Assembly (NCBI GenBank): GCA_014381555.1
Contig: JACNLO010000056.1
Coordinates: forward strand, 1-64,000
Direction: 5' to 3'
From: Planctomycetota bacterium
GTDB lineage: Bacteria; Planctomycetota; Phycisphaerae; Phycisphaerales; SM1A02
DNA: 64,000 bases
Below the pieces are notes generated by a model. It was not told where the DNA came from and ran no database searches. It saw only the letters and a list, made by a program, of their open reading frames with translations. The first letter of the stretch is position 1. The number at the start of each line of letters is the position of its first letter. Below, piece after piece: positions 1 to 64,000 of this stretch. The translations under genes and the position numbers were made by a program.

Positions 1-475
1 CGCCAGTCATCGCCCTCCCATCAAGCCAAAACGCGCGAACGCCGTTTTCGCCTTCAGGGACAAGTGAGACAAAACCATGTTCACCAAGAACTCGGTCATC
101 GTTAAGTGTTCCCATGAGTGACCATGTGTTTCCTGCGTCGTCGCTTCTGGCAACTGCGATGTCGTAGGCATATACGCCTGGTCCAGATTGTTGCGGCCAA
201 GTCACAAAAAGTGTGCCATCGTTTGCAACACCAAGTTCTGGAAAGTCAGCCCAATTTGCAAAGAAGTTGTTCCCCCGAATAACTGTTTTAGAAGCACCCC
301 ACTTTCCGTCATCAAACTTTGCACACTTCAATGCCATTATTTTCGTTTCAGAATCAACTGGTTCAACCCACGTCATCCAAGCACCACCATCTGCTTCAAC
401 CAAATTTGGTGCGATAGCACCAGCAGAACAGGGGGAAGTAAGTAATCCAAAAGCGCAAAAAACTGGAATTAGCAT
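1..475 (-). CDS. Secreted BNR/sialidase-like protein, N-terminal part (gene cut by window edge)
   Basis: An open frame starts with ATG at 475 on the minus strand and stays open for 158 codons to the left edge, so only the N-terminus is visible. The first ~20 residues (MLIPVFCAFGLLTSPCSAGA) look like a signal peptide. Downstream there are phrases such as ARSDDAGNTWS and DGTLFVTWPQ, which resemble the Asp-box (S-x-D-x-G-x-T-W) blades of sialidase/BNR beta-propellers, so an exported propeller protein is likely; the enzymatic activity, if any, cannot be told from this part. A TATCCT hexamer preceded by TG lies 6 bases before the ATG and there is no clear ribosome site, so the transcript may be leaderless. 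Confidence 0.7.
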   Translation of the reverse strand, partial: MLIPVFCAFGLLTSPCSAGAIAPNLVEADGGAWMTWVEPVDSETKIMALKCAKFDDGKWGASKTVIRGNNFFANWADFPELGVANDGTLFVTWPQQSGPGVYAYDIAVARSDDAGNTWSLMGTLNDDRVLGEHGFVSLVPEGENGVRAFWLDGRAMTG

Positions 476-518
476 ACGTTAAGGATAGCATGTATCCATT
501 TAATAGTTACATCAGTAA

Positions 519-1421
519 TTATCGTGAAGGAGGAGCAAGCGGAAGTGCGAAATTCGACATCTCCGGTTCAGCGCTATAACAACCAAGCACCCAAGGGAAA
601 CCGTTTGGATCTTCGCTATAAGGCAATGAAGTATGGTAGTGATACCCGCGAATTGGGTCGCTATGTCCGTGACAATCATCAAGAGGATTGCCTAAATCGC
701 TGTGCGCATCTATGCCTTCTGATTCGTATGGTCCAAAAATTGGATACCCATCAAACGAATACCCAACCACTCCGCTATGCCCATCCGTTTCCATCGCATC
801 AAGTGCAGGTGACCACTGGTGGTAGTGGTACTCGCCCATCAACTGTGGGTGCCCATTGTATTCATCGAAACAGATTGTGCTTGGTGCGTCATTTCCACCA
901 TTGTCATACGGATTGTAAAAAGGGACACCGTTAACTGTAACTGAGATTGGTCCCCATTGGTTAAACACAACAACTGAGGGGTTGTTTGTATCAACTGGGT
1001 TCATAGGGATTCTGTAAGTACGGTTTTGTGCTGTTACTGTGTTTGGATTCCAGCAACCTGTCGAACCATCGAATGGACCAGTTGGGTGGTTTGGGATTCC
1101 GGTTGCAAAGACAACAACATGTTCTTGGTCATAATCAAAAGTCACAACAGTGTTATCCACAAAAGGATGAATCGACTCGCAGTCAGTCCCCCACTCATCT
1201 ATTAACATCAGAAGATCACCAACCGAAACAATTCCATCCCCATTACAATCAGCGTTCTCATCGCTCGTACCCCATGAATCAATAATGGTTAAAACGTCAC
1301 CAACACCAACTGCACCATCTACATTCACATCAGTTGCACACCCTATTCCATATGGCATTGCTAGAGAACTAGCACTAACAAACAACGCTGAAAAAACGGC
1401 AATTCTGCTTGGTATCCTCAT
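519..1421 (-). CDS. Secreted YHYH-domain protein with N-terminal dockerin-like duplex
   Basis: A 300-residue exported protein. I chose the ATG at 1421 (MRIPSRIAVF...) because an AGGA ribosome site precedes it and a signal peptide follows (residues 1-21); an upstream in-frame start would add a non-signal extension. Residues ~28-80 contain two Asp/Asn-Gly calcium-binding-like loops (DVNVDGAVGVGD, DCNGDGIVSVGD), a type I dockerin-like duplex of the kind common in planctomycete secreted proteins. The C-terminal half has repeated His-Tyr-His motifs (GEYHYHQWSP, GYHYHTSLPY) and GYSFDGYPIFGPYE, the hallmarks of the YHYH domain family, whose function is poorly known. It stands alone, facing away from the next gene. 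Confidence 0.8.
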   Translation of the reverse strand: MRIPSRIAVFSALFVSASSLAMPYGIGCATDVNVDGAVGVGDVLTIIDSWGTSDENADCNGDGIVSVGDLLMLIDEWGTDCESIHPFVDNTVVTFDYDQEHVVVFATGIPNHPTGPFDGSTGCWNPNTVTAQNRTYRIPMNPVDTNNPSVVVFNQWGPISVTVNGVPFYNPYDNGGNDAPSTICFDEYNGHPQLMGEYHYHQWSPALDAMETDGHSGVVGYSFDGYPIFGPYESEGIDAHSDLGNPLDDCHGHSDPIRGYHYHTSLPYSEDPNGFPWVLGCYSAEPEMSNFALPLAPPSR

Positions 1422-1642
1422 AAAATTATCCTTTCGCCAACTAAAACGTACCTCATAAAACACTTATTGCCAAATTGAGATATTCTTTTATTTTTATGAT
1501 ATTCAGACTTAGTTGTCTCTTTTGCTCTGTTGTATTGTTCTAAATTGGTTGTTTGGGGTTACGAAGTGAATGAACTGCATAACCAGACAGCTGGCAAATA
1601 ATGGGCTTATATTGTCTTTACACACTGGCGATGTAATGAGTT

Positions 1643-2521
1643 ATGTTTACTCCACGAATTATTGTTTCACTTGCTGCTACTACACTTTTGCCTACTTTTG
1701 CTTTTGCTGATGGTCTTGGTCCGGCGGATGGATTCACCATTTTTACGATTGACTCTTACCAAGCAAACAATACCGATTGCACTGGGCGAATTGCCGTTGG
1801 TGGCGCGGCGGTATACAACAATTTTGGCGTTGGTTCTGGGCTCACAAATTCCAGCGGTGCAAGAGATGATTTGATTGTTGCTGGAACACTTAACTGGAAC
1901 AACGGGCAAAGTTTTAATGGAAATGTGCAGGTTGCGGGCTCTTCCAACATGAATAACGTTGGCTTGCCAAATGGAATTGTCGGCAGCAACGTCACAATTG
2001 ACTTTGATGATGCTGAAGAGGATTTGCAAGAACTTTCGGATGAACTTTTTTTAGAACAAGCAAACGGAACTGTTTCAAACACTTGGGGGCAATTAACAAT
2101 GACTGGCAGCGATTCTGACTTAAATGTGTTTCACCTTACGCAAAACGACTTGAGCCCTCTTTGGGGATTATCAATTACAGTTCCGCAGGGCTCGACCGTC
2201 CTTATCAACGTCGATAATGCCAACATGCAACTCAACTATTTTCAGCCAGTTCTCAATGGTTGCGATGCAACTGATGTGCTTTGGAACTTTCCTAATTCAA
2301 GCACTGTGCAAATGAACGGCATTGGTTGGAAAGGAACAATTCTAGCCCCGAATGCAAGCATCCAGTTCAACAACGGACAAATTGATGGTGCGCTTGTTTG
2401 CCGCATAATTCAAGGTAATGGAGAATCACATCACGCCCCTTTTGATGGTGACCTCCCAACTGACGATGACGATTGCGACGATGACGACAACAACCCAATC
2501 GGTATCGCCATGTACGATTAG
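1643..2521 (+). CDS. Choice-of-anchor A family surface protein with Asp-rich tail
   Basis: A 292-residue protein with a signal peptide (residues 1-22, ending FAFA). The body (GFTIFTIDSYQ..., GRIAVGGAA, ARDDLIVAGTLNW, then GWKGTILAPNASIQFNNGQIDG near the C-terminus) matches the choice-of-anchor A domain, a repeat-poor beta-rich module of bacterial surface proteins. Instead of a recognisable sorting tail it ends in an acidic stretch (DLPTDDDDCDDDDNNPIG), which may bind cations. The start is the ATG at 1643 with only a weak ribosome site. Its stop codon abuts a hairpin shared with the convergent rarD gene. Function is unknown beyond probable surface location. Confidence 0.75.
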   Translation: MFTPRIIVSLAATTLLPTFAFADGLGPADGFTIFTIDSYQANNTDCTGRIAVGGAAVYNNFGVGSGLTNSSGARDDLIVAGTLNWNNGQSFNGNVQVAGSSNMNNVGLPNGIVGSNVTIDFDDAEEDLQELSDELFLEQANGTVSNTWGQLTMTGSDSDLNVFHLTQNDLSPLWGLSITVPQGSTVLINVDNANMQLNYFQPVLNGCDATDVLWNFPNSSTVQMNGIGWKGTILAPNASIQFNNGQIDGALVCRIIQGNGESHHAPFDGDLPTDDDDCDDDDNNPIGIAMYD

Positions 2522-2554
2522 GTGACTGTCACTTGGGACACTGGTGACAGTCAC
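2522..2554. repeat. Perfect 11-bp inverted repeat between convergent genes (REP-like/terminator)
   Basis: GTGACTGTCAC (2522-2532) and its exact reverse complement GTGACAGTCAC (2544-2554) are separated by 11 bases. Each arm is itself palindromic except at its centre base. The element begins right after the stop codon of the choice-of-anchor A gene and covers the stop codon of rarD, so it could act as a bidirectional terminator. There is no U-run. The ACTGTC core is shared with the array at 18206-18434. Confidence 0.75.
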
Positions 2555-3459
2555 TCAATAAGAGGTTCGGAAGATAGGGTGGAAGAGCGATAGGCATCGT
2601 AAGAGTAGAGAATGATGGCAATCCAAATCAGCGCAAAGACGATGATTTGGATTGCTCCGAAGGGTTCGTTGAAGAAAATAATGGCAAGAAGAAGTTGCCC
2701 AGTTGGTGCAATGTATTGCAGAATGCCCATAGTCGAGAGTTGCAACCTGCGAGCGCCACTTGCAAAAAGCAGCAGCGGCATAATTGTCACAAATCCACCT
2801 AGTAATAACCCCGCAATAATCCAAAATGATGCCTCTGGAAGAAGGCTCTCTCCTTTTGCCACAAACCAAACTTGAACAGCCAAACAAACCGGAAATGTCA
2901 AACCCATCTCAACTGTCAAACCCTCTATTGACTCCACCTCCATTGTTTTGCGAAGTAGCCCATACATCCCAAACGAAAAAGCAAGCGTAATAGAAATCCA
3001 AGGAAGAGAACCCTGCGCAACAGCAAGAAAAGTAACTGCACAGCCGGCAATTGCAACAGCAATCCATTGCAAACGACTAATTCGTTCACCCAAAAGTAAA
3101 AAGCCAAGAGCTACAGAAAAAAGTGGGTTGATGTAGTAGCCAAGAGATGACTCGGTTAATCGATTCCAAACAACTGCTAATACAAAGACAATCCAATTAA
3201 TTGAAATGAAGAAGGTTGAGCCAAGAAGTAGCAGCGAAGTACGTTTGTCTTGAAGAGACCTCATACATTGCATTAACTTTTTTCTATAGACAAGCAACAA
3301 AATCAAAAGTGGTAGACCCGAGAGCACTCGCCAAACAAGTAACTCAACAATCGGAACCATAATTAACAATTTAAAATAAAGTGGCGTAACGATTGCCCAC
3401 CAAAGATACGAACCGACAGCAAACATCACCCCCGCTGAGGACTTAGATATCTTTGTCAA
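2551..3459 (-). CDS. rarD: RarD-type EamA-family permease
   Basis: About 302 residues with ten hydrophobic segments. The N-terminus ([21 protein letters not shown]) and blocks such as [23 protein letters not shown] and [10 protein letters not shown] are characteristic of RarD, a drug/metabolite-superfamily inner-membrane transporter whose substrate is not settled. The likely start is TTG at 3459, overlapping the TGA of the upstream CoxIII-like gene as TTGA; ATG at 3426 is the alternative, and family alignment favours a few residues before GVMFAV. It is the last gene of the leftward nitrate island, and any functional link to respiration is unclear. Confidence 0.8.
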
Positions 3460-4658
3460 GCGATGAGATACCAGAGTGGGAATAGGAAGATCCAAATCAC
3501 ATCGACAACGTGCCAATACAAACCACCACACTCAACTGCTGAGTAGTACCGCTTCGTAAAATCACCGCGTTGTAATCGCCACATCAACCATAGCAAGACA
3601 ATCATTCCAACTATTACGTGAATACCGTGCAATCCTGTCATCAAGAAATACAAACCAAAGAAAAGGTGTGCATTTGCCGGTTTGTGTTCATCGAGTTGAG
3701 GAACTGCAGGTCTTTTATAGACCGCCATTCTTTGGGCTTCGGACGCACTTTCAGGAGCAAGACCTGTTGGTGCTTGCATTGCGTTTGGTACAGAAGAACG
3801 TGGGAGAGAATCAAGAAATGACTTTGGTTCTTCCTCTTCAACGGCCGCAACTGGAGCAACTTCTATCTCTGCTTCAGTTTCCGTTTCTACAATCTCAGTT
3901 TCAGAATTATCCGTTGTGGCAATCATTAATGTACGAAGGTACGCAATGATGTCCATAATACCTGCATCCTTAAGCATAGGATTGCCGCCCTTCGGAGGCA
4001 TTTGCAATTGCAAAATACTATCTGGAGCATTTGCTGGTCGACCAACTTTAATGAACTCTAAAAGTTCAGCATCGTCACGGTCTAGAACAAATGCACTTGT
4101 ATTAAGAACTGTTCCCTGTCCGGGAATTCCTTCGCCAGCAGCACCATGGCATGAACGGCAAGTTGCATCCCAAAGACCTTTACCAACAGAAGCGTCACCA
4201 GCTAAAGCTACAGTTGCACCGCTTCCTCCTCCACTTCCACCATCATGTGAGACCTCATAAAAACCCATGCCACCAACAAGATGGTCGTGGAATTTATGTT
4301 GGTACTCAACTGACTTAATCGCCATAAAAATAGCAGCGCAAACAAACGTAATCCCCAGTGCCATTGCAGCCATACGGCGCATGCCCTTTTGCACATAGGT
4401 AATTGCCATAGCCATTGTCAAACTACTAATGAGTAGAACAGCTGTGTTTGCAGCACCGTATCGTTCATCTAAAAACTGCTCACCCCACACAAAGAGGTCG
4501 GGATGATTTGCGCGAAAAACTGCATAACCGCAAAACAATCCACCAAACAACAATATTTCTGTTGCAAGGAATAACCAGATACCCAACTTCGCGGCGTCGT
4601 GCTGTTGCGACATATCGCGATAGTGGTGTTGGACATTTGGCTCGTGGCATTCAGACAT
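3456..4658 (-). CDS. Cytochrome c oxidase subunit III-like protein with an inserted cytochrome c domain
   Basis: A 400-residue membrane protein starting at ATG 4658, which has GGAG 9 bases upstream. Residues 25-116 contain three membrane segments with CoxIII features ([25 protein letters not shown]). A Gly-rich hinge then leads to a cytochrome c domain at ~155-247 with haem motif CRSCH (167-171) and a probable axial Met (M220 in LQMPPKGG). A long acidic linker (about 251-320) follows, and the last two CoxIII helices ([34 protein letters not shown]) close the protein. The haem domain would sit in the periplasm. No coxA, coxB or norB is nearby. It may be a NorE/CoxIII-like partner of a haem-copper oxidase or NO reductase encoded elsewhere. 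It follows narK2 in the island. Confidence 0.88.
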
Positions 4659-4729
4659 ATCGTAAAACTCCAAAAATCAGGTGACCCATGTGCGGGTTTG
4701 TGACTAGAAAAGGAGAAGTATAGCCACTT

Positions 4730-6346
4730 TTAGCACTTGATTTCGGCGTTTTTCCGAGCATAAAACCACCAATTTACAACTAAACAAGTCAAGTAGTAGC
4801 CAGCAAAGCCATATAAGGCGTACTGCGGGGTTCCTGCTTTGATTTGGGTAGCGAAAATCTTAGGAATTAGGAAGGCACCATAAGCCGCAATCGCAGCCGT
4901 CCAGCCAAGGACTGGTCCGCGTTGGTCACGATTAAAGATGACGCCAATCATCCTAAATGTGGAGCCGTTGCCAATACCTGTCGTCGCAAAGAGCAAGATA
5001 AAGAGGAGCAAGAATGGAATGAAGTATTGCTTTGGATCTTCAGAAGTCATTGCTAAAGAAACAAAGTAACCAGCACCAATCGTTGCACCAATCATAATGA
5101 TGGTGTCCCAGTGGGTAACACGGGCACCGCCAACTTTGTCAGACAGCCACCCTCCAAGCGGTCGAATCAAAGCGCCAACACCAGCACCAATCCAGATGAA
5201 TCCTGCTGAGGAAAGTCCTGTTGATTGCCCAACGTTCTCGCCAACTGCGATTACACCAAAGACATCATCAATCAATTTAGGAAACGCATTTGCGTAACCA
5301 ATGAATGAACCAAATGTCATCACATATAGATACGTCATAACCCAGTTGTGCTTCTCTCTAAAGATACTAAATTGACCTTTAAGGTTTTCCTTGGTTTCTT
5401 TTGGAGTCAATAACCTCATCGCAAGCAAGGTGACGACAACCGCAACAACAACAACAAGGAAGGTTTTAATAAGAACAGGGAATCCGCCCCAAGGAATAAT
5501 CAATAAGAAAATACCAACTGTAGCGCCAATATAACCAAGGATTGTGAGCCACAAATATTTTGCAACTGCAACAGGAGTCGAGCCGCACTTGTGGAATGGC
5601 ATGTTATGCATCATCAAGAATGCAAGAATCGCAAAGAAGGCAAGGATAGGAACCCAGACAAGTCCTGCGTTTGCAATAAACATCGTTGTTTGCGAACCCT
5701 CTGGACCATAGGTATATCCGTCACCACTAAGTGAACCAAAGATTGGGAAAGTGATTGCAAACGGAATCAAGAATTGCATCACACTCACGCCAAGGTTGCC
5801 AATGCCAGCGTTTAATCCAAGAGCAAGACCTTGGTCTTTCTTTGGATAGAAGAAACTAATGTTTGACATGGAAGAAGAGAACGCCCCGCCACCTACACCT
5901 GATAGCGCTGCGAGAAGAATGAAAACATAAAACGGTGTTGTGTGATCTTGCAAGGCAATACCTGCACCAAGTGCGGGCAGCATCAACAAAATCGTAGTCA
6001 TGAACTTCACGTTCCGACCACCGCAAATCGCAATCATAAAAGAGTTTGGAATTCGCAACGTAGCCCCCGCCAAACCTGCAACCGCAGGTAACGTAAAGAG
6101 TAGAGCTCGGTACCCATTGTTGTCATAGAACTGCCCGTCATTCATAAATGTAAAGTTGAATAAATCACCACCACTACCAAAGTGAATCTTCTGAATATAT
6201 TTGGCAACCATGCCCCAGTAAATCCAAACGGAGAACCCAAGAAGAAGGTTTGGAATTGATACCCAAAGGTTTCGGGTAGCAATTTTCTTACCTGTGCTTT
6301 CCCAAAAGCCCTGATCTTCTGGATCCCATTTTTCTAACTTTGACAT
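4730..6346 (-). CDS. narK2: NarK2-type nitrate/nitrite transporter (MFS)
   Basis: A 538-residue major-facilitator protein with twelve membrane segments. It carries both nitrate-signature motifs of the NNP family: LNAGIGNLGVSVMQ (about 178-191) and TTGIGNGSTFRMIG (about 455-468). It also has the substrate-binding arginines in TLRIPNSF (R98) and LIRPLGGWLSDK (R395). In known nitrate respirers the NarK2 branch usually exchanges nitrate for nitrite across the inner membrane. It lies 21 bp downstream of the other NarK gene and upstream of the CoxIII-like gene, all read leftward, so it is probably co-transcribed. Start is ATG 6346. Confidence 0.92.
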   Translation of the reverse strand: MSKLEKWDPEDQGFWESTGKKIATRNLWVSIPNLLLGFSVWIYWGMVAKYIQKIHFGSGGDLFNFTFMNDGQFYDNNGYRALLFTLPAVAGLAGATLRIPNSFMIAICGGRNVKFMTTILLMLPALGAGIALQDHTTPFYVFILLAALSGVGGGAFSSSMSNISFFYPKKDQGLALGLNAGIGNLGVSVMQFLIPFAITFPIFGSLSGDGYTYGPEGSQTTMFIANAGLVWVPILAFFAILAFLMMHNMPFHKCGSTPVAVAKYLWLTILGYIGATVGIFLLIIPWGGFPVLIKTFLVVVVAVVVTLLAMRLLTPKETKENLKGQFSIFREKHNWVMTYLYVMTFGSFIGYANAFPKLIDDVFGVIAVGENVGQSTGLSSAGFIWIGAGVGALIRPLGGWLSDKVGGARVTHWDTIIMIGATIGAGYFVSLAMTSEDPKQYFIPFLLLFILLFATTGIGNGSTFRMIGVIFNRDQRGPVLGWTAAIAAYGAFLIPKIFATQIKAGTPQYALYGFAGYYLTCLVVNWWFYARKNAEIKC

Positions 6347-6367
6347 GGTGTGATTCCTTAAGTGTAA

Positions 6368-8161
6368 TTAGAGAATGACTTCGGGTTCTGTTTCGGAGTC
6401 AAGACGGAGTAAGTGATCGACTGACAGTGGCCCTGCGCCACGCCAGATAAACAAAACAAGAGTAAAGAATGTGAAAGCTGAGAGTTGGAAGTCAACGTTT
6501 GCAAGGAAACTTCCTTCCCATGCACCTGTGAGTGATACGACTGTGGCGCCAGCGAGAATAATCGCGTTTGCAGCAGCAGCTACTCTGGTTGCTATACCAA
6601 ATACAAGTGCCGAACCGCCAATCACATGGGCAAATACAACTGACCATGCAATCATTTCTTGCCCTTGGGCAAGTTCGGCCCCTCCAAGATTTAAAGCTGA
6701 CTCTAAGGTCTTCATATTCATGATGAAGTATACACCCTTGACTACCAACGCAACACCAAGGTAGATACGAAGTGCATCCATTGGGCGAAGGTGGGCAAGT
6801 CCTGGGATGAGTTCGTGGACTGGCTTACGGTCGACCCGTTCAGCTTTGCGTCGTACCATTGCAGCATCGAATTTTTCTTTTGCGTCTGTTTCTTGCTCCG
6901 GTCGGAATCTAACTAAAAGCGAGAAGAAAGCAGCACCGCAAACAGCAAACCCAAGAATTAGGAGTGCCTGTTGGTAAGTTGTACTCTCTGAACGAACAAG
7001 GAAACCAGCAGCAACAGCGCCTGCATTACCGCCTGCGCCAACGATACCAGCAACTGAACCGATATATTTTTTGTTAATAAACGGAACTACTGAATACGTT
7101 GCACCTTCAGACATTTGCACGAACAAACTAAAGATAATCATCATTGGAATTGCAAGTGCTAGTACTTTCATTTGAGAGAAGAAGATGAGCGCAACGCCTT
7201 CGATTAATAGCGCGATAAAGAGCCACTTCACACGACCTTTAAGCCCGCCCTTCATGACGAACCTGTCACTTATAAAACCACCCGTTGTACGAGCAAAAAT
7301 ATTCATTAAGCCAAAGAGACCCGCAACAAGACCGGCTGTCTTAATACCAAGCCCGAATTCATCCATGTAGTAAATTGCTGCGATATTGTTGATTGTTAAT
7401 TCAATACCGAAACATGCAGCATATACGACGAATAGCGCCCAAACACGATAATCAGAAGCCGCTTTCCAAAACGCTCCTTTAACTTTTTCAGGTGGATCGT
7501 ATTCACCTTTTTCTCGTAATTCCTTAATGTTCCCATTCGGGAAGTCAGTAGTGAAGAAGTAATACGCAAGACCAGTTAAGAAACAAACACCACCAGCGAC
7601 AACCATTGCCAAGCGCCAACTTGATGCGTCTGTAAAGCCAACCCAAATAAAGGCACCAAAGACGAGTGGCATTACCATTTGCGTTACGCCGCCACCCAAG
7701 TTACCCCAACCAGCAGAGGTTGCGTTTGCAGTACCCACAACGTTTGGTGCAAACATCACAGATGTGTGATACTGCGTAATGACAAAGGAAGCTCCAATTA
7801 CACCGATACCTAATCGGAAGAGCATAAATGACATGTAGTCGTTTGATAAACCGATTGCCATTACCGGCAATGAACCAATGAGTAGTAGCCATGTGTATGT
7901 AATCCGTGGACCAATTCGATCGCAAAGCCATCCAATGATTAAGCGAGCGAAAATCGTAATTGCAACCGAAGCAATAATTGTGTTACCAATTTGTTGTTTC
8001 GTCAGGTCAAGTTCTTCTCTGACCACTGCCATAAGCGGTGCAATTCCAAACCATGCAAAGAAGCATAAGAAGAATGCAAACCACGACATGTGGAATGCCC
8101 GCATCTGGCGGGTTTTCAATGAAAATAGATTGATACTTGTGGCTTTGTTTTTAATGTCCAT
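6368..8161 (-). CDS. NarK1-type nitrate transporter fused to a C-terminal DoxX-like membrane domain
   Basis: A 597-residue protein. Residues 20-420 form a NarK-family MFS transporter with the nitrate signatures GWGNLGGGVTQ (151-161) and GAGGNAGAVAAGF (375-387) and conserved arginines in LFRLGIG (R116) and FARTTGGFISDR (R291). After a charged linker (about 420-458, AMVRRKAERVDRKP) there is a four-helix domain (about 462-580). This has features of the DoxX family: RIYLGVALVVKGVYF, HVIGGSALVFGIATRVAA and LFIWRGAGPLSVDHLL. NarK1-type proteins are generally nitrate/proton symporters. DoxX-like domains occur in quinone-linked or redox membrane proteins, but their role here is unknown. It is the first gene after a 161-bp gap behind narI. 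Confidence 0.88.
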   Translation of the reverse strand: MDIKNKATSINLFSLKTRQMRAFHMSWFAFFLCFFAWFGIAPLMAVVREELDLTKQQIGNTIIASVAITIFARLIIGWLCDRIGPRITYTWLLLIGSLPVMAIGLSNDYMSFMLFRLGIGVIGASFVITQYHTSVMFAPNVVGTANATSAGWGNLGGGVTQMVMPLVFGAFIWVGFTDASSWRLAMVVAGGVCFLTGLAYYFFTTDFPNGNIKELREKGEYDPPEKVKGAFWKAASDYRVWALFVVYAACFGIELTINNIAAIYYMDEFGLGIKTAGLVAGLFGLMNIFARTTGGFISDRFVMKGGLKGRVKWLFIALLIEGVALIFFSQMKVLALAIPMMIIFSLFVQMSEGATYSVVPFINKKYIGSVAGIVGAGGNAGAVAAGFLVRSESTTYQQALLILGFAVCGAAFFSLLVRFRPEQETDAKEKFDAAMVRRKAERVDRKPVHELIPGLAHLRPMDALRIYLGVALVVKGVYFIMNMKTLESALNLGGAELAQGQEMIAWSVVFAHVIGGSALVFGIATRVAAAANAIILAGATVVSLTGAWEGSFLANVDFQLSAFTFFTLVLFIWRGAGPLSVDHLLRLDSETEPEVIL

Positions 8162-8273
8162 GGTTTTGTCTGACCCTTTTATTCAAGCCCTCTGCCAAGA
8201 GTTAATAGTATGAATCCTCTGCCTGCCATTTAGTGAATTTTATCACAATACATGCCCAAAAGAAAGAAATAGA

Positions 8274-8285
8274 GATAAATTTATC
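8274..8285. promoter_or_regulatory. 12-bp perfect palindrome in the narI-narK gap
   Basis: GATAAATTTATC is a perfect dyad located ~113 bp before the narK1-DoxX start, in the only sizeable gap of the island. It could be an operator for the transporter part of the cluster. It does not fit the FNR consensus (TTGAT-N4-ATCAA), and AT-rich dyads arise easily by chance. Confidence 0.25.
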
Positions 8286-8303
8286 ATTGTTTTTTTTCAA
8301 AAT

Positions 8304-8317
8304 GCCATTTAAATGGC
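8304..8317. terminator. 14-bp perfect palindrome just after narI-cyt c
   Basis: GCCATTTAAATGGC is a perfect dyad lying 6 bp beyond the narI stop codon on the transcribed (minus) strand and followed there by ATTTTG. It may be a weak terminator or attenuator separating the reductase genes from the transporter genes, or a protein-binding dyad. The short AT-rich stem and lack of a long U-run keep this uncertain. Confidence 0.35.
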
Positions 8318-8322
8318 TCTCA

Positions 8323-10104
8323 TTAGTTATTTGGAAGGATTTCTTCCATTACGTAGTGAACAATTGCCCATCGATCATCGACTGGCATCGTATCGAATGA
8401 CATCATTAACTGACCTCCACCGTAAGCACCTGGGACGCCTGTTGTGATTCGAATAAAAATATCCTCCGCTTCAGCGCCAACTTTCACATTGCCTTTAGAC
8501 AAGTCAGCAGCGATAATCACCTGAGGTAATTCAGGAGCAAGTTCTCGCCAACTGTAATTAAGTTGATCTCCACCACTGCCATCTGCACCGTGACATGAAA
8601 CACAGTTTTGAGCATATAGTTCTGCTCCCCTTTGTACGCTTGCTTGAGTTGCTGTTGGTGCTTCGCCTACGTGTATTGTGTTACCTGGCTGTGGTCCATC
8701 TACTCTAAACTCATTTAGAACATCAACAAGTGAGTCAATTTGTGCAACTGTTAGGTCTGGGAACGCTGGCATGCCCGAATCATCTAGTCCCTCTGCGATT
8801 GTTCTAAACAAATCCTCATCTGAAGCAACGCCATTATCGGTAGAAACGAAGTGATACGTTGCGCTTACAGTTCCATCTGAAACAAAGTTTCTAGGAAGTG
8901 CAGAGAAGGTTGGGGAATCCATACCTGCGCCATCACCATAGCCGTCTTCGCCGTGACAACGAGCACACTGACTTACATACAAAGGATAGCCAGCGAGAAC
9001 ATCACCCTGTGGTGTCTCAATACTCCTTGCAACACCGTCAGCAGTTGCTGAATTTGGCGAACCAAGCAAACCGCCTGAGATAAGGAAACCAATAGCAACG
9101 ATTGCAAGGCCATATACGAGCCATGATTTATCGCTTCGAAGACCAAGTTCCCACTTTCGTTGGAATCGGTACTTTTGCGTTCTCACTGATTGCGGAACAC
9201 GCACAAAATAGTTCACTGGGAAAGTCCAGAAGTGAACGAGTTTTGTAAATGGGAAATACGCGAAGAACAAAAGAGCAAGGAATACGTGCAGTTTCGTGAG
9301 GAAACTTGCAGATTCCATAAGTTCAGGCTGTGGTGTTAAAGTCCACAGACTCGCTGCCCAAGAAGAAGCTGTGTAGGTAATACCAAATATTTTATCAACG
9401 ACTACTTGGTATAAAGCAATACCAACGATTGCAATGAGGAAACATTGAACGATGTAATCTTCTGGACGACTCATTGCGCGAACTTCTGCAGAACCGATTC
9501 GGCGGACAAGCGCCATGATGGAACCGACAAGGACAAGTAGTCCGCCTATAAGCGCGCTCCAAAAGAAGAAGTCAACCGCTGAACGCGAACCCATAACTCC
9601 GCCAATTAAACCGACAACGTGTCCAGCAAGCAAGAGGACGAGCCCCCAGTGGAACATAGTTGATGCAACACCAAGCAATTGCCGACCAAACAAGCCACTT
9701 GCTCTTGTACTCCAAGAGTATGGGCGAGTCGCCATTCGGATAATTGGGACTACGAAGAACAATACGATACAGATGTAAGGGAATACTCCCCATAAGAAGT
9801 TGTTCATGGCTGTTTTTGCTCCTGCGTCAGAATAATTTCTGAGACCTTCGATAAATCGTCTTTCTTGTTGGACAAGAACTTGGGTGTCTGTTGGAACGAC
9901 AGTTGTCGTTGTTGTTTCGGTAGATATTGGTGAAGTAAAAGTTGGCGGTGGTGGAACGACTGCTTCAACTGCAGCAGTAGTAGTACCCCCACTAACTTCA
10001 TGCGATGGACCTTGTGCAATAAAACGCACCATGAACCATGCGAGCACGGTTACGATAACCAACGAAACAAAGAATGTCGTCGATTCTGCTTTGCTTGCTT
10101 TCAT
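8323..10104 (-). CDS. narI: NarI (nitrate reductase gamma, cytochrome b) fused to a dihaem cytochrome c
   Basis: A 593-residue membrane protein. An extra N-terminal helix (11-31) and a Thr/Pro-rich linker precede a complete NarI domain (about 101-305). All four b-haem histidines of NarI are present, in FHWG (H152), GHVV (H162), KLHVF (H273) and LVHFW (H291). A further helix (about 328-347) leads to two cytochrome c domains with CARCH (380-384) and CVSCH (501-505) and likely axial Met in SGMPAFPD (M445) and near FDTMPVDD (M573). The predicted topology puts the c-haems in the periplasm, so quinol electrons could reach periplasmic c-haems as well as NarGH. Normal NarI is ~225 residues. Its ATG overlaps the narJ stop (ATGA). 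Confidence 0.93.
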   Translation of the reverse strand: MKASKAESTTFFVSLVIVTVLAWFMVRFIAQGPSHEVSGGTTTAAVEAVVPPPPTFTSPISTETTTTTVVPTDTQVLVQQERRFIEGLRNYSDAGAKTAMNNFLWGVFPYICIVLFFVVPIIRMATRPYSWSTRASGLFGRQLLGVASTMFHWGLVLLLAGHVVGLIGGVMGSRSAVDFFFWSALIGGLLVLVGSIMALVRRIGSAEVRAMSRPEDYIVQCFLIAIVGIALYQVVVDKIFGITYTASSWAASLWTLTPQPELMESASFLTKLHVFLALLFFAYFPFTKLVHFWTFPVNYFVRVPQSVRTQKYRFQRKWELGLRSDKSWLVYGLAIVAIGFLISGGLLGSPNSATADGVARSIETPQGDVLAGYPLYVSQCARCHGEDGYGDGAGMDSPTFSALPRNFVSDGTVSATYHFVSTDNGVASDEDLFRTIAEGLDDSGMPAFPDLTVAQIDSLVDVLNEFRVDGPQPGNTIHVGEAPTATQASVQRGAELYAQNCVSCHGADGSGGDQLNYSWRELAPELPQVIIAADLSKGNVKVGAEAEDIFIRITTGVPGAYGGGQLMMSFDTMPVDDRWAIVHYVMEEILPNN

Positions 10105-10784
10105 GGTCGCACCTCTGGCATATTCATGTCATTCATAATTTCAACTGGTTCACTTTCATTGATTACGTTCAAAGAAACATTACCTTTTTGTTCATCGGGC
10201 GATTTCCACATAGGAACATCGCCAATCAGTTGGAGATCCTCTGCAGCAACTAGTTCAATCGCAGGAATAAGCAATCCGTAAATCGAATCAAATTTTGCAA
10301 ACCCTCTTGCAAGTGGCGCCATGCCTGCGAGCAAATATTTTTCAATAAGCCGGCGACGAAGACCAAGCGTGTCTTCTTTCGAACTCTCAAGAGAAAGCGC
10401 CATAAATTCAAGCATGACTGGTAGGTAATCTGGCATTTCAATCGACCCAAGGTCAAATCCAAAATGTTCATACATACCACTGAGTTCAAGCATAAATGCG
10501 TTGCGTGGCGAAGTGCTAATACCACTGCATGTTGATGGTTCTTCAAACATGTGCGTGCCAAGATACAGTGGGCATGGAGGTGAAAGTTCAAGCGTCGAAA
10601 CATATTCATGGCTTGAAGTAGCACCATCAGATTCAATGAACCTTTCAACTTGTTCAGCGACGTGTGGCATGCACAATCTCGTTTGGTCAAGCCACATTGC
10701 CAAACATGCATCATTGCGACGTGTTGGATTCACAAACAATTCTGCAAGCAAGCGATATGCGGTTGAAATATCACGCGTTTCCAT
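10101..10784 (-). CDS. narJ: NarJ nitrate reductase assembly chaperone
   Basis: A 227-residue cytoplasmic protein of the NarJ/TorD type. The characteristic segment MPDYLPVMLEFMALS (about 127-141) is clear, as is the early YRLLAELFVNP. NarJ proteins guide molybdenum cofactor and Fe-S insertion into NarG and its docking on NarI. It sits 2 bp after narH, and its stop overlaps the narI start, the standard narGHJI order. The C-terminal 40 residues are acidic and variable, as usual. Confidence 0.9.
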   Translation of the reverse strand: METRDISTAYRLLAELFVNPTRRNDACLAMWLDQTRLCMPHVAEQVERFIESDGATSSHEYVSTLELSPPCPLYLGTHMFEEPSTCSGISTSPRNAFMLELSGMYEHFGFDLGSIEMPDYLPVMLEFMALSLESSKEDTLGLRRRLIEKYLLAGMAPLARGFAKFDSIYGLLIPAIELVAAEDLQLIGDVPMWKSPDEQKGNVSLNVINESEPVEIMNDMNMPEVRP

Positions 10785-10786
10785 GT

Positions 10787-12328
10787 TTAGCTTCCAACCT
10801 CTTCGCGGTTTCCGTGAAAAGTAGTGCTTCGTTGAGGCATATTACTTGGAGTCATTTCGCTAAAGCCAGCGTAGCCACGTTCGATATAAGGTGCGTTATC
10901 TGTTCGTTCTCGCCTTGTTGTCGGAACAACAAATCGTTCGTGGTAGTGAGCAAGTGAAAGAAGCCGGTGCATATCTTTCGCGTCTTGCTCTGTCAGACCC
11001 ACTTTTTCGAGGACATCTACATCCGCCACGCCATCGACTCGGACACTTCGACGATATCCGCGAATGGCAAGTTGACGAAGAAGTGCAACTTCAATTTGGC
11101 TATCATCTCCTGCCGAGAACATCGAAGAGAGGAACTTGATGGGCAATCGGAATTCATCCATGTTCGGGAGAACTGTTTTACCGCCGACCATCGCTAGCGT
11201 ATCTGAACCATCAGCTTTTGTTTTCACTGGGCTTTCAGGTGGAATGTAGAAAAGCGCAGGTAACGTTCTAAACTCTGGGTGGAGCGGAAGTGCAATCTTC
11301 CACTCTTTCACCATGCGGTAGACCGGTGATCGCTTACATGCATCGAGCCATGAATCACTTATACCTGCTTCTTTTGCAGCAGCGATTACTTCAGGATCAT
11401 GTGGATCAAGAATCAATTCGCGTTGCGCATCGACAAGTTCGTTTTCTGGGAGGTTCGCAATTTCAGCGACCTTATCCATATCGTACAGAAGTGGACCCAT
11501 GTAACGAATCCGTCCGGGGCAACTGTGGAAACATGCTGGTGGTTGCCCTGCTTCAAGCCGTGGGTAACACAAAAGGCATTTTTCCATTTTGCCTGTTTTC
11601 CAGTTGTAATACGGTTTTTTGTAAGGGCAAGAAGAAACGCAGTACCGCCATGCTCGACATCTATTTTGGTCGATAAGCACTACACCGTCTTCTTCTCGTT
11701 TGTAGCCAGCACCTGATGGGCAAGCGGCAACACAACAAGGATTCATGCAGTGATTACATATTCGTGGAAGGTACATGATGAATGAATCACGAAATTTCAA
11801 TAGTGCATCACGTTCTGAGTCGCTCATGCCTTCGAAGTTGATGTCCATTGCACCTGTGCCTTCAGTCGTTGCACCTGCACCATTATCTTCCCAGTTCACT
11901 GCGTATTCAATTGGAATATCTTCTTTACCAGTGATCATCGACTTTGGTCTTGCGACAGGTTGTGAGTGTACTGTTGGTGTTGTGGAATGCAAATCTTCAT
12001 ACGTAAAAGTAAATGGACCTTGCCCGTAATACTCTTCCATTTGAGGCATCACGGGGTTGTAAAACAAGTTCATCATCGTCCAGAACTTTGAACCAATGTT
12101 CAACTTCGGACCATGGCCTTTAGTTTGGCTCCAACCGCCCTTGTACTTTTCTTGATTCTCCCATTGTTTTGGGTAACCAATTCCGGGCTTTGTTTCTACA
12201 TTGTTCCAGAACATGTACTCAGCGCCTTCGCGGTTTGTCCATACGTTCTTGCATGCCACTGTACACGTGTTACATCCGAGACATTTGTCAAGGTTGAACA
12301 CCATTCCCATTTGTTGTTTGACCAGCAT
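10787..12328 (-). CDS. narH: NarH nitrate reductase beta (iron-sulfur) subunit
   Basis: A 513-residue electron-transfer subunit. The first cluster-binding motif is C-x2-C-x2-C-x3-C at 16-26 (CLGCNTCTVAC). Further Cys groups occur in CNHCMNPCCVAAC, CRAWRYCVSSC and CLLC with a later CFHSC. The Trp in CRAWRYC replaces a Cys, the signature of the [3Fe-4S] site in NarH. It carries electrons from NarI haems to NarG. Start is ATG 12328 with AGGAG upstream. The gap to narG is 77 bp. Sequence blocks such as FNLDKC, NNVETKPG and WENQEKYKGGW are near-identical to enteric NarH. Confidence 0.95.
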   Translation of the reverse strand: MLVKQQMGMVFNLDKCLGCNTCTVACKNVWTNREGAEYMFWNNVETKPGIGYPKQWENQEKYKGGWSQTKGHGPKLNIGSKFWTMMNLFYNPVMPQMEEYYGQGPFTFTYEDLHSTTPTVHSQPVARPKSMITGKEDIPIEYAVNWEDNGAGATTEGTGAMDINFEGMSDSERDALLKFRDSFIMYLPRICNHCMNPCCVAACPSGAGYKREEDGVVLIDQNRCRAWRYCVSSCPYKKPYYNWKTGKMEKCLLCYPRLEAGQPPACFHSCPGRIRYMGPLLYDMDKVAEIANLPENELVDAQRELILDPHDPEVIAAAKEAGISDSWLDACKRSPVYRMVKEWKIALPLHPEFRTLPALFYIPPESPVKTKADGSDTLAMVGGKTVLPNMDEFRLPIKFLSSMFSAGDDSQIEVALLRQLAIRGYRRSVRVDGVADVDVLEKVGLTEQDAKDMHRLLSLAHYHERFVVPTTRRERTDNAPYIERGYAGFSEMTPSNMPQRSTTFHGNREEVGS

Positions 12329-12405
12329 TAGGCAGGTCTCCTATCTTGAGTTACTAACTTTAAAATCATTGTTATTAGTTTCATTTGGTAATTCAACTCC
12401 AACGC

Positions 12406-15400
12406 TTAGGCGTTTGGCACTAAGTGTGCGTCCTTATCTTGATACAGGACTTTTTTCGGCCCAGCTGCAAGAGGCATCTTTCGAATAAGAACAGCACAGT
12501 CACGTTCCGATGGACTTGGACCTTGATAATTCAAGAAGTATGTCCAGTTTGCGTACCCACCCATCATGCAGGAAGGGTTCATCATGACTCTTGTTGGTGC
12601 GTTGTTGTTACCGCCACGAAGATCTGTTACGCCACGCTTCCGTGCAAGTGGGGAGAATGGAACTGCAACATGTCGTTCAGATGAGTGGTACATAATGACC
12701 GACTCACGTGGGATAGTTCCACTGAGGACTGCACGAACATTGCAAATACCGTTTTCGTTATAAACTTCGACCCAGTCGTTGTCTTTCACGTCGATTTCTG
12801 CTGCGTCTTCGTCGTTAATCCAAACCACTTGGCCACCGCGGAACAAATTCAACATTTGCCAAGTGTCCCAGAACATCGAGTGAATAGACCATTTACCATG
12901 CGGAGTCATAAAGCGGAACACTTTTGAATTTGCTTCTGCTGTACTTGGTGAACAGTCACCAATTTTTACCATGTCAACCGGTGGCTTATACGTTGGCATC
13001 GATTCGCCTAATTCACGATACCCACGATGGTCAAAGTAAATTTCTTGACGGCCAGTAAGCGTATGCCATGGTTTTAATCGTTCAACGTTCATCGACCAAG
13101 GCGCATAAGTTCTTCCTGGGCATTCAATCGCTGACCAGTGTGGTGATGTCAGACTACGCCGTGGTTGCGATTGCAATTCAGGATAGTGATGATGTATTTC
13201 TTGGTCGCCTTCAACAAGGTCTGCAAGTGGAAGACCAACTCGTTTTTCAAGACCTTGGAAAATTTGATGTGAAAGTTCACCGTCTGATTCTGGTGAAATT
13301 CGTAAAATAGTTTCACAAACTTGCTCAGCGCGTTCAAGTGACGAACGGCCATTTATTTCTCCAACCAAGTAACTTTCTTTCAGTTTTTCGCAAACTTCAG
13401 TCAGATCGCCCATGATTCCTTTGCATCCATATCCGTTTGGTTTACAAACGTTTGGACCAAAGGTCACATACCGTTCAAGTATTTTTGTGTAATCACGCTT
13501 AACGATTTTAACTTTCGGGAACGTCTTACCTGGAATGGCTTCACATTCACCGTTGTACCAATCGTATATTTCGCCCATAGGTTGCGCCATTTCATCTTTG
13601 GAGTCAGTGATCAATGGTTGCATCACCATGTCTTCAAACTCATCAGGCATGTGCTTTTCAGCAAGTTTGCTAACTTTTGCAGCGACTTCCTTGAATGCTT
13701 CCCAGTCGTGCTTCGCTTCCCATGGTGCATCATGAGCTGGAGTAAATGGATGGAAGAATGAGTGAAGGTCAGAGCAGGTCAAGTCGTACTTTTCATACCA
13801 ATGCGCGGTTGGAAGCACGATGTCTGAATAGTTTGCAGACGAATCCATACGCAAGTTAATGTTTACGACAAGATCAAGTTTGCCAATCGGCGCATCTTTG
13901 TGCCACTCGACACCTTTCACTAAACCCTCTGCACGATCTTCGCCAAGCACGTTGTTGTGCGTACCGAGCATGTGCTTCAAGTTGTATTCGTGACCACGCA
14001 TACTTGTACCGATGAGGTTGCCACGCCAAATCCAAAGAACCTTTGGATGGTTTTCTTCAGCATCAACATCTTCCAGAGCAAACTTGTCTTTGCCTTCAGA
14101 GAATTGTTTTGCAACCCAGTTTGCAACTTCTTCTTCAGAGTTTGCGCCTGCTTCTCGAGCTTCTTTTAGATACTCGATTGGGTTTTTCTTGTTCACTTGT
14201 GGATAGAACGGCATCCAACCATTTCGAACGGACATGAGGTATTGATCCGCAGCATGACTGCCACCCTTCTCTGGGAATTTTTCAGCCCATGGTGCCCAAA
14301 TTGGGTCAAGAATCATACCGTCGTACCGCCACTGGTCTGTATTGAAGTAGAAGAACGACGTACTGTTTTGATGCCTTGGAGGTCCACCCCAGTCAGCTGC
14401 ACCACCGAGCGTGCCGATTGCTGCGTATGGTCGAATTTTTTCCGTTCCAACATACGAATGGAAGCCACCACCGTTGCGTCCCATGCAACCTGTGAGTATT
14501 CCCATCACTGCCATCGCACGGTGAATCAATGGACCACCGTGGTACCAGTGCAAGGTGCCCGAGCCTGTAATGAACATGGACTTGCCCTCAGTTTTTTCTG
14601 AGTTTTCAGCCCATTCTCTTGCAACACGAATCACAAGTTCTCGGTCAACGCCGGTTTCTTGTTCTTGCCATGCTGGCGTGTACGCTTGCGTTGCATCATC
14701 ATAATCTTTTGGATACGCGCCCGAAAGTCCTCGATTCACGCCTAGGTGAGAAAGCAACACATCAAACGCAGTTGTTACGATGACTTCTTCTCCGCTTGCG
14801 TTTGTCACACGTTTTACAGGAACACCACGTTTTACAGTAACTGAATCCTTACCCTTACCCTCGGTTGCACCAAGCGTTGTATCAAATGTGTCAGTGAAGT
14901 CAGCAAAATTTACTTGCACTTCTTCAAACGTTCCATCATCACCAATACAAGTTAGCATTGGGTCAAACTCTTCACCTGCGACATCTTTATTGTCTAAGTT
15001 CCAACGGCCAGTATTTTCTTCTTCCCAACGATACCCAAGAGTACCAAGTGGAAGTTTTACTTTGTCGGTGCCTTTCTCGAGTTGGATGAGTTTCCAATCA
15101 GCGTTTTCTTCGCCTGCATAATCAGTGAAGTCAGTTGCTCGCATAAAGCGACCGGACAAGTATGAACCATCTTCTTGTTTATCAAGTTGAACAACAAACG
15201 GAAGGTTAGTAAATTGTTTTACATAGTTATAGAAGTATTCACTTCGGCGGTTGATGTGGTACTCTTGCAGGATCACGTGAATACAAGCAAGCAAGTACGC
15301 TGCATCCGTTCCGGGACGAACAGGAACCCAAAGGTCCGCGAATTTCGTCATGTCAGAATAGTTCGGAGCGAGATTGACAATTTTACCGCCGTTGTACTTA

Positions 15401-16185
15401 TGCTCAGAAGCGAAGTGTGCATCTGGCGTACGCGTCATTGGTAGGTTTGAACCGACAACCATCCAATAGGTTGATTGATACCAATCCGCCGCTTCAGCAA
15501 CGTCTGTTTGGTCGCCCCAAATCCACGGCATAATGTGTGGAAGGTCGTGGTACCACTCGTAAAACGAGAGCATCGTGCCACCGAGCAAGTTGCAAAAACG
15601 GTGGCCAGAAATGAAGCTCACCATACTCATCGCGGGAATTGGCGAGAACGATGCGATGTGATCCGCGCCGTACTTCTTTACTGTATGAATAATAGACGCC
15701 GCCCAAATGTCGGTTGCTTTATCCCAACTACCACGGCGCCATCCAGCTTTACCACGAGCATTGCGGTATTTTTTCTTGCGTTCTGGATCTGCCTCGATTG
15801 CTGCCCATGCTTCAACGGGGTCTTTACCCTTGGCGATTTCTTCTTCGTACATTTCGAGAAGAACGCCACGAATGTAAGGGTATTTAGGACGAACTGGACT
15901 GTAAGGGTACCAAGATGCAGAAATGCCACGCTGACAACCGCGTGGTTCGTAACTTGGTGTTTCAGAGTTGATTTGAGGCCAGTCGGTTTTTTGAAGTTCC
16001 CAACAAATCAGACCATTCTTGACAAAGACTTCCCAAGAACATGAGCCAGAACAGTTCACACTGTGGCTTGTTCGAACCGAACGGTCATAGGACCATCGTT
16101 CGCGGTAAAAATCTTCCCAGTCTCTGGGCTCGTCAGCGATTCGGAACCAGCGTGATGCTGCTCCATTTGAAGTTCCTGCGCTCAT
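12406..16185 (-). CDS. narG: NarG nitrate reductase catalytic (molybdopterin) subunit
   Basis: A 1259-residue molybdenum enzyme that reduces nitrate to nitrite. The FS0 cluster ligands are visible as H41, C45, C49 and C84 (HSVNCSGSC; EPRGCQRG). The Mo-ligating Asp is D214 in SFYEWYHDLPH. There is no twin-arginine signal; the N-terminus MSAGTSNGAASRWFRIADEPRDWEDFY resembles cytoplasmic bacterial NarG rather than the exported archaeal type. Blocks such as SPIPAMSMVSFISG and TRTPDAHF support the call. Its ATG overlaps the stop of the upstream MIP18-like gene (ATGA), so the two are translationally coupled. Confidence 0.97.
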   Translation of the reverse strand: MSAGTSNGAASRWFRIADEPRDWEDFYRERWSYDRSVRTSHSVNCSGSCSWEVFVKNGLICWELQKTDWPQINSETPSYEPRGCQRGISASWYPYSPVRPKYPYIRGVLLEMYEEEIAKGKDPVEAWAAIEADPERKKKYRNARGKAGWRRGSWDKATDIWAASIIHTVKKYGADHIASFSPIPAMSMVSFISGHRFCNLLGGTMLSFYEWYHDLPHIMPWIWGDQTDVAEAADWYQSTYWMVVGSNLPMTRTPDAHFASEHKYNGGKIVNLAPNYSDMTKFADLWVPVRPGTDAAYLLACIHVILQEYHINRRSEYFYNYVKQFTNLPFVVQLDKQEDGSYLSGRFMRATDFTDYAGEENADWKLIQLEKGTDKVKLPLGTLGYRWEEENTGRWNLDNKDVAGEEFDPMLTCIGDDGTFEEVQVNFADFTDTFDTTLGATEGKGKDSVTVKRGVPVKRVTNASGEEVIVTTAFDVLLSHLGVNRGLSGAYPKDYDDATQAYTPAWQEQETGVDRELVIRVAREWAENSEKTEGKSMFITGSGTLHWYHGGPLIHRAMAVMGILTGCMGRNGGGFHSYVGTEKIRPYAAIGTLGGAADWGGPPRHQNSTSFFYFNTDQWRYDGMILDPIWAPWAEKFPEKGGSHAADQYLMSVRNGWMPFYPQVNKKNPIEYLKEAREAGANSEEEVANWVAKQFSEGKDKFALEDVDAEENHPKVLWIWRGNLIGTSMRGHEYNLKHMLGTHNNVLGEDRAEGLVKGVEWHKDAPIGKLDLVVNINLRMDSSANYSDIVLPTAHWYEKYDLTCSDLHSFFHPFTPAHDAPWEAKHDWEAFKEVAAKVSKLAEKHMPDEFEDMVMQPLITDSKDEMAQPMGEIYDWYNGECEAIPGKTFPKVKIVKRDYTKILERYVTFGPNVCKPNGYGCKGIMGDLTEVCEKLKESYLVGEINGRSSLERAEQVCETILRISPESDGELSHQIFQGLEKRVGLPLADLVEGDQEIHHHYPELQSQPRRSLTSPHWSAIECPGRTYAPWSMNVERLKPWHTLTGRQEIYFDHRGYRELGESMPTYKPPVDMVKIGDCSPSTAEANSKVFRFMTPHGKWSIHSMFWDTWQMLNLFRGGQVVWINDEDAAEIDVKDNDWVEVYNENGICNVRAVLSGTIPRESVIMYHSSERHVAVPFSPLARKRGVTDLRGGNNNAPTRVMMNPSCMMGGYANWTYFLNYQGPSPSERDCAVLIRKMPLAAGPKKVLYQDKDAHLVPNA

Positions 16186-16976
16186 GCGTCGCTCTCCTGC
16201 TTAGGTTTTGTTGTTGTTACTTGTTCTACACCTTCTGGAATTTGGATATCACACCCAATTTGGAAGGCCTCTATAAATGGTCTAAAATCTCTTGGAGTTC
16301 CGTATACGGAAACAACGGCTTTTCGTTGTTCGTCATACACGAGGTTCACAACGACGTTGCGTCCAACTGGATGCGATCGTTCTGAACCATCTCCGAACGT
16401 GTCTTCGTGCATTGCTTGAATGGCGACGTACATGAGACCTGCGGGATGTTTCTGCCACCATAGTTCAAAGTGCCAATCAAGAAGTTGTACTGTTGATTCA
16501 CCACTTTCTATGGAAGCATCGCTCGGATCAACATCCCATTGCATGACAGGTGGGTACCCTTCCCAATGTTCATCTGGAATTTCAGCTTCTGGTGCCATTT
16601 GCTGATCGGGTCCAAACTCACCGTAACCAATTTCTTCAGCAATACCTGTGCCCATTGCTGTATCGGTTTCAGAAAGAATGTTCAGTGAAACACCATCTCG
16701 ACCGTGACTAGTTACATCTGCTCTCTTTTCTTCTGGTTTGTCCCATGTCACAGAGACGCGTTCAACACCATCAAGTGAAGCAAGTTCGCGTTCAATTGCA
16801 CCAGCCATAGCTTGATGTTCAAACGCCTCAACTTCTGGTTGCGAAAGTTTTACCATCGCCCGCCCATCAATAAGTGCAACGTCTTGCACTGTTCCTGATG
16901 CAACAATGTTCGCGCCCAGTTTCGGGTCGTTCATTGTCTGTAATTTTGACCAAATTGTTTCTTCTGTACAAATCAT
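16182..16976 (-). CDS. MIP18/DUF59-domain protein heading the nar operon
   Basis: A 264-residue protein starting at ATG 16976 with TAGGAG upstream. Residues ~8-80 (WSKLQTMNDPKLGANIV, then LASLDGVERVSVTW) fit the MIP18/DUF59 fold of Fe-S-cluster assembly factors, though the usual Cys is not seen. Residues 90-264 form a domain I do not recognise, rich in Trp/acidic residues (EHWEGYPPVMQWDVDP, HFELWWQKHP). It is coupled to narG by an ATGA overlap and is the first gene of the operon, which suggests a role in maturation of the nitrate reductase Fe-S clusters or in quality control. That role is inference. Confidence 0.7.
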   Translation of the reverse strand: MICTEETIWSKLQTMNDPKLGANIVASGTVQDVALIDGRAMVKLSQPEVEAFEHQAMAGAIERELASLDGVERVSVTWDKPEEKRADVTSHGRDGVSLNILSETDTAMGTGIAEEIGYGEFGPDQQMAPEAEIPDEHWEGYPPVMQWDVDPSDASIESGESTVQLLDWHFELWWQKHPAGLMYVAIQAMHEDTFGDGSERSHPVGRNVVVNLVYDEQRKAVVSVYGTPRDFRPFIEAFQIGCDIQIPEGVEQVTTTKPKQESDA

Positions 16977-17015
16977 TTCTTATAAAACTCCTACCACTAA
17001 AAACGGCTGCCAAAC

Positions 17016-17100
17016 CTTGTTATGTAAGTCGCACAAGATAACGGAAAAATGGACTTATGTATCTACATTCTTGCACTTTTTTTCACAATTACTCGTTATC
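17016..17100. promoter_or_regulatory. Divergent promoter region of nar operon and msrBA with small inverted repeats
   Basis: The ~200-bp gap between the divergent nar operon and msrBA contains CTTGT/ACAAG (17016-17020 and 17033-17037). It also contains GATAACG (17037-17043) mirrored by CGTTATC (17094-17100). These may be operator half-sites. I found no convincing FNR-type TTGAT-N4-ATCAA box. Confidence 0.25.
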
Positions 17101-17179
17101 ATAGCAAAAACGAAGAATATAACAGTATAAATGACTACTTTTTTCTTGAATCTGGCAACATATATTGAAAAGGCATATC

Positions 17180-18205
17180 ATGCTGGACGTGGCTTCCTTA
17201 TTCACATTCTTATTGATTCTTATTCTCAATTTGTCGCCACCTAGCACCAATTCGGAGACAAAAATGCACCTTTATTCTCGAGCTGGATTTGACATTTCAC
17301 CTATTTCTGAAGAAGCGAAAGAAACCCTACTTCAAAAACTGGACGAGGAAACTATTCGTATCACTCAAAAGGCAGGCACAGAGCGGCCATTTTGTGGAAC
17401 TCTACTGGACAACAAAAAAGATGGATTCTATGCTTGCGTTGTTTGCGGGCTTCCACTCTTTTCAAGCGAAAGTAAGTTCACCTCAGGTACGGGCTGGCCA
17501 AGTTTCTTCTCCCCTTTCGCCCCCGAGCATGTGTCTACTAAGGAAGACAATCAATTTGATATGGAGCGTGTTGAGATTCTTTGCGCTCGGTGCGAATCGC
17601 ATCTTGGTCATGTATTTGAAGACGGACCAAAGCCAAGTGGCAAACGTTTTTGTTTGAACTCTGCATCATTGCGTTTTTATGAAAAAGGCGAGGAGATTCC
17701 AATGCAATCAAAACCAATAGAAACAGAAATTGCTTATTTTGCGGGTGGTTGTTTTTGGGGCGTGGAACATTGGTTCCAAAAAGGCGAAGGTGTGATAAAC
17801 GTTGAGAGCGGATATATGCAAGGCGAGACTGATAATCCTACATATAAGGATGTGTGTTCAGGGAAAACTGGTCATGCTGAGACAGCAAAAGTTACGTTTG
17901 ATCCAAAAGTTATTTCTTACAAAACATTACTCGAAGCATTTTTCAAGATGCACAATCCAACAGAAGTCGATAAACAAGGACCTGATGTTGGCACTCAATA
18001 CCGTTCTGGTGTTTGGACTACGTCTGATGAACAACATAAACTTGCGATCAACTTCATCAAGGAATTAACTGAACAAAAAACATTCAATGCGCCAATCTCG
18101 ACCCAAGTAGAACCCGCTAAAAAGTTTTACCTTGCCGAAGAGGGTCACCAAGATTACATCGAAAATACAGGTCGGGCTTGTCATGTAACTAACCCGTGGG
18201 AATAA
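17180..18205 (+). CDS. msrBA: Exported methionine sulfoxide reductase, MsrB-MsrA fusion
   Basis: About 341 residues from ATG 17180 (AAAGG upstream; a TTG at 17165 is possible). A hydrophobic N-terminus (residues 6-19) suggests export or membrane anchoring. The MsrB domain comes first, with zinc ligands CVVC (86-89) and CARC (135-138) and catalytic Cys in RFCLNSASLRF (C158). The MsrA domain follows, with GGCFWG (catalytic C191). Together they repair both epimers of oxidised methionine, here probably in envelope proteins. It is divergent from the nar operon, where nitrosative or oxidative by-products might be relevant (inference). Its stop codon directly abuts the palindrome array. Confidence 0.92.
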   Translation: MLDVASLFTFLLILILNLSPPSTNSETKMHLYSRAGFDISPISEEAKETLLQKLDEETIRITQKAGTERPFCGTLLDNKKDGFYACVVCGLPLFSSESKFTSGTGWPSFFSPFAPEHVSTKEDNQFDMERVEILCARCESHLGHVFEDGPKPSGKRFCLNSASLRFYEKGEEIPMQSKPIETEIAYFAGGCFWGVEHWFQKGEGVINVESGYMQGETDNPTYKDVCSGKTGHAETAKVTFDPKVISYKTLLEAFFKMHNPTEVDKQGPDVGTQYRSGVWTTSDEQHKLAINFIKELTEQKTFNAPISTQVEPAKKFYLAEEGHQDYIENTGRACHVTNPWE

Positions 18206-18434
18206 GGGGACTGTCCCCATTATGTTCACGTGGAAAACCTCTGGAACACGGGGACTGTCCCCATTATATTCACGTGGAAAACCTCTGGAACACGGGGACT
18301 GTCCCCACATTCTAAGCACGGGGACTGTCCCCACTAAAACCTCGTTTGGGCTTCAATAACGCCGAAAACAACCATTTTTTTGGGGGACTGTCCCCTGGGG
18401 ACTGTCCCCATTATTCCCCCTGGGGACTGTCCCC
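18206..18434. repeat. Seven-copy array of palindrome GGGGACTGTCCCC
   Basis: Seven copies of the 13-mer GGGGACTGTCCCC start at 18206, 18250, 18294, 18320, 18383, 18397 and 18422. The first two belong to a 44-bp tandem unit (18206-18249, 18250-18293) differing at one base. The array begins at the base after the msrBA stop and ends one base before the mgtC stop, filling the convergent intergenic space. Copies 5 and 6 are one base apart. It resembles REP-type elements mobilised by RAYT transposases; no such gene is in this window. Confidence 0.93.
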
Positions 18435-18435
18435 A

Positions 18436-18906
18436 TTATTCGCATTGTTCTTCGGTTTCATCTGTGATTTGGCGGCGAAGAAGGACAAGTACAACATAAG
18501 CTAAGAATGTTGAAGACAATGCAATGGTATATTGTCCAAGCCCAACAGAGACGCCAATTGCAGCAGTCATCCAAATCCCTGAAGCGGTTGTCATTCCCTG
18601 TATTCTTCCCCTTGATTGAATAATTGCCCCTGCGCCTAAAAAGCCAATGCCACCTACGATTCCAGCAATGACTCGGCTTGTATCAAGACGCACCATAGTC
18701 TCTAAGCCAGCAGACTGTTCGGCAAATGCAAGTTGATGCATGGCAGAAACTCCAACAAGAGTAAAAGTTGCGGCTCCTAAACTTACAAGAGACATTGTCC
18801 TAAGACCAGCTGGCTTACTTCGCAATCTTCGATCTAATCCAATAAACGCTCCGAGAACCAAAGCAAGCACAAGCCGAACAATCATTTCCCATTCTGGTAA
18901 CTGCAT
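18436..18906 (-). CDS. MgtC/SapB family membrane protein
   Basis: A 156-residue membrane protein with about five hydrophobic helices. MgtC-family blocks are clear: GAFIGLDRRLRSKPAGLRTMSLV near the N-terminus, GIGFLGAGAIIQ, and GMTTASGIWMTAAIGVSVGLG. MgtC proteins modulate F-ATPase activity and magnesium-limited survival in some bacteria; the function here is unproven. I favour ATG 18906, which overlaps the upstream stop as TGATG; ATG 18912 would add two residues. It is the last gene of a three-gene leftward operon. Confidence 0.88.
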   Translation of the reverse strand: MQLPEWEMIVRLVLALVLGAFIGLDRRLRSKPAGLRTMSLVSLGAATFTLVGVSAMHQLAFAEQSAGLETMVRLDTSRVIAGIVGGIGFLGAGAIIQSRGRIQGMTTASGIWMTAAIGVSVGLGQYTIALSSTFLAYVVLVLLRRQITDETEEQCE

Positions 18907-19730
18907 CAGCATATTGTATCCCGTTGTTTCATTAAAAAGGTTCGTTCCTCTAGAAACTCATTTTCTCTATCTGCAAGGTGCTTTTTAATTTGTTCTAGTT
19001 GCTGTTCGGCTTCCCTTCGAGCTTGCCTTGAATCACCACCATGACGTGGATCTTCTTCGATTTGTTCTAAGTCCATAGCCATCACTAACGCAACAAAATC
19101 TGCATCAATAGTTGGTTCCCCTGCTGCAGCTGCCACATTATCCAATGCCACCAATTCTTCTTTGATGCGGCGTGTTACTTCTTGAACATCTTCTTGTGGA
19201 CCAAACATTAGTAAGGATTCACGTGTTGCAATTCTTCGCTCTTCAATCGACTCTTCAAGAATATCTATTTTTTTGTGAAAATCTTCAGATTCTTTCGTCA
19301 ATGGATCAGGTGGATGTGGAGGGATAAATTCATCAAGTTTCACTTTTGAACCACGCTTCACAATCTTACAGAACCAACCAGAAATTTTATATGCTTCTCG
19401 CAATCTTCTCATTGCAGTTGGCACAGGAGTTGGACTTCCGTGAACTGCTGCGTTTCCATCACGCCGAATTGCATGCATAGAATCCGCTTGTCTGCGAGGA
19501 ACAATACCACCTCGTTCAAGTGACCCAAGCATCGCTCCAAGGTCTTTTGAAATATCGCCCTGCATTTGCAAAGATGTTAATTTCTTCGCCATAGTCTCGA
19601 CCATCAATCGAAGTTTAAACATGCAAGAGTCTGGATCTGTATGAACATATTCTTCAGCTTGCTTAGCAAGTTGTGCAACACGTTTATCAAACCGTTCGAG
19701 AAAGTGAAAGTTTGTTTCTTGATCACTCAC
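18906..19730 (-). CDS. DUF4145-like protein with C-terminal coiled coil
   Basis: A 274-residue protein. The likely start is GTG 19730, overlapping the upstream TGA as GTGA. The N-terminal half (HTDPDSCMFKLRLMVETMAKKL, then HAIRRDGNAAVHG) resembles the DUF4145 domain, also found at the N-terminus of some type I restriction HsdR subunits. The C-terminal ~80 residues (ARREAEQQLEQIKKHLADREN) are a charged coiled coil. No nuclease or methylase is adjacent, so a restriction role is not supported. Confidence 0.6.
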   Translation of the reverse strand: MSDQETNFHFLERFDKRVAQLAKQAEEYVHTDPDSCMFKLRLMVETMAKKLTSLQMQGDISKDLGAMLGSLERGGIVPRRQADSMHAIRRDGNAAVHGSPTPVPTAMRRLREAYKISGWFCKIVKRGSKVKLDEFIPPHPPDPLTKESEDFHKKIDILEESIEERRIATRESLLMFGPQEDVQEVTRRIKEELVALDNVAAAAGEPTIDADFVALVMAMDLEQIEEDPRHGGDSRQARREAEQQLEQIKKHLADRENEFLEERTFLMKQRDTIC

Positions 19731-20146
19731 GATTCTGCACCATGTGGACGGAGCATCGAAGCAATCACACGAGCATTCACACAGCACCTTTGAAACTCAT
19801 CAGGGGAAACTTCGATTGCCGAAGCTAGCATAGATGCCCAGCGGACTTCAAGCGGTTTCATAGAGCGATCTGAATATGAAATCATCATCACGCCAGTGAG
19901 AATTTTTTCCGAGAGTTCCCTCGGGAGCTGCCTAAGGCCCGACAGGCAATCAATCAATGTCTTGTTCTTGATGTGCGCCGCATCTTTTGCCTTCAAACAA
20001 ATGTCTTCAGTAAAACCAAGAATTGCTTGAGCATACAAACCAGTTGCAGATTCTTGCAGCGAAGGAATTTCTTCCCCCGCAATTGCCATTGTCCTTGCAG
20101 ATAAAAACCATAACGTCGCAACTTGGATTGGATCTGCTTCACTCAT
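19727..20146 (-). CDS. Conserved-looking hypothetical protein, first gene of mgtC operon
   Basis: A 139-residue, mostly helical soluble protein I do not recognise. It has no signal peptide and no membrane segment; it contains three Cys (one in ICLKAK, a pair in FQRCCVNARV). Start ATG 20146 is preceded by GTAGGAA and, 7 bases upstream, by TACGAT on the coding strand. Overlapping start/stop with the next gene (GTGA) implies translational coupling, so the two proteins may act together. Confidence 0.6.
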   Translation of the reverse strand: MSEADPIQVATLWFLSARTMAIAGEEIPSLQESATGLYAQAILGFTEDICLKAKDAAHIKNKTLIDCLSGLRQLPRELSEKILTGVMMISYSDRSMKPLEVRWASMLASAIEVSPDEFQRCCVNARVIASMLRPHGAES

Positions 20147-20352
20147 TTCCTACATCGTATTTTAATTTTTAAAGAGCAGTATCCGAATACATTGTTTTCC
20201 AACGAAAAACTTTGCAATAAAGAAAAACCGCAGTCAAAACTGGAATCAAAAAAACTTGAGGTATAACCCCTCAACATCAAATCTACACAGATGGGTACGT
20301 TGCCCATTGAGTAACTCAAGCGAATGGATATCGCACAGAAAGGAACATCAGG

Positions 20353-21045
20353 ATGAATAGAACACAGTTAGTACTCACCTGCGCCATCTCATCAATTATG
20401 ACATCAACATGTATGGCGACAATGTTGTACACCCAGAGTTTTGAGAATGACGCATGGCTCGGAGAGGAATATTTTGACTACGGCAATGCTTCTGCAGACC
20501 ATTGGTTAAAAAACAATAATGGACAAGCAAGCGTTAATGGAGATGGCTTCAATGCATGGTACGAAAACACTGGAAGTGTTGGCTTGACGGATGGCGACTT
20601 TGTTGGTGTAACAAACAGCCTAAGAGATACAGGCGGGATGTTTCATGGTAGCAATGCGTACAAAATGTCAGACACAGATGGAATTATGCGATTGATCTTC
20701 GATGATTTTGGAAAAGAAGCCAATGTTTCTTTAGCAGTCTTTATTGCGAATACCGGATATGAAAATACCGATGCACTCTCAATTACATATGGAAATGATG
20801 TCTTGCTCTCACTTGGCGATGGCAGTGACGGCGGGTTTGCGTTAGAAAACGCTGCGGGCTCGTGGTTGTTCATCGAAGGTGTAAATGTTTCGGGTCAACT
20901 TTCGATTAACTTTAACTCTAATTCTAGCGCAGAGTCTATTTATATCGATTCGATTTCAATCAGTAGAGTAGTCCCATCACCCGGCGCTCTAGCTCTTATT
21001 GGCTTAGCAGGGCTAACAGCTCGACGGCGACGGGATATTCGCTAA
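20353..21045 (+). CDS. PEP-CTERM-like secreted protein, paralogue 1
   Basis: A 230-residue protein. The signal peptide covers ~residues 1-22. The body begins LYTQSFENDAWLGEEYFDYGNASADHW and is a beta-rich anchor-type domain. The C-terminus (PSPGALALIGLAGLTARRRR) is a PEP-CTERM-like sorting tail: Pro-Gly motif, hydrophobic helix, Arg cluster, of the variety common in planctomycetes. An exosortase-like enzyme elsewhere in the genome would process it. The next gene is a close paralogue, indicating tandem duplication. AGG sits 4-6 bases before the ATG. Confidence 0.85.
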   Translation: MNRTQLVLTCAISSIMTSTCMATMLYTQSFENDAWLGEEYFDYGNASADHWLKNNNGQASVNGDGFNAWYENTGSVGLTDGDFVGVTNSLRDTGGMFHGSNAYKMSDTDGIMRLIFDDFGKEANVSLAVFIANTGYENTDALSITYGNDVLLSLGDGSDGGFALENAAGSWLFIEGVNVSGQLSINFNSNSSAESIYIDSISISRVVPSPGALALIGLAGLTARRRRDIR

Positions 21046-21296
21046 TTTGACTCATTTAGGAGCATAATTGCTTTTTTCATGCAATAGAGCGTAATTCTTC
21101 TCTGAATAACGAGGATCTGCGTTTTTAGACCAACTATAAAAAACAGTATATTGTGTTATTTTTATGACATTTCACAGTAATTCCCTTGTAAATGCTTGAG
21201 TTTTTTTTTACATTATGTTTAGGAGAGAGGTGTTTGGAGACACTTCTAAGAAGAGAAACTAGCGTTTGGATAGCGCGTGAAGAAAAGAGAGAAAAA

Positions 21297-21962
21297 ATGA
21301 AGACATTAGTACTTTCAAGTTTGATAGTTGCATTCGCAGCAGGCACCGCCTCTGCGGACATGCTGTACACACAGAGTTTTGAAAATGCAGACTGGCTTGG
21401 CGGAAAATATTACGACACCGGAGATGCCGCAGTTGACCACTGGTTAACGAACAATGCTGGTGAAGCAGCAGTTAACGGAGATGGCTTTAACGCTTGGTAT
21501 GGCAACACTCGTAATGGTGTTGGTCTCGTTGATGGTGACTACGTTGGTGTTACCAACTATTCAGGAAATGTTGGGGCATTTTATGATGGTTCTCAGGGTT
21601 ACCAAATGTCCGACACAGATGGCATGATGTCGTTGTTCTTTGATGATTACGGAGCAGTTAACTTTTCTGTAGCGATCTATATCAATAGCACAGGTTATGA
21701 ATCTGACGACTCGCTATCTATCATGTACGGCGATACTGTAATCGCTTCCTACGGCGAACTTGAACTTGAAGGAAGTGCTGGCCAGTGGATGTTGATTGAA
21801 GGATCAGGCACAGGCCAACTATCGATTAACTTCGATTCAAACTCTGGGTCTGAAGCAGTATTTATCGATGCGGTAAACATCTGGACTGGTGATATTCCAG
21901 CTCCTGGTGCTCTGGCACTTCTTGGCTTAGCCGGAATCGCAAGCCGACGCCGTAGAAGTTAA
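21297..21962 (+). CDS. PEP-CTERM-like secreted protein, paralogue 2
   Basis: A 221-residue paralogue of the preceding protein, sharing LYTQSFEN, GDGFNAWY, QMSDTDGMM-type blocks and GQLSINF. I chose ATG 21297 (MKTLVLSSLIVAFAAGTASA) because it gives a clean signal peptide and is preceded by AAAGAGAG; the frame is open further upstream but would bury the signal. The C-terminus PAPGALALLGLAGIASRRRR is the sorting tail. A strong terminator follows. The 251-bp spacer suggests it has its own promoter. Confidence 0.87.
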   Translation: MKTLVLSSLIVAFAAGTASADMLYTQSFENADWLGGKYYDTGDAAVDHWLTNNAGEAAVNGDGFNAWYGNTRNGVGLVDGDYVGVTNYSGNVGAFYDGSQGYQMSDTDGMMSLFFDDYGAVNFSVAIYINSTGYESDDSLSIMYGDTVIASYGELELEGSAGQWMLIEGSGTGQLSINFDSNSGSEAVFIDAVNIWTGDIPAPGALALLGLAGIASRRRRS

Positions 21963-21987
21963 TCTACAGAAAGTTATCCAAATTGTT

Positions 21988-22017
21988 AAAAACCCCACTG
22001 CTTGCAGTGGGGTTTTT
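21988..22017. terminator. Bidirectional intrinsic terminator
   Basis: A perfect 13-bp stem (AAAAACCCCACTG at 21988-22000, CAGTGGGGTTTTT at 22005-22017) with a CTTG loop. It has a T-run on the plus strand and an A-run on its other side, so it can stop transcription from both the PEP-CTERM gene and the convergent beta-helix gene. Confidence 0.92.
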
Positions 22018-22048
22018 CTTCTCTCTTTATTTTAGCTCTGAGCCAGAA

Positions 22049-23419
22049 TTACGGGCAAGCGCCCCATGCAGAGATGAGATCGATGATATCAAGAACATCA
22101 ACAGATCCGTTGCCGTTTATGTCCTCCGGACAACCCACATAGCATTCCACATCTTCGCATTCGACTAAAGCGCCGTGAAATTCTCCACCAGCATCTAGAC
22201 ATGCACTTTCTGCAGCAGCCATTATGCAAGTGTCATTTAAACAACACCCACCAGCTTCCATACCAAGACATTCCACCATTTCACAAATAGTATCTTCTCC
22301 GGCGAATACACCGCCACCTTCAAGACACGAGGTGTAATCCATTTCCCAACATCCTGTTCCGCCACAACAAGCACCAATACCACTAGAACATCCTTGAATA
22401 TCTCCAATAATTGTTGGTTCTTCTTCAGAAAAATCTCCAATCTCATCACAAACCAAATTTGTACAGATTGTTGGATTATCAAGGGTAACTTCAGTGCCAA
22501 AAATATAAATTGCACCACTTCCACCAACACCATCGCAATCACTGTCGGCAATATTTGACTCTAATGTACATATGGTAAAAGTTACTGAATCTGAATTTTT
22601 AAGATATGCAGCACCACCCGAGCCAAGTGACTTGTTTCCTAAGAAAGTAGTATTTGAAATATCTGTGACACCAGCTTGGTAATGAAACCAACCGCCACCT
22701 TGATTAGCCTCGTTTAAAGATAATATTGAATCTTGCACAGTAACAATACTATTTTTGTTATAAACTGCTCCACCGTTTGAGTCAGCAGAATTGCCCTCAA
22801 AATTCACATCTGAAAGTGCCACTACATCAGGACTACTATCTTTTATGTAAAGTCCTCCAGCATGTAAAGTTGCGGAGTTGTGCTCAAATGAAGTCGAGGT
22901 AATTGTTCCAGAACTTGATCTCATATACACCCCAGCACCAGTTTTGGCAGTGTTTCCGCTAAAGACCACATTGTTAATGGACAAATCGCTCGCCTCGGCA
23001 AAAATTGCTCCACCATTTCTAGTTGCAGCGTTCCCAGACAAAATACAGTTCTGTATGGTAGGAGATGCGCCTAAAATATACATACCAGCACCATCCTCCG
23101 TGCTGCCATTTTGAATGGTGAAGCCATCTAGAGTTGAGACGTCTGATTCTAAGAAAGATACAACAGATGCTGAAGATCCATTCCCATCGATGAATGTGTT
23201 TGCAGCGCCTGTCTCACTCATAACAGTTATGTTTCCTCCGCTAAAAGTAATGGATTCGTTGTATGTGCCACCAGCAACTTGAACTACATCACCTTCAACC
23301 GCCGCGTCAATACCTTCTTGGATAGTGGCATATTCAGATGGCACGAGTAACGTGTCTGCACAAGCTAAAGTAGCCATCGCGAAATTTATAGTTAAAAGTA
23401 GTACTTTTGAATGCCTCAT
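22049..23419 (-). CDS. Secreted right-handed beta-helix protein with Cys-rich modules and dockerin-like end
   Basis: A 456-residue exported protein (signal ~1-21; AAGGAG before ATG 23419). Residues ~25-310 are a parallel beta-helix with polymorphic-outer-membrane-like repeats (IQNCILSGNAATRNGGAIFAE, FEGNSADSNGGAVYN). Then come two Cys-rich modules (GACCGGTGCWEMDYTSCLEGG... and GGCCLNDTCIMAAAESACLD...). The last ~25 residues (CPEDINGNGSVDVLDIIDLI) form one dockerin-like half. This architecture is typical of Phycisphaerae surface proteins; the ligand is unknown. It lies divergent from murA across 299 bp with no other gene seen. Confidence 0.85.
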   Translation of the reverse strand: MRHSKVLLLTINFAMATLACADTLLVPSEYATIQEGIDAAVEGDVVQVAGGTYNESITFSGGNITVMSETGAANTFIDGNGSSASVVSFLESDVSTLDGFTIQNGSTEDGAGMYILGASPTIQNCILSGNAATRNGGAIFAEASDLSINNVVFSGNTAKTGAGVYMRSSSGTITSTSFEHNSATLHAGGLYIKDSSPDVVALSDVNFEGNSADSNGGAVYNKNSIVTVQDSILSLNEANQGGGWFHYQAGVTDISNTTFLGNKSLGSGGAAYLKNSDSVTFTICTLESNIADSDCDGVGGSGAIYIFGTEVTLDNPTICTNLVCDEIGDFSEEEPTIIGDIQGCSSGIGACCGGTGCWEMDYTSCLEGGGVFAGEDTICEMVECLGMEAGGCCLNDTCIMAAAESACLDAGGEFHGALVECEDVECYVGCPEDINGNGSVDVLDIIDLISAWGACP

Positions 23420-23718
23420 AGCAAATCTCCTTGGTCTTTTATTTTAATAATCTACTGCCAATACTACACTTATAGTGGCATTTTGCAAGCAAATGAAGTC
23501 TAAATCACATTCTGCTACCCGCACAAACGGAATTTTGAACCTTAAATAGGTGCGATAACTGCATTTGGCAGTATGGGTAACTACAAACTCCGCACTCTTT
23601 TGTTACTATCACACGAATACAAAAAATAGGTTTTTGTACCCAATTCTGTCGATTTCTCTATTCGTACAAGAACCAAATAAGCCAAGGAAGGCATTAAGTA
23701 GGAAGGACCCAACAACAA

Positions 23719-25071
23719 ATGGACGCATTCTCAATCCAAGGCGGGCAGCGACTCACGGGGCACATATCTGTCGATGGGTCTAAAAATGCAGCACTCCCAC
23801 TTCTAGCTACTAGTCTACTTACGGATGAACCAATTCAATTTAATGACGTCCCTGAATTGTCTGACATTGAGAACATGATGCACCTTCTCAATGAACTTGG
23901 GTGCACTTCAAAGCGAAGTGGTGACCGTATCGAAACACAAACAACTGACATGTCACAATCACACGCTCGATATGACATCGTTAGAACAATGCGTGCAAGT
24001 GTTTGCGTACTTGGACCTTTACTTGCCAAACGTGGAAAGGTCCGCGTTTCAATGCCTGGTGGTTGCTCATTTGGTGACCGACCAATCAATTTGCATTTAC
24101 GCGGGCTTGAAGCACTTGGAGCAAAAATTCATCTTGAAGGTGGAGACATTGTTGCTCGATGCGATCGTTTACAAGGAGCGACTATTTTTCTTGGAGGACC
24201 ATTCGGGTCGACCGTTCTTGGAACTGCAAATGTGATGAGTGCAGCGACACTTGCTCAAGGTAAAACTATCATTGAATCAGCTGCATGTGAACCTGAAATT
24301 GCCGACATCGCAAAATTGCTCAACGCGATGGGAGCAAAAATTTCTGGAGCAGGAACACCAAGAATAACTATCGAAGGAGTCGACGAGTTAGGCGGTGCAA
24401 CACACACAGTTATGCCCGACCGTATAGTCGCTGGGACATGGGCAATCGCTACAGCAATGACAAATGGGGATGTTCTAATTGACCGCTTTCCACTTGATCA
24501 TCTTCTTGCGGTTACAGACATTCTTTCTTCTGTTGGGGTACATGTGCATCAAACCGACCTTTCTCAGGAAGCTACATCGTGCACAGTGCAAGTTCTCAGT
24601 GAGCGAAATTTAAAACCAGTGATGTTTACAACACAACCTTACCCGGGATTCCCCACCGATCTTCAAGCACAAATGATGGCGCTTCTCTGTTTGTCGAAAG
24701 GAAATAGTATCATCACAGAGAAAATTTACCCAGAACGATTTATGCATGTTCCTGAGTTAAGCAGAATGGGAGCAAGACTTGTAAAGCAAGGATCAACAGT
24801 TATGGTTCAAGGTGTTGATTGTCTTATCGGTGCCCCAGTTATGGCGAGTGACTTACGAGCCTCAGCAAGTCTTATCATTGCTGGGCTCGCAGCTGAAGGT
24901 GAAACTATTGTAAGTCGTGCTTATCATCTTGACCGCGGATATGCAAAGATGGAAGAAACACTATCAAGTCTTGGAGCAAATATTAAGCGAATTGACGATA
25001 CCCAGGTCGTTGAAGGTTTACCCGTCGTCAATACCCTTTCTACAAAGAAACTCGTACAGACCGACAGCTGA
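23719..25071 (+). CDS. murA: UDP-N-acetylglucosamine 1-carboxyvinyltransferase
   Basis: A 450-residue enzyme of the first committed step of peptidoglycan synthesis, transferring enolpyruvate from PEP to UDP-GlcNAc. Catalytic features are visible: K22-N23 in DGSKNAALPLL, R92 in RTMRAS, and the active-site Cys C116 in PGGCSFGDRP, the residue targeted by fosfomycin. AGGAAGGA precedes ATG 23719. Its last 54 bp overlap the 3' end of the convergent methyltransferase gene. With murD at 31 kb it supports a peptidoglycan wall. Confidence 0.96.
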   Translation: MDAFSIQGGQRLTGHISVDGSKNAALPLLATSLLTDEPIQFNDVPELSDIENMMHLLNELGCTSKRSGDRIETQTTDMSQSHARYDIVRTMRASVCVLGPLLAKRGKVRVSMPGGCSFGDRPINLHLRGLEALGAKIHLEGGDIVARCDRLQGATIFLGGPFGSTVLGTANVMSAATLAQGKTIIESAACEPEIADIAKLLNAMGAKISGAGTPRITIEGVDELGGATHTVMPDRIVAGTWAIATAMTNGDVLIDRFPLDHLLAVTDILSSVGVHVHQTDLSQEATSCTVQVLSERNLKPVMFTTQPYPGFPTDLQAQMMALLCLSKGNSIITEKIYPERFMHVPELSRMGARLVKQGSTVMVQGVDCLIGAPVMASDLRASASLIIAGLAAEGETIVSRAYHLDRGYAKMEETLSSLGANIKRIDDTQVVEGLPVVNTLSTKKLVQTDS

Positions 25072-25866
25072 TGCGACAGCGACATTCACTGAAGGTACAG
25101 TTTTAGTCATCGGGATTTCCACAACTTCATCGCACAATTCAAGTGTGCTTGGAGACAAACCATTTTTTTCTTCTCCCATCACAAGTCCCATTTTCGAAGA
25201 TGGAACAACTTCCCAAATTGGCTTTGAATTAACGCAAGTTTCACAACCTATAAGTTGAATGCCCAGTGTACTTTTTAGTTCCTTTAATTCTTCCACCCAG
25301 TCAATCGTAACCGCCCAAGGAATTGACAGTGCGTGGCCCATAGAAACTCGAATCGCTTTTCTATAAAGTGGATCACAACAAGTTGCATCTAACACCAAAG
25401 CATCCACTCCAAACGCAGCGGCGTTTCTAAAAAGTGATCCCATGTTATCAACATTCGTAATTCCCTCTGCAAACAAAAGTGATATTCGTTTCTTGCCTTG
25501 TAATGATTGAATTAATTTTTGAATGTGAAGTGACTCATTGGTGGGTCTATGTACTAAGGCTAGTGTTCCCCTATGAATATGAAAACCAGAAATATCCGAC
25601 ATCAAGGAAACATCAGCCACGAAAACTTGTAAAGAAGCGTCTTCTATAAATGGCGCTAAGCGTTCATATTTTTGTGGAGAAAGAAATAATGAATGTATCT
25701 GCCAATTGGAGTTTAGCAATCTGCGGACAACCATTTCTGATTCAACCATACAAAGGTGTTGTCTGCCACGTAAATCTGCATCTCTCACACTTCGATATTG
25801 ATCGACACGAGAATCATCAAGCGATGTCACAATTGAAATATTAGAGTGGGTTTTTTGAACGCCCAT
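25018..25866 (-). CDS. TrmH/SpoU-family RNA 2'-O-methyltransferase
   Basis: A 282-residue protein of the SPOUT class. The three family motifs are seen: NMGSLFRNAAAFG (motif 1), GLVMGEEKNGLS (motif 2) and IPMTKTVPSVNVAVASAVGLYE (motif 3, knot). An N-terminal ~100-residue substrate-binding-like region (L30e fold type) precedes the catalytic part. Target RNA (rRNA or tRNA) cannot be told. Its ATG shares a base with the MCE-gene stop (TAATG), so it is coupled to the lipid-transport genes; its 3' end overlaps murA in antisense. Confidence 0.88.
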   Translation of the reverse strand: MGVQKTHSNISIVTSLDDSRVDQYRSVRDADLRGRQHLCMVESEMVVRRLLNSNWQIHSLFLSPQKYERLAPFIEDASLQVFVADVSLMSDISGFHIHRGTLALVHRPTNESLHIQKLIQSLQGKKRISLLFAEGITNVDNMGSLFRNAAAFGVDALVLDATCCDPLYRKAIRVSMGHALSIPWAVTIDWVEELKELKSTLGIQLIGCETCVNSKPIWEVVPSSKMGLVMGEEKNGLSPSTLELCDEVVEIPMTKTVPSVNVAVASAVGLYEFLCRKGIDDG

Positions 25867-27074
25867 TATCTATTCGGGAAGTCAAGTTTCATCCGTTCCA
25901 AGATAGCATTTCTCGCCTTTTCAAATGCAACTGAACTTTCTCGCAATGACTCAGCGATGCTTTGAGCATCACTAGGCGCTTCTGGAGATAAGGACACTTC
26001 TTCTAGCATGCCAGCTGATTCCTTCAAATCAGACAACGCTGTCAGTAGTTTCCATGAAGCAGCATTGAGTTGTTCGTAGGCGATTTCTCGATCAGTTGGG
26101 CGGTACAACAATCGCCAAGGACTAGCTGAAATTTCATCGATTGCCTTTTCAGCACTTACTGAAATCTGTGAAACATTTTGGATTATACGTGTAACTTTCG
26201 CTGCCCATTCTGGTGAATGTTGCTTGTAAATTATGCTCATTGATTCTAATGATTGCAAGGTAACTTTTAATGACTGGATGGATGTTTCTACATTTGGCAA
26301 AATTTTCGTTCGAACTTCTTGAATTGTTTCTTGAATTTCTTGTAATGTAGAAGTGAGTTGAGAAGGAAGGCCTTTGCTGTCAACAAGTATTTTAGTGACT
26401 GACTTCTCCCATTCAGGCCAAACTAAATTAGTTGATTTCAAAATAGAATCCAACGATTGAAGCCCTGACTTTGCTGAATCGATAGCAACTTGTAAAGTTT
26501 TTGATTCCTCTTCTCCAAGCAACACTTTCATCCCACCTCCTTCGTCAGACAATGCTTCACTTATCTTTCGTAGTGCAGCTAATAATTTTGATACATTCAC
26601 TTCAGCATCACTACCTAGGAGTTGGGATACCATTGTTTCAGTTGAGCCATGCAATTCTGTTTCAGAGTTTGCAACTTCGACATCTCCTATATCTGTAATT
26701 TCTAACCAACCAGACGAACCAAGCAAACCTGACCGAGAATGAATTGACGCATTCTTATACACGGTATATTGCGAATCTATATTAAACGTAACATCTATCT
26801 TGGTTGTGGGTGAATCATTCTCTACTCTGGGAATTACAGAATCCACGCTGCCAATTTGGACACCTCCAAGGCGAACTTGAGATCCTGAAGCCAGTGTCCC
26901 TATACCCTCTGAAACTCTGAAGGTGACGCTGTAATTAGAAACAGACGTTGTAATGTGTGACCATGCATCAGTTAATATAGAAAACACGATTAATCCCAGT
27001 ATCAATGAAAGTGAAACAAATATGCCTGCGTTTAAGTTATTTTGTCTTTTGTTTCGTGACTGTGACATTTTCAT
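25866..27074 (-). CDS. MCE/MlaD-family lipid-transport protein
   Basis: A 402-residue protein with one N-terminal membrane helix (about residues 18-38) and an MCE domain (~45-125; SYSVTFRVSEGIGTLASGSQVRLGGVQIGSV-like block). A long helical/coiled-coil tail follows. MCE proteins form hexameric rings that carry phospholipids between membranes with an ABC pump. It lies one base after the ATPase gene, which supports a Mla-like complex, but no MlaE permease is next to it. Start is ATG 27074, with an alternative at 27068. Confidence 0.88.
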   Translation of the reverse strand: MKMSQSRNKRQNNLNAGIFVSLSLILGLIVFSILTDAWSHITTSVSNYSVTFRVSEGIGTLASGSQVRLGGVQIGSVDSVIPRVENDSPTTKIDVTFNIDSQYTVYKNASIHSRSGLLGSSGWLEITDIGDVEVANSETELHGSTETMVSQLLGSDAEVNVSKLLAALRKISEALSDEGGGMKVLLGEEESKTLQVAIDSAKSGLQSLDSILKSTNLVWPEWEKSVTKILVDSKGLPSQLTSTLQEIQETIQEVRTKILPNVETSIQSLKVTLQSLESMSIIYKQHSPEWAAKVTRIIQNVSQISVSAEKAIDEISASPWRLLYRPTDREIAYEQLNAASWKLLTALSDLKESAGMLEEVSLSPEAPSDAQSIAESLRESSVAFEKARNAILERMKLDFPNR

Positions 27075-27962
27075 TTACTCCTTAGAGGATTGGACAGAAG
27101 GCCCTTTTGTTAATCTCGGAGCATTGAGCCCCAACAAATCTTCAGCGTAACTCGATTCCTCTTTTCTCTTTGTGAGGGGTCCATCAGCATCTCCCCTTAA
27201 AAATTGACGAATGAGCAACTGTGTTTCATCAAGTTCTTTTGCTACTTCATCAGAGCAATCTCGTAATTGTTCAAAGGCCTCTCTTCGATCGACCATTATC
27301 ATTTTCCCCTTGTCAAGCATAGCCATGCGATCTGCAATTACAAATGCCGAATCCATTTCATGAGTAACTACGATGCTCGTTGCCCCAGCTTTTTTAGCGA
27401 GACCCAATATGAGTTGGTCAATACTTGCACTCGTAACTGGGTCGAGTCCCGCAGATGGCTCATCGTAAAAGAGCATTTTTGGATCTAATGCCAATGCTCG
27501 TGCTAAGCCGGCTCGTTTTTTCATTCCACCTGAAATTTCAGAAGGGAACTTATCCGACGATTCTCTAAGACCAACTTGTTCTAACTTTATCTTGACAATA
27601 AATTCAATAATATCTGGATCAAGATCTGTGTGCTCTCGCAATGAAAGTGAAACATTATCAGCAACACTCATGGAGTTAAATAATGCGCCCGACTGAAACA
27701 ATACTCCGAACTGCCTACGGATAGCATTCATCCCTCTCTCGTCAAGGGTAGCCAAATCTTGACCAAATAATTCTACCGTGCCCTCATCAGGAATAAAGGT
27801 TCCAATCATATGACGAAGCAATGTTGATTTACCTGAACCTGACCCACCCATAATTACCAAAACTTCCCCTTCTTGAACGTTTAAGTTCACACCATCGAGA
27901 ACTGTTTGATCGCCAAAACGACAAACTAAATCTCGGATTGTGATGACAGGTTCACTATTCAT
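27075..27962 (-). CDS. mlaF: Mla-type ABC transporter ATP-binding protein
   Basis: About 295 residues. Walker A GGSGSGKST (39-47), signature ISGGMKKRAGLARAL, Walker B MLFYDEPSAGLDP, and switch VVTHEM are present. The MKKR form of the signature region is typical of MlaF/Ttg2A-type phospholipid transporters. ATG 27962 is preferred over an ATG six codons upstream because it gives the family-typical start SEPVITIRDL. The start overlaps the preceding DUF4190-like gene by 8 bp. The C-terminal 50 residues are an extra charged tail. Confidence 0.88.
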   Translation of the reverse strand: MNSEPVITIRDLVCRFGDQTVLDGVNLNVQEGEVLVIMGGSGSGKSTLLRHMIGTFIPDEGTVELFGQDLATLDERGMNAIRRQFGVLFQSGALFNSMSVADNVSLSLREHTDLDPDIIEFIVKIKLEQVGLRESSDKFPSEISGGMKKRAGLARALALDPKMLFYDEPSAGLDPVTSASIDQLILGLAKKAGATSIVVTHEMDSAFVIADRMAMLDKGKMIMVDRREAFEQLRDCSDEVAKELDETQLLIRQFLRGDADGPLTKRKEESSYAEDLLGLNAPRLTKGPSVQSSKE

Positions 27963-28611
27963 GCTGTGCAATATCCTCAACCGTTACATGTGCAGGATAC
28001 ACTAGTGCCCCATCTTTTTCGTCATGAATTGCAAACCATGCAAAGCTATTTGTGAATTGTTTATTATTATCAATTTCTTGGAATAAATCATAATGAGCAG
28101 TCAATCTGACCATCTTCTCTTCTTCAAAGACTAACAGATATTGCAGTTCCGCTTGGATTGGAACCAACCCAAGAAAAAGGTTCGCTCCATCCACGGAAGA
28201 CTCGTCAATATTTTCATCAAGTTTTCCTCTTATTAGTTCGCCATATTTCATATGCAACGCATGTAAAAAAGTTGCTGCTTCCTCTGTAGAAGTTTCCTCT
28301 ACAAAGTAGGACATAAACTCTTCCACCGAACCAGCTTGACCCTCAGTAATCGCTTGAATGGGTCCTTGCTCAATCATTGCACGAACATGAGTATTCCACC
28401 ACAACATTCCACCTCCCCAAAGTCCTGTGATGGTTGCTCCAACAAGAATTGAAACCCACGCTAACCTAGCGCCCCTTGTGTCGTCCCTTGCTTTTATTTC
28501 AACGAGAGCTCTGAAGCCCGTAAGGACTGCTGCAATTGAAAAAAGAGGGCATAATCCAACTGCACACAACGCTGCAACCATAGACCAAGGATTCAATTTC
28601 TTTGATGACAT
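27955..28611 (-). CDS. DUF4190-like two-helix membrane protein B
   Basis: A 218-residue protein with two N-terminal membrane helices (about 9-35, 46-72) separated by a conserved-looking loop (GFRALVEIKARDDTRGARLAW). This resembles DUF4190, and a ~140-residue outer domain follows. It starts at ATG 28611, sharing a base with the stop of its upstream paralogue (TAATG). Both paralogues lie between the TPR-YggX gene and the MlaF gene, so a part in the lipid-transport complex is possible. Confidence 0.65.
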   Translation of the reverse strand: MSSKKLNPWSMVAALCAVGLCPLFSIAAVLTGFRALVEIKARDDTRGARLAWVSILVGATITGLWGGGMLWWNTHVRAMIEQGPIQAITEGQAGSVEEFMSYFVEETSTEEAATFLHALHMKYGELIRGKLDENIDESSVDGANLFLGLVPIQAELQYLLVFEEEKMVRLTAHYDLFQEIDNNKQFTNSFAWFAIHDEKDGALVYPAHVTVEDIAQHE

Positions 28612-29279
28612 TATTCAGTTGAAGATTCTTCTGAATTATCTGGGAATTCAATGTTCCCATCTTTGGAGTCAAATATTGTGATTTTCGAAATATGCATTTC
28701 ATAATCAAACCCTGATCCAGAAGTTATCTCCAAGAATAGCAACCCAGAGGCATCGCTTGTCTCGAAAATGAACAGTATCGGAATAACATCTGCGCTTTCA
28801 GAATCTTGAGAGGAGTAATTTTGATCCCTCATATTAAATATTGAAGAATCAAATTTTCCAAAACGAGTTTGAAGTGTTTCTATAAATTCTTTGATTTCTT
28901 CGTCAGTTACAGAAGAAGAACTTCGAGTTAGGTTGCCTCTGAATTTTTGATAATCACCTTCATACCCAGCTTGTATTGTTTCAGTTGAAATTGTTGAAAC
29001 TCTTTCAAGAAAATCAAGACCCATCGTTGTAACAAAGGCACCAATGCCGACCCAAATAATTGTCGAAACCGCTCCAATGATGATTCCAGACCATGCAAAA
29101 CCTCTACCCGAAATTTGTGGTTTCCCTTTCATCTTAATCAATGCTATGAGCCCAAGGATTGGTCCAACAATCGTAGCGATTGGACAACAAATTATGAGCG
29201 AACAAATTAGTGACGTTGTCGCTAATCCACTTCGTTCCTGCACGTCAGTTTCAAATGTAACCTCTTCAATTGTTGACAT
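28611..29279 (-). CDS. DUF4190-like two-helix membrane protein A
   Basis: A 222-residue protein with the same layout as its downstream neighbour. Two membrane helices near the N-terminus flank a loop with KMKGKPQISGRGFAWSGIIIGA, a DUF4190-like pattern. A soluble domain follows, rich in Ser/Asp/Glu, ending EFPDNSEESSTE. Coupled at both ends by TAATG overlaps. The function is unknown; tandem duplication of this small membrane protein next to MCE genes is the main clue. Confidence 0.65.
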   Translation of the reverse strand: MSTIEEVTFETDVQERSGLATTSLICSLIICCPIATIVGPILGLIALIKMKGKPQISGRGFAWSGIIIGAVSTIIWVGIGAFVTTMGLDFLERVSTISTETIQAGYEGDYQKFRGNLTRSSSSVTDEEIKEFIETLQTRFGKFDSSIFNMRDQNYSSQDSESADVIPILFIFETSDASGLLFLEITSGSGFDYEMHISKITIFDSKDGNIEFPDNSEESSTE

Positions 29280-29869
29280 TATGCTTTTGCCTCTGTGTTT
29301 TGGTTAAGAACTTCACCTGGTATTCCAAGAAACTCGGCCATGTATTCTTCGTATACCTTTTGATCTTCCTCTCTTGAAAAATCTAAGCGTAATTCGTTTA
29401 TAACTTTTGTCCCCTGACCAATCCATATATTCCATTGCTCTTCATCAACATGTTCATGAATCCACTTCCCAATTGCGCCAGGGAGAGGTGCATCTTCAAG
29501 TGGCTTACCCGATTGAGCAACTATGACTTCTTCAACCTTTGGTAATTCAAACCCAGCGGCTTTCAATACTTCAGCTATGCCTTCTCTTACACGCATCTCA
29601 CCCTTTGATACCGCCTGTTCATACCCTTGAATTAGGAGTACCTTTGCTTCGTCAGTTTTTCCTTGCTGAACTAATGCAGAACCGCCAAGTTCCATCGCAC
29701 GAGTCATTTCAGGATTCAGTTTTATGCACGCCTCAAAACTCTTCACGGCCTCGGCAAAACGGCAAGCATCAAAGTACGCTGAACCCAAACTGAAATGAGC
29801 CATGTCATTAGATGGATCAGCTGTTGTCATATTTTCAAATCGTTCAATTTTCTCTTGCAAATCATTCAT
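29279..29869 (-). CDS. TPR protein fused to YggX-type Fe(II)-trafficking domain
   Basis: A 196-residue protein. Residues ~15-90 are two to three TPR-like helical repeats (MAHFSLGSAYFDACRFAEAVKSFEACIKLNPE). Residues ~124-188 match the YggX/iron-trafficking family (LPGAIGKWIHEHVDEEQWNIW, then VINELRLDF and YMAEFLGI). The usual N-terminal strand with its conserved Cys (as in SRTIFC) is missing. YggX proteins protect or supply Fe-S clusters under oxidative stress. TACAAT lies 6 bases before ATG 29869 with no ribosome site, so it may be a leaderless first gene of the operon. Confidence 0.82.
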   Translation of the reverse strand: MNDLQEKIERFENMTTADPSNDMAHFSLGSAYFDACRFAEAVKSFEACIKLNPEMTRAMELGGSALVQQGKTDEAKVLLIQGYEQAVSKGEMRVREGIAEVLKAAGFELPKVEEVIVAQSGKPLEDAPLPGAIGKWIHEHVDEEQWNIWIGQGTKVINELRLDFSREEDQKVYEEYMAEFLGIPGEVLNQNTEAKA

Positions 29870-29875
29870 AGTGGC

Positions 29876-29881
29876 ATTGTA
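29876..29881 (-). promoter_or_regulatory. Candidate -10 box of a leaderless start (TPR-YggX operon)
   Basis: On the minus strand TACAAT is followed by six bases and the ATG at 29869. If it is a -10 element, transcription would begin at or next to the start codon. No -35 was identified. Confidence 0.4.
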
Positions 29882-30044
29882 ACGAGGGGAACACGGGTCT
29901 GTAATTCGACGACAAAAAACGACCTGTAGCTTGCCTTATCTCAGAAGAAACGGAAGCAAGAAACGCCACAGAGTCAATCACCTCGGTTTTGCTGCAAAAA
30001 AAGATTGGAAGAGGAGTAAACAACCCCGCGGATTGTTTTGGTTC

Positions 30045-30050
30045 TACAAT
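30045..30050 (+). promoter_or_regulatory. Candidate -10 box of a leaderless start (pyrD)
   Basis: TACAAT is followed by eight bases and the ATG at 30059, with no purine-rich ribosome site between. This implies a leader of about zero to two bases. Confidence 0.35.
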
Positions 30051-30058
30051 ACCCACAC

Positions 30059-30997
30059 ATGGCAACCATGCGAGTGAAACTTGGAGAAGAGACACTTCGT
30101 AATCCCGTTGTTCTTTCAGCTGGCACATGTGGAGTGATGGGAGAAATTGGCGATGCAATAGACCTTACTTCAATTGGAGCCATCACCACAAAATCCATTA
30201 CAAAAGAACCTCGAATTGGAAATGAACCAATCAGAATTGCTGACCTTCCTAATGGAATGATTAATGCCATCGGCTTGGCTAATGAAGGAATCGATTCCTT
30301 CATAGAACATCAAGCACCCAAAGCAGATGCTCTTCCAACGGCGGTCATTGGGTCAGTAGCTGGTGATTCCATCGATGCGTATGTTGCAGTAGCAAGTGCG
30401 ATGAATGATGTCGATGGAATGAATCTCATTGAAATAAATGTATCTTGTCCAAATACTGCAGATGGCATGGAGTTCGGCGGATGCCCTAATCGCCTAACAA
30501 CTTTACTAAATGAAATTAAACCTACTCTTACTAAGAGTGGAATGATTGTAAAACTTTCCGCATCAACTGGCGACATTCGACCTCACGCAGCAGCAGCCAT
30601 TGCATGCGGCGCAAATGCCTTAACACTAATAAATACTATTCCAGGGCTAGCGATTGATGTTGAAACAATGCACTCGCGTATCTCCAGAGGTATTGGGGGT
30701 TTCAGCGGTTACGATATTCACCCAATTGCAACTCGAATCGTACATGAAGTCTATCGAGATGTTGCGAAAGAGGCATGTGTTCCAATCATAGGAACTGGCG
30801 GAGTGATGAATTGGAAAGACGCTGCAGAATTTATCCTAGCAGGAGCAAGTGCCGTGGGCATCGGTACCGCTTCGTTTGTGAATCCCGAAATTGCCACTAA
30901 GGTTGCAAAAAATTTATCTGCGTGGGTTAATCGCCATGGATGTGCAAATGTAGATGAACTTGTTGGCGCGATGAAAATTAACGAACAAGTTCACTGA
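30059..30997 (+). CDS. pyrD: Dihydroorotate dehydrogenase, class 1
   Basis: A 312-residue flavoenzyme of pyrimidine synthesis. Class 1 features are the Cys-containing NVSCPN motif (catalytic base Cys rather than Ser), KSITKEPR after the first strands, PNGMINAIGLAN, and the FMN phosphate-binding GTGGVMNWKDAAEFILAGAS. The catalytic Cys and the absence of an N-terminal membrane extension suggest a soluble class 1 enzyme, possibly 1B, which normally pairs with PyrK; no pyrK is adjacent. ATG 30059 is preferred, with ATG 30068 possible. The last 20 bp overlap the convergent murD. Confidence 0.92.
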   Translation: MATMRVKLGEETLRNPVVLSAGTCGVMGEIGDAIDLTSIGAITTKSITKEPRIGNEPIRIADLPNGMINAIGLANEGIDSFIEHQAPKADALPTAVIGSVAGDSIDAYVAVASAMNDVDGMNLIEINVSCPNTADGMEFGGCPNRLTTLLNEIKPTLTKSGMIVKLSASTGDIRPHAAAAIACGANALTLINTIPGLAIDVETMHSRISRGIGGFSGYDIHPIATRIVHEVYRDVAKEACVPIIGTGGVMNWKDAAEFILAGASAVGIGTASFVNPEIATKVAKNLSAWVNRHGCANVDELVGAMKINEQVH

Positions 30998-32195
30998 ACC
31001 GTTCACCACGTTTCTCGTAATTTTCAAACTGATCCCAACTAGCACATCCTGGACTAAGTAACAACACTTCATCATCTTCCAAAAAGTTAATCGCAGTCTG
31101 AACAGCGCGCTCAATGGTTTCACAAACATGTACATTTTCTTGTGCAAGAGTAGCAATCTCCTGCCCAGTTTCGCCAATCGTATACATGCTTCGCACTCTT
31201 GCGGACTGTTTTGCAAGCAAAGATAAATCTACCTTCTTGTCGTATCCACCAACAATCAAATGCACCTTTGAAGGATTATCGAAGGCATCAATTGCAAGTT
31301 TCGTTGCTAGTGGAGTTGTTGATTTTGAATCGTTGTAGTATCCATCACCAATACACTGCAATCGATGCGGCAACCCTTGAAACTTTTGTATACCAACACG
31401 CGCTTTCGTTGCATCTGCTCCCATCTCATTTGCTGCCAAAAATGCGATCGCAGCATTACGTTCGTTATGTTTACCAAGTACAGATAATCCAGCAAATGTT
31501 GATTCTAAATCTTGAGTAAGAGCAGTATCAGTTTCAGTTTGATTTACAAAAATCAATTGTTTGCATCGAGAATATTCTTCAAAAGACTCGTGCCAATCAA
31601 TATGATTTTCTTCAATGTTTGTCAACACTGCAACATGTGGAGACCATCCACCAGCACGTTCAAGCCACCACAACATCGCACTGCTGAGTTCTAACACGAC
31701 AACATCATCCTTGTGGATGTCGTTAATAGAATTCAACAAACTCCCGCCAATGTTCCCGCCAAGGTGTGACGGAACGCCTGATGCTTGCAATGCGGCATGA
31801 ATCATCGATGCAGTGGTAGATTTTCCTGATGTTCCAGTAACGCCAACCACTTGCTTTCTACCTAGTCGTTGCGTCACAAGTTCTATTTCAGTTGCAACCC
31901 GCACACCGTTATCCCAAGCTGCTTTTAAAAAAATATTGTTCCAAGGTTGAGGAACTGCGGGGTTTGCAATTACTAGATCAGCGTTCAAAAAATCATCAAT
32001 TCGATGTTCACCAAACATGCAATGTAATTTTGAGTGAGTTCCGAGTAATTCGAGTTGTGGTGCAAGTTCTTCCTCAGATGCTAAATCCGTAAGAAGTACA
32101 TTTGCACCTTGGTCAAGAAGCCATCTTGACACACCAATACCCCCTCCAAAACGACCCAGCCCCATAACGGTAACTTTCGCGTTCTGGATGTTCAC
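30978..32195 (-). CDS. murD: UDP-N-acetylmuramoyl-L-alanine:D-glutamate ligase
   Basis: A 405-residue Mur ligase that adds D-Glu to UDP-MurNAc-L-Ala. It shows the N-terminal Rossmann part (VTVMGLGRFGGGIGVSRWLL), the ATP loop GTSGKST (121-127), and later motifs such as NIEENHIDWH, GLPHRLQ and NDSKSTTP. The start is GTG 32195, which overlaps the TGA of the BatA-like gene (GTGA) and has GAAGGG upstream. It is the last gene of the long MoxR/vWA operon, an unusual place for murD, which normally lies in the dcw cluster. Confidence 0.94.
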   Translation of the reverse strand: MNIQNAKVTVMGLGRFGGGIGVSRWLLDQGANVLLTDLASEEELAPQLELLGTHSKLHCMFGEHRIDDFLNADLVIANPAVPQPWNNIFLKAAWDNGVRVATEIELVTQRLGRKQVVGVTGTSGKSTTASMIHAALQASGVPSHLGGNIGGSLLNSINDIHKDDVVVLELSSAMLWWLERAGGWSPHVAVLTNIEENHIDWHESFEEYSRCKQLIFVNQTETDTALTQDLESTFAGLSVLGKHNERNAAIAFLAANEMGADATKARVGIQKFQGLPHRLQCIGDGYYNDSKSTTPLATKLAIDAFDNPSKVHLIVGGYDKKVDLSLLAKQSARVRSMYTIGETGQEIATLAQENVHVCETIERAVQTAINFLEDDEVLLLSPGCASWDQFENYEKRGERFSELVR

Positions 32196-34183
32196 CTTAT
32201 ACCCTTCCGTTCGCTTCCACCTTGTGTCCAAGATAATCTCAGTGGGGTAGAAACTTTCTTTTGGTACACCCACCATTCCGCGATAAGTACTACAAGAACT
32301 GCTCCCAAAGCCCACGGCCAAAGTTGGATAAAGGACAATCCACTTGAAGTACTTGTTACAACTTCCTTTGCTCCTATTGAAATTTGTTCTGTACTTGCAA
32401 TCAGTGATTCTTGAGGTGGACTATTTATAGCAAAGAGTGAATCACTGTGTTTGTCAGAAGAAATCGTATGCACCCCAGACAAGCGGACAGGACCCCAACT
32501 TACATTTCCACTCTTATCAACAAGAATTGTGTGGGTTTCTCCGTCTGGCTCTACGAGACTTGCTTTACCATCTACTCGAATGTTCTCCGTAATGGTCTGA
32601 CCAATTTCCATTGTGCTAGCAGTAAGTTGATCTCCAGCGTGTCCCAAAAACTGTACTACATTGAAAATAAAAAATGGAAAACTTCTCAGGTACGGCCAAT
32701 TACTATTAATAGGATCAAAAGCAACATACACCAATTGAATACCGTCAACACGGGATGTCATCACAGCCGGCCAGTTGCTTCCTTCAAGCAAAGTCTCCAC
32801 AGTATTTTGAAGGACAACATCGTAACCCTTCGTTACGACAATATCCTCATATCGAACAAAACGCATGACAGGGTGATTCTCATCTGCAACAAGCATCACT
32901 TGAGCTTCTCCATCTGCAAAAGTATCAAAAGGAGCAATGGGAGGCGGCTCTCCAAAAATTAAATATTTCCCTCGAGGAAGTGTGTCAAGGTGGATATTAC
33001 GAATGACAACAATGTCATATGCGGATGATTCACCAGACTCAATCATAGTTTTCAATTTTGAACTAGTTACAATCTTCAAATCCGCAAGAGGCATTCCCTG
33101 AAGAACCGTACGCACAATTTGAGCACCTTCTTCGGCTACGAGAACTTTGAGTTCTTTTGCAGGAGGAATTATCAGCGATGCTTGATTATCTATCGCAAGA
33201 GAATCCTCTAACAAAAGGCGTGCCTTTATTACACCTGATTGAGGCATGGAAAATGGAACAAAAACCAAACTCGAAGTTCCTGCAAGGCCGTCTGATTGTT
33301 TAGGGATCTGAACTTCTTGCACGCCAACCGGAACTCCATCAATTTGTAATTCTATTTCAACAGTTTCGTCTTGCGAATTAGTATTAACCAAAGACAAAAA
33401 CACTTGCACATCGTCACTTGATTCGTCTGAGCGCTTGGCATCAATTGTGGAAATGCCGATGTTCTTATCTAATGGAGAACCAATCATGTGGTACTGCAAA
33501 GTTTCTCCACCCTGCAGAGCTTGGTCTTGAATATCGTCAATAAGACCATCACTAAAAAGTTCTAACTGTGCAAATTCACTTGAGGAAATTCCATCTTGTT
33601 CTGGGTCAACATTTGTGGTGTATGCACGAGCTAATTTCAATGGTTCACCTATGCTTGACTTCCCGTGTGTTGGCTGAATTGACTCTATTGCATGCAGTAG
33701 TTGTTGTTTCGAATCTGTAAATGGTGCAACAACTTCTGCATGACCTGAGAAAGCAATAACCATTGTCTCTCCGCTAGTACTTGAGAATAGCCCTCCGCCA
33801 TATATTTGATTCACTAAATCACTTGCTTTTTCTTTTGCTATTGCGAGTCGTGTTATTCCATCGCCATCAACCGCTGCCATAGAACCAGACCGGTCAATTA
33901 AAATAATATGTGTTCCTTCTCGTGGTGAACCGCCTTCAATTTGCGGCTGCATGAGTGCAAGGACAACAAAAATTAATGCAATTAACTGTAACAAAAGTAG
34001 CGTACTAGGACGCAATCGTTGGAACGGGGTGTTTGCATGCAAATCTTCAACGGCGCGTTCCCACAACATCGTTGATGAAATTCGAAGTGGGCGTCTTCGC
34101 AATCTAAGAAAATACATCAATAATAAAAGAGGTATTACAATTGCTCCGAGCAATAACCCTGCACTTGGAGTTACCCATGTCAT
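32192..34183 (-). CDS. BatA-like membrane protein with von Willebrand A domain
   Basis: A 663-residue protein. The N-terminal BatA-type segment has two helices (about 5-27 and 58-80) flanking LRLRRRPLRISSTMLWERAVED. A vWA domain follows with the metal-site motif DRSGS (97-101). A long extracytoplasmic region comes next, then a C-terminal helix (about 627-648) and a basic tail. Such proteins accompany MoxR ATPases and DUF58 proteins and are thought to act in assembly or cofactor loading of envelope complexes. ATG 34183 overlaps the DUF58 stop (ATGA). Confidence 0.85.
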   Translation of the reverse strand: MTWVTPSAGLLLGAIVIPLLLLMYFLRLRRRPLRISSTMLWERAVEDLHANTPFQRLRPSTLLLLQLIALIFVVLALMQPQIEGGSPREGTHIILIDRSGSMAAVDGDGITRLAIAKEKASDLVNQIYGGGLFSSTSGETMVIAFSGHAEVVAPFTDSKQQLLHAIESIQPTHGKSSIGEPLKLARAYTTNVDPEQDGISSSEFAQLELFSDGLIDDIQDQALQGGETLQYHMIGSPLDKNIGISTIDAKRSDESSDDVQVFLSLVNTNSQDETVEIELQIDGVPVGVQEVQIPKQSDGLAGTSSLVFVPFSMPQSGVIKARLLLEDSLAIDNQASLIIPPAKELKVLVAEEGAQIVRTVLQGMPLADLKIVTSSKLKTMIESGESSAYDIVVIRNIHLDTLPRGKYLIFGEPPPIAPFDTFADGEAQVMLVADENHPVMRFVRYEDIVVTKGYDVVLQNTVETLLEGSNWPAVMTSRVDGIQLVYVAFDPINSNWPYLRSFPFFIFNVVQFLGHAGDQLTASTMEIGQTITENIRVDGKASLVEPDGETHTILVDKSGNVSWGPVRLSGVHTISSDKHSDSLFAINSPPQESLIASTEQISIGAKEVVTSTSSGLSFIQLWPWALGAVLVVLIAEWWVYQKKVSTPLRLSWTQGGSERKGIR

Positions 34184-35115
34184 CGAAGCAAACCCCTCCC
34201 GCGAAGATATTCCACAAGAAGTTGTTCCATGTCAACATCTGTAGATACTCGAACACTTCCTGCCCCGATACGAATACATTGTTCACGAATTGATTCGCAA
34301 TACTGTTCTAACCGTTGTTTATATTTGGCAACGAGTGGTGCCGTTGCAGTTATTTCACATTCTGCTCCACTCTCGGAATCTTCCAAACGCAAGTCTCCTT
34401 CAAGACCCGCATCAAGTGGTGAAACTTCTTCTGGAGCTAGAGATTGAATAACAAATACATCCCAACCACCCCCCACCAAATAGGAAAGCCCTTGTGTGAT
34501 GCCATCCTCTTCGAGACAATCGCTCAGTACAACAAGGACTCCTCTGCCCTGCCTTGATGTTGAGATAACTTTGCAAGCATCAACAAAAGAAGTCCCTCCA
34601 CTTGGAAGTAGGTCTAGTAGCCACTGCCCCATATCTCTTGTTCGTCGTCGCCCACGAAGGCCGGTCAATCGTTGAACTCCATCACTATTGAAACCAAACA
34701 ATGAGACTTTGTTGTGGCTACTTAATGCAACATACCCCAAAGCCATTGCAAGTCGACGAGCAAAATCGAATTTATTTGGGTTTCCAAATTCCATTGAAGC
34801 ACTTGCATCAACTGCAATACCAAGTGTTAATTCCTCTTCCTCTAAAAATATTTTCATGAATAATCGGTCAAGCCGTGCGTAAACATTCCAATCAATAAAT
34901 CGCAAGTCATCACCAGAAGTGTACTGACGATAATCTGCAAACTCAACGCTTGAACCTCTCCTTCGACTCTTCCGTTCACCCTGAGTTTTTCCTGAAAAAA
35001 TCTTTCTCGCCACTATATCCAAACTATCAAGTGAGGACATTAAATGGGAACCAAGAAGTTCATCAACTTTTGAGGGACGGTCATGAATTGTCTCGCCAAA
35101 ATTAGACATTTCCAT
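34180..35115 (-). CDS. DUF58 domain protein (vWA-like, MoxR partner)
   Basis: A 311-residue soluble protein. The DUF58 signature region is clear (GSSVEFADYRQYTSGDDLRFIDWNVYARLDRLFMK, roughly 54-88), followed by a vWA-like fold with metal-site motif DASAS in LGIAVDASASMEFG. DUF58 proteins are the standard partners of MoxR AAA+ ATPases. It overlaps MoxR by 14 bp and the BatA-like gene by 4 bp. Start is ATG 35115, with ATG 35109 as an alternative. Confidence 0.9.
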   Translation of the reverse strand: MEMSNFGETIHDRPSKVDELLGSHLMSSLDSLDIVARKIFSGKTQGERKSRRRGSSVEFADYRQYTSGDDLRFIDWNVYARLDRLFMKIFLEEEELTLGIAVDASASMEFGNPNKFDFARRLAMALGYVALSSHNKVSLFGFNSDGVQRLTGLRGRRRTRDMGQWLLDLLPSGGTSFVDACKVISTSRQGRGVLVVLSDCLEEDGITQGLSYLVGGGWDVFVIQSLAPEEVSPLDAGLEGDLRLEDSESGAECEITATAPLVAKYKQRLEQYCESIREQCIRIGAGSVRVSTDVDMEQLLVEYLRGRGLLR

Positions 35116-36154
35116 CCTCCATCATAAACAAAGGAACGTCTTGAAGGAGTCTGTCAACCATTGAGCAAGAAGTTCTTGCAGCAGTTTCAGCTTCAAAGGT
35201 TCGAACTATTCTATGTTGCAAAGCAGGAACTGCGATTGCGTGGATATCTCGATGCGAGACTGCAAACCTACCATCAATAATTGCTGCAACCTTTGCACAA
35301 GACACGATTGCTTGTGCAGCCCTTGGACTTGCACCAACGAGAATGTCATTTGAAACCCACTCCGGAGCGTAGTCTGAATCGCAGTGTGTTGCTAATACCA
35401 ACCTAGTTACATAATCTTGGATATGAGGGGCAATAACGACTTGACGAGCAAACTCCTGCACACCAATAATAAAATCGACATTAACAATTATTTCTGTATC
35501 TACATTCTTTCCAGTTGTTGTTCGTTCGACAATTTCGTTCAACTCTGTTCTCGAAGAATACCCAACATTTATTTTTAACAAAAACCGGTCAAGCTGTGCT
35601 TCAGGAAGTGGATATGTCCCTTCTTGTTCAATTGGGTTTTGAGTTGCAAGCACAAAAAATGGTACGGGCAAGTCTCGCGTAACCCCATCAATTGAGACTG
35701 ATCTTTCTTGCATTGATTCAAGAAGGGCTGCTTGGCACTTTGGTGTAGCACGATTTATTTCATCAGCAAGAAGTACATTATGAAAAACTGGGCCCTTGCG
35801 AAATGTAAACTCTCTAGAACCTGTTGCTTCGTTGTGATCAACAATTGTTGTCCCTACGATATCTGCTGGCATCAAATCTGCGGTACATTGAATGCGACCC
35901 GTAGACACATTAAGCACTTCACCTAGTGTTCGGACCAGTAATGTTTTACCCAAACCTGGAGGGCCTTCAAGCAAAACGTGGCCATTTGCAAAAATCGAAA
36001 CGAGTACCATATCCACGACTCGTTTTTGCCCGACAACTACATTCGATATTTCTGCTCGCATCCCATCGAAACCTCGTCGAATAATTTTGCATCCTGCGCG
36101 CACATCTTCCACAGATGTAATTTCTTTTGGCAAATGTGATGCACTAAAGGTCAC
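35102..36154 (-). CDS. MoxR-family AAA+ ATPase
   Basis: A 350-residue ATPase. Walker A is GPPGLGKT (64-71), Walker B is NVLLADEINRA (D131-E132), sensor motif is FVLATQNPIEQEGTYPLPEAQLDRF, all typical of MoxR. The start is GTG 36154, overlapping the TGA of the upstream vWA protein (GTGA). MoxR ATPases are chaperone-like and act with vWA proteins in maturing enzyme or envelope complexes. Here the two neighbours downstream are its probable partners. Confidence 0.93.
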   Translation of the reverse strand: MTFSASHLPKEITSVEDVRAGCKIIRRGFDGMRAEISNVVVGQKRVVDMVLVSIFANGHVLLEGPPGLGKTLLVRTLGEVLNVSTGRIQCTADLMPADIVGTTIVDHNEATGSREFTFRKGPVFHNVLLADEINRATPKCQAALLESMQERSVSIDGVTRDLPVPFFVLATQNPIEQEGTYPLPEAQLDRFLLKINVGYSSRTELNEIVERTTTGKNVDTEIIVNVDFIIGVQEFARQVVIAPHIQDYVTRLVLATHCDSDYAPEWVSNDILVGASPRAAQAIVSCAKVAAIIDGRFAVSHRDIHAIAVPALQHRIVRTFEAETAARTSCSMVDRLLQDVPLFMMEDGNV

Positions 36155-39036
36155 TTGTCATCCTCCGGGTGGTTTCGTTCTCGTTTTTTCTTCAGTAACT
36201 GGCTTAAATTGTCATCTCGACCTTCCAACTCTTGTTTTGGTTTCTTTGGAGGAGTTGGCTGGGCTGGTTTCGTAGACGCATCATCATGCTCAATTATTGG
36301 ACGCCGCCCCTCACTCTTTGGCTTATGTACTTTTCGTAGCGCTTCAACCGAACCAGTTGAAACTTTTTCGACTGGAGCAAGAAGCGTTTGCATACTCTTT
36401 TTATCAATCCACAGACGGCGAATCGCAACATCTAACACGAGCATGCACGCAGCGATTACCGCAAGCAAATCCCACATCGAATGTGGACTTACAGGTTGTT
36501 GAATTGTTGTTTCATCAAACAAATCAATACTTTCAACATCGTCCAACGAAAGAACTCTTCCCCCAGTTCGTTCCGCAAGTTGATGAAGCAAAGATGCGTT
36601 GTGTGATGTTGTGGAATACTCTTTTGGATATGGAACCGTAACTGCTGTTGGTATTCTTCCGGTCACAGAACCATCTTTGTCTTGAAAAGCAATGTTCACA
36701 AGCCAAGCACCACTTTCCTTTGCATTAAATTCAGCGTGGTATCTACCAGGACCTGTTTGTTGAAGCGTTAATGGAATCGCATCCCCTTTTGGATTTATAA
36801 CTACCGCCTTAGATTGCATAAAATTCATCATTTGATTTTCTGCGTCAACTGCTTCAAGATCAACAATCCCTCTGTCGCCTTCAACTCGTGATGTGACACT
36901 CATGTTTGGTGGAGAAGACCCTCGCATGACCCATCGAATACACCCCTCTAAAAACTCGGGAAACTCTGCCCAACTTGGCCACTGCGTCGCCCAACGGTTT
37001 CCTAAATCTGTCATTAGAGCTATTGATTTCCCAAGACCGTAATGCCACCAAGCCAGAAGTGGGTCATCGCCATCACTTACTTGAATAAACCAAGGAGTCT
37101 GAGCAAAACCCCCCTTCGTTCCAGCGACTACATATCCATTCACGAGCGGAACTGAGTATATCCCTTGCACGGGACCCGTCACACTTGGCCTTAACACAAC
37201 ATCCCAGTCACCGCCTTCTTGCAGTAGCGACCGCGAATTAAGTTGTGCTTCCTTGATAAAAATACTTGGCAACTTATTCGGATTATTGACCATATAAAAA
37301 CGCCCACCAGTGACAGTTGCTATCCCTTTCATCTTTTGGCGATCCGTAGGAGAACCGTGTCCACCAACCATAACTGTTGAAACCGTAACTTCTGCGGCGC
37401 GGTATTCACTGAGTAATTCTTGAGACGGGCCAATAGGATCACCATCGCTGATAATAATAACGTGTCGTTGAGCAGCATCAACATTAACCAAGCCATTCAG
37501 AGCCACTTGCATTGGAGAACCAAAGTCCTGCATATCTCCAAAGACCAAACGATTAATTGCATCAATTGCTGCTTTCTTATCGCCAGCTAATTGCAGTGGC
37601 AATGTCCAACCAGAATTATTAATTGTTCCGTCTCCGCCATTCCAGTTGTATTCAATAATTCCAACATAGTCAAGTTCGCTTAGTGAATCGACAGCCGCCT
37701 TAGCCATTCGCTGTCCCCAGTAATTACCTTCGGGCATTTCACACGAATGCATAATCAAAGCAAGAGCACCCCTTGGTAATTCCCTTGTTTGTGGTGGTTC
37801 GCACTGTATTGGCATTGCTTGTTCCAACTGCGACCCAATCCATCCCCCTGCTCCAAATGCATTTGGACCACCCGTGAGAAGCAACCCTCCTCCTAAATCA
37901 TGCACAAATGAATACAACTGTTTCTCTTGCAAATCATCAATCATCCAACGTGCAATATCTACAAGAATAACTGCGTCAAATTCTGAAAAACCAATACTAT
38001 CACGGGGAATCTGTTTTGGTGAACTTACTTCAACTGTCAAACCCGCGCTTGTAAGGATGTCGCGCAAGTGTTGTGAGTTTAACTCGTTCTGCGTTACGAG
38101 CAAAATTATCCCGCCATTTGAAACAAACGTTACTGCAATACCTGTATTGTTTGATGTTACCGAATCTGTTCCTGCATCTGGGACCCACATCGCTTCAAAC
38201 TTCTGAGACCCAACTGTCTGAATCGGGATGTCAAACATTACTGCATTTACGCCCGAATGCAATGACATTGGAATCCCATTTCCGTCATGTTTCGGAGAGA
38301 CATCAAGTTCAACGCCATTCTGTAATACGTGCAGGACACCAGACGATTGTGCAATACTTCTTAGAATAATTCGAACAGGGACTGATTGACCAAACCGTGC
38401 TTGAGATGGAGCAACAACTTTTTCAATCATTACCTCATGAGTATGATCGTACAAGAGTGGCAAAACATCGATTGGGATGCCACTCGCATTTGCTTGGTTT
38501 GCAACAGAGAGTACTTGCCCGTCGGTTTCATTTCCATCTGACACAACTAGAATTCGAGAAGCAGTATCACGAGGAAGAAGTGCAATCGCCATCTGCACTC
38601 CTTTAGAAATATTTGTTGCTGTTCCATCTGGTTCATTCGCAGCAGGTTCAAAAACAGTGAGTTTATTGGGCATCGAACCAATCGAAACTTCTCGACCAAC
38701 ACTGATTACGGCTAGTCGATTATGCTCTCCTCTCCGGTCGGGTGATGTCCATTCTTTTAAAGTCTCCACAGCTTGATTCTGAATCTGTTTTGGAATTGAC
38801 TGGCTTCGATCAAGTACTGCTATAACCGAAACACCCTCTCCTGTTTGTTCCCAGACAGGTCGAGCAATTGCAACTGATAGTAAAATGATGATTAAACAAC
38901 GAGTAATCGTCGATGCAACTGCTCTTCCCCTTGCACCTCGACGCGATACACCATGCCACGCAAGTGTGATGACAGGGACAAGAAGCACGAGCAAAATAAG
39001 CCAACCAGGGCGGTCAAATTGGATTGGGAACATCAT
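36151..39036 (-). CDS. Large membrane protein with vWA and class I glutamine-amidotransferase-like domains
   Basis: A 961-residue protein. Two N-terminal helices are followed by a vWA domain with DRSQS (VIAVLDRSQSIP). A GATase1/DJ-1-like Rossmann region comes next (ILLVTQNELNSQHLRDILTSAG ... GGGLLLTGGPNAFGAGGW), then a second vWA-like region with a degenerate metal site (ALIMHSCEMPEG; later VIIISDGDPIG). A beta-rich part, a helix near 880-900 and a long basic/acidic tail follow. This layout recurs in planctomycete vWA proteins near MoxR. Catalytic Cys of real amidotransferases is not evident, so a binding role is likelier. Overlaps both neighbours by 4 bp. Confidence 0.82.
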   Translation of the reverse strand: MMFPIQFDRPGWLILLVLLVPVITLAWHGVSRRGARGRAVASTITRCLIIILLSVAIARPVWEQTGEGVSVIAVLDRSQSIPKQIQNQAVETLKEWTSPDRRGEHNRLAVISVGREVSIGSMPNKLTVFEPAANEPDGTATNISKGVQMAIALLPRDTASRILVVSDGNETDGQVLSVANQANASGIPIDVLPLLYDHTHEVMIEKVVAPSQARFGQSVPVRIILRSIAQSSGVLHVLQNGVELDVSPKHDGNGIPMSLHSGVNAVMFDIPIQTVGSQKFEAMWVPDAGTDSVTSNNTGIAVTFVSNGGIILLVTQNELNSQHLRDILTSAGLTVEVSSPKQIPRDSIGFSEFDAVILVDIARWMIDDLQEKQLYSFVHDLGGGLLLTGGPNAFGAGGWIGSQLEQAMPIQCEPPQTRELPRGALALIMHSCEMPEGNYWGQRMAKAAVDSLSELDYVGIIEYNWNGGDGTINNSGWTLPLQLAGDKKAAIDAINRLVFGDMQDFGSPMQVALNGLVNVDAAQRHVIIISDGDPIGPSQELLSEYRAAEVTVSTVMVGGHGSPTDRQKMKGIATVTGGRFYMVNNPNKLPSIFIKEAQLNSRSLLQEGGDWDVVLRPSVTGPVQGIYSVPLVNGYVVAGTKGGFAQTPWFIQVSDGDDPLLAWWHYGLGKSIALMTDLGNRWATQWPSWAEFPEFLEGCIRWVMRGSSPPNMSVTSRVEGDRGIVDLEAVDAENQMMNFMQSKAVVINPKGDAIPLTLQQTGPGRYHAEFNAKESGAWLVNIAFQDKDGSVTGRIPTAVTVPYPKEYSTTSHNASLLHQLAERTGGRVLSLDDVESIDLFDETTIQQPVSPHSMWDLLAVIAACMLVLDVAIRRLWIDKKSMQTLLAPVEKVSTGSVEALRKVHKPKSEGRRPIIEHDDASTKPAQPTPPKKPKQELEGRDDNLSQLLKKKRERNHPEDDK

Positions 39037-41444
39037 TGTGTAGACATCATATCGGGCAATAGTTGAAGACGGTTATTCCCTGTATCTGCAATAACAATTC
39101 CTTCTGCAGTTGTAGCGATTCCCCACGGAGTTCGCAACAAACCAACGGTATCTCCCGCGCTTCCCCAAGTTTCAATCGACTCTCCTGCTAAGGAAAATCG
39201 TTGTAATCGATTATTTCCAAACTCACAGACAATAAATGTGTCTGGCGAATCCATCACTATGCCATAGGGATACAACATTTCCGTTTTAAGGCGTCCAACT
39301 TTGGAAATTGTAGTTACCACTTCGCCATCTGGTTTTAGAACCACCACGCGATGATTCCCAGAATCCGTAATGTACAAATACCCTGAGTTTGGGTCGATTG
39401 CGATTGATTGTGGGCGTCGAAATGAAGCGATGCCTTCGCCATGTTCACCAATTGAACGAACAAATATTCCATCTTGAGTAAAAACACTTATCCTGTCATT
39501 CCCCCCATATTCAGAAACAAAAACTTCACCATTGATTCCAAATGCTATATCTGTTGGGTATAAAAACTGACCTTCCTCAATTCCATATTCTCCGAACTCA
39601 AGTATTTCTTCACCTTGAGAATCCAGAACAAGAATTCGATGCTGGTGAGTATCTGCAATCCAAATATTCCTCTCCTTATCAATTGAAACTCCTGTCGGAA
39701 ACCCCGTTCCGGAAAGTTCCAAATCCCAAGAGGATAAAAATGTGCCATCATGTGAAAAGCGTTGAAGTCGACCAGTTTTATCAATGACAACAATAACTTG
39801 ATCATCAGAATCAATCGCCCGAGGCGTTATAAAGTGACCTTCTGATTTTCCAACACTGCCCGCTAGTACAGCATCTCGCATTGGTTTTTGTTCGTTCGAT
39901 TTACAAGAAATTACTAGTGCAAGTAAAACCATTGATAGGACAAATTTTCTATTCAAAACAAAAAGAAACAACCCTCCAACAGTAGCAATCGCAATCATTA
40001 CGAACAATGCACTCGTTACTAATTGTGGGCGTTGATAATGCATCGCATTTAATAGAGCCACTGAAATCGGCTGGTGTGTTGAAGGAGGCGCAAGTTGAGT
40101 GGTCAATGCAACCTCGCCAAATGACATTGCAATTGATATCGCAAGTGCAACACTCATGGCTTGTAACAGCCGTGGACATGTTGCACTGAGCAAAGAAAGA
40201 ATCGACCGTGGAGAATCAAGTTGGCAAAGCGTTTTTGTGTCTGGACAATGTGCAACCCATCGACCAGCAAGTGACCCAACAAATCCAATTCGAGAAACTT
40301 GGGCAAGGATAAGAATTACAGGCGTCCTATCGACAAAATCTAGGTTTACCAAGTGCCAAGCGTGCCCCACAACCGACGCAATCAAACTTGCAGGTAAACA
40401 AGCAACAAGAATCCAGACAACGTCAATTCCATTTGCAAGAACTTTCATCCTTGCACAGGAAGACAAATGAATTGCCATCGATGAAACAACAATCAAACAA
40501 ATAGTAATGGCGACAAAAAATGCAATCGTTGCACTCACAAAAAGATCGCCACCATACTGAGACCATAATTGAAATCCATCACTTCTAAGGGAGGTCAAGG
40601 CACTAATCAGAAGTGGTCCCCCAGTAAGTAAAACCCATACGAAGAGAATTGGAGTGATAGTTTTGTACTGACGCAAAGTTTGATGCTGATGATGGGTCCT
40701 GCAATTGAATATCGCAAATAAAGCAAGTACAGCAAAAAACAATCCAGCAATGCTAAGCCAAGGTGCGCTCATTATTGTTCCACCAGCAGATATAACGGCT
40801 CGTAATTCATTCCCCAGAGTTGCAATTTGTGCGAGATCAAAACATGTAGTATTTGTGGCGGTAAGTGCTCCAACGAGAATCACGCTTGATAAAAGCAATT
40901 TTTTCTCGACACAAAATCGATTCACCATACGCTTCAGAATTGTAGGATTATCAATCGAATGTAAGACCATAAGTCCATTTGAATTTCGATTTGACATTGC
41001 GGCAAGTAGTGCAGGAATTGGCCAAGACCACCCAACGAGTGCCATCAAAACACACGTTTTCATAGAAAATGCAAGTAAATCGTGGCGTACAATAGTCTGG
41101 TGAAGCCATGAACCCGACGGCCATAATTGCCACCATGCGTAATAGACTGCGTAAGCTGGAACTGCAAGGGACATAAGTAGCGTTAGAACAAAAGCAGAAA
41201 ATGCTGGGCGACGAAGGGTCGCGACACGAAGCCCAACTGGCCAGCCGATTGCAGTAGCTAAGAAGCCCACACTCAATGACCATAGAAAGGTTCTGAATAT
41301 GACTGAGACATTTTCGTGTGGAACTTCAACATGTTTACCTATAGAGGTTGCACTACACAAAAATAAAACTAATGGAAGAGCAATAACCAGTATTGCGATG
41401 AGAAGAACAAGGAGTTGTAGCCATAAGGTTCTGTTCAATCTCAC
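39033..41444 (-). CDS. ABC transporter permease (iron/thiamine type) fused to NHL-repeat domain
   Basis: An 803-residue protein starting with GTG 41444 (GTGA overlap with the solute-binding gene). Residues 1-500 contain about twelve hydrophobic segments in two halves, like the fused double permeases of Fe(III) or thiamine importers. At ~502-514 a further hydrophobic stretch ends in VISCKSNEQ, which looks like a lipoprotein signal (Cys 514). Then come about five NHL beta-propeller repeats (520-800; e.g. NIWIADTHQHRILVLD, YLYITDSGNHRVVVL). The frame is continuous, so a permease and an NHL lipoprotein seem to have fused. An internal ATG at 39932 has no ribosome site. No ATP-binding subunit is nearby. 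Confidence 0.82.
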   Translation of the reverse strand: MRLNRTLWLQLLVLLIAILVIALPLVLFLCSATSIGKHVEVPHENVSVIFRTFLWSLSVGFLATAIGWPVGLRVATLRRPAFSAFVLTLLMSLAVPAYAVYYAWWQLWPSGSWLHQTIVRHDLLAFSMKTCVLMALVGWSWPIPALLAAMSNRNSNGLMVLHSIDNPTILKRMVNRFCVEKKLLLSSVILVGALTATNTTCFDLAQIATLGNELRAVISAGGTIMSAPWLSIAGLFFAVLALFAIFNCRTHHQHQTLRQYKTITPILFVWVLLTGGPLLISALTSLRSDGFQLWSQYGGDLFVSATIAFFVAITICLIVVSSMAIHLSSCARMKVLANGIDVVWILVACLPASLIASVVGHAWHLVNLDFVDRTPVILILAQVSRIGFVGSLAGRWVAHCPDTKTLCQLDSPRSILSLLSATCPRLLQAMSVALAISIAMSFGEVALTTQLAPPSTHQPISVALLNAMHYQRPQLVTSALFVMIAIATVGGLFLFVLNRKFVLSMVLLALVISCKSNEQKPMRDAVLAGSVGKSEGHFITPRAIDSDDQVIVVIDKTGRLQRFSHDGTFLSSWDLELSGTGFPTGVSIDKERNIWIADTHQHRILVLDSQGEEILEFGEYGIEEGQFLYPTDIAFGINGEVFVSEYGGNDRISVFTQDGIFVRSIGEHGEGIASFRRPQSIAIDPNSGYLYITDSGNHRVVVLKPDGEVVTTISKVGRLKTEMLYPYGIVMDSPDTFIVCEFGNNRLQRFSLAGESIETWGSAGDTVGLLRTPWGIATTAEGIVIADTGNNRLQLLPDMMSTQ

Positions 41445-42442
41445 TGCATCAACTCATTCATCACCACGGTTAAGTGGCTATCAGACTCTAATTCTGCTTC
41501 ATAAAAATCAACTACAAGCGGATCATCAACAACAAGATTCGGAAATTGTTTCGCCACTTCTGGCTGGAGTGGAATATTATGCGAGGCAGATAACGCAAGC
41601 ACGGTTGCAACTTCATCGCTTAATAAAAAATCTACAAATTGTTCAGCCAGCTTGGGATGTGCACACCCTTGCACAACTCCAACTGTATTAGGAATGAGAA
41701 GTGTTCCACCGCCAAGTCCATCGTGATGCCTTGGCATAAACATTGCTATCGGATTTCCGCGGTCTTTAGCACTGTGAACATCATCTGTATCCGTCATTGC
41801 ATACAGAGCAGTGCCATCTATAACGGCTTGCACTGTTGCCGCGTTGCCACCAAGCAAAGGTCTTCCTTTCATTGATTGAAACAATGCTCTACTTTTTTCT
41901 GGATATTTTGCCATAACCGAAATGTGCGTACGAGTTGTGCCAAACCTAGGATCTGCCATTGCAGCTTCTCCATATTCCCACCACATTCTTGGCAAATCCT
42001 CTTCCTGCACTACATTAGGATTAAATGCAATGACACGTGCTCGTGGCGAAAACGCAAACCACTTCATATCACTATCTCGATACTGCGTGGGCCATTCCAG
42101 AGTCGTTGGAGTCGCACAAGGCGACAGCACATGCTCACGTGCTAGTTGAATTGTTCCAAGAATCTCAGAAGACCAAAAGACATCGGCGATTGGGCGCTCC
42201 AACTCTCGAATCAACCGCTGAACAAGTGCTGTTGTTTTTGATGCTTCCGTATCACCAACCCAAGCAACATCTATCCCTGTTTTCTCTGTAAATAAAGCAA
42301 AGACTTCTCGAGCGATATGTTCATCTGCAGAAACATATACCGTAACAGTGATGTTGTCTGTGTTTGAAGAACATCCAATTAGAAGACTAGATAAAAGAAT
42401 CGGAACGAAAAAATTACTGGATACTTTCGGTGTCATCTTCAT
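41441..42442 (-). CDS. Fe(III)-type ABC solute-binding lipoprotein
   Basis: About 333 residues from ATG 42442 (alternatives: ATG 42436 or a long upstream extension that would bury the signal). A lipoprotein signal (PILLSSLLIGC) precedes a family 1 solute-binding fold: VTVYVSADEHIAREVFALF, GIDVAWVGDTE, ADVFWSSEILGT. This resembles FbpA/FutA iron-binding proteins. A substrate other than iron is possible. It is followed by the permease-NHL gene (GTGA overlap) and overlaps the preceding gene by ~29 bp. Confidence 0.83.
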   Translation of the reverse strand: MKMTPKVSSNFFVPILLSSLLIGCSSNTDNITVTVYVSADEHIAREVFALFTEKTGIDVAWVGDTEASKTTALVQRLIRELERPIADVFWSSEILGTIQLAREHVLSPCATPTTLEWPTQYRDSDMKWFAFSPRARVIAFNPNVVQEEDLPRMWWEYGEAAMADPRFGTTRTHISVMAKYPEKSRALFQSMKGRPLLGGNAATVQAVIDGTALYAMTDTDDVHSAKDRGNPIAMFMPRHHDGLGGGTLLIPNTVGVVQGCAHPKLAEQFVDFLLSDEVATVLALSASHNIPLQPEVAKQFPNLVVDDPLVVDFYEAELESDSHLTVVMNELMQ

Positions 42443-44057
42443 TCGATGGATCCGTAAGTTCTTCGAGTTGACCGAAATAGTGTCGTAATAGCTCGTGATA
42501 TCTACGAGGCACTTCTTCGTCAATAATTGCTTGCTCTGCGTCCCTTTGTTGAGCAAGTACCGTTTCACGAACTGCTGCTGTTGATTCACCCATTGTCAAC
42601 AAGCCGCCCTCAAATAACTGACGAGCAATAATTGTTCCTTCAAGGGTTTGCACTGGTGACCGTTGAGCAACTGAACTCGTTCCAGTCTCTGTTGTAGGAT
42701 TACTCCCGCCATTACCTTGCCCCTCGCCGCCGGTGCCACCCTGGTTTTTGCCTTTGCCGCCACTGCACATTCCCTGAGCTGCATTTTGGCACATACTTTT
42801 GGCAAGTTGAGCTTGTGTTTTAAACATTTGCATCGCTTTTAACTTTTCTAATTCACTGGCCATTCCTTCACCCGACTTGCCACCGGCGCATTGTTTGCAT
42901 GCTTCTCCCATTTTGTTGCACATTTTCGATGCGTTTTGTTGGGCTTTTAACAACTCCATTAGTTGCTTCTTTTGCTCTTGAGTCAACTCTTTTGCATTTT
43001 GAATTGCTTTCATCGCTGCGTCTGGGTTGCTCGCAAAGTTCCCATTTAAACCGGCTGCTGACATTGCAGAAGCTAGCGCTTCATTTGATTGTGAAAGTTT
43101 TTGCAGTTGTTTTGCAAGGTCTTCCATCGCTTTAGCAAGTTGCTCTCTTTCTTCCTCAGACAGTTCTGATGATTCCAATTGCTTTTCTAACTTCTCAAAC
43201 TCTTTTTTGGCTTGGTCAAAATTACCATTCTTCATATCTGCAACCATAGGTTGCATGTTCGAGTTCTTCGGCATTTTTAATGCCTTCATTCTCCGCAACA
43301 TTTCTTCGAAAGACAAAGCATTTTCGTCTTGCATTAATTCATCGAGACGTTTTTGAACATCTGTTATTTTTTTCAATGCATCACGACGTAATGTTTCTGA
43401 GTCAAGCGATTCATTAACATTCGTTGCAGCAAGTTCAGCAAGTTCATCTTCTAAAGATTTACTAAGCAACTCTTCATTTTCCAATTGTTCAAGTACCGCA
43501 TCGATTGTATATTCAATGTCATCTTCTGAGGCAACGAGTTCAGAAGTTGACAAAACACCATTCTCATTCCACAACCCCCATTGTGGAGTCCACAACACAA
43601 CAAAAGCAATAAGCCCTGCAACTCCAACACTGCTAGAATTTTTTGGAAGCATAATTGGAAAATATGTTCTAACATTCGAACTGATACTTTTTGATTGTGC
43701 AACCTCAATTGCATCTTCTACAACTGCTTCGCAAAACGGTTCAGAAGTATCTTCGCAAGCAATCGCAGATGAAATGCGATCATGAAGTTGCATCCTTGAA
43801 TCAATTTCGGTAGCAGCTTCAATATCAGTAATAGGTGATTTAATCCAAGACGTAAGTAAAACCAAAACAAAAATCATCCCAGAAATTATCCAGATCAATG
43901 ACCATGGAATGAAGGGCGTAATACCTGCTCGATCAATAATCGCAAGAACTAGAATGAGGAAAGAGAATGCAAGTAAAAAGTGAGAACTCTTGCAAAGAAC
44001 AATATTGAGTTGTAACCTCAATCGAGCGCTATTCACAATGTTATGAAGGTGCTTCAT
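42414..44057 (-). CDS. Membrane protein with long coiled coil, MoxR/vWA cluster
   Basis: A 547-residue protein I cannot assign to a named family with confidence; it resembles DUF4175-type proteins found beside BatA/MoxR genes. It has two N-terminal helices (about 27-42, 54-70), a third near 146-158, then ~250 residues of Glu/Lys/Gln-rich coiled coil (EFEKLEKQLESSELSEEEREQL). A Cys-containing segment follows (MCNKMGEACKQCAGG; MCQNAAQGMCSGG) and then a Gly/Asn-rich stretch. Start ATG 44057 lacks a ribosome site; the gap to nrnA is 44 bp. Confidence 0.7.
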   Translation of the reverse strand: MKHLHNIVNSARLRLQLNIVLCKSSHFLLAFSFLILVLAIIDRAGITPFIPWSLIWIISGMIFVLVLLTSWIKSPITDIEAATEIDSRMQLHDRISSAIACEDTSEPFCEAVVEDAIEVAQSKSISSNVRTYFPIMLPKNSSSVGVAGLIAFVVLWTPQWGLWNENGVLSTSELVASEDDIEYTIDAVLEQLENEELLSKSLEDELAELAATNVNESLDSETLRRDALKKITDVQKRLDELMQDENALSFEEMLRRMKALKMPKNSNMQPMVADMKNGNFDQAKKEFEKLEKQLESSELSEEEREQLAKAMEDLAKQLQKLSQSNEALASAMSAAGLNGNFASNPDAAMKAIQNAKELTQEQKKQLMELLKAQQNASKMCNKMGEACKQCAGGKSGEGMASELEKLKAMQMFKTQAQLAKSMCQNAAQGMCSGGKGKNQGGTGGEGQGNGGSNPTTETGTSSVAQRSPVQTLEGTIIARQLFEGGLLTMGESTAAVRETVLAQQRDAEQAIIDEEVPRRYHELLRHYFGQLEELTDPSNEDDTESIQ

Positions 44058-44101
44058 TGGAGTACTTTAATTGTACGCGAGCAACTCGTCTTGAAGAGCC
44101 A

Positions 44102-45124
44102 TTAAGACTGAAGTAATTCCTTTAGTCTCGCTTTTACGTCTTCTAAAGGCGAAAAAACGCGAGCGCCAGCAGCATGGACATGCCCACCACCACCAAAATA
44201 GCCAGCAAGTACATTCACATCAATCAAAGATGATTTATCTTCGTGCAAGCTCGGTTTTGAACGAAAACTCATTTTCGTGACGGTTGGATCTGAGTCCGTC
44301 AATAAAATTGATGCCTGCATATTCTCCAGTACTAATGGGGTATTCACAAGCCCAACAATGTCCGTACTTGAACCGTTTGTTTCTTGAAAGTCAGTACTTC
44401 TCAACATCATGATTGCACTAGATCCTACGTATTCGATACTTACAAGCATTCGCTGGAGCAATTCCATTCTTGCTGGTCTGGCAGTCTCTTCTAAATTTCT
44501 GTAGAGTTGATAGCGGTCAATGTTATGCTCCAACAAACGGGAAGCATCTGAAAAACATCGAGCATCTGCATTTGAAAATCTAAACCATCCTGTATCAGTC
44601 CCTAGACCAATAAATAACGCCTCTGCAACAGAGTGACGACCTGTTCCAAGACCAATATTCATCTCTTCAAATAGAGCCATAACGACTTGCGTACACGCCG
44701 CTGCAGAAATATCAACAATTCGATCCGTTGCAACATCATCTCCGTTTGCATGATGGTCCAAACCAATAATGCGACTCTTCCGTTCCCGAAGCCATTGCTC
44801 AAGTGCTTCAAGTTGAGACCATGCGCCTGTGTCGACAACAATAATTAGGTCGGGTTCTTGGGCTGGGAGCCCACGTTCTTCAAGGAGACGAATATCGGAA
44901 TCACCTGCAGCTAGTTGTAATCCATGTTCAATCGGTCCGATGAATAAGTTCTCCACTTCCTTACCTATACTTTGAAGGCCACGACATAGTCCAATGACCG
45001 AGCCAATTGCATCACCGTCTGGCTTGCGATGTGTAGTTACAACAATATGGTTTGCATCCTGAATTCGCTGAGCGAGTCCAGCATAACTTGTTGTTGATTC
45101 GTATACGTCTGTTTGTGAAGTCAT
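44102..45124 (-). CDS. nrnA: DHH-family nanoRNase/pAp phosphatase
   Basis: A 340-residue DHH/DHHA1 phosphoesterase. Metal-binding motifs are THRKPDGDAIGS (N-terminal), VVDTG, and GLDHHANGD; the DHHA1 end has GYFGGGGHVHAAGARV. NrnA-type enzymes degrade 2-5-mer RNAs and dephosphorylate pAp. Its ATG overlaps the ribF stop (ATGA). The ribF-nrnA pairing is frequent in bacteria because both follow rbfA/truB in many genomes, although those are absent here. Confidence 0.9.
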   Translation of the reverse strand: MTSQTDVYESTTSYAGLAQRIQDANHIVVTTHRKPDGDAIGSVIGLCRGLQSIGKEVENLFIGPIEHGLQLAAGDSDIRLLEERGLPAQEPDLIIVVDTGAWSQLEALEQWLRERKSRIIGLDHHANGDDVATDRIVDISAAACTQVVMALFEEMNIGLGTGRHSVAEALFIGLGTDTGWFRFSNADARCFSDASRLLEHNIDRYQLYRNLEETARPARMELLQRMLVSIEYVGSSAIMMLRSTDFQETNGSSTDIVGLVNTPLVLENMQASILLTDSDPTVTKMSFRSKPSLHEDKSSLIDVNVLAGYFGGGGHVHAAGARVFSPLEDVKARLKELLQS

Positions 45125-46074
45125 GAAGTGCTTTCTATCAGTGAAATCGTTGTTTGAATATCTTCTTCGATAGCGAGTGTCAGCGATTCAACTGAATCAA
45201 ACGCAATTTGTTCTCGAATCCAATGCGAGATAGTAACGTTCAATGGCCATTCATAGTGACCAATTACTCCATCAAATCCAATTAGGTGTACTTCACACAC
45301 TCGATCATTGATTCCAAATGTTGGTTTTGTACCAATGCTAATAGCAGCAATATACTTAGTTCCATCAATCTGAGCGCTCCCCGCATAAATACCATCTCTA
45401 GGTAGCATCGTTTGAACATCCCCAAGATTCGCAGTTGGAATTCCAACTTGTCGACCACGGTGATCTCCAGGAACAACAATTCCAGAAAGAACATACTCTC
45501 TACCAAGCATGCGTGTCACATCGGCCATTTGACCATTATTTAAGAGTTGCCTAATCATCGAACTGCTCGCTCTTACTAGGTAATTGTCTTCAAGAGAGAC
45601 ATCTACTCTCGGTATTACGATGACATCAAAACTAAACTCATCACCAAGAGATTTCAAAGTTTCAATTGTTCCTGCTCTTCGGTGCCCAAAGCGGAATCCC
45701 TCGCCCTCGATGATACATGAAAGAGCAACTTCCTCGATTACGCTTTTGATGTACTCTCTTGGCTCAAGTGCAAGCATTTCTGGTGTGGGCGTAAGTCGAC
45801 GGACTTCATCTGCACCAGCATCGATGAGCAATTCTCGGCGTAGCGTAAAAGTAGTAATCCGCTCAATTAGCACTCCCGGCTGCAATATAGAAACTGGCGG
45901 CGGATCAAAACTCCACATCTCAACCCTTCCTCCTTCGCCAACCGCACTGCGAGCAGCTTCAACCAAGGCTAGGTGTCCTTGATGGACAGCGTCAAAATTG
46001 CCTATTGCTATTGCTGTATTCACATTTGAGCCATTCTGTTCATAGTGTGCACGATATTCGGAAATCGAAAACAA
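45121..46074 (-). CDS. ribF: Bifunctional riboflavin kinase/FAD synthetase
   Basis: About 317 residues. The N-terminal FAD-synthetase part has IAIGNFDAVHQGH and EGFRFGHRRAGT, and ASSSMIRQLLNNG. The C-terminal riboflavin kinase has GDHRGRQVGIPTANLG and DGIYAGSAQIDGTKYIAAISIGTKPTFG. No ATG fits. I favour TTG 46074 because TACAAT lies 5 bases upstream and GNFD then falls at residue ~25 as in relatives; TTG 46098 gives eight more residues. FAD/FMN from this enzyme serve flavoproteins such as PyrD. Confidence 0.9.
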   Translation of the reverse strand: MFSISEYRAHYEQNGSNVNTAIAIGNFDAVHQGHLALVEAARSAVGEGGRVEMWSFDPPPVSILQPGVLIERITTFTLRRELLIDAGADEVRRLTPTPEMLALEPREYIKSVIEEVALSCIIEGEGFRFGHRRAGTIETLKSLGDEFSFDVIVIPRVDVSLEDNYLVRASSSMIRQLLNNGQMADVTRMLGREYVLSGIVVPGDHRGRQVGIPTANLGDVQTMLPRDGIYAGSAQIDGTKYIAAISIGTKPTFGINDRVCEVHLIGFDGVIGHYEWPLNVTISHWIREQIAFDSVESLTLAIEEDIQTTISLIESTS

Positions 46075-46079
46075 TGCGT

Positions 46080-46109
46080 ATTGTACAGATGCCTCCAAAC
46101 GGTTCTAAT
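46080..46109. promoter_or_regulatory. Back-to-back -10-like boxes between ribF and glutamate dehydrogenase
   Basis: On the minus strand TACAAT (46085-46080) is 5 bases before TTG 46074 of ribF. On the plus strand TCTAAT (46104-46109) is 6 bases before ATG 46116 of the dehydrogenase. Both would give leaderless transcripts, with only 41 bp between the two start codons. Confidence 0.35.
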
Positions 46110-46115
46110 ACACAA

Positions 46116-49073
46116 ATGGCAACTCAATCAAAGCAACCTGTTGGCAGCAAACCAGAGAATCCAGCGAGCATTATCGAAAAAGTGACAAATAGTCTGCGTT
46201 TAACTGCAGAAGAAACGGTCCCGTGGTTTCTCGAACAGATGCCATTGATGTACTTTCAAGATACAGATGAAGAAACTCAACTTGCCCATTTACGAGCAAT
46301 AATCGCTGAATCAGCTTCTGGAAGACCGATTGAGATCACGCTCAAGAATGATGACGCCTCTGAATGGACATTCATGAGGCCGCGTGACTACCCAGGAGTT
46401 CTTGCAGAACTCATGCAAAACTTACCTTGGGATCAAACTCTGCGTGCGGCAAAAATCCATACAGCAGGAGATGGAAATCTTGTCCTTGACACTTTCGAAT
46501 TTGGGGAGCCCGCGCCTTTTTCTGAAGATCATCCTCAATACTCGACCAAAATAGAAGAAACAGTCGCATACGCAAAAGAATATTTACCTCAATGGACACC
46601 CAATCTGATTCAAAACTATTACGAATCATGTTCTGAAGATTATGCACTCACTATTACTCCTTTACGAATGTCAAAGCATTGGCAACTTGTCCAACGGCTT
46701 ACTGGAACAGATGGAACAACCGTCGCGCTTGAACGCGAAAGTGATCCGTCCCTGAGTCGTATTATTATTGCTGTGAGCAATTCGACTAGGCGATCTATGC
46801 TGCAAAGACTTGCAACTCGATTGAGCAAATCTGGAATTAATATTCACCGTGCATATCTTGATAGTGTTGACGATGGTGACAACGGTTGGATTACACTTAT
46901 TGGGTGTGTTGTACAAGGACCTGAGGGAGGTCCAATTGATGAGAATAGCCAATTCTGGAAGGAAATTCGACTCGACCTGTTGCGTCTCAAGTGGCTGGAT
47001 CCTCGAACGGTACGACTTGGATATGACACAAAAGAACTAGATCTTACTGGTGCAGAAATCGTTACCGCCCTACTCGATTTAATATATCAAAGTCTTGTCA
47101 AGAAAAACCCGTACGCCTTTAATCCGACTCGGCTTGACACCCTTTCCCGCGCCAATATCGACATCACCATTGCGATATCAAACTTGTTTAGGGAACGATT
47201 CAACCCGACGAATCCACTTGAGGATTCCGCATACGAATCGCAGCGTGCAACTTTGTTGGAACGCATCGACAACCATGTTGACCTTGAAGATGCACGCACA
47301 ATGTTCGTTAAAATGCTTGATGCAATTCATGCTGTCAAACGAACAAACTTATTTATTGAAGATCGATATGCACTTTCAATGCGACTTGACCCATCAATAC
47401 TCACAACTGAAGATCGTTCAGAACCCCCATTTGGTGTCTTCTTTGTCCATGGAAGAGATTTCAACGGATTTCATGTGCGATTCAGAGATATTGCTCGCGG
47501 AGGAGTGCGTGCGATTCACCCACATGGGGTTGAGCAATTCTCCCTTGAACAAGAACGTCTGTACGATGAGGCATACAACTTAGCGTTTGCTCAACAACTA
47601 AAAAATAAAGATATCCCAGAAGGCGGAGCAAAGGCTGCGTTGCTTGTACATCCAAATGGTCGCGTAAGCAGAAGTGTGAAAGCATTTGTTAATTCGATAC
47701 TCGACCTCATCACACCAGAAGAAACAACAAAATCGCAAATAGTCGATCGTCTTAATCATAATGAACTGATATATCTGGGACCTGATGAGAACATCACTCC
47801 AAAATTGATTGACTGGGTTGTAGATAGAGCACGCAGGCGGGGCTATCCAATGCCAACAGCTTTGATGAGTTCCAAGCCAGGCGCTGGAATAAATCACAAG
47901 GAGTATGGCGTAACGAGCGAGGGAGTTGTTGTCTTCCTCGATACCGCTCTGCGTTCAGTTGGAATCAATCCTGACACCGATACCTTCACTGTTAAAATTA
48001 CTGGCGGTCCTGATGGGGACGTTGCTGGAAATGGCATCCGAATTCTTCATCGGGAATATGGCGACAACGCAAAAATTCTAGGAATTGCTGATGGTTCTGG
48101 TTGTGGTGAAGACCCAGATGGTCTCGATCACAACGAGTTACTTCGTCTCTTTAGGGAAGCTCTACCAATTTCAGCATTTGACCCTTCAAAATTAGGAACA
48201 CGTGGCACAATTTCTTCTATAGATGACCCTGAAGGGATACACCTAAGAAATACTTTACACGACAGGATTGAATGCGATGCATTTATTCCCTGCGGTGGAC
48301 GCCCGGCTACTATCCATGGCGGAAACTGGAAAAACTATTTGAAGAAAGATGGTTCACCAAGTGCACGGGTCATCGTTGAGGGTGCCAATTTATTCCTCAC
48401 TCCTGATGCACGAAGAGAGTTGTCAAATGCTGGCACACTTATTCTGAAAGATTCATCTGCAAATAAATGTGGAGTTATTTGCTCAAGTTTTGAAATCGGC
48501 GCGTGCATGCTTCTTTGTGAAGAAGAGTTCATGGAAATCAAGGAGACCTTTGTAGAACAAGTACTCGTTCGCCTACGGGAACTCGCTCGATCAGAAGCTG
48601 AATTACTTGCACGCTTACATCAACATCACCCACACTCACCTCTTCCTGAAATGAGTATTCGGATTAGTAAGATAATGTCCAGAGTTTCGGATTCACTCAT
48701 CGCCCATTGGGATTCAATGACAGATGAACAACAGAAGGAACTACAGAGACTCGTCATTGAACACCTCCCCGAAGTCCTCGTCGATCGAGTCGGAGATCTT
48801 CTCTGGACTGCGATGCCAGACACGTATTTACAGTGGATGATGGCAAAATCTCTCGCGGCTAGAATTGTGTACCGAGAGGGCTTTGAATACCTAGAAACGA
48901 TGGAAGATGCTGATTTATCAGGTCTTGCACTTCGATATCTCGATCTTGAAGAGGAACGAGAAATCCTCACAGAAGAAATTTTAAAATCTAATTTGCAATA
49001 CAAGGACCGAGTTGCTGCGTTACTCCATGATGCTGGTATATTTTCAACTATGGGACGATGCCATAAACCGTGA
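46116..49073 (+). CDS. Large (~110 kDa) NAD-dependent glutamate dehydrogenase
   Basis: About 985 residues from ATG 46116 (ATG 46074 and 46089 are in frame; none has a good ribosome site). The catalytic region shows FRDIARGGVRAIHPHG, LKNKDIPEGGAKAALL and MSSKPGAGINHKEYG. The nucleotide-binding region has KITGGPDGDVAGNGI and FIPCGGRPATIHGGNW. This is the large-subunit GDH class (115-180 kDa relatives), which deaminates glutamate to 2-oxoglutarate, and not the 50-kDa class. The N-terminal ~450 residues would hold ACT-like regulatory segments. It is followed after 35 bp by the MuiA-like gene, perhaps in one operon. Confidence 0.88.
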   Translation: MATQSKQPVGSKPENPASIIEKVTNSLRLTAEETVPWFLEQMPLMYFQDTDEETQLAHLRAIIAESASGRPIEITLKNDDASEWTFMRPRDYPGVLAELMQNLPWDQTLRAAKIHTAGDGNLVLDTFEFGEPAPFSEDHPQYSTKIEETVAYAKEYLPQWTPNLIQNYYESCSEDYALTITPLRMSKHWQLVQRLTGTDGTTVALERESDPSLSRIIIAVSNSTRRSMLQRLATRLSKSGINIHRAYLDSVDDGDNGWITLIGCVVQGPEGGPIDENSQFWKEIRLDLLRLKWLDPRTVRLGYDTKELDLTGAEIVTALLDLIYQSLVKKNPYAFNPTRLDTLSRANIDITIAISNLFRERFNPTNPLEDSAYESQRATLLERIDNHVDLEDARTMFVKMLDAIHAVKRTNLFIEDRYALSMRLDPSILTTEDRSEPPFGVFFVHGRDFNGFHVRFRDIARGGVRAIHPHGVEQFSLEQERLYDEAYNLAFAQQLKNKDIPEGGAKAALLVHPNGRVSRSVKAFVNSILDLITPEETTKSQIVDRLNHNELIYLGPDENITPKLIDWVVDRARRRGYPMPTALMSSKPGAGINHKEYGVTSEGVVVFLDTALRSVGINPDTDTFTVKITGGPDGDVAGNGIRILHREYGDNAKILGIADGSGCGEDPDGLDHNELLRLFREALPISAFDPSKLGTRGTISSIDDPEGIHLRNTLHDRIECDAFIPCGGRPATIHGGNWKNYLKKDGSPSARVIVEGANLFLTPDARRELSNAGTLILKDSSANKCGVICSSFEIGACMLLCEEEFMEIKETFVEQVLVRLRELARSEAELLARLHQHHPHSPLPEMSIRISKIMSRVSDSLIAHWDSMTDEQQKELQRLVIEHLPEVLVDRVGDLLWTAMPDTYLQWMMAKSLAARIVYREGFEYLETMEDADLSGLALRYLDLEEEREILTEEILKSNLQYKDRVAALLHDAGIFSTMGRCHKP

Positions 49074-49108
49074 CCTTTCCAATCAACTTGTAATCTGAGG
49101 AGGTTCTC

Positions 49109-50812
49109 ATGCTTTCAAAAGCTTTTACATTACTCACAACGGTACTTTTTCTTTCCCCTATTTCAAACGGGCAAGTTTCACTTGAGATGGAACCGATTGA
49201 AGCGAATAGCACCATCACAGATGTCACGCTCTATAGGAATAGAGCCGCAATCACTCGAACTGCCATACTCGACTTGAAAGTTGGTGGGTACACCATGTTC
49301 TTTAGAGATTTACCTTCCTCAGCATATCTTGATTCTGTACAAGCAAGTGTGGGCGATAATGCAAAGTTGCTAAGTGTTGACACTTCAAGCAGACCAAGGA
49401 CTGAAGATAACAGCGAAATAATTAAGGGAATTACCGCTGAGATAGAAGATGTCGAAAAACAAATCGACACCCTCAACGCAAGACAAGATTCGCTTGCATT
49501 GCAAATCACAATGTTAAAAACATTGATTGAACAAGCGAGCAATGCAAAAGAAGGACCCGTTGATCTTGACGCTTTAGAAAACCAACTTGAGTTTATCGGG
49601 ACAAAGATGACATCACTCACAGTTGACCGAACGACGAATGAAAAAGCTTTAAAGGAATTAAAAAAGACACTTCAAAACCTCCGCCAACGAAAACAAAATT
49701 TATCTGTAAATCGTGGGACACAATTAAATGCAGTTGTGGATATCGGAGTAACACAACCAGGAAAAATTCAAGTTCAATTGACGTACCTTGTGAACAATGC
49801 AAGTTGGCAGCCAACTTATTCCATCCGTGCAAACAATGCTGGCGACAAAATCACAGTGGAATACGATGCAGAACTCTGGCAACGTACTGGTGAAAATTGG
49901 ACCGATGTCGCAATGACACTTTCAACAGCGCAGCCACAACAGTCTACGACTCCTCCAATGCCCTCCCCTTGGTTTGTTGATGTCTATGTCCCACCTCCTC
50001 CCACAAGTACGGGACTAGGCGGTAGGAGAGAAAGTTATAGGGCAAAGAATAGTGATGCGCTGCACATGCGTAGAACTGGTCTCGCGATAGAGGAGATGGC
50101 CATGGACGCAATGGTTGTCGAAACGGCATCCGCTTTTGCAACTGTCAATAACGATGGGCCTGCTGTAAGTTTTTCTCTCCCACGAACGGTTACTGTACCC
50201 TCCAATAGAGAAGATAAACAAACTACTTCTCTTGGTGCATTTGAAACCGAAGCAGAAATGTTTCATGTCGCTGCACCAATGCTTACCGATTCAACGTTTA
50301 TCAGAAGTAACGTTACAAATACGAGTGAATACATTTTGCTTCCAGGTCAAGCATCGATCTTTCACGGCAGTGATTATGTGGGAAAAACTTCATTGCCAAC
50401 AATCGCACCAAACGAAACATTCCCACTTGACTTAGGAATTGACCCTGTCGTGACAGCCACTAGAGTGTTGCTTGAAAAAGAAGCAACAACAACCGGACTT
50501 TTTGGAAGTGGTAAACAAACACAGTACGAATATCGAATTACAATTTCAAATGGTCATACTGAAGCTATTGAAGTACATCTCTGGGATCGGTATCCAGTTT
50601 CTAGAAATGAAGAAATTGAAATCACTTTAAAAGACCTAAGTTCACCTCTTTCAACTAATCAAAAGTATGTCGATTCAGAAAAACCAATGGGTTTACTTCG
50701 ATGGGATCTCACCATTCCAGCACAAAGTACAGGTGATGCTAGTTTCGTACTTAGCTGGCGAGTTGAAGTAGCAAGGGGCAAAGACATCGAAATGACCCCA
50801 CTTCCTGAATAG
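49109..50812 (+). CDS. MuiA/DUF4139 family secreted protein
   Basis: A 567-residue protein with a signal peptide (1-21). The start is strong: AGGAGG lies 7 bases before ATG 49109. The N-terminal DUF4140-like part reads ITDVTLYRNRAAITRTAILDL. A coiled coil follows (about 100-200, EIEDVEKQIDTLNARQDSL), then the DUF4139 beta-domain (VQLTYLVNNASWQPTYSIRANNAGDKITVEYDAELWQRTGENW, around 226-270). The C-terminus has LRWDLTIPAQSTGDASFVLSWRVE. Family members were named for mucoidy inhibition in proteobacteria; the molecular role is unknown. Confidence 0.85.
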   Translation: MLSKAFTLLTTVLFLSPISNGQVSLEMEPIEANSTITDVTLYRNRAAITRTAILDLKVGGYTMFFRDLPSSAYLDSVQASVGDNAKLLSVDTSSRPRTEDNSEIIKGITAEIEDVEKQIDTLNARQDSLALQITMLKTLIEQASNAKEGPVDLDALENQLEFIGTKMTSLTVDRTTNEKALKELKKTLQNLRQRKQNLSVNRGTQLNAVVDIGVTQPGKIQVQLTYLVNNASWQPTYSIRANNAGDKITVEYDAELWQRTGENWTDVAMTLSTAQPQQSTTPPMPSPWFVDVYVPPPPTSTGLGGRRESYRAKNSDALHMRRTGLAIEEMAMDAMVVETASAFATVNNDGPAVSFSLPRTVTVPSNREDKQTTSLGAFETEAEMFHVAAPMLTDSTFIRSNVTNTSEYILLPGQASIFHGSDYVGKTSLPTIAPNETFPLDLGIDPVVTATRVLLEKEATTTGLFGSGKQTQYEYRITISNGHTEAIEVHLWDRYPVSRNEEIEITLKDLSSPLSTNQKYVDSEKPMGLLRWDLTIPAQSTGDASFVLSWRVEVARGKDIEMTPLPE

Positions 50813-50813
50813 T

Positions 50814-50846
50814 AGGGTTCTTTTTTAGCGCTTAAACACCCTTTTA
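50814..50846 (+). terminator. Possible weak terminator after the MuiA-like gene
   Basis: AGGGT (50814-50818) pairs with ACCCT (50838-50842), with an inner AGCGCT dyad, and is followed by TTTTAG. The stem is short, so efficiency is doubtful. Confidence 0.35.
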
Positions 50847-50932
50847 GACATAAATAGAGGTATTCCATGGGAACAATGACCGATGGATTGGTACACTGTG
50901 TTGCGAGATAACTCTGTTTCTAGTCCTTAGTC

Positions 50933-52915
50933 ATGGATCTCACCCCCTACTGGAATTGCCCCTACATGTCACTACACCGTACATATTCCCTATTCAATCG
51001 AATACCACAACTCCTTTGCTCCCTACTAGTTATGGTTCTAGCGGTCTCGCCTAGCGGATGCGACGAAGGACCAGACAGCGAAACTGCTATCCAACAATCT
51101 CTTGATACGCTTCTCTATGATTTACAAGTTGCCACTAGTGGAAACAATATCGAAAACCTCGAAGCTGTAATAGCATCTGCAAATAGAGTCCGCCCATCAT
51201 CTCAATCTCAAAAGAAAAGCAAAAACCTCTTGCTATCCACAGCAAAAGAAAAGCTAGCTCAACTAAAATTTCAAACGCTCTCAGCAAAAACAAATTCGGT
51301 TTCTAGCATCCTGAAACTCGCTGAAACACAAGCCCTCCAAGTCGCGCTCCTTCGAGATACTGCTGACTCATTACTCGATACATCAAAGAGTACAGGAACT
51401 TCAAAAAGTATCGAGATAGCTTCAGCTCAAAATTCAATCCGTAATCATTTCAAATCTCAGCGTACAGAAGCAAATTCTGAATTAGCCGACCTTGATTCAC
51501 AAAGTCAAGCAGCACGTGAAGATGCAGAAAGACTTCGCCAACAAGCCAGCCAACTTCTTATCAATTCAGAAGAAGAAGGAGTCATCGAAGGGTTTGAAAC
51601 ATACGAAGCAGGTGCTCAAGCATTACGACAATCTCAACTCATCGCACTGTCAGCTGCAGAAATTGAACTTCAATCAACAATGCATGCAATGCCAATGCTT
51701 GAAGAAGCGGAAGCTGAACTAGAAGCAATCGCATTGATTCTAAGTGGTATGGAGGACACACAAGACATGCTCCAAGTACTCCTAGATACTTCTGTTAAAA
51801 ATGCCGCTGACTACAATTCGCTCGCTGACGAAATTGATGCCGAAGCAGCTGATACCATGAGCGAAGCAATTGAACTTGGCAACACGCTCATACAAGAATG
51901 GCAAAATCTTTCAGACCTTACACGAGAAGCAATGCAAGGCGCTGGGCGAAGCCGTGGAGCATCACGAGAAGCTCAAAAGACTACTGGGATATGGAAACTT
52001 GATTTAGAGTGGACATTAGGTCAAATAGAAGAAACAAAACAAATGTTTTTACTTGAGGAATTACGAACCCTTAATTCATTTATAGAGCGTGGGATTGTCA
52101 CATCATCGAGCAAGTGGCGAAATCTTACTTCATCAATATCTACTGAAATAGAACAAACAAAGCAAAACGCCTTAGCTGCATATGAAAACGCAATTCAACT
52201 TACAAGTTCTGTAGGGGACCAAAGTGCTTCTTATATTAATCAACTGAATACTCGTATAGCAATTCTCAAGGGCGAAAATGTTCCAACTCCTGTTACAAGC
52301 GATGTTGAAAATCGGCAACCCAGTTCACCTCCTTCAACACATTCAGCTTCAAGTGGCGTTAATTTTGAAACACCTCAAGAACTTGCAGAAGCTTTTAACG
52401 ACGGCGTTGCTGTCAATGTAGATGGTAAAACCTCACAAAGCGATATTCGACATCTTTTCATCGCTGAAGATCCAGACGCGAAGAGTTTTGTTGATTTTAT
52501 TAGTAATATCCTTGGTGCAACAACAAATATTCTTATTGCCGTACGTGACAATATGGGCGAAGCAGCCATGCAAGAATTTCTTGCAAAAAACCCAATACGA
52601 ACTACCGATTTGATGCCACCAATAAATGTGTCTTCAATCTCAATGCAAAGTGAAGATATCGCAAGTGCAAAAACTGCCAAAGGCGAGACACTCATGATAC
52701 ATAGAACTCCTGATGGCTGGAAGGTTTATCTTTCAAGTAGCTCAGAGCAAAACGCTGCATTGTTCGCCATGGCGAAGCAGGTAGGCACGATGATGTCTCC
52801 TCTTATGGATATGATGAACTCCCTCGCAGAACAAATCAGAAATGGCGAAATAACAACCATCGATGAATTGGATGCTGCAGGCGAAGCGTTTATGGCAGAC
52901 TTCAACCCATTTTAA
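50933..52915 (+). CDS. Large coiled-coil lipoprotein of unknown function
   Basis: A 660-residue protein. A hydrophobic stretch and lipobox (LLVMVLAVSPSGC) end near residue 43, so it is probably a lipoprotein; ATG 50966 would shorten the long N-region and is a good alternative to ATG 50933. Most of the chain is helical, Ala/Glu/Ser-rich coiled coil (about 45-440). The last ~160 residues, after a Pro/Ser-rich spacer, look globular (FETPQELAEAFNDGVAVNVDGKTSQSDIRHLF). The latter resembles small stress- or nuclear-transport-factor-like tails, but this is not certain. No known family is recognised. Confidence 0.75.
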   Translation: MDLTPYWNCPYMSLHRTYSLFNRIPQLLCSLLVMVLAVSPSGCDEGPDSETAIQQSLDTLLYDLQVATSGNNIENLEAVIASANRVRPSSQSQKKSKNLLLSTAKEKLAQLKFQTLSAKTNSVSSILKLAETQALQVALLRDTADSLLDTSKSTGTSKSIEIASAQNSIRNHFKSQRTEANSELADLDSQSQAAREDAERLRQQASQLLINSEEEGVIEGFETYEAGAQALRQSQLIALSAAEIELQSTMHAMPMLEEAEAELEAIALILSGMEDTQDMLQVLLDTSVKNAADYNSLADEIDAEAADTMSEAIELGNTLIQEWQNLSDLTREAMQGAGRSRGASREAQKTTGIWKLDLEWTLGQIEETKQMFLLEELRTLNSFIERGIVTSSSKWRNLTSSISTEIEQTKQNALAAYENAIQLTSSVGDQSASYINQLNTRIAILKGENVPTPVTSDVENRQPSSPPSTHSASSGVNFETPQELAEAFNDGVAVNVDGKTSQSDIRHLFIAEDPDAKSFVDFISNILGATTNILIAVRDNMGEAAMQEFLAKNPIRTTDLMPPINVSSISMQSEDIASAKTAKGETLMIHRTPDGWKVYLSSSSEQNAALFAMAKQVGTMMSPLMDMMNSLAEQIRNGEITTIDELDAAGEAFMADFNPF

Positions 52916-52972
52916 TTCGCCGCATCTTCTGGCGAAAAAGTATTTGAGAAGTCGCAACAAAAATAGAATCGA

Positions 52973-54013
52973 CTACAACTGAAGAAGTACTGCTACTGCA
53001 GTTTCTTGAACAATTGGGTCATCGTCAACTTGTGCAATCATTTGTAGGGCCGACAGTAACTCCTCGTTCGGCGTTACCGCCAAAAGATTTCCCGCCACAA
53101 TGACTGCATTCCTTCGCATCATCCCTAACTTTGCTCGCTTCATCGAAGACCCGCTGAATGCCTCTCGTCTCTGTTCTTCATCCCAGCCAAGTAATTCAAG
53201 GACATCTAGCGAATTAAATTTTGGAGAGTACGCTTCATGTATTGGTGCAATATCCCCCTTTTGTGTTTTCTGATTATGTGGACAAACCTCTTGGCAAATA
53301 TCACACCCAAATAGCCACTTCCCAATTGAAGAAAACAACTCCGGGTCAATTGCAGTTCGATGTTCAATCGTTAAGTAACTAATACATCGTCGTGCATCAA
53401 CACTCCAAGGTGTAATTGCATCTGTTGGGCACGCATCAATACATTGAGTACATGTACTACAAGGATCTTCCTGAACATGGTGAATTGGTGATATATCCGC
53501 TGTAGTCACAATACACCCAAGCAACATCCAACTACCAACGCCTTGCTCAAGAAGTAGTGTGTGCTTCCCTATCGCGCCAATACCCGACCGCTCCCCATAC
53601 TCACGCTCAAGTAGAGGTGCGGTATCTACACAAGCTCGAAATTTCTCAGAGGGAAAGTGCTCTTGAAGAATGTCACATACTCGATGCAAACGACGCTTCA
53701 TTTCCTTGTGGTAATCTTTTCCCCTCGCGTACCTCGCTACGAGACCGTGCCCTTCTTGCAATGGCAATTCTTCAAGTTTGCTATAACGATCCGCGACGCA
53801 AATCACAGACTTTGCACCTTCAAGTATATTTCTTGAATCAAGCCGCACATCTACATTTCGATTCATCCACTCCATCTCACCATGCTTTCCATCGACAAGC
53901 CATTGTTCAAGGGCAACATCATGTGAAGATCGCTTTGCGCTAGTGACTCCCGCAAGCGCAAAATCCGCCGAATAACATAATTCAACAATAGAAGAAGCGT
54001 CCAATTGGTTCAT
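52973..54013 (-). CDS. queG: Epoxyqueuosine reductase
   Basis: A 346-residue cobalamin- and Fe-S-dependent enzyme that makes the last step of tRNA queuosine synthesis. It has the catalytic Asp in CVDTAPLLEREYG (D130), and two [4Fe-4S] sites: C185, C188, C191 with C244, and C237, C240 with C195 and C210 (CSTCTQCIDACP; CDICQEVCP). The C-terminus has HEAT-like repeats, shorter than in E. coli. ATG 54013 overlaps the uvrD stop (TGATG). It shares the B12 requirement with the nearby class II ribonucleotide reductase. Confidence 0.93.
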   Translation of the reverse strand: MNQLDASSIVELCYSADFALAGVTSAKRSSHDVALEQWLVDGKHGEMEWMNRNVDVRLDSRNILEGAKSVICVADRYSKLEELPLQEGHGLVARYARGKDYHKEMKRRLHRVCDILQEHFPSEKFRACVDTAPLLEREYGERSGIGAIGKHTLLLEQGVGSWMLLGCIVTTADISPIHHVQEDPCSTCTQCIDACPTDAITPWSVDARRCISYLTIEHRTAIDPELFSSIGKWLFGCDICQEVCPHNQKTQKGDIAPIHEAYSPKFNSLDVLELLGWDEEQRREAFSGSSMKRAKLGMMRRNAVIVAGNLLAVTPNEELLSALQMIAQVDDDPIVQETAVAVLLQL

Positions 54014-56241
54014 CAGAACTCTACTGAATTGTTGTGGTCGGGTGAAACTAATTCAAGTTTCGCATATTCAAGGACAAGATGTTTTACGCCACCACGGAAT
54101 TCAATCGTAATGGTAGAACCGCGAGTCCTTCGGATAATACGTTGCACCTTTCCTAAGCCAAATCGTTTATGCCGTACAAGCGAACCAACGGTCACAGTTT
54201 GGTCACCACTTTCTTCTGGCACAACGTCAGGTACATCCCAAGGTTCTATTGCAGGGCTTTTCGTAATAGAAACGCCAGTCATTTCCTGTATAAAACGACT
54301 TTGCATCGTTCGATTACTTACTCCACGCTGTGTCCTACGTTTGGCGTGTGTGAGGAAAAGGTGTTTTCTAGCGCGAGTAATCCCAACGTAACAAAGTCGC
54401 CTCTCTTCCTCCATCTGGGAATCGTCATGCTTTGCTCGTTCGTGTGGAAGTAAACCCTCTTCTAATCCAGCAATTGCGATGAAATCGAATTCCAGACCCT
54501 TTGATGCATGCAAAGTCATTAGAGTTACTGCACCATTCTCTGGATCAACAGCATCTGCGTCACTGACTAAAGCAACGTTTTCAAGAAAAGCAAATAAAAG
54601 ATGCAAAGGCGTGTATGGTGATGAGTCTTCGTTCTCTGCCTCAAACCTTTCTTCGAATTCAGTTGCTGCAGAAACAAGTTCTCCCAAGTTTTGCAATCGT
54701 TCAAGATCATCTTCTCCAGAACCTGTTGAGTAAAACTCTTCAAGTCCAGATTCTCGGACTACTCTCTCAACAAGATCGGCAAGTGAACTCGCCGCGGTCA
54801 AACTCTCTTCTGACCGTCCATCAATTTGCCACTGCCTAAATGTCTCTGAAAACTTTTTCATCGCATTCGCTGCTCGTGCCGTAAAACCCTGCTCTTTTGA
54901 GACTTTTGAAGACGCTCCTAGCAATGACATTCCGTGAGAAAGTGCAAGATGTTCCAACCTTGAAATAGATGTCGAGCCAATGCCTCTAGTTGGCGTATTT
55001 ATCACTCGTACAAATGCGACATCATCTTTGGGATTGACCAAAAGACGCAAATATGAAATCGCTTGCTTAATTTCTTTCCGATCATAAAAAGCCGTTCCTC
55101 TAGCAACAACGTGTGGGATTCCGGCTTTTCTAAATGTGTCCTCAAGAACCCGGCTCAATGCGTTCACTCTGTACAACACAGACATTTCTTTTAGCAAAAC
55201 ACCTTCGTTCTGTAGCCGAGTTACTTCTCGAACAATCGACTCTGCTTCTTCATGCTCATTCTCAAGTGTAACAATAGTCGGCTCATTTCCATCCTCAAGT
55301 TCTGTGAACAACTTTTTTTCTTTACGCTGTTTATTGTGCTCAATGAGAGTAGCAGCAACTTTAACAAGATGACCGGTACTCCGAAAATTCCTGCCCAAAG
55401 GAATTACTGTCCCCTCTCCATAGTGTTCTTCAAAATCAAGAATGTTTGAAATATCTGCCCCTCGCCATGCATACACTGATTGATCAGGATCTCCAACCAC
55501 GCAAATATTCCTGTGATTCGCAGCAATTTTGTTTGCAATTACAAACTGAGTATGGTTCGTATCTTGATATTCGTCAATCATGACATACTGATATCTGTCT
55601 TCTAAATGTTGACGAGCCTCCCCATCACGCTCTAGAAGTCTAGCGGTCTGTAACAAAAGATCGTCAAAGTCAACAGCATCATTGCTTCGCAAAATATCGT
55701 CATACGTTCTGTACATTTTTGCTATTGACTTTGTATAAAAATCAGAAGCTTCTTTCTCAAAAGTATCAACATCGATTAATTTGTTTTTCGCGTTACTAAT
55801 TGCAGCGAGTACTGATGCGGGTCGCCAATTTGAGTCATTTAGATTACATGCTTTAATTGCAGCTTTTACAGCAGATCGCTGATCTGCACTGTCATAAATA
55901 GTAAATGTAGTTGTTCCAATTACACGTTCACCCCAATCTCGTAACACTCTTGCGCAAAAAGCATGAAATGTTGAAACTGTTAACCCTTGCGCGTGGAGTG
56001 AGTCTTGTTCAAGCAATGTAAACACTCGATTTCGCATTTCCTGCGCTGCTTTATTTGTAAATGTCAGCGCAAGTATTTGCCAAGGCGGGACACCACTAGC
56101 AATTAAATTCGCGATTCGCCGAGTAACCACTGTTGTTTTACCCGACCCAGGGCCTGCAAGAACCAGCAGTGGCCCGTTTTTATGCTCGACCGCTTCTTGT
56201 TGCGAATCGGTAAGTGAAGTTGTTTTTGTGTCAGTGCTCAT
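54013..56241 (-). CDS. UvrD/PcrA-type superfamily 1 DNA helicase
   Basis: A 742-residue 3'-5' helicase. Motif I is AGPGSGKTT (about 29-37), motif II DEYQDTN, and other SF1A motifs are clear (LTFTNKAAQEMRNRV; VGDPDQSVYAWRGADISNIL; LMTLHASKGLEFD; VGITRARKHLFLTHA). The C-terminal tail (VTVGSLVRHKRFGLGKVQRI) matches the PcrA/UvrD Tudor-like RNA-polymerase-binding domain. It would function in nucleotide-excision and mismatch repair. TACACT lies 9 bases before ATG 56241 and there is little ribosome-site signal. Confidence 0.93.
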   Translation of the reverse strand: MSTDTKTTSLTDSQQEAVEHKNGPLLVLAGPGSGKTTVVTRRIANLIASGVPPWQILALTFTNKAAQEMRNRVFTLLEQDSLHAQGLTVSTFHAFCARVLRDWGERVIGTTTFTIYDSADQRSAVKAAIKACNLNDSNWRPASVLAAISNAKNKLIDVDTFEKEASDFYTKSIAKMYRTYDDILRSNDAVDFDDLLLQTARLLERDGEARQHLEDRYQYVMIDEYQDTNHTQFVIANKIAANHRNICVVGDPDQSVYAWRGADISNILDFEEHYGEGTVIPLGRNFRSTGHLVKVAATLIEHNKQRKEKKLFTELEDGNEPTIVTLENEHEEAESIVREVTRLQNEGVLLKEMSVLYRVNALSRVLEDTFRKAGIPHVVARGTAFYDRKEIKQAISYLRLLVNPKDDVAFVRVINTPTRGIGSTSISRLEHLALSHGMSLLGASSKVSKEQGFTARAANAMKKFSETFRQWQIDGRSEESLTAASSLADLVERVVRESGLEEFYSTGSGEDDLERLQNLGELVSAATEFEERFEAENEDSSPYTPLHLLFAFLENVALVSDADAVDPENGAVTLMTLHASKGLEFDFIAIAGLEEGLLPHERAKHDDSQMEEERRLCYVGITRARKHLFLTHAKRRTQRGVSNRTMQSRFIQEMTGVSITKSPAIEPWDVPDVVPEESGDQTVTVGSLVRHKRFGLGKVQRIIRRTRGSTITIEFRGGVKHLVLEYAKLELVSPDHNNSVEF

Positions 56242-56250
56242 GTTTCCAAC

Positions 56251-56256
56251 AGTGTA
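56251..56256 (-). promoter_or_regulatory. Candidate -10 box before uvrD-queG
   Basis: On the minus strand TACACT is followed by nine bases and the ATG at 56241. A clear -35 is not seen. It is one of several similar boxes very close to start codons here. Confidence 0.3.
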
Positions 56257-56418
56257 ATGTCAATACTCCATATTTCGCCAATAAACCTCTTTTATTCATC
56301 AATTATGCATAGATACGCTCTGAATTGTTGTCCGCAACAAACTATCCACATCGACAAACCCCACATCAGCTCTATGTAAGTACCGATATTAACAGCTCTT
56401 AGAACTTTTTTAAAAGAG

Positions 56419-56465
56419 ACACAAGATTTTGTGGTCTAGGGTATTGCAGACACAAGATGTGGTAG
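56419..56465 (+). promoter_or_regulatory. Tandem NrdR boxes upstream of the ribonucleotide reductase
   Basis: Two 16-bp sites, ACACAAGATTTTGTGG (56419-56434) and ACACAAGATGTGGTAG (56450-56465), resemble the NrdR consensus acaCwAtATaTwGtgt. They match at roughly 13 and 11-12 of 16 positions. They are 31 bp apart start to start (15 bp between), the spacing normal for NrdR tandem sites. They lie ~400 bp before the nrdJ start. The NrdR repressor itself is not in the window. Confidence 0.7.
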
Positions 56466-56620
56466 TACGATAAGCACTTGTGGAACATTTCTTTTCTGCT
56501 CGTTTTTGAGGGCTCAAAGATGGCAAAAAACCAAGAAAAACCACAAAGTGTGTTCGTTTTTGACAGGAAAACGTGTGTTTAACTTTTTTGGGGAATTGCA
56601 CGGGCAAGAGAGGTGAGTAG

Positions 56621-56776
56621 ATGACAGATCTTTGTGACAAACAAATAAAAGTAAGTAGTAAAAACAAATTGCTCAAATTGAATACGAACTGTTCTGGGAT
56701 TAATTCAAACAACGGCACAAGATTCAGTCACGAAGTACTAGCACATTGCTTACCTACTTCCATTGCTGACACGTAA
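56621..56776 (+). CDS. Possible 51-residue small protein or leader ORF in the nrdJ leader
   Basis: An ATG at 56621 with a strong ribosome site (GAGAGG, 7 bases upstream) opens a 51-codon frame starting MTDLCDKQIKVSSKNKLLKL and ending TAA at 56776, 68 bp before nrdJ. No signal peptide, helix or known family is seen; it has three Cys. It could be a translated leader controlling nrdJ, a small protein, or chance. Confidence 0.35.
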   Translation: MTDLCDKQIKVSSKNKLLKLNTNCSGINSNNGTRFSHEVLAHCLPTSIADT

Positions 56777-56844
56777 CAACCTAGTAACGAAATGACAGAA
56801 GTAAAAAGACACAGACAGAACAGCACGGAAGCAAAGAAACAACG

Positions 56845-59800
56845 ATGAAAATAACAAGACGATTTACAACAGCAAATGAAAATGTGTGGGAATCCGTAAA
56901 GTGGTCAACCCGCTCAACAAAAATATCTAATGCAGATGGCTCAGTAGTTTTCGAGATGAATAACGCTGAGATTCCAACAGAATGGAGCCAACTTGCTACA
57001 GATATAATGGTTAGCAAATATTTCCGCAAAGCTGGTGTTCCGCAATGCAATGAAGACGGCACTCCTGAACTTGATGAAAATGGGCAAGCCGTCACTGGAC
57101 CTGAACATTCCGCTAAACAAGTTATACATCGCCTTGTTGGTTGTTGGAGAAGTTGGGGAGAATCTCACGATTACTTCGACACCTCTGAAGATGCCGAAGC
57201 TTTTTACGATGAACTCTGTTGGATGATGCTACATCAAATATGCGCACCCAATAGTCCACAGTGGTTTAACACTGGATTAAATTGGGCGTATGGCATTTCG
57301 GGTCCAGCCCAAGGACACTATGTCGCAGACCCTGCTACTGGTGCCGTGACTCTTGCTGATGATGCATACTCCCACCCGCAGCCACACGCTTGCTTTATCC
57401 AATCTGTACAAGATGATCTTGTCAATGAAGGTGGCATCATGGATTTATGGACTCGCGAAGCGCGTCTCTTTAAGTATGGGTCAGGAACTGGATCTAATTT
57501 TTCTTCACTTAGAGGAAACGATGAATCTCTCTCTGGTGGCGGAAATTCAAGTGGTCTCATGAGTTTCTTAAAAATTGGTGACCGTGCTGCGGGTGCAATT
57601 AAATCAGGCGGCACTACGAGGCGAGCAGCAAAAATGGTTTCACTTGATGTGGATCACCCAGATATTGAAGAATTCGTGAGTTGGAAAGTTCGCGAAGAGC
57701 TTAAAGTTGCTGCCCTAGTTGAAGGCATGAAGCATCTTTCACCAGAGCAAAAACAACGAGCTGAAGAACTCAACCTCACACTCGATTACGATTTCAACGG
57801 CGAAGCATACCAAACAGTTTCTGGTCAAAATTCCAATAACTCGGTCCGTTTATCACATGAATTCTTTGAAACTGTTAACCGAGAAGGTGATTGGGATCTT
57901 ATCCGCCGAACTGATAGAGAAATATCACGTTCAATTCCAGCCCGCGGTTTATGGAATACCATTTGTAATGCGGCATGGCATTGTGCAGACCCAGGACTTC
58001 AGTTTGACACAACTATTAACGACTGGCACACTTGCCCTAAGAGTGGTCGCATCAATGCTTCAAATCCATGTAGCGAGTACATGTTCCTCGATGACACTGC
58101 ATGTAACCTTGCTTCTCTTAATCTATTGAAGTTCTATGACAGTGATTCACGAATGTTCGATGTTGACTCTTTTGAACACTCAATTCGACTTTGGACAATT
58201 GTCCTTGAAATTTCTGTGTTAATGGCAGCATTCCCTTCCGAAGCAATTGCTCACCAAAGCTGGCGGTTCCGAACACTGGGGCTTGGCTTTGCAAACCTTG
58301 GTGCAATGCTTATCCAAGCTGGCATCCCATACGATAGCGATGCGGGACGGGCAGTTTGCGGTGCTATTTCCGCGACACTGACAGGAAGATCCTACGCAGT
58401 TAGTGCGGAAATGGCGAGTGAGCTCGGTCCGTTTGATGGATTTGCAGACAACGCCGAGGACATGCTTCGAGTTATCCGAAACCATAGAAATGCAGCATGC
58501 GGAATAACTCGAGATTCAGGTAAATATGAAAAACTACGCATCCCACCAGTGCCAATTAACCACTCGTTATTCCTTGACGATTCGATAAACATCACCAACG
58601 CTGGTGATTTACTCGGCCGAGCAGTACAAGCATGGGATGAAGCGCTTGACCTTGGTGGTAGACACGGTTTTAGAAACGCTCAAGTCACCGTCATAGCTCC
58701 AACTGGGACAATCGGTCTTTTAATGGACTGCGACACAACTGGTGTTGAACCAGATTTTGCTCTCACAAAATTCAAAAAACTTGCAGGTGGCGGATATTTT
58801 AAAATTGCAAATCAATCACTTCAACCAGCACTTCTTGCCCTTGGATACAGCAAAAGAAAAGTAAAGAAAATTATGCAATATATCATGGGCACATTATCCC
58901 TTGATACCCCATTGCCAAAATCTGTTTCTGAAAATCACGACGAAATTTCTTTCCGCGATTTTCTGTTACAAAACTCGTACACAAATGATGATTTAGAATC
59001 GATTGAAGATTCACTTCCAACTATTTTTAACCTTTCATTCGCGTTCGCAGCATGGGCAATGCCAGAACATGTTCTTGATGGGTTCGGACTAACTCGTGAG
59101 CAAGCGACTGCAGACCCTTCTTTCAATGGATTAAAACTTCTTGGTTTGAATTCAGATGAACGCAAAGAGCTAAACTGCAGAATCTGTGGCACCGGAACGA
59201 TTGAGGGCGCCCCTAATCTAAAAGAAGAACACCTTGAAGTGTTTGACTGTGCAAACAGATGTGGTGAAATAGGGACAAGATTTATTGCTCCAGAAGGACA
59301 CATCAGAATGATGGCTGCTTGCCAGCCCTTCATTACAGGTGCAATTTCTAAAACCATCAACCTTCCAAATGAAGCAACCACTGACGATATCTCTCGATCA
59401 TATTGGTTAAGTTGGGAACTTGGTCTAAAAGCAAATGCTATTTATCGAGATGGATGCAAACTAAGCCAACCACTCAACGCAAAATCCGATGTGTCAGTTG
59501 ACGATGAGGAAGACAGCACTGAAATTTCCGCTGCTCATGAAGAAATCGCAACAGAAGTTGTATCAGCTGCAGACATGGCATCAACCGACAACCCTCAGAT
59601 TATTGAGCGTGTTGTTGAGAAAATCATTGAACGACCAATGCGTAAACGGTTGCCAGATACACGAAGAAGTATTACGCACCACTTCAATGTCGCAAGCCAT
59701 GAGGGCTACCTAACTGTTGGCATGTACGATTCTGGAGGACCAGGTGAACTCTTTATCACAATGTCAAAAGAGGGTTCAACAATTGGTGGCTTGATGGATA

Positions 59801-60402
59801 GTCTCGGTACAGCAATCAGTGTTGCTTTGCAATATGGAGTTCCAATCGAAAGCCTTGTCAGCAAATTTGCATACCAGCGGTTTGAACCACAGGGAATCAC
59901 TACTAACCGTGACATCCCATTTGCAAAAAGTCTCGTTGATTATATTTTCCAATGGATGGGAATGCAATTCATCGATGGATACAGAGAGGCAAATCTGCCT
60001 AACCGAAGCACAACAACAAATCTTTCGGCTGAAGTTAAAACAAAACCAACAACTGTCAAGGAGGACACACGATGGTCACCAGAAGATACAGATACAACTC
60101 ACCCGAGTTCTACGACCACATCAGTTGGTGGAATTACACCAACTTCAGAACCAGAAAAGGAGCAGACCGAACAGTTGGATGCTTTTACAGCACAACGACA
60201 AATCACAATTCAATCGACTCGTGTGTCGACAGATATGCTCGAGGCAGAAGAAACAATAGTTCAACAATCTACTACCCTCAGTCAGTCAATGGCTTCTATG
60301 CAAGGCGATGCTCCAGCATGTCCTGAATGCGGAGCGATTACTGTTCGGAGTGGCACATGTTACAAATGTATGAACTGCGGCGAATCGCTAGGTTGTTCAT
60401 AA
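56845..60402 (+). CDS. nrdJ: Adenosylcobalamin-dependent (class II) ribonucleotide reductase
   Basis: An 1185-residue enzyme that makes deoxyribonucleotides without oxygen dependence. The active-site N-x-C-x-E is NPCSEY (N407, C409, E411), with FKYGSGTGSNFSSLRG and APTGTIGLLMDCDTTGVEPDF in the barrel. The C-terminus ends with a Cys-rich zinc/redox tail (ACPECGAITVRSGTCYKC, then CGESLGC). Length is typical of the long vitamin B12-dependent family. The NrdR boxes upstream indicate repression when dNTPs are plentiful. Start ATG 56845 has GGAAG rather far upstream (about 13 bases). It relies on B12, as does queG. Confidence 0.95.
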   Translation: MKITRRFTTANENVWESVKWSTRSTKISNADGSVVFEMNNAEIPTEWSQLATDIMVSKYFRKAGVPQCNEDGTPELDENGQAVTGPEHSAKQVIHRLVGCWRSWGESHDYFDTSEDAEAFYDELCWMMLHQICAPNSPQWFNTGLNWAYGISGPAQGHYVADPATGAVTLADDAYSHPQPHACFIQSVQDDLVNEGGIMDLWTREARLFKYGSGTGSNFSSLRGNDESLSGGGNSSGLMSFLKIGDRAAGAIKSGGTTRRAAKMVSLDVDHPDIEEFVSWKVREELKVAALVEGMKHLSPEQKQRAEELNLTLDYDFNGEAYQTVSGQNSNNSVRLSHEFFETVNREGDWDLIRRTDREISRSIPARGLWNTICNAAWHCADPGLQFDTTINDWHTCPKSGRINASNPCSEYMFLDDTACNLASLNLLKFYDSDSRMFDVDSFEHSIRLWTIVLEISVLMAAFPSEAIAHQSWRFRTLGLGFANLGAMLIQAGIPYDSDAGRAVCGAISATLTGRSYAVSAEMASELGPFDGFADNAEDMLRVIRNHRNAACGITRDSGKYEKLRIPPVPINHSLFLDDSINITNAGDLLGRAVQAWDEALDLGGRHGFRNAQVTVIAPTGTIGLLMDCDTTGVEPDFALTKFKKLAGGGYFKIANQSLQPALLALGYSKRKVKKIMQYIMGTLSLDTPLPKSVSENHDEISFRDFLLQNSYTNDDLESIEDSLPTIFNLSFAFAAWAMPEHVLDGFGLTREQATADPSFNGLKLLGLNSDERKELNCRICGTGTIEGAPNLKEEHLEVFDCANRCGEIGTRFIAPEGHIRMMAACQPFITGAISKTINLPNEATTDDISRSYWLSWELGLKANAIYRDGCKLSQPLNAKSDVSVDDEEDSTEISAAHEEIATEVVSAADMASTDNPQIIERVVEKIIERPMRKRLPDTRRSITHHFNVASHEGYLTVGMYDSGGPGELFITMSKEGSTIGGLMDSLGTAISVALQYGVPIESLVSKFAYQRFEPQGITTNRDIPFAKSLVDYIFQWMGMQFIDGYREANLPNRSTTTNLSAEVKTKPTTVKEDTRWSPEDTDTTHPSSTTTSVGGITPTSEPEKEQTEQLDAFTAQRQITIQSTRVSTDMLEAEETIVQQSTTLSQSMASMQGDAPACPECGAITVRSGTCYKCMNCGESLGCS

Positions 60403-60655
60403 AGAAGCACAGAGAAAGTGATGGGAATTGATAAAGCCGAAACACGGATGACTGACTATGTTCAAGCAAGGGGAAGGAACCACTTGCTCGATAGGAATAC
60501 CGAAGGAACGGTGCGCCTTTCATGTTTCACTTTTTGGTGGAACACCATGGCCAGAAGATTTGACTTTTTCAATTATGACTTTCGCCCAGATCAAGGATGA
60601 CCTGTGGCACCATGAAGTGACCCTCACTACCGTGAGTTTACTTCTTCTCTTCCCT

Positions 60656-60696
60656 CCCCCTGAGGCGGACCCACCACCGCCTTGGGGGGCTTTTTT
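60656..60696 (+). terminator. Intrinsic terminator after nrdJ
   Basis: CCCCC-TGA-GGCGG (60656-60668) folds with CCGCC-TT-GGGGGG (60677-60689), followed by C and six T. This is a strong GC stem with a U-run, 250 bp after the nrdJ stop. Confidence 0.88.
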
Positions 60697-60732
60697 GACA
60701 CAAGATAAACGACCATCGGGATAGTTTTTCGT

Positions 60733-60738
60733 TACAAT
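60733..60738 (+). promoter_or_regulatory. Candidate -10 box of a leaderless start (nuoA)
   Basis: TACAAT is followed by nine bases and the nuoA ATG at 60748; no ribosome site is visible. Same arrangement as before pyrD and the TPR-YggX gene. Confidence 0.38.
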
Positions 60739-60747
60739 TCACTTTCA

Positions 60748-61125
60748 ATGGATTTTACGAACTATCTCCCTGTTCTCCTCATTATCATCATGGCTGTTGG
60801 CTTTGGAGTGATTAACATCATCGCGTCTGGGCTTCTTGGTCCAAAACGCTCGGGTGATGTAAAGGATTCCGTGTATGAAGCTGGCATGGACCCTATTGGC
60901 ACCGCTAGAAAACGTTTTAACATTCGATTTTTCATTCTCGCTGTAACATTCTTAGTCTTCGATATTGAAATTATCTTTCTCTATCCTTGGGCAGTCGACT
61001 TTTCCCAACTCGCCCAAGGCAGTGAAGAAGCAACATTATTCCTTGGCAGAATCCTGTTTTTCTTAGGAACTTCCATCGTGGCGTATATTTACGCTTGGAA
61101 AAAGGGTGTATTCAACTGGGATTGA
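60748..61125 (+). CDS. nuoA: NADH-quinone oxidoreductase subunit A
   Basis: A 125-residue membrane protein of complex I with three helices (about 7-29, 63-83, 95-117). Family blocks are GPKRSGDVKDSVYEAGMDPIGTARKRFNIRFFILAVTFLVFDIEIIFLYPWA; the conserved Cys of the loop (usually YECG) is replaced by Ala (YEAG). Normally nuoA begins a nuoA-N operon, but here a tRNA follows and no other nuo gene is present, so it is separated from the rest of complex I. Confidence 0.93.
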   Translation: MDFTNYLPVLLIIIMAVGFGVINIIASGLLGPKRSGDVKDSVYEAGMDPIGTARKRFNIRFFILAVTFLVFDIEIIFLYPWAVDFSQLAQGSEEATLFLGRILFFLGTSIVAYIYAWKKGVFNWD

Positions 61126-61161
61126 TGCTTCCCTTTGTAGTAGAATGCGCAACCGCAATTG

Positions 61162-61284
<123 letters not shown>

Positions 61285-61396
61285 AAAATGCGAACAAATC
61301 CTGTCTTCACATTGTGTTCACAAGAGTACCGGGAAGGAAAGAGCGAAGCGCCCGCCCATTACCTGTACTCTTTCGCGATTGGTAACTGATTTATCG

Positions 61397-61422
61397 CCAC
61401 TGTCAGCGAAAGTTGACAGTGG
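61397..61422. repeat. Inverted repeat CCACTGTCA / TGACAGTGG
   Basis: A perfect 9-bp stem (61397-61405, 61414-61422) with an 8-base loop, just downstream of the leftward small coiled-coil gene. No U-run follows on either strand. It shares ACTGTC with the palindromes at 2522 and 18206. Confidence 0.6.
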
Positions 61423-61443
61423 AGATACATCCTGAATACCACA

Positions 61444-61758
61444 TTACTCTCTTGGCATCAACAGTTGGTGAATACGATTTTCTGCCATCCGACGCATGTT
61501 ATCGTCGCTTTGTTCATTAAGCGTTTGAATTGAACGACTCATGTGTTCAAGGACGGTGAAATTTGCTGCTTGTTCGGATAATTCAGCATCAATTTTTTTT
61601 GCTTCTTCTTCTAAAATTTCGAGGTATTCAGTTGCAGAGTCAACTTGCTCTTGCGCTACCTTCTTAGCGTACGAATCTTTGCATTTTGCAAGTGCTTTTT
61701 CTGCGAAACGAACTTGAAGCCGAGCTTCTAATCGTTTCACAGCAAGCGATTCCATCAT
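61444..61758 (-). CDS. Small coiled-coil protein of unknown function
   Basis: A 104-residue, almost wholly helical protein (MMESLAVKRLEARLQVRFAEK ..., EEEAKKIDAELSEQAANF), without signal peptide or membrane segment. Start is ATG 61758 (or 61755). It follows the small secreted protein gene by 6 bp and is probably co-transcribed. I recognise no family. Confidence 0.6.
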   Translation of the reverse strand: MMESLAVKRLEARLQVRFAEKALAKCKDSYAKKVAQEQVDSATEYLEILEEEAKKIDAELSEQAANFTVLEHMSRSIQTLNEQSDDNMRRMAENRIHQLLMPRE

Positions 61759-61764
61759 AATCCA

Positions 61765-62010
61765 CTATGCAGATTGTGATGACCCTTCTAGTGAAACTAT
61801 CCCTTTAAATTTAATGAAACCTTGCAATTCATCATTCAGATCTAGCAACGTGTAGCGGATATGCACACCATTTGTCTCTAGGGCTTTAAATTCCATTTGA
61901 AGTTGATTGGACTCACAAGAGGCCTGCCCTGGCTTATCTTGCGTAGCACCTAAAAAAACTCCAAAGACACAGAGCGATACCAATAACACCCATTTTTTAG
62001 ATTTATTCAT
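61765..62010 (-). CDS. Small secreted protein of unknown function
   Basis: An 81-residue protein from ATG 62010, chosen because AGGAG precedes it and a signal peptide follows (NKSKKWVLLVSLCVFGVFLGATQ); the frame continues upstream without these features. The mature part (~55 residues) contains one Cys (QASCESNQL) and looks beta-rich. First gene of a two-gene leftward unit. Confidence 0.65.
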   Translation of the reverse strand: MNKSKKWVLLVSLCVFGVFLGATQDKPGQASCESNQLQMEFKALETNGVHIRYTLLDLNDELQGFIKFKGIVSLEGSSQSA

Positions 62011-62208
62011 TTCCAAACTCCTTTTTCTAGTAATCGAGTCTACGGTTAAATCATACAAATGGTTCAATATATCCTCATTTATATCTGACTTGGGTTCAAA
62101 AATAACTGGGTTTTTAACAATATTTTCTCGACATTACTACGTGCTTGTGTCATAGTAAATACTTGTGGCTTAGTCATTTAGAACGAGACAGAAAATTGAG
62201 GCAAGACG

Positions 62209-64000
62209 ATGTATAAAATAATCTCGCTACTTATTCTGCTCGCATTGTTTCCGAACATCTCCTTGGGACAATCGCAAGAAGGTGATGAATGCGCGGATCC
62301 TTTCATTGCTTCAGACGGCGCAAACTATTTTGACACAACAACTGCAACGCCAAGTACGCCCGAACCAGATGAAGCAATGTGTCCTGGCACAGAACTCAAC
62401 TGGAATAACAGCCAAGACATCTGGTTTAAATATACACCACTAACAACTGGTACTCATACATTCACAACTTGCGACCCAACAAGTTACGACACGTCGATGG
62501 CACTCTATGATAGTAGTTGTTCAAACCAAGTTGCGTGTAATGGGGATGACATAAGTGGCGGAGGTGGAGGTTGCCAAAGTTATTTTTCGACCATTACCTA
62601 TACACTCTTAGCGGGAAATTCATATTACATTCGCATAGGTGGGTGGAATGGTGCCGTAGGAACCGGCACCCTAACAATCGATCCCGCTTCTGGTGGAGGC
62701 AGCGATACCTGGTATGTCGATGTCGACAATATAGCCCCCGGCGATGGAAGCGACTGGGTATCTGCATTTACTGATTTGCAGGACGCCTTGGATGTTGCTG
62801 TAAGCGGTGATCAAATTTGGATTGCAGAAGGTACATACATACCATCTGACTTAGATGGCTCAAGTGATGCAAGAGAAGCATCATTCCGCATCATCGCTGG
62901 TGTAGAAATTTATGGTGGTTTTCAAGGTAATGAAGCGGATATTGATCTGCGAAGACCATCGCTATATAGAGTATTTCTCTCAGGTGACTTAGCAGGTGAT
63001 GATGGTGGTTCTGGAGACAACAGTGAAAACGCATACCACGTTGTAACTGCAGACAACCTCGTTGGCGCATCACCAATTTTAGATAGCGTGTATATAGGTG
63101 GAGGAAACGCAAATAGCGGTGGAAATAACAAATATGGTGGTGGGCTTATAGTTGAAAATTATTCTGGCGCCTCTCTCGCGTATCCAATTGTTAGACAAAC
63201 TAGTTTTGTATTTAATGAAGCGCATCATGGTGGCGCTATCGCTATTGTCGATGCAGACAGCGGTGTGCTACTCACTTGGTGCGTACTCTCAAACAATACA
63301 GCAAACAGTCTCGGTGGAGCGATTCTTAACAGTGGTTCGTGCAGGATTGACAACTGTTTACTTGTTTCCAATTATGCTAAAGACGCAGGCGGCGCCGTCT
63401 TCAGCAATGGTTCTGAATTCACATCCATCGGTTCAACCATTGTTCAGAATGGTTCCGACTTTGTTGGTGGCTTGGGTTTTAATGGTGGAATAAACCAAGG
63501 ATTAAATAATATTATTTGGGGCAACACGGATGTCAATGGTAATAATGACCAAATTTACCTCGCTGGTGGAACTTGGACTGGCAACTACAATTGTATTGAA
63601 AACTTTGACAATGGTTTATCCGGCCCAAATACTATTATCGAGAATCCACGATTCGTTTCAGAATTCGGGAATGATGGCGTACCTGCAACAGGCGATGAGA
63701 ACTTCCGCCTCATTCAACAATCTCCATGTATCGACTCGGGTGATAACGCTGTCGTCGTCGAACAATTCGACATCGAGGGGAACGACCGACTCTACGATGA
63801 CCCCTACACTTTGCCAAACGGCGGATTATTCGTTGACATGGGTGCGTACGAACACGTTGATGGGTCAAACAGTGTTTGGATTTGGTCTGGAGCGAATGGT
63901 TCTTTATTCCACGATGCTGGAAACTGGTTGCCTAATGGTATACCTGATGCACAATCAAATGTCATGTTCAATTCCTATGGATTTGAAACTGTAATCATCA
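62209..64000 (+). CDS. Secreted beta-helix surface protein, N-terminal part (runs off right edge)
   Basis: A frame beginning ATG 62209 (GAGG 8-9 bases upstream) stays open for 597 codons to the window end. Residues 1-20 are a signal peptide (MYKIISLLILLALFPNISLG). Residues ~25-160 form a pre-peptidase-C/CUB-like beta domain with paired Cys (CADPF...; HTFTTCDPTSYDTSMALYD; NQVACNGDD). From ~168 (WYVDVDNIAPGDGSDWVSAF) a right-handed beta-helix of the choice-of-anchor Q/polymorphic type runs on, with ANSLGGAILNSG-like turns. The remaining C-terminus, where a dockerin or sorting tail would be expected, lies outside. Confidence 0.83.
   Translation, partial: MYKIISLLILLALFPNISLGQSQEGDECADPFIASDGANYFDTTTATPSTPEPDEAMCPGTELNWNNSQDIWFKYTPLTTGTHTFTTCDPTSYDTSMALYDSSCSNQVACNGDDISGGGGGCQSYFSTITYTLLAGNSYYIRIGGWNGAVGTGTLTIDPASGGGSDTWYVDVDNIAPGDGSDWVSAFTDLQDALDVAVSGDQIWIAEGTYIPSDLDGSSDAREASFRIIAGVEIYGGFQGNEADIDLRRPSLYRVFLSGDLAGDDGGSGDNSENAYHVVTADNLVGASPILDSVYIGGGNANSGGNNKYGGGLIVENYSGASLAYPIVRQTSFVFNEAHHGGAIAIVDADSGVLLTWCVLSNNTANSLGGAILNSGSCRIDNCLLVSNYAKDAGGAVFSNGSEFTSIGSTIVQNGSDFVGGLGFNGGINQGLNNIIWGNTDVNGNNDQIYLAGGTWTGNYNCIENFDNGLSGPNTIIENPRFVSEFGNDGVPATGDENFRLIQQSPCIDSGDNAVVVEQFDIEGNDRLYDDPYTLPNGGLFVDMGAYEHVDGSNSVWIWSGANGSLFHDAGNWLPNGIPDAQSNVMFNSYGFETVII

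Follow-up and report, generated by a model that had tools for sequence, protein, structure and literature searches.

A CoxIII-like protein with an inserted cytochrome c domain: a candidate haem-bearing subunit III of a planctomycete caa3 oxidase

Main finding

The window analysed here, the whole stretch of 64,000 nucleotides of planctomycete DNA, contains a gene for a five-helix CoxIII in which a cytochrome c domain sits between helices 3 and 4 (Table 1). The product is probably a true subunit III with a tethered haem c, which has taken over from ordinary CoxIII in the one caa3 oxidase of its host and would add a point of electron entry. Of the three subunits in the oxidase core, subunit III is regarded as the one that carries no cofactor; a strictly conserved haem c on it, in a protein that is the sole subunit III of some lineages, would, if true, open a way in for electrons from the side of subunit III.

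Domain organization and predicted fold

Besides the ATG start listed in Table 1, an in-frame TTG at 4673 is an alternative start of the fusion gene and would give a protein of 405 amino acids. Pfam searches matched COX3 (PF00510) in two stretches (E 2.3e-18; 67.4 bits, cut-off 23.8), together with Cytochrom_C (residues 159-244, E 4.4e-9) and Cytochrome_CBB3 (E 7.6e-8), both above cut-off, while no FixP_N domain was found by Pfam in the protein. The best NCBIfam relatives are subunits III of the CyoC/CtaE type, all under their cut-offs. AlphaFold2 (AF2) predicts five long helices (residues 16-51, 65-90, 94-124, 330-364 and 373-399) and a separate, compact helical cytochrome c domain (residues 156-244, block pLDDT 79-92), whose placement relative to the helices is undefined in the model; residues 136-151 (hinge) and 249-322 (linker) are modelled as disordered. 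Foldseek comparison with CtaE of Corynebacterium (7qhm_F) gave a TM-score of 0.82 by target length for a first, shallower model and a weaker full-length match (TM-score 0.62) for a second, deeper AF2 model of higher confidence, with E >0.001 in both cases.

The original prediction, made from the letters of the window, had placed CRSCH and an axial Met inside an otherwise intact CoxIII, and this is confirmed by Pfam, AF2 and the invariance across 36 sequences described below; the Gly hinge before the haem domain and the acidic linker of ~70 residues after it were also recovered. From these motifs the protein would be expected to carry attached haem. A motif in the linker, LPxSSxPxAxxAPxGL, resembles the linker of haem-less planctomycete CoxC. 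The loop of COX3 that holds the insert has a predicted size of 213 residues, with 15 K/R against 32 D/E. Because this loop is acidic and K/R are enriched in the TM2-TM3 (3 K/R in 12 residues) and TM4-TM5 (4 K/R in 20) loops, assigned by charge to the cytoplasmic side, the insert with its haem domain is predicted to face the periplasm, rather than lying on the cytoplasmic side, the placement that would be at odds with the original prediction.

Table 1 Features of the fusion gene and of the adjoining nitrate island (positions in the window).
Feature	Position	Strand	Details
CoxIII-cytochrome c fusion gene	3456..4658	(-)	400 aa + stop; start ATG at 4658
COX3 N-terminal half, TM1-TM3	4251..4658	(-)	residues 1-136; Pfam COX3 and AF2 helices
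Gly-rich hinge	4200..4250	(-)	residues about 137-153; low confidence, disordered in AF2 model
Monohaem cytochrome c domain	3918..4199	(-)	residues 154-247; PF00034/PF13442
CRSCH haem-binding motif	4146..4160	(-)	residues 167-171
Axial Met220 in QMPPKGGNP	3999..4001	(-)	
Acidic disordered linker, ~70 residues	3699..3917	(-)	residues about 248-320
COX3 C-terminal half, TM4-TM5	3459..3698	(-)	residues 321-400; Pfam COX3
NarK-type transporter, directly upstream of fusion	4730..6346	(-)	order kept in genus g34
Second NarK-type transporter with fused C-terminal DoxX domain	6368..8161	(-)	
NarI with extra membrane helix and two fused C-terminal cytochrome c domains	8323..10104	(-)	
NarJ	10101..10784	(-)	
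NarH	10787..12328	(-)	
NarG, no Tat signal	12409..16185	(-)	
FeS-assembly-domain protein, first gene of co-directional nar-fusion run	16185..16976	(-)	

Conservation and distribution of the fusion

All 13 genomes of the genus share the full-length architecture, as do 18 others among the 181 of the family (13 of 45 genera); it is therefore due neither to chance nor to misassembly. The genomes compared are MAGs, two of which (G003 and G008) have some contamination. The G003 bin holds two CoxIII-cytochrome c copies (L065 and L066), one with nar genes and one without, reflecting either a true duplication or mixed strains. Residues C167, C170, H171, M220, G224 and N226 are invariant across 36 fusion sequences. 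Values of dN/dS, which are approximate because the more divergent pairs approach saturation at synonymous sites, were 0.066-0.077 (haem domain), 0.015-0.073 (COX3 halves) and 0.13-0.27 (linker), pointing to strong purifying selection on both haem domain and COX3 and to its relaxation in the linker. Comparison of 34 CoxC with 30 fusions revealed 54 conserved COX3 positions common to both sets, including E34 and the WHxVDxxWIFLFP motif, and none specific to the fusions.

At strict thresholds, the fusion was found in 10/397 genomes of a class-wide sample and 4/392 of a phylum-wide sample. The architecture is thus not common in planctomycetes, and the statement in the original prediction that c-type haem is rare on subunit III is upheld. 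Close relatives come from marine Phycisphaerae MAGs (the SI047_bin22 protein is 89% identical), and a limited contig scan outside Planctomycetota gave haem-less CoxC only.

A caa3 operon without coxC

The window contains no coxA, coxB or norB, as had been stated in the original prediction, and the cognate catalytic subunit was sought in the rest of the genome. The source genome (G000, 97.7% complete) has exactly one COX1 and one COX2, both on contig C64, in a caa3 operon that follows the genes of alternative complex III (ACIII), in the order ActBCDEF-Sco-CoxB-CoxA-CoxD. CoxA and CoxD are only ~12 bp apart, which leaves no room for coxC in this operon, and the sole PF00510 match in the genome is the fusion. 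CoxB has CuA ligands and a CQSCH haem c motif. The COX1-family protein is CtaD-like and constitutes caa3 subunit I; it has YSHPAVY where the helix-VI glutamate would stand, which we take to indicate the A2-type oxidase family. It is the one COX1-family protein in G000, where neither a NOR (norB) nor ccoN was found. A second, divergent COX3-like gene follows CoxD in most planctomycete caa3 operons (L081 10500-11129 and equivalents) and is absent in G000.

coxC is missing at the CoxA-CoxD junction in 9/9 genus members with a readable junction, and the same gap is seen in G030, G031, G032, G183 and G188. In G031 and G183 the fusion is the sole COX3 match, G030 and G032 have a relocated haem-less coxC elsewhere in the genome, and G188 (87% complete) has no COX3 match of any kind. 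Among fusion-less family genomes listing both genes, coxC lies directly after coxA in 90 of 93; three fusion-less genomes likewise have no adjacent coxC, so loss of operon coxC does not require the fusion. Nor is replacement of CoxIII universal, since several relatives hold both operon coxC and the fusion. G001, G004 and G008 have a further A-type oxidase, with a subunit III of its own. It is on this genomic evidence that the replacement of CoxIII rests.

Gene neighbourhood in the genus and beyond

In the window the fusion lies on one strand with the genes of a nitrate island, in the order FeS protein-NarG-NarH-NarJ-NarI-NarK-NarK-fusion, and the 71 bp that separate the fusion from the preceding gene yielded nothing resembling a terminator. 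The source genome has a second NarGHJI cluster (L145, contig C14, 252-6429; the contig ends just after NarI), the NarI of which is 68% identical to that of the window. Assignment of the gene to a nitrate island stands for the window, where it is nar-adjacent, and for relatives with nar or nxr linkage, but it does not define the gene, as most genus members keep the fusion at this locus without nar: in 8 of 13 (G001, G004-G010) it has no adjacent nar genes and lies between flanking EamA and methionine sulfoxide reductase genes. Other NarI matches in the genus are limited to G002, G003 and G011, plus fragments in G012 and G008. The view that the nar island alone explains the fusion was rejected because the nar-less members keep the gene; nar linkage was afterwards partly reinstated by genus g34, G130 and G131.

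In genus g34 (G184 and G186; partly G183 and G189) the order NarI-NarK-NarK-fusion is as in the window. G130 and G131 have a divergent nar cluster, separated from the fusion by an Rrf2 regulator, and in this cluster too the FeS-assembly-domain gene precedes NarG. In G042, G446, G720 and G760, from three families, the fusion is followed by an EBdh-type cytochrome with two haem motifs and then NxrA, with NxrB and a chaperone downstream where the contig allows. NxrA of G042 matches Kuenenia NXR subunit A with 1451 bits over its length and carries an RR signal. Fusion-headed nxr-type clusters are located at L073, L194, L226 and L227, in three planctomycete families. Neighbours of the fusions in G024, G034, G048, G130 and G131 are diheme cytochromes, a porin and an EBdh-cytochrome, the G035 fusion adjoins cbb3 genes, and Rrf2-type regulators are found beside many fusion genes. 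A protein bearing two c haem motifs recurs as the partner, although none was found in the stretch examined in G021, G030, G031, G623 and G703.

Linkage to nar or nxr is genuine but not obligatory, and ancestral rather than accidental, since the nearest relatives elsewhere are nar-linked, in one genus with the same order, and other fusions lie in nxr operons. COX1 proteins of ~800 aa in some relatives were considered as fused A-type partners and rejected, as they are CcoN-CcoO fusions. Such proteins, joining CcoN and CcoO of a cbb3 oxidase in a single ~800-aa chain, are encoded at L086 (5891-8302), L116 and L117.

Origin of the fused paralogue

On the COX3-core tree, the operon coxC genes of the family form their own clade (support 100/99), and the window fusion clades with nar-linked fusions of genus g34, G130 and G131 (support 100/98). 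Because these clades are separate, the fusion of the genus derives from a fused paralogue and not from operon coxC; movement of operon coxC followed by gain of a haem domain within the genus is ruled out by this tree. The genus has lost operon coxC and relies on the separate fused paralogue. A single fusion clade was neither supported nor rejected by the first COX3 tree (AU p 0.178), and the larger COX3-core tree leaves the backbone open, with six changes, the starred branches forcing two in terms of fusion origins. The fusion of G152 is placed among haem-less CoxC from its own lineage and could reflect either a second insertion or gene conversion. In haem-less planctomycete CoxC the insertion site already has an extended loop and a similar linker motif. 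A small monohaem cytochrome c in the source genome (L092, contig C77, 7389-7745) is 44% identical to the inserted haem domain; it is probably a lipoprotein and adjoins a CcoG-like ferredoxin gene. This free-standing protein may show what the donor of the haem domain looked like.

Proposed role and alternative explanations

We propose that the fusion serves the single caa3 oxidase behind ACIII as its subunit III, and genomic complementation supports its assembly with CoxA and CoxB. That assembly, the attachment of haem, the electron path and the identity of the donor are putative. The haem c on the outward loop of subunit III would stand between ACIII and CuA, its hinge and linker being flexible enough to let it move back and forth from a donor to the CuA site of subunit II. 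In every genus member ACIII would act as donor, joined, where present, by NarI of the adjacent nitrate reductase with its two c haems. In the solved ACIII-aa3 supercomplex of Flavobacterium johnsoniae, contact runs through the five-helix subunit III (PMC8361435), which would put the haem at the seam between donor and oxidase. Many oxidases lose activity during turnover once subunit III is lost (PMC8361435). The paralogue may have originated as an accessory subunit linked with nitrogen-oxide modules (Nar, Nxr), from whose c haems it could take electrons in nar- or nxr-bearing relatives, and have become the sole subunit III in the small-genome genus. Two points temper this proposal: the fusion gene lies outside the oxidase operon, and CoxB already has a haem c motif, so that a second tethered haem is not strictly needed.

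In the genus of the window, a COX3 scaffold that acts as a membrane anchor for a Nar/Nxr cytochrome c (or EBdh-cytochrome), without assembly into an oxidase, would leave caa3 with no other subunit III that we could find there. Such an anchor would fit the nar/nxr gene order kept across genera and families, and the ordinary coxC often retained in the caa3 operon by relatives with nxr-linked fusions. However, the fusions keep every conserved COX3 position and show no change of their own, a conservation that an anchor alone would not require, and the fusion persists in the eight genus members without adjacent nar genes. We regard an anchor role as unlikely overall, disfavoured in the genus of the window and less so for relatives keeping both genes. 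A working subunit III whose haem domain is a passenger, or a redox or NO sensor, with no role in electron delivery seems quite improbable: the haem motif of CoxB and the Rrf2-type regulators adjoining many fusion genes speak for it, but the haem ligands are invariant, dN/dS is ~0.07, the fusion has no output domain, and the genes beside it encode electron-transfer proteins, often carrying two haem c motifs. Proteins of the NorE type, which are CoxIII-like, are found in nor clusters, and the window gene adjoins nar genes; an accessory role like that of NorE, in nitric oxide reduction or denitrification, is nevertheless very improbable in a genome whose only COX1-family protein is caa3 subunit I, with no NOR found, and for a protein whose best NCBIfam relatives, though below cut-offs, are of CyoC/CtaE type.

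Beyond the preferred reading of the fusion as haem-bearing subunit III of caa3, it is possible, and we suggest this tentatively, that the fused subunit acts as an adapter plugging the c haems of Nar/Nxr (NxrC-cytochrome c, NarI-cytochrome c) directly into an A-type oxidase, with no need for a diffusing carrier. Oxygen respiration in planctomycetes outside the anammox group would then be fed by Nar/Nxr through the oxidation of nitrite or quinol, and in the genus of the window the adapter would be the permanent subunit III. The direction of the reaction catalysed by planctomycete Nxr and Nar is debated, and the fusion is a concrete candidate link from these enzymes to oxygen. Should the adapter function in this way, nitrite-oxidising respiration could be tested directly in marine and wastewater planctomycetes.

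Comparison with known systems

No description of a CoxIII-cytochrome c fusion was found in the literature searched, a set outside which most subscription papers lie, and within that set a fused subunit III with its own haem c is a previously undescribed variant. NxrABC clusters are reported from non-anammox planctomycetes (PMC10732223), and the part of that paper covered here makes no mention of a CoxIII-cytochrome c gene heading them.

As in caa3 oxidases, where haem c is on subunit II, an oxidase subunit has a monohaem cytochrome c built covalently into it, on the (here predicted) periplasmic side. The CoxB of the source genome is itself of the caa3 kind, whereas the second haem c, that of the fusion, is on subunit III and is inserted between two helices instead of being terminal. 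CcoP, the 'subunit III' of cbb3, resembles the fusion in having a cytochrome c domain of the CBB3 Pfam family, but is not homologous to CoxIII, while the scaffold of the fusion is a true COX3 (PF00510). Scaffold and insertion site are shared with, and the linker motif is similar to that of, haem-less planctomycete CoxC with an extended TM3-TM4 loop, which differs in having a loop of ~85-140 residues and no haem, in lying inside the caa3 operon and in forming a separate clade. The five-helix subunit III and the ACIII genes beside the cox genes are shared with the ACIII-aa3 system of F. johnsoniae; unlike the usual haem-less CoxIII linked to ACIII, the fusion has ~180 additional residues, bearing haem c, that would lie on the side predicted to contact ACIII. 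In the role proposed here it would be analogous to the diheme c protein QcrC of the actinobacterial bcc-aa3 supercomplex, in that a tethered cytochrome c takes the place of a soluble carrier from complex III to CuA; there, however, the haem c is on complex III, and in the fusion it is on oxidase subunit III.
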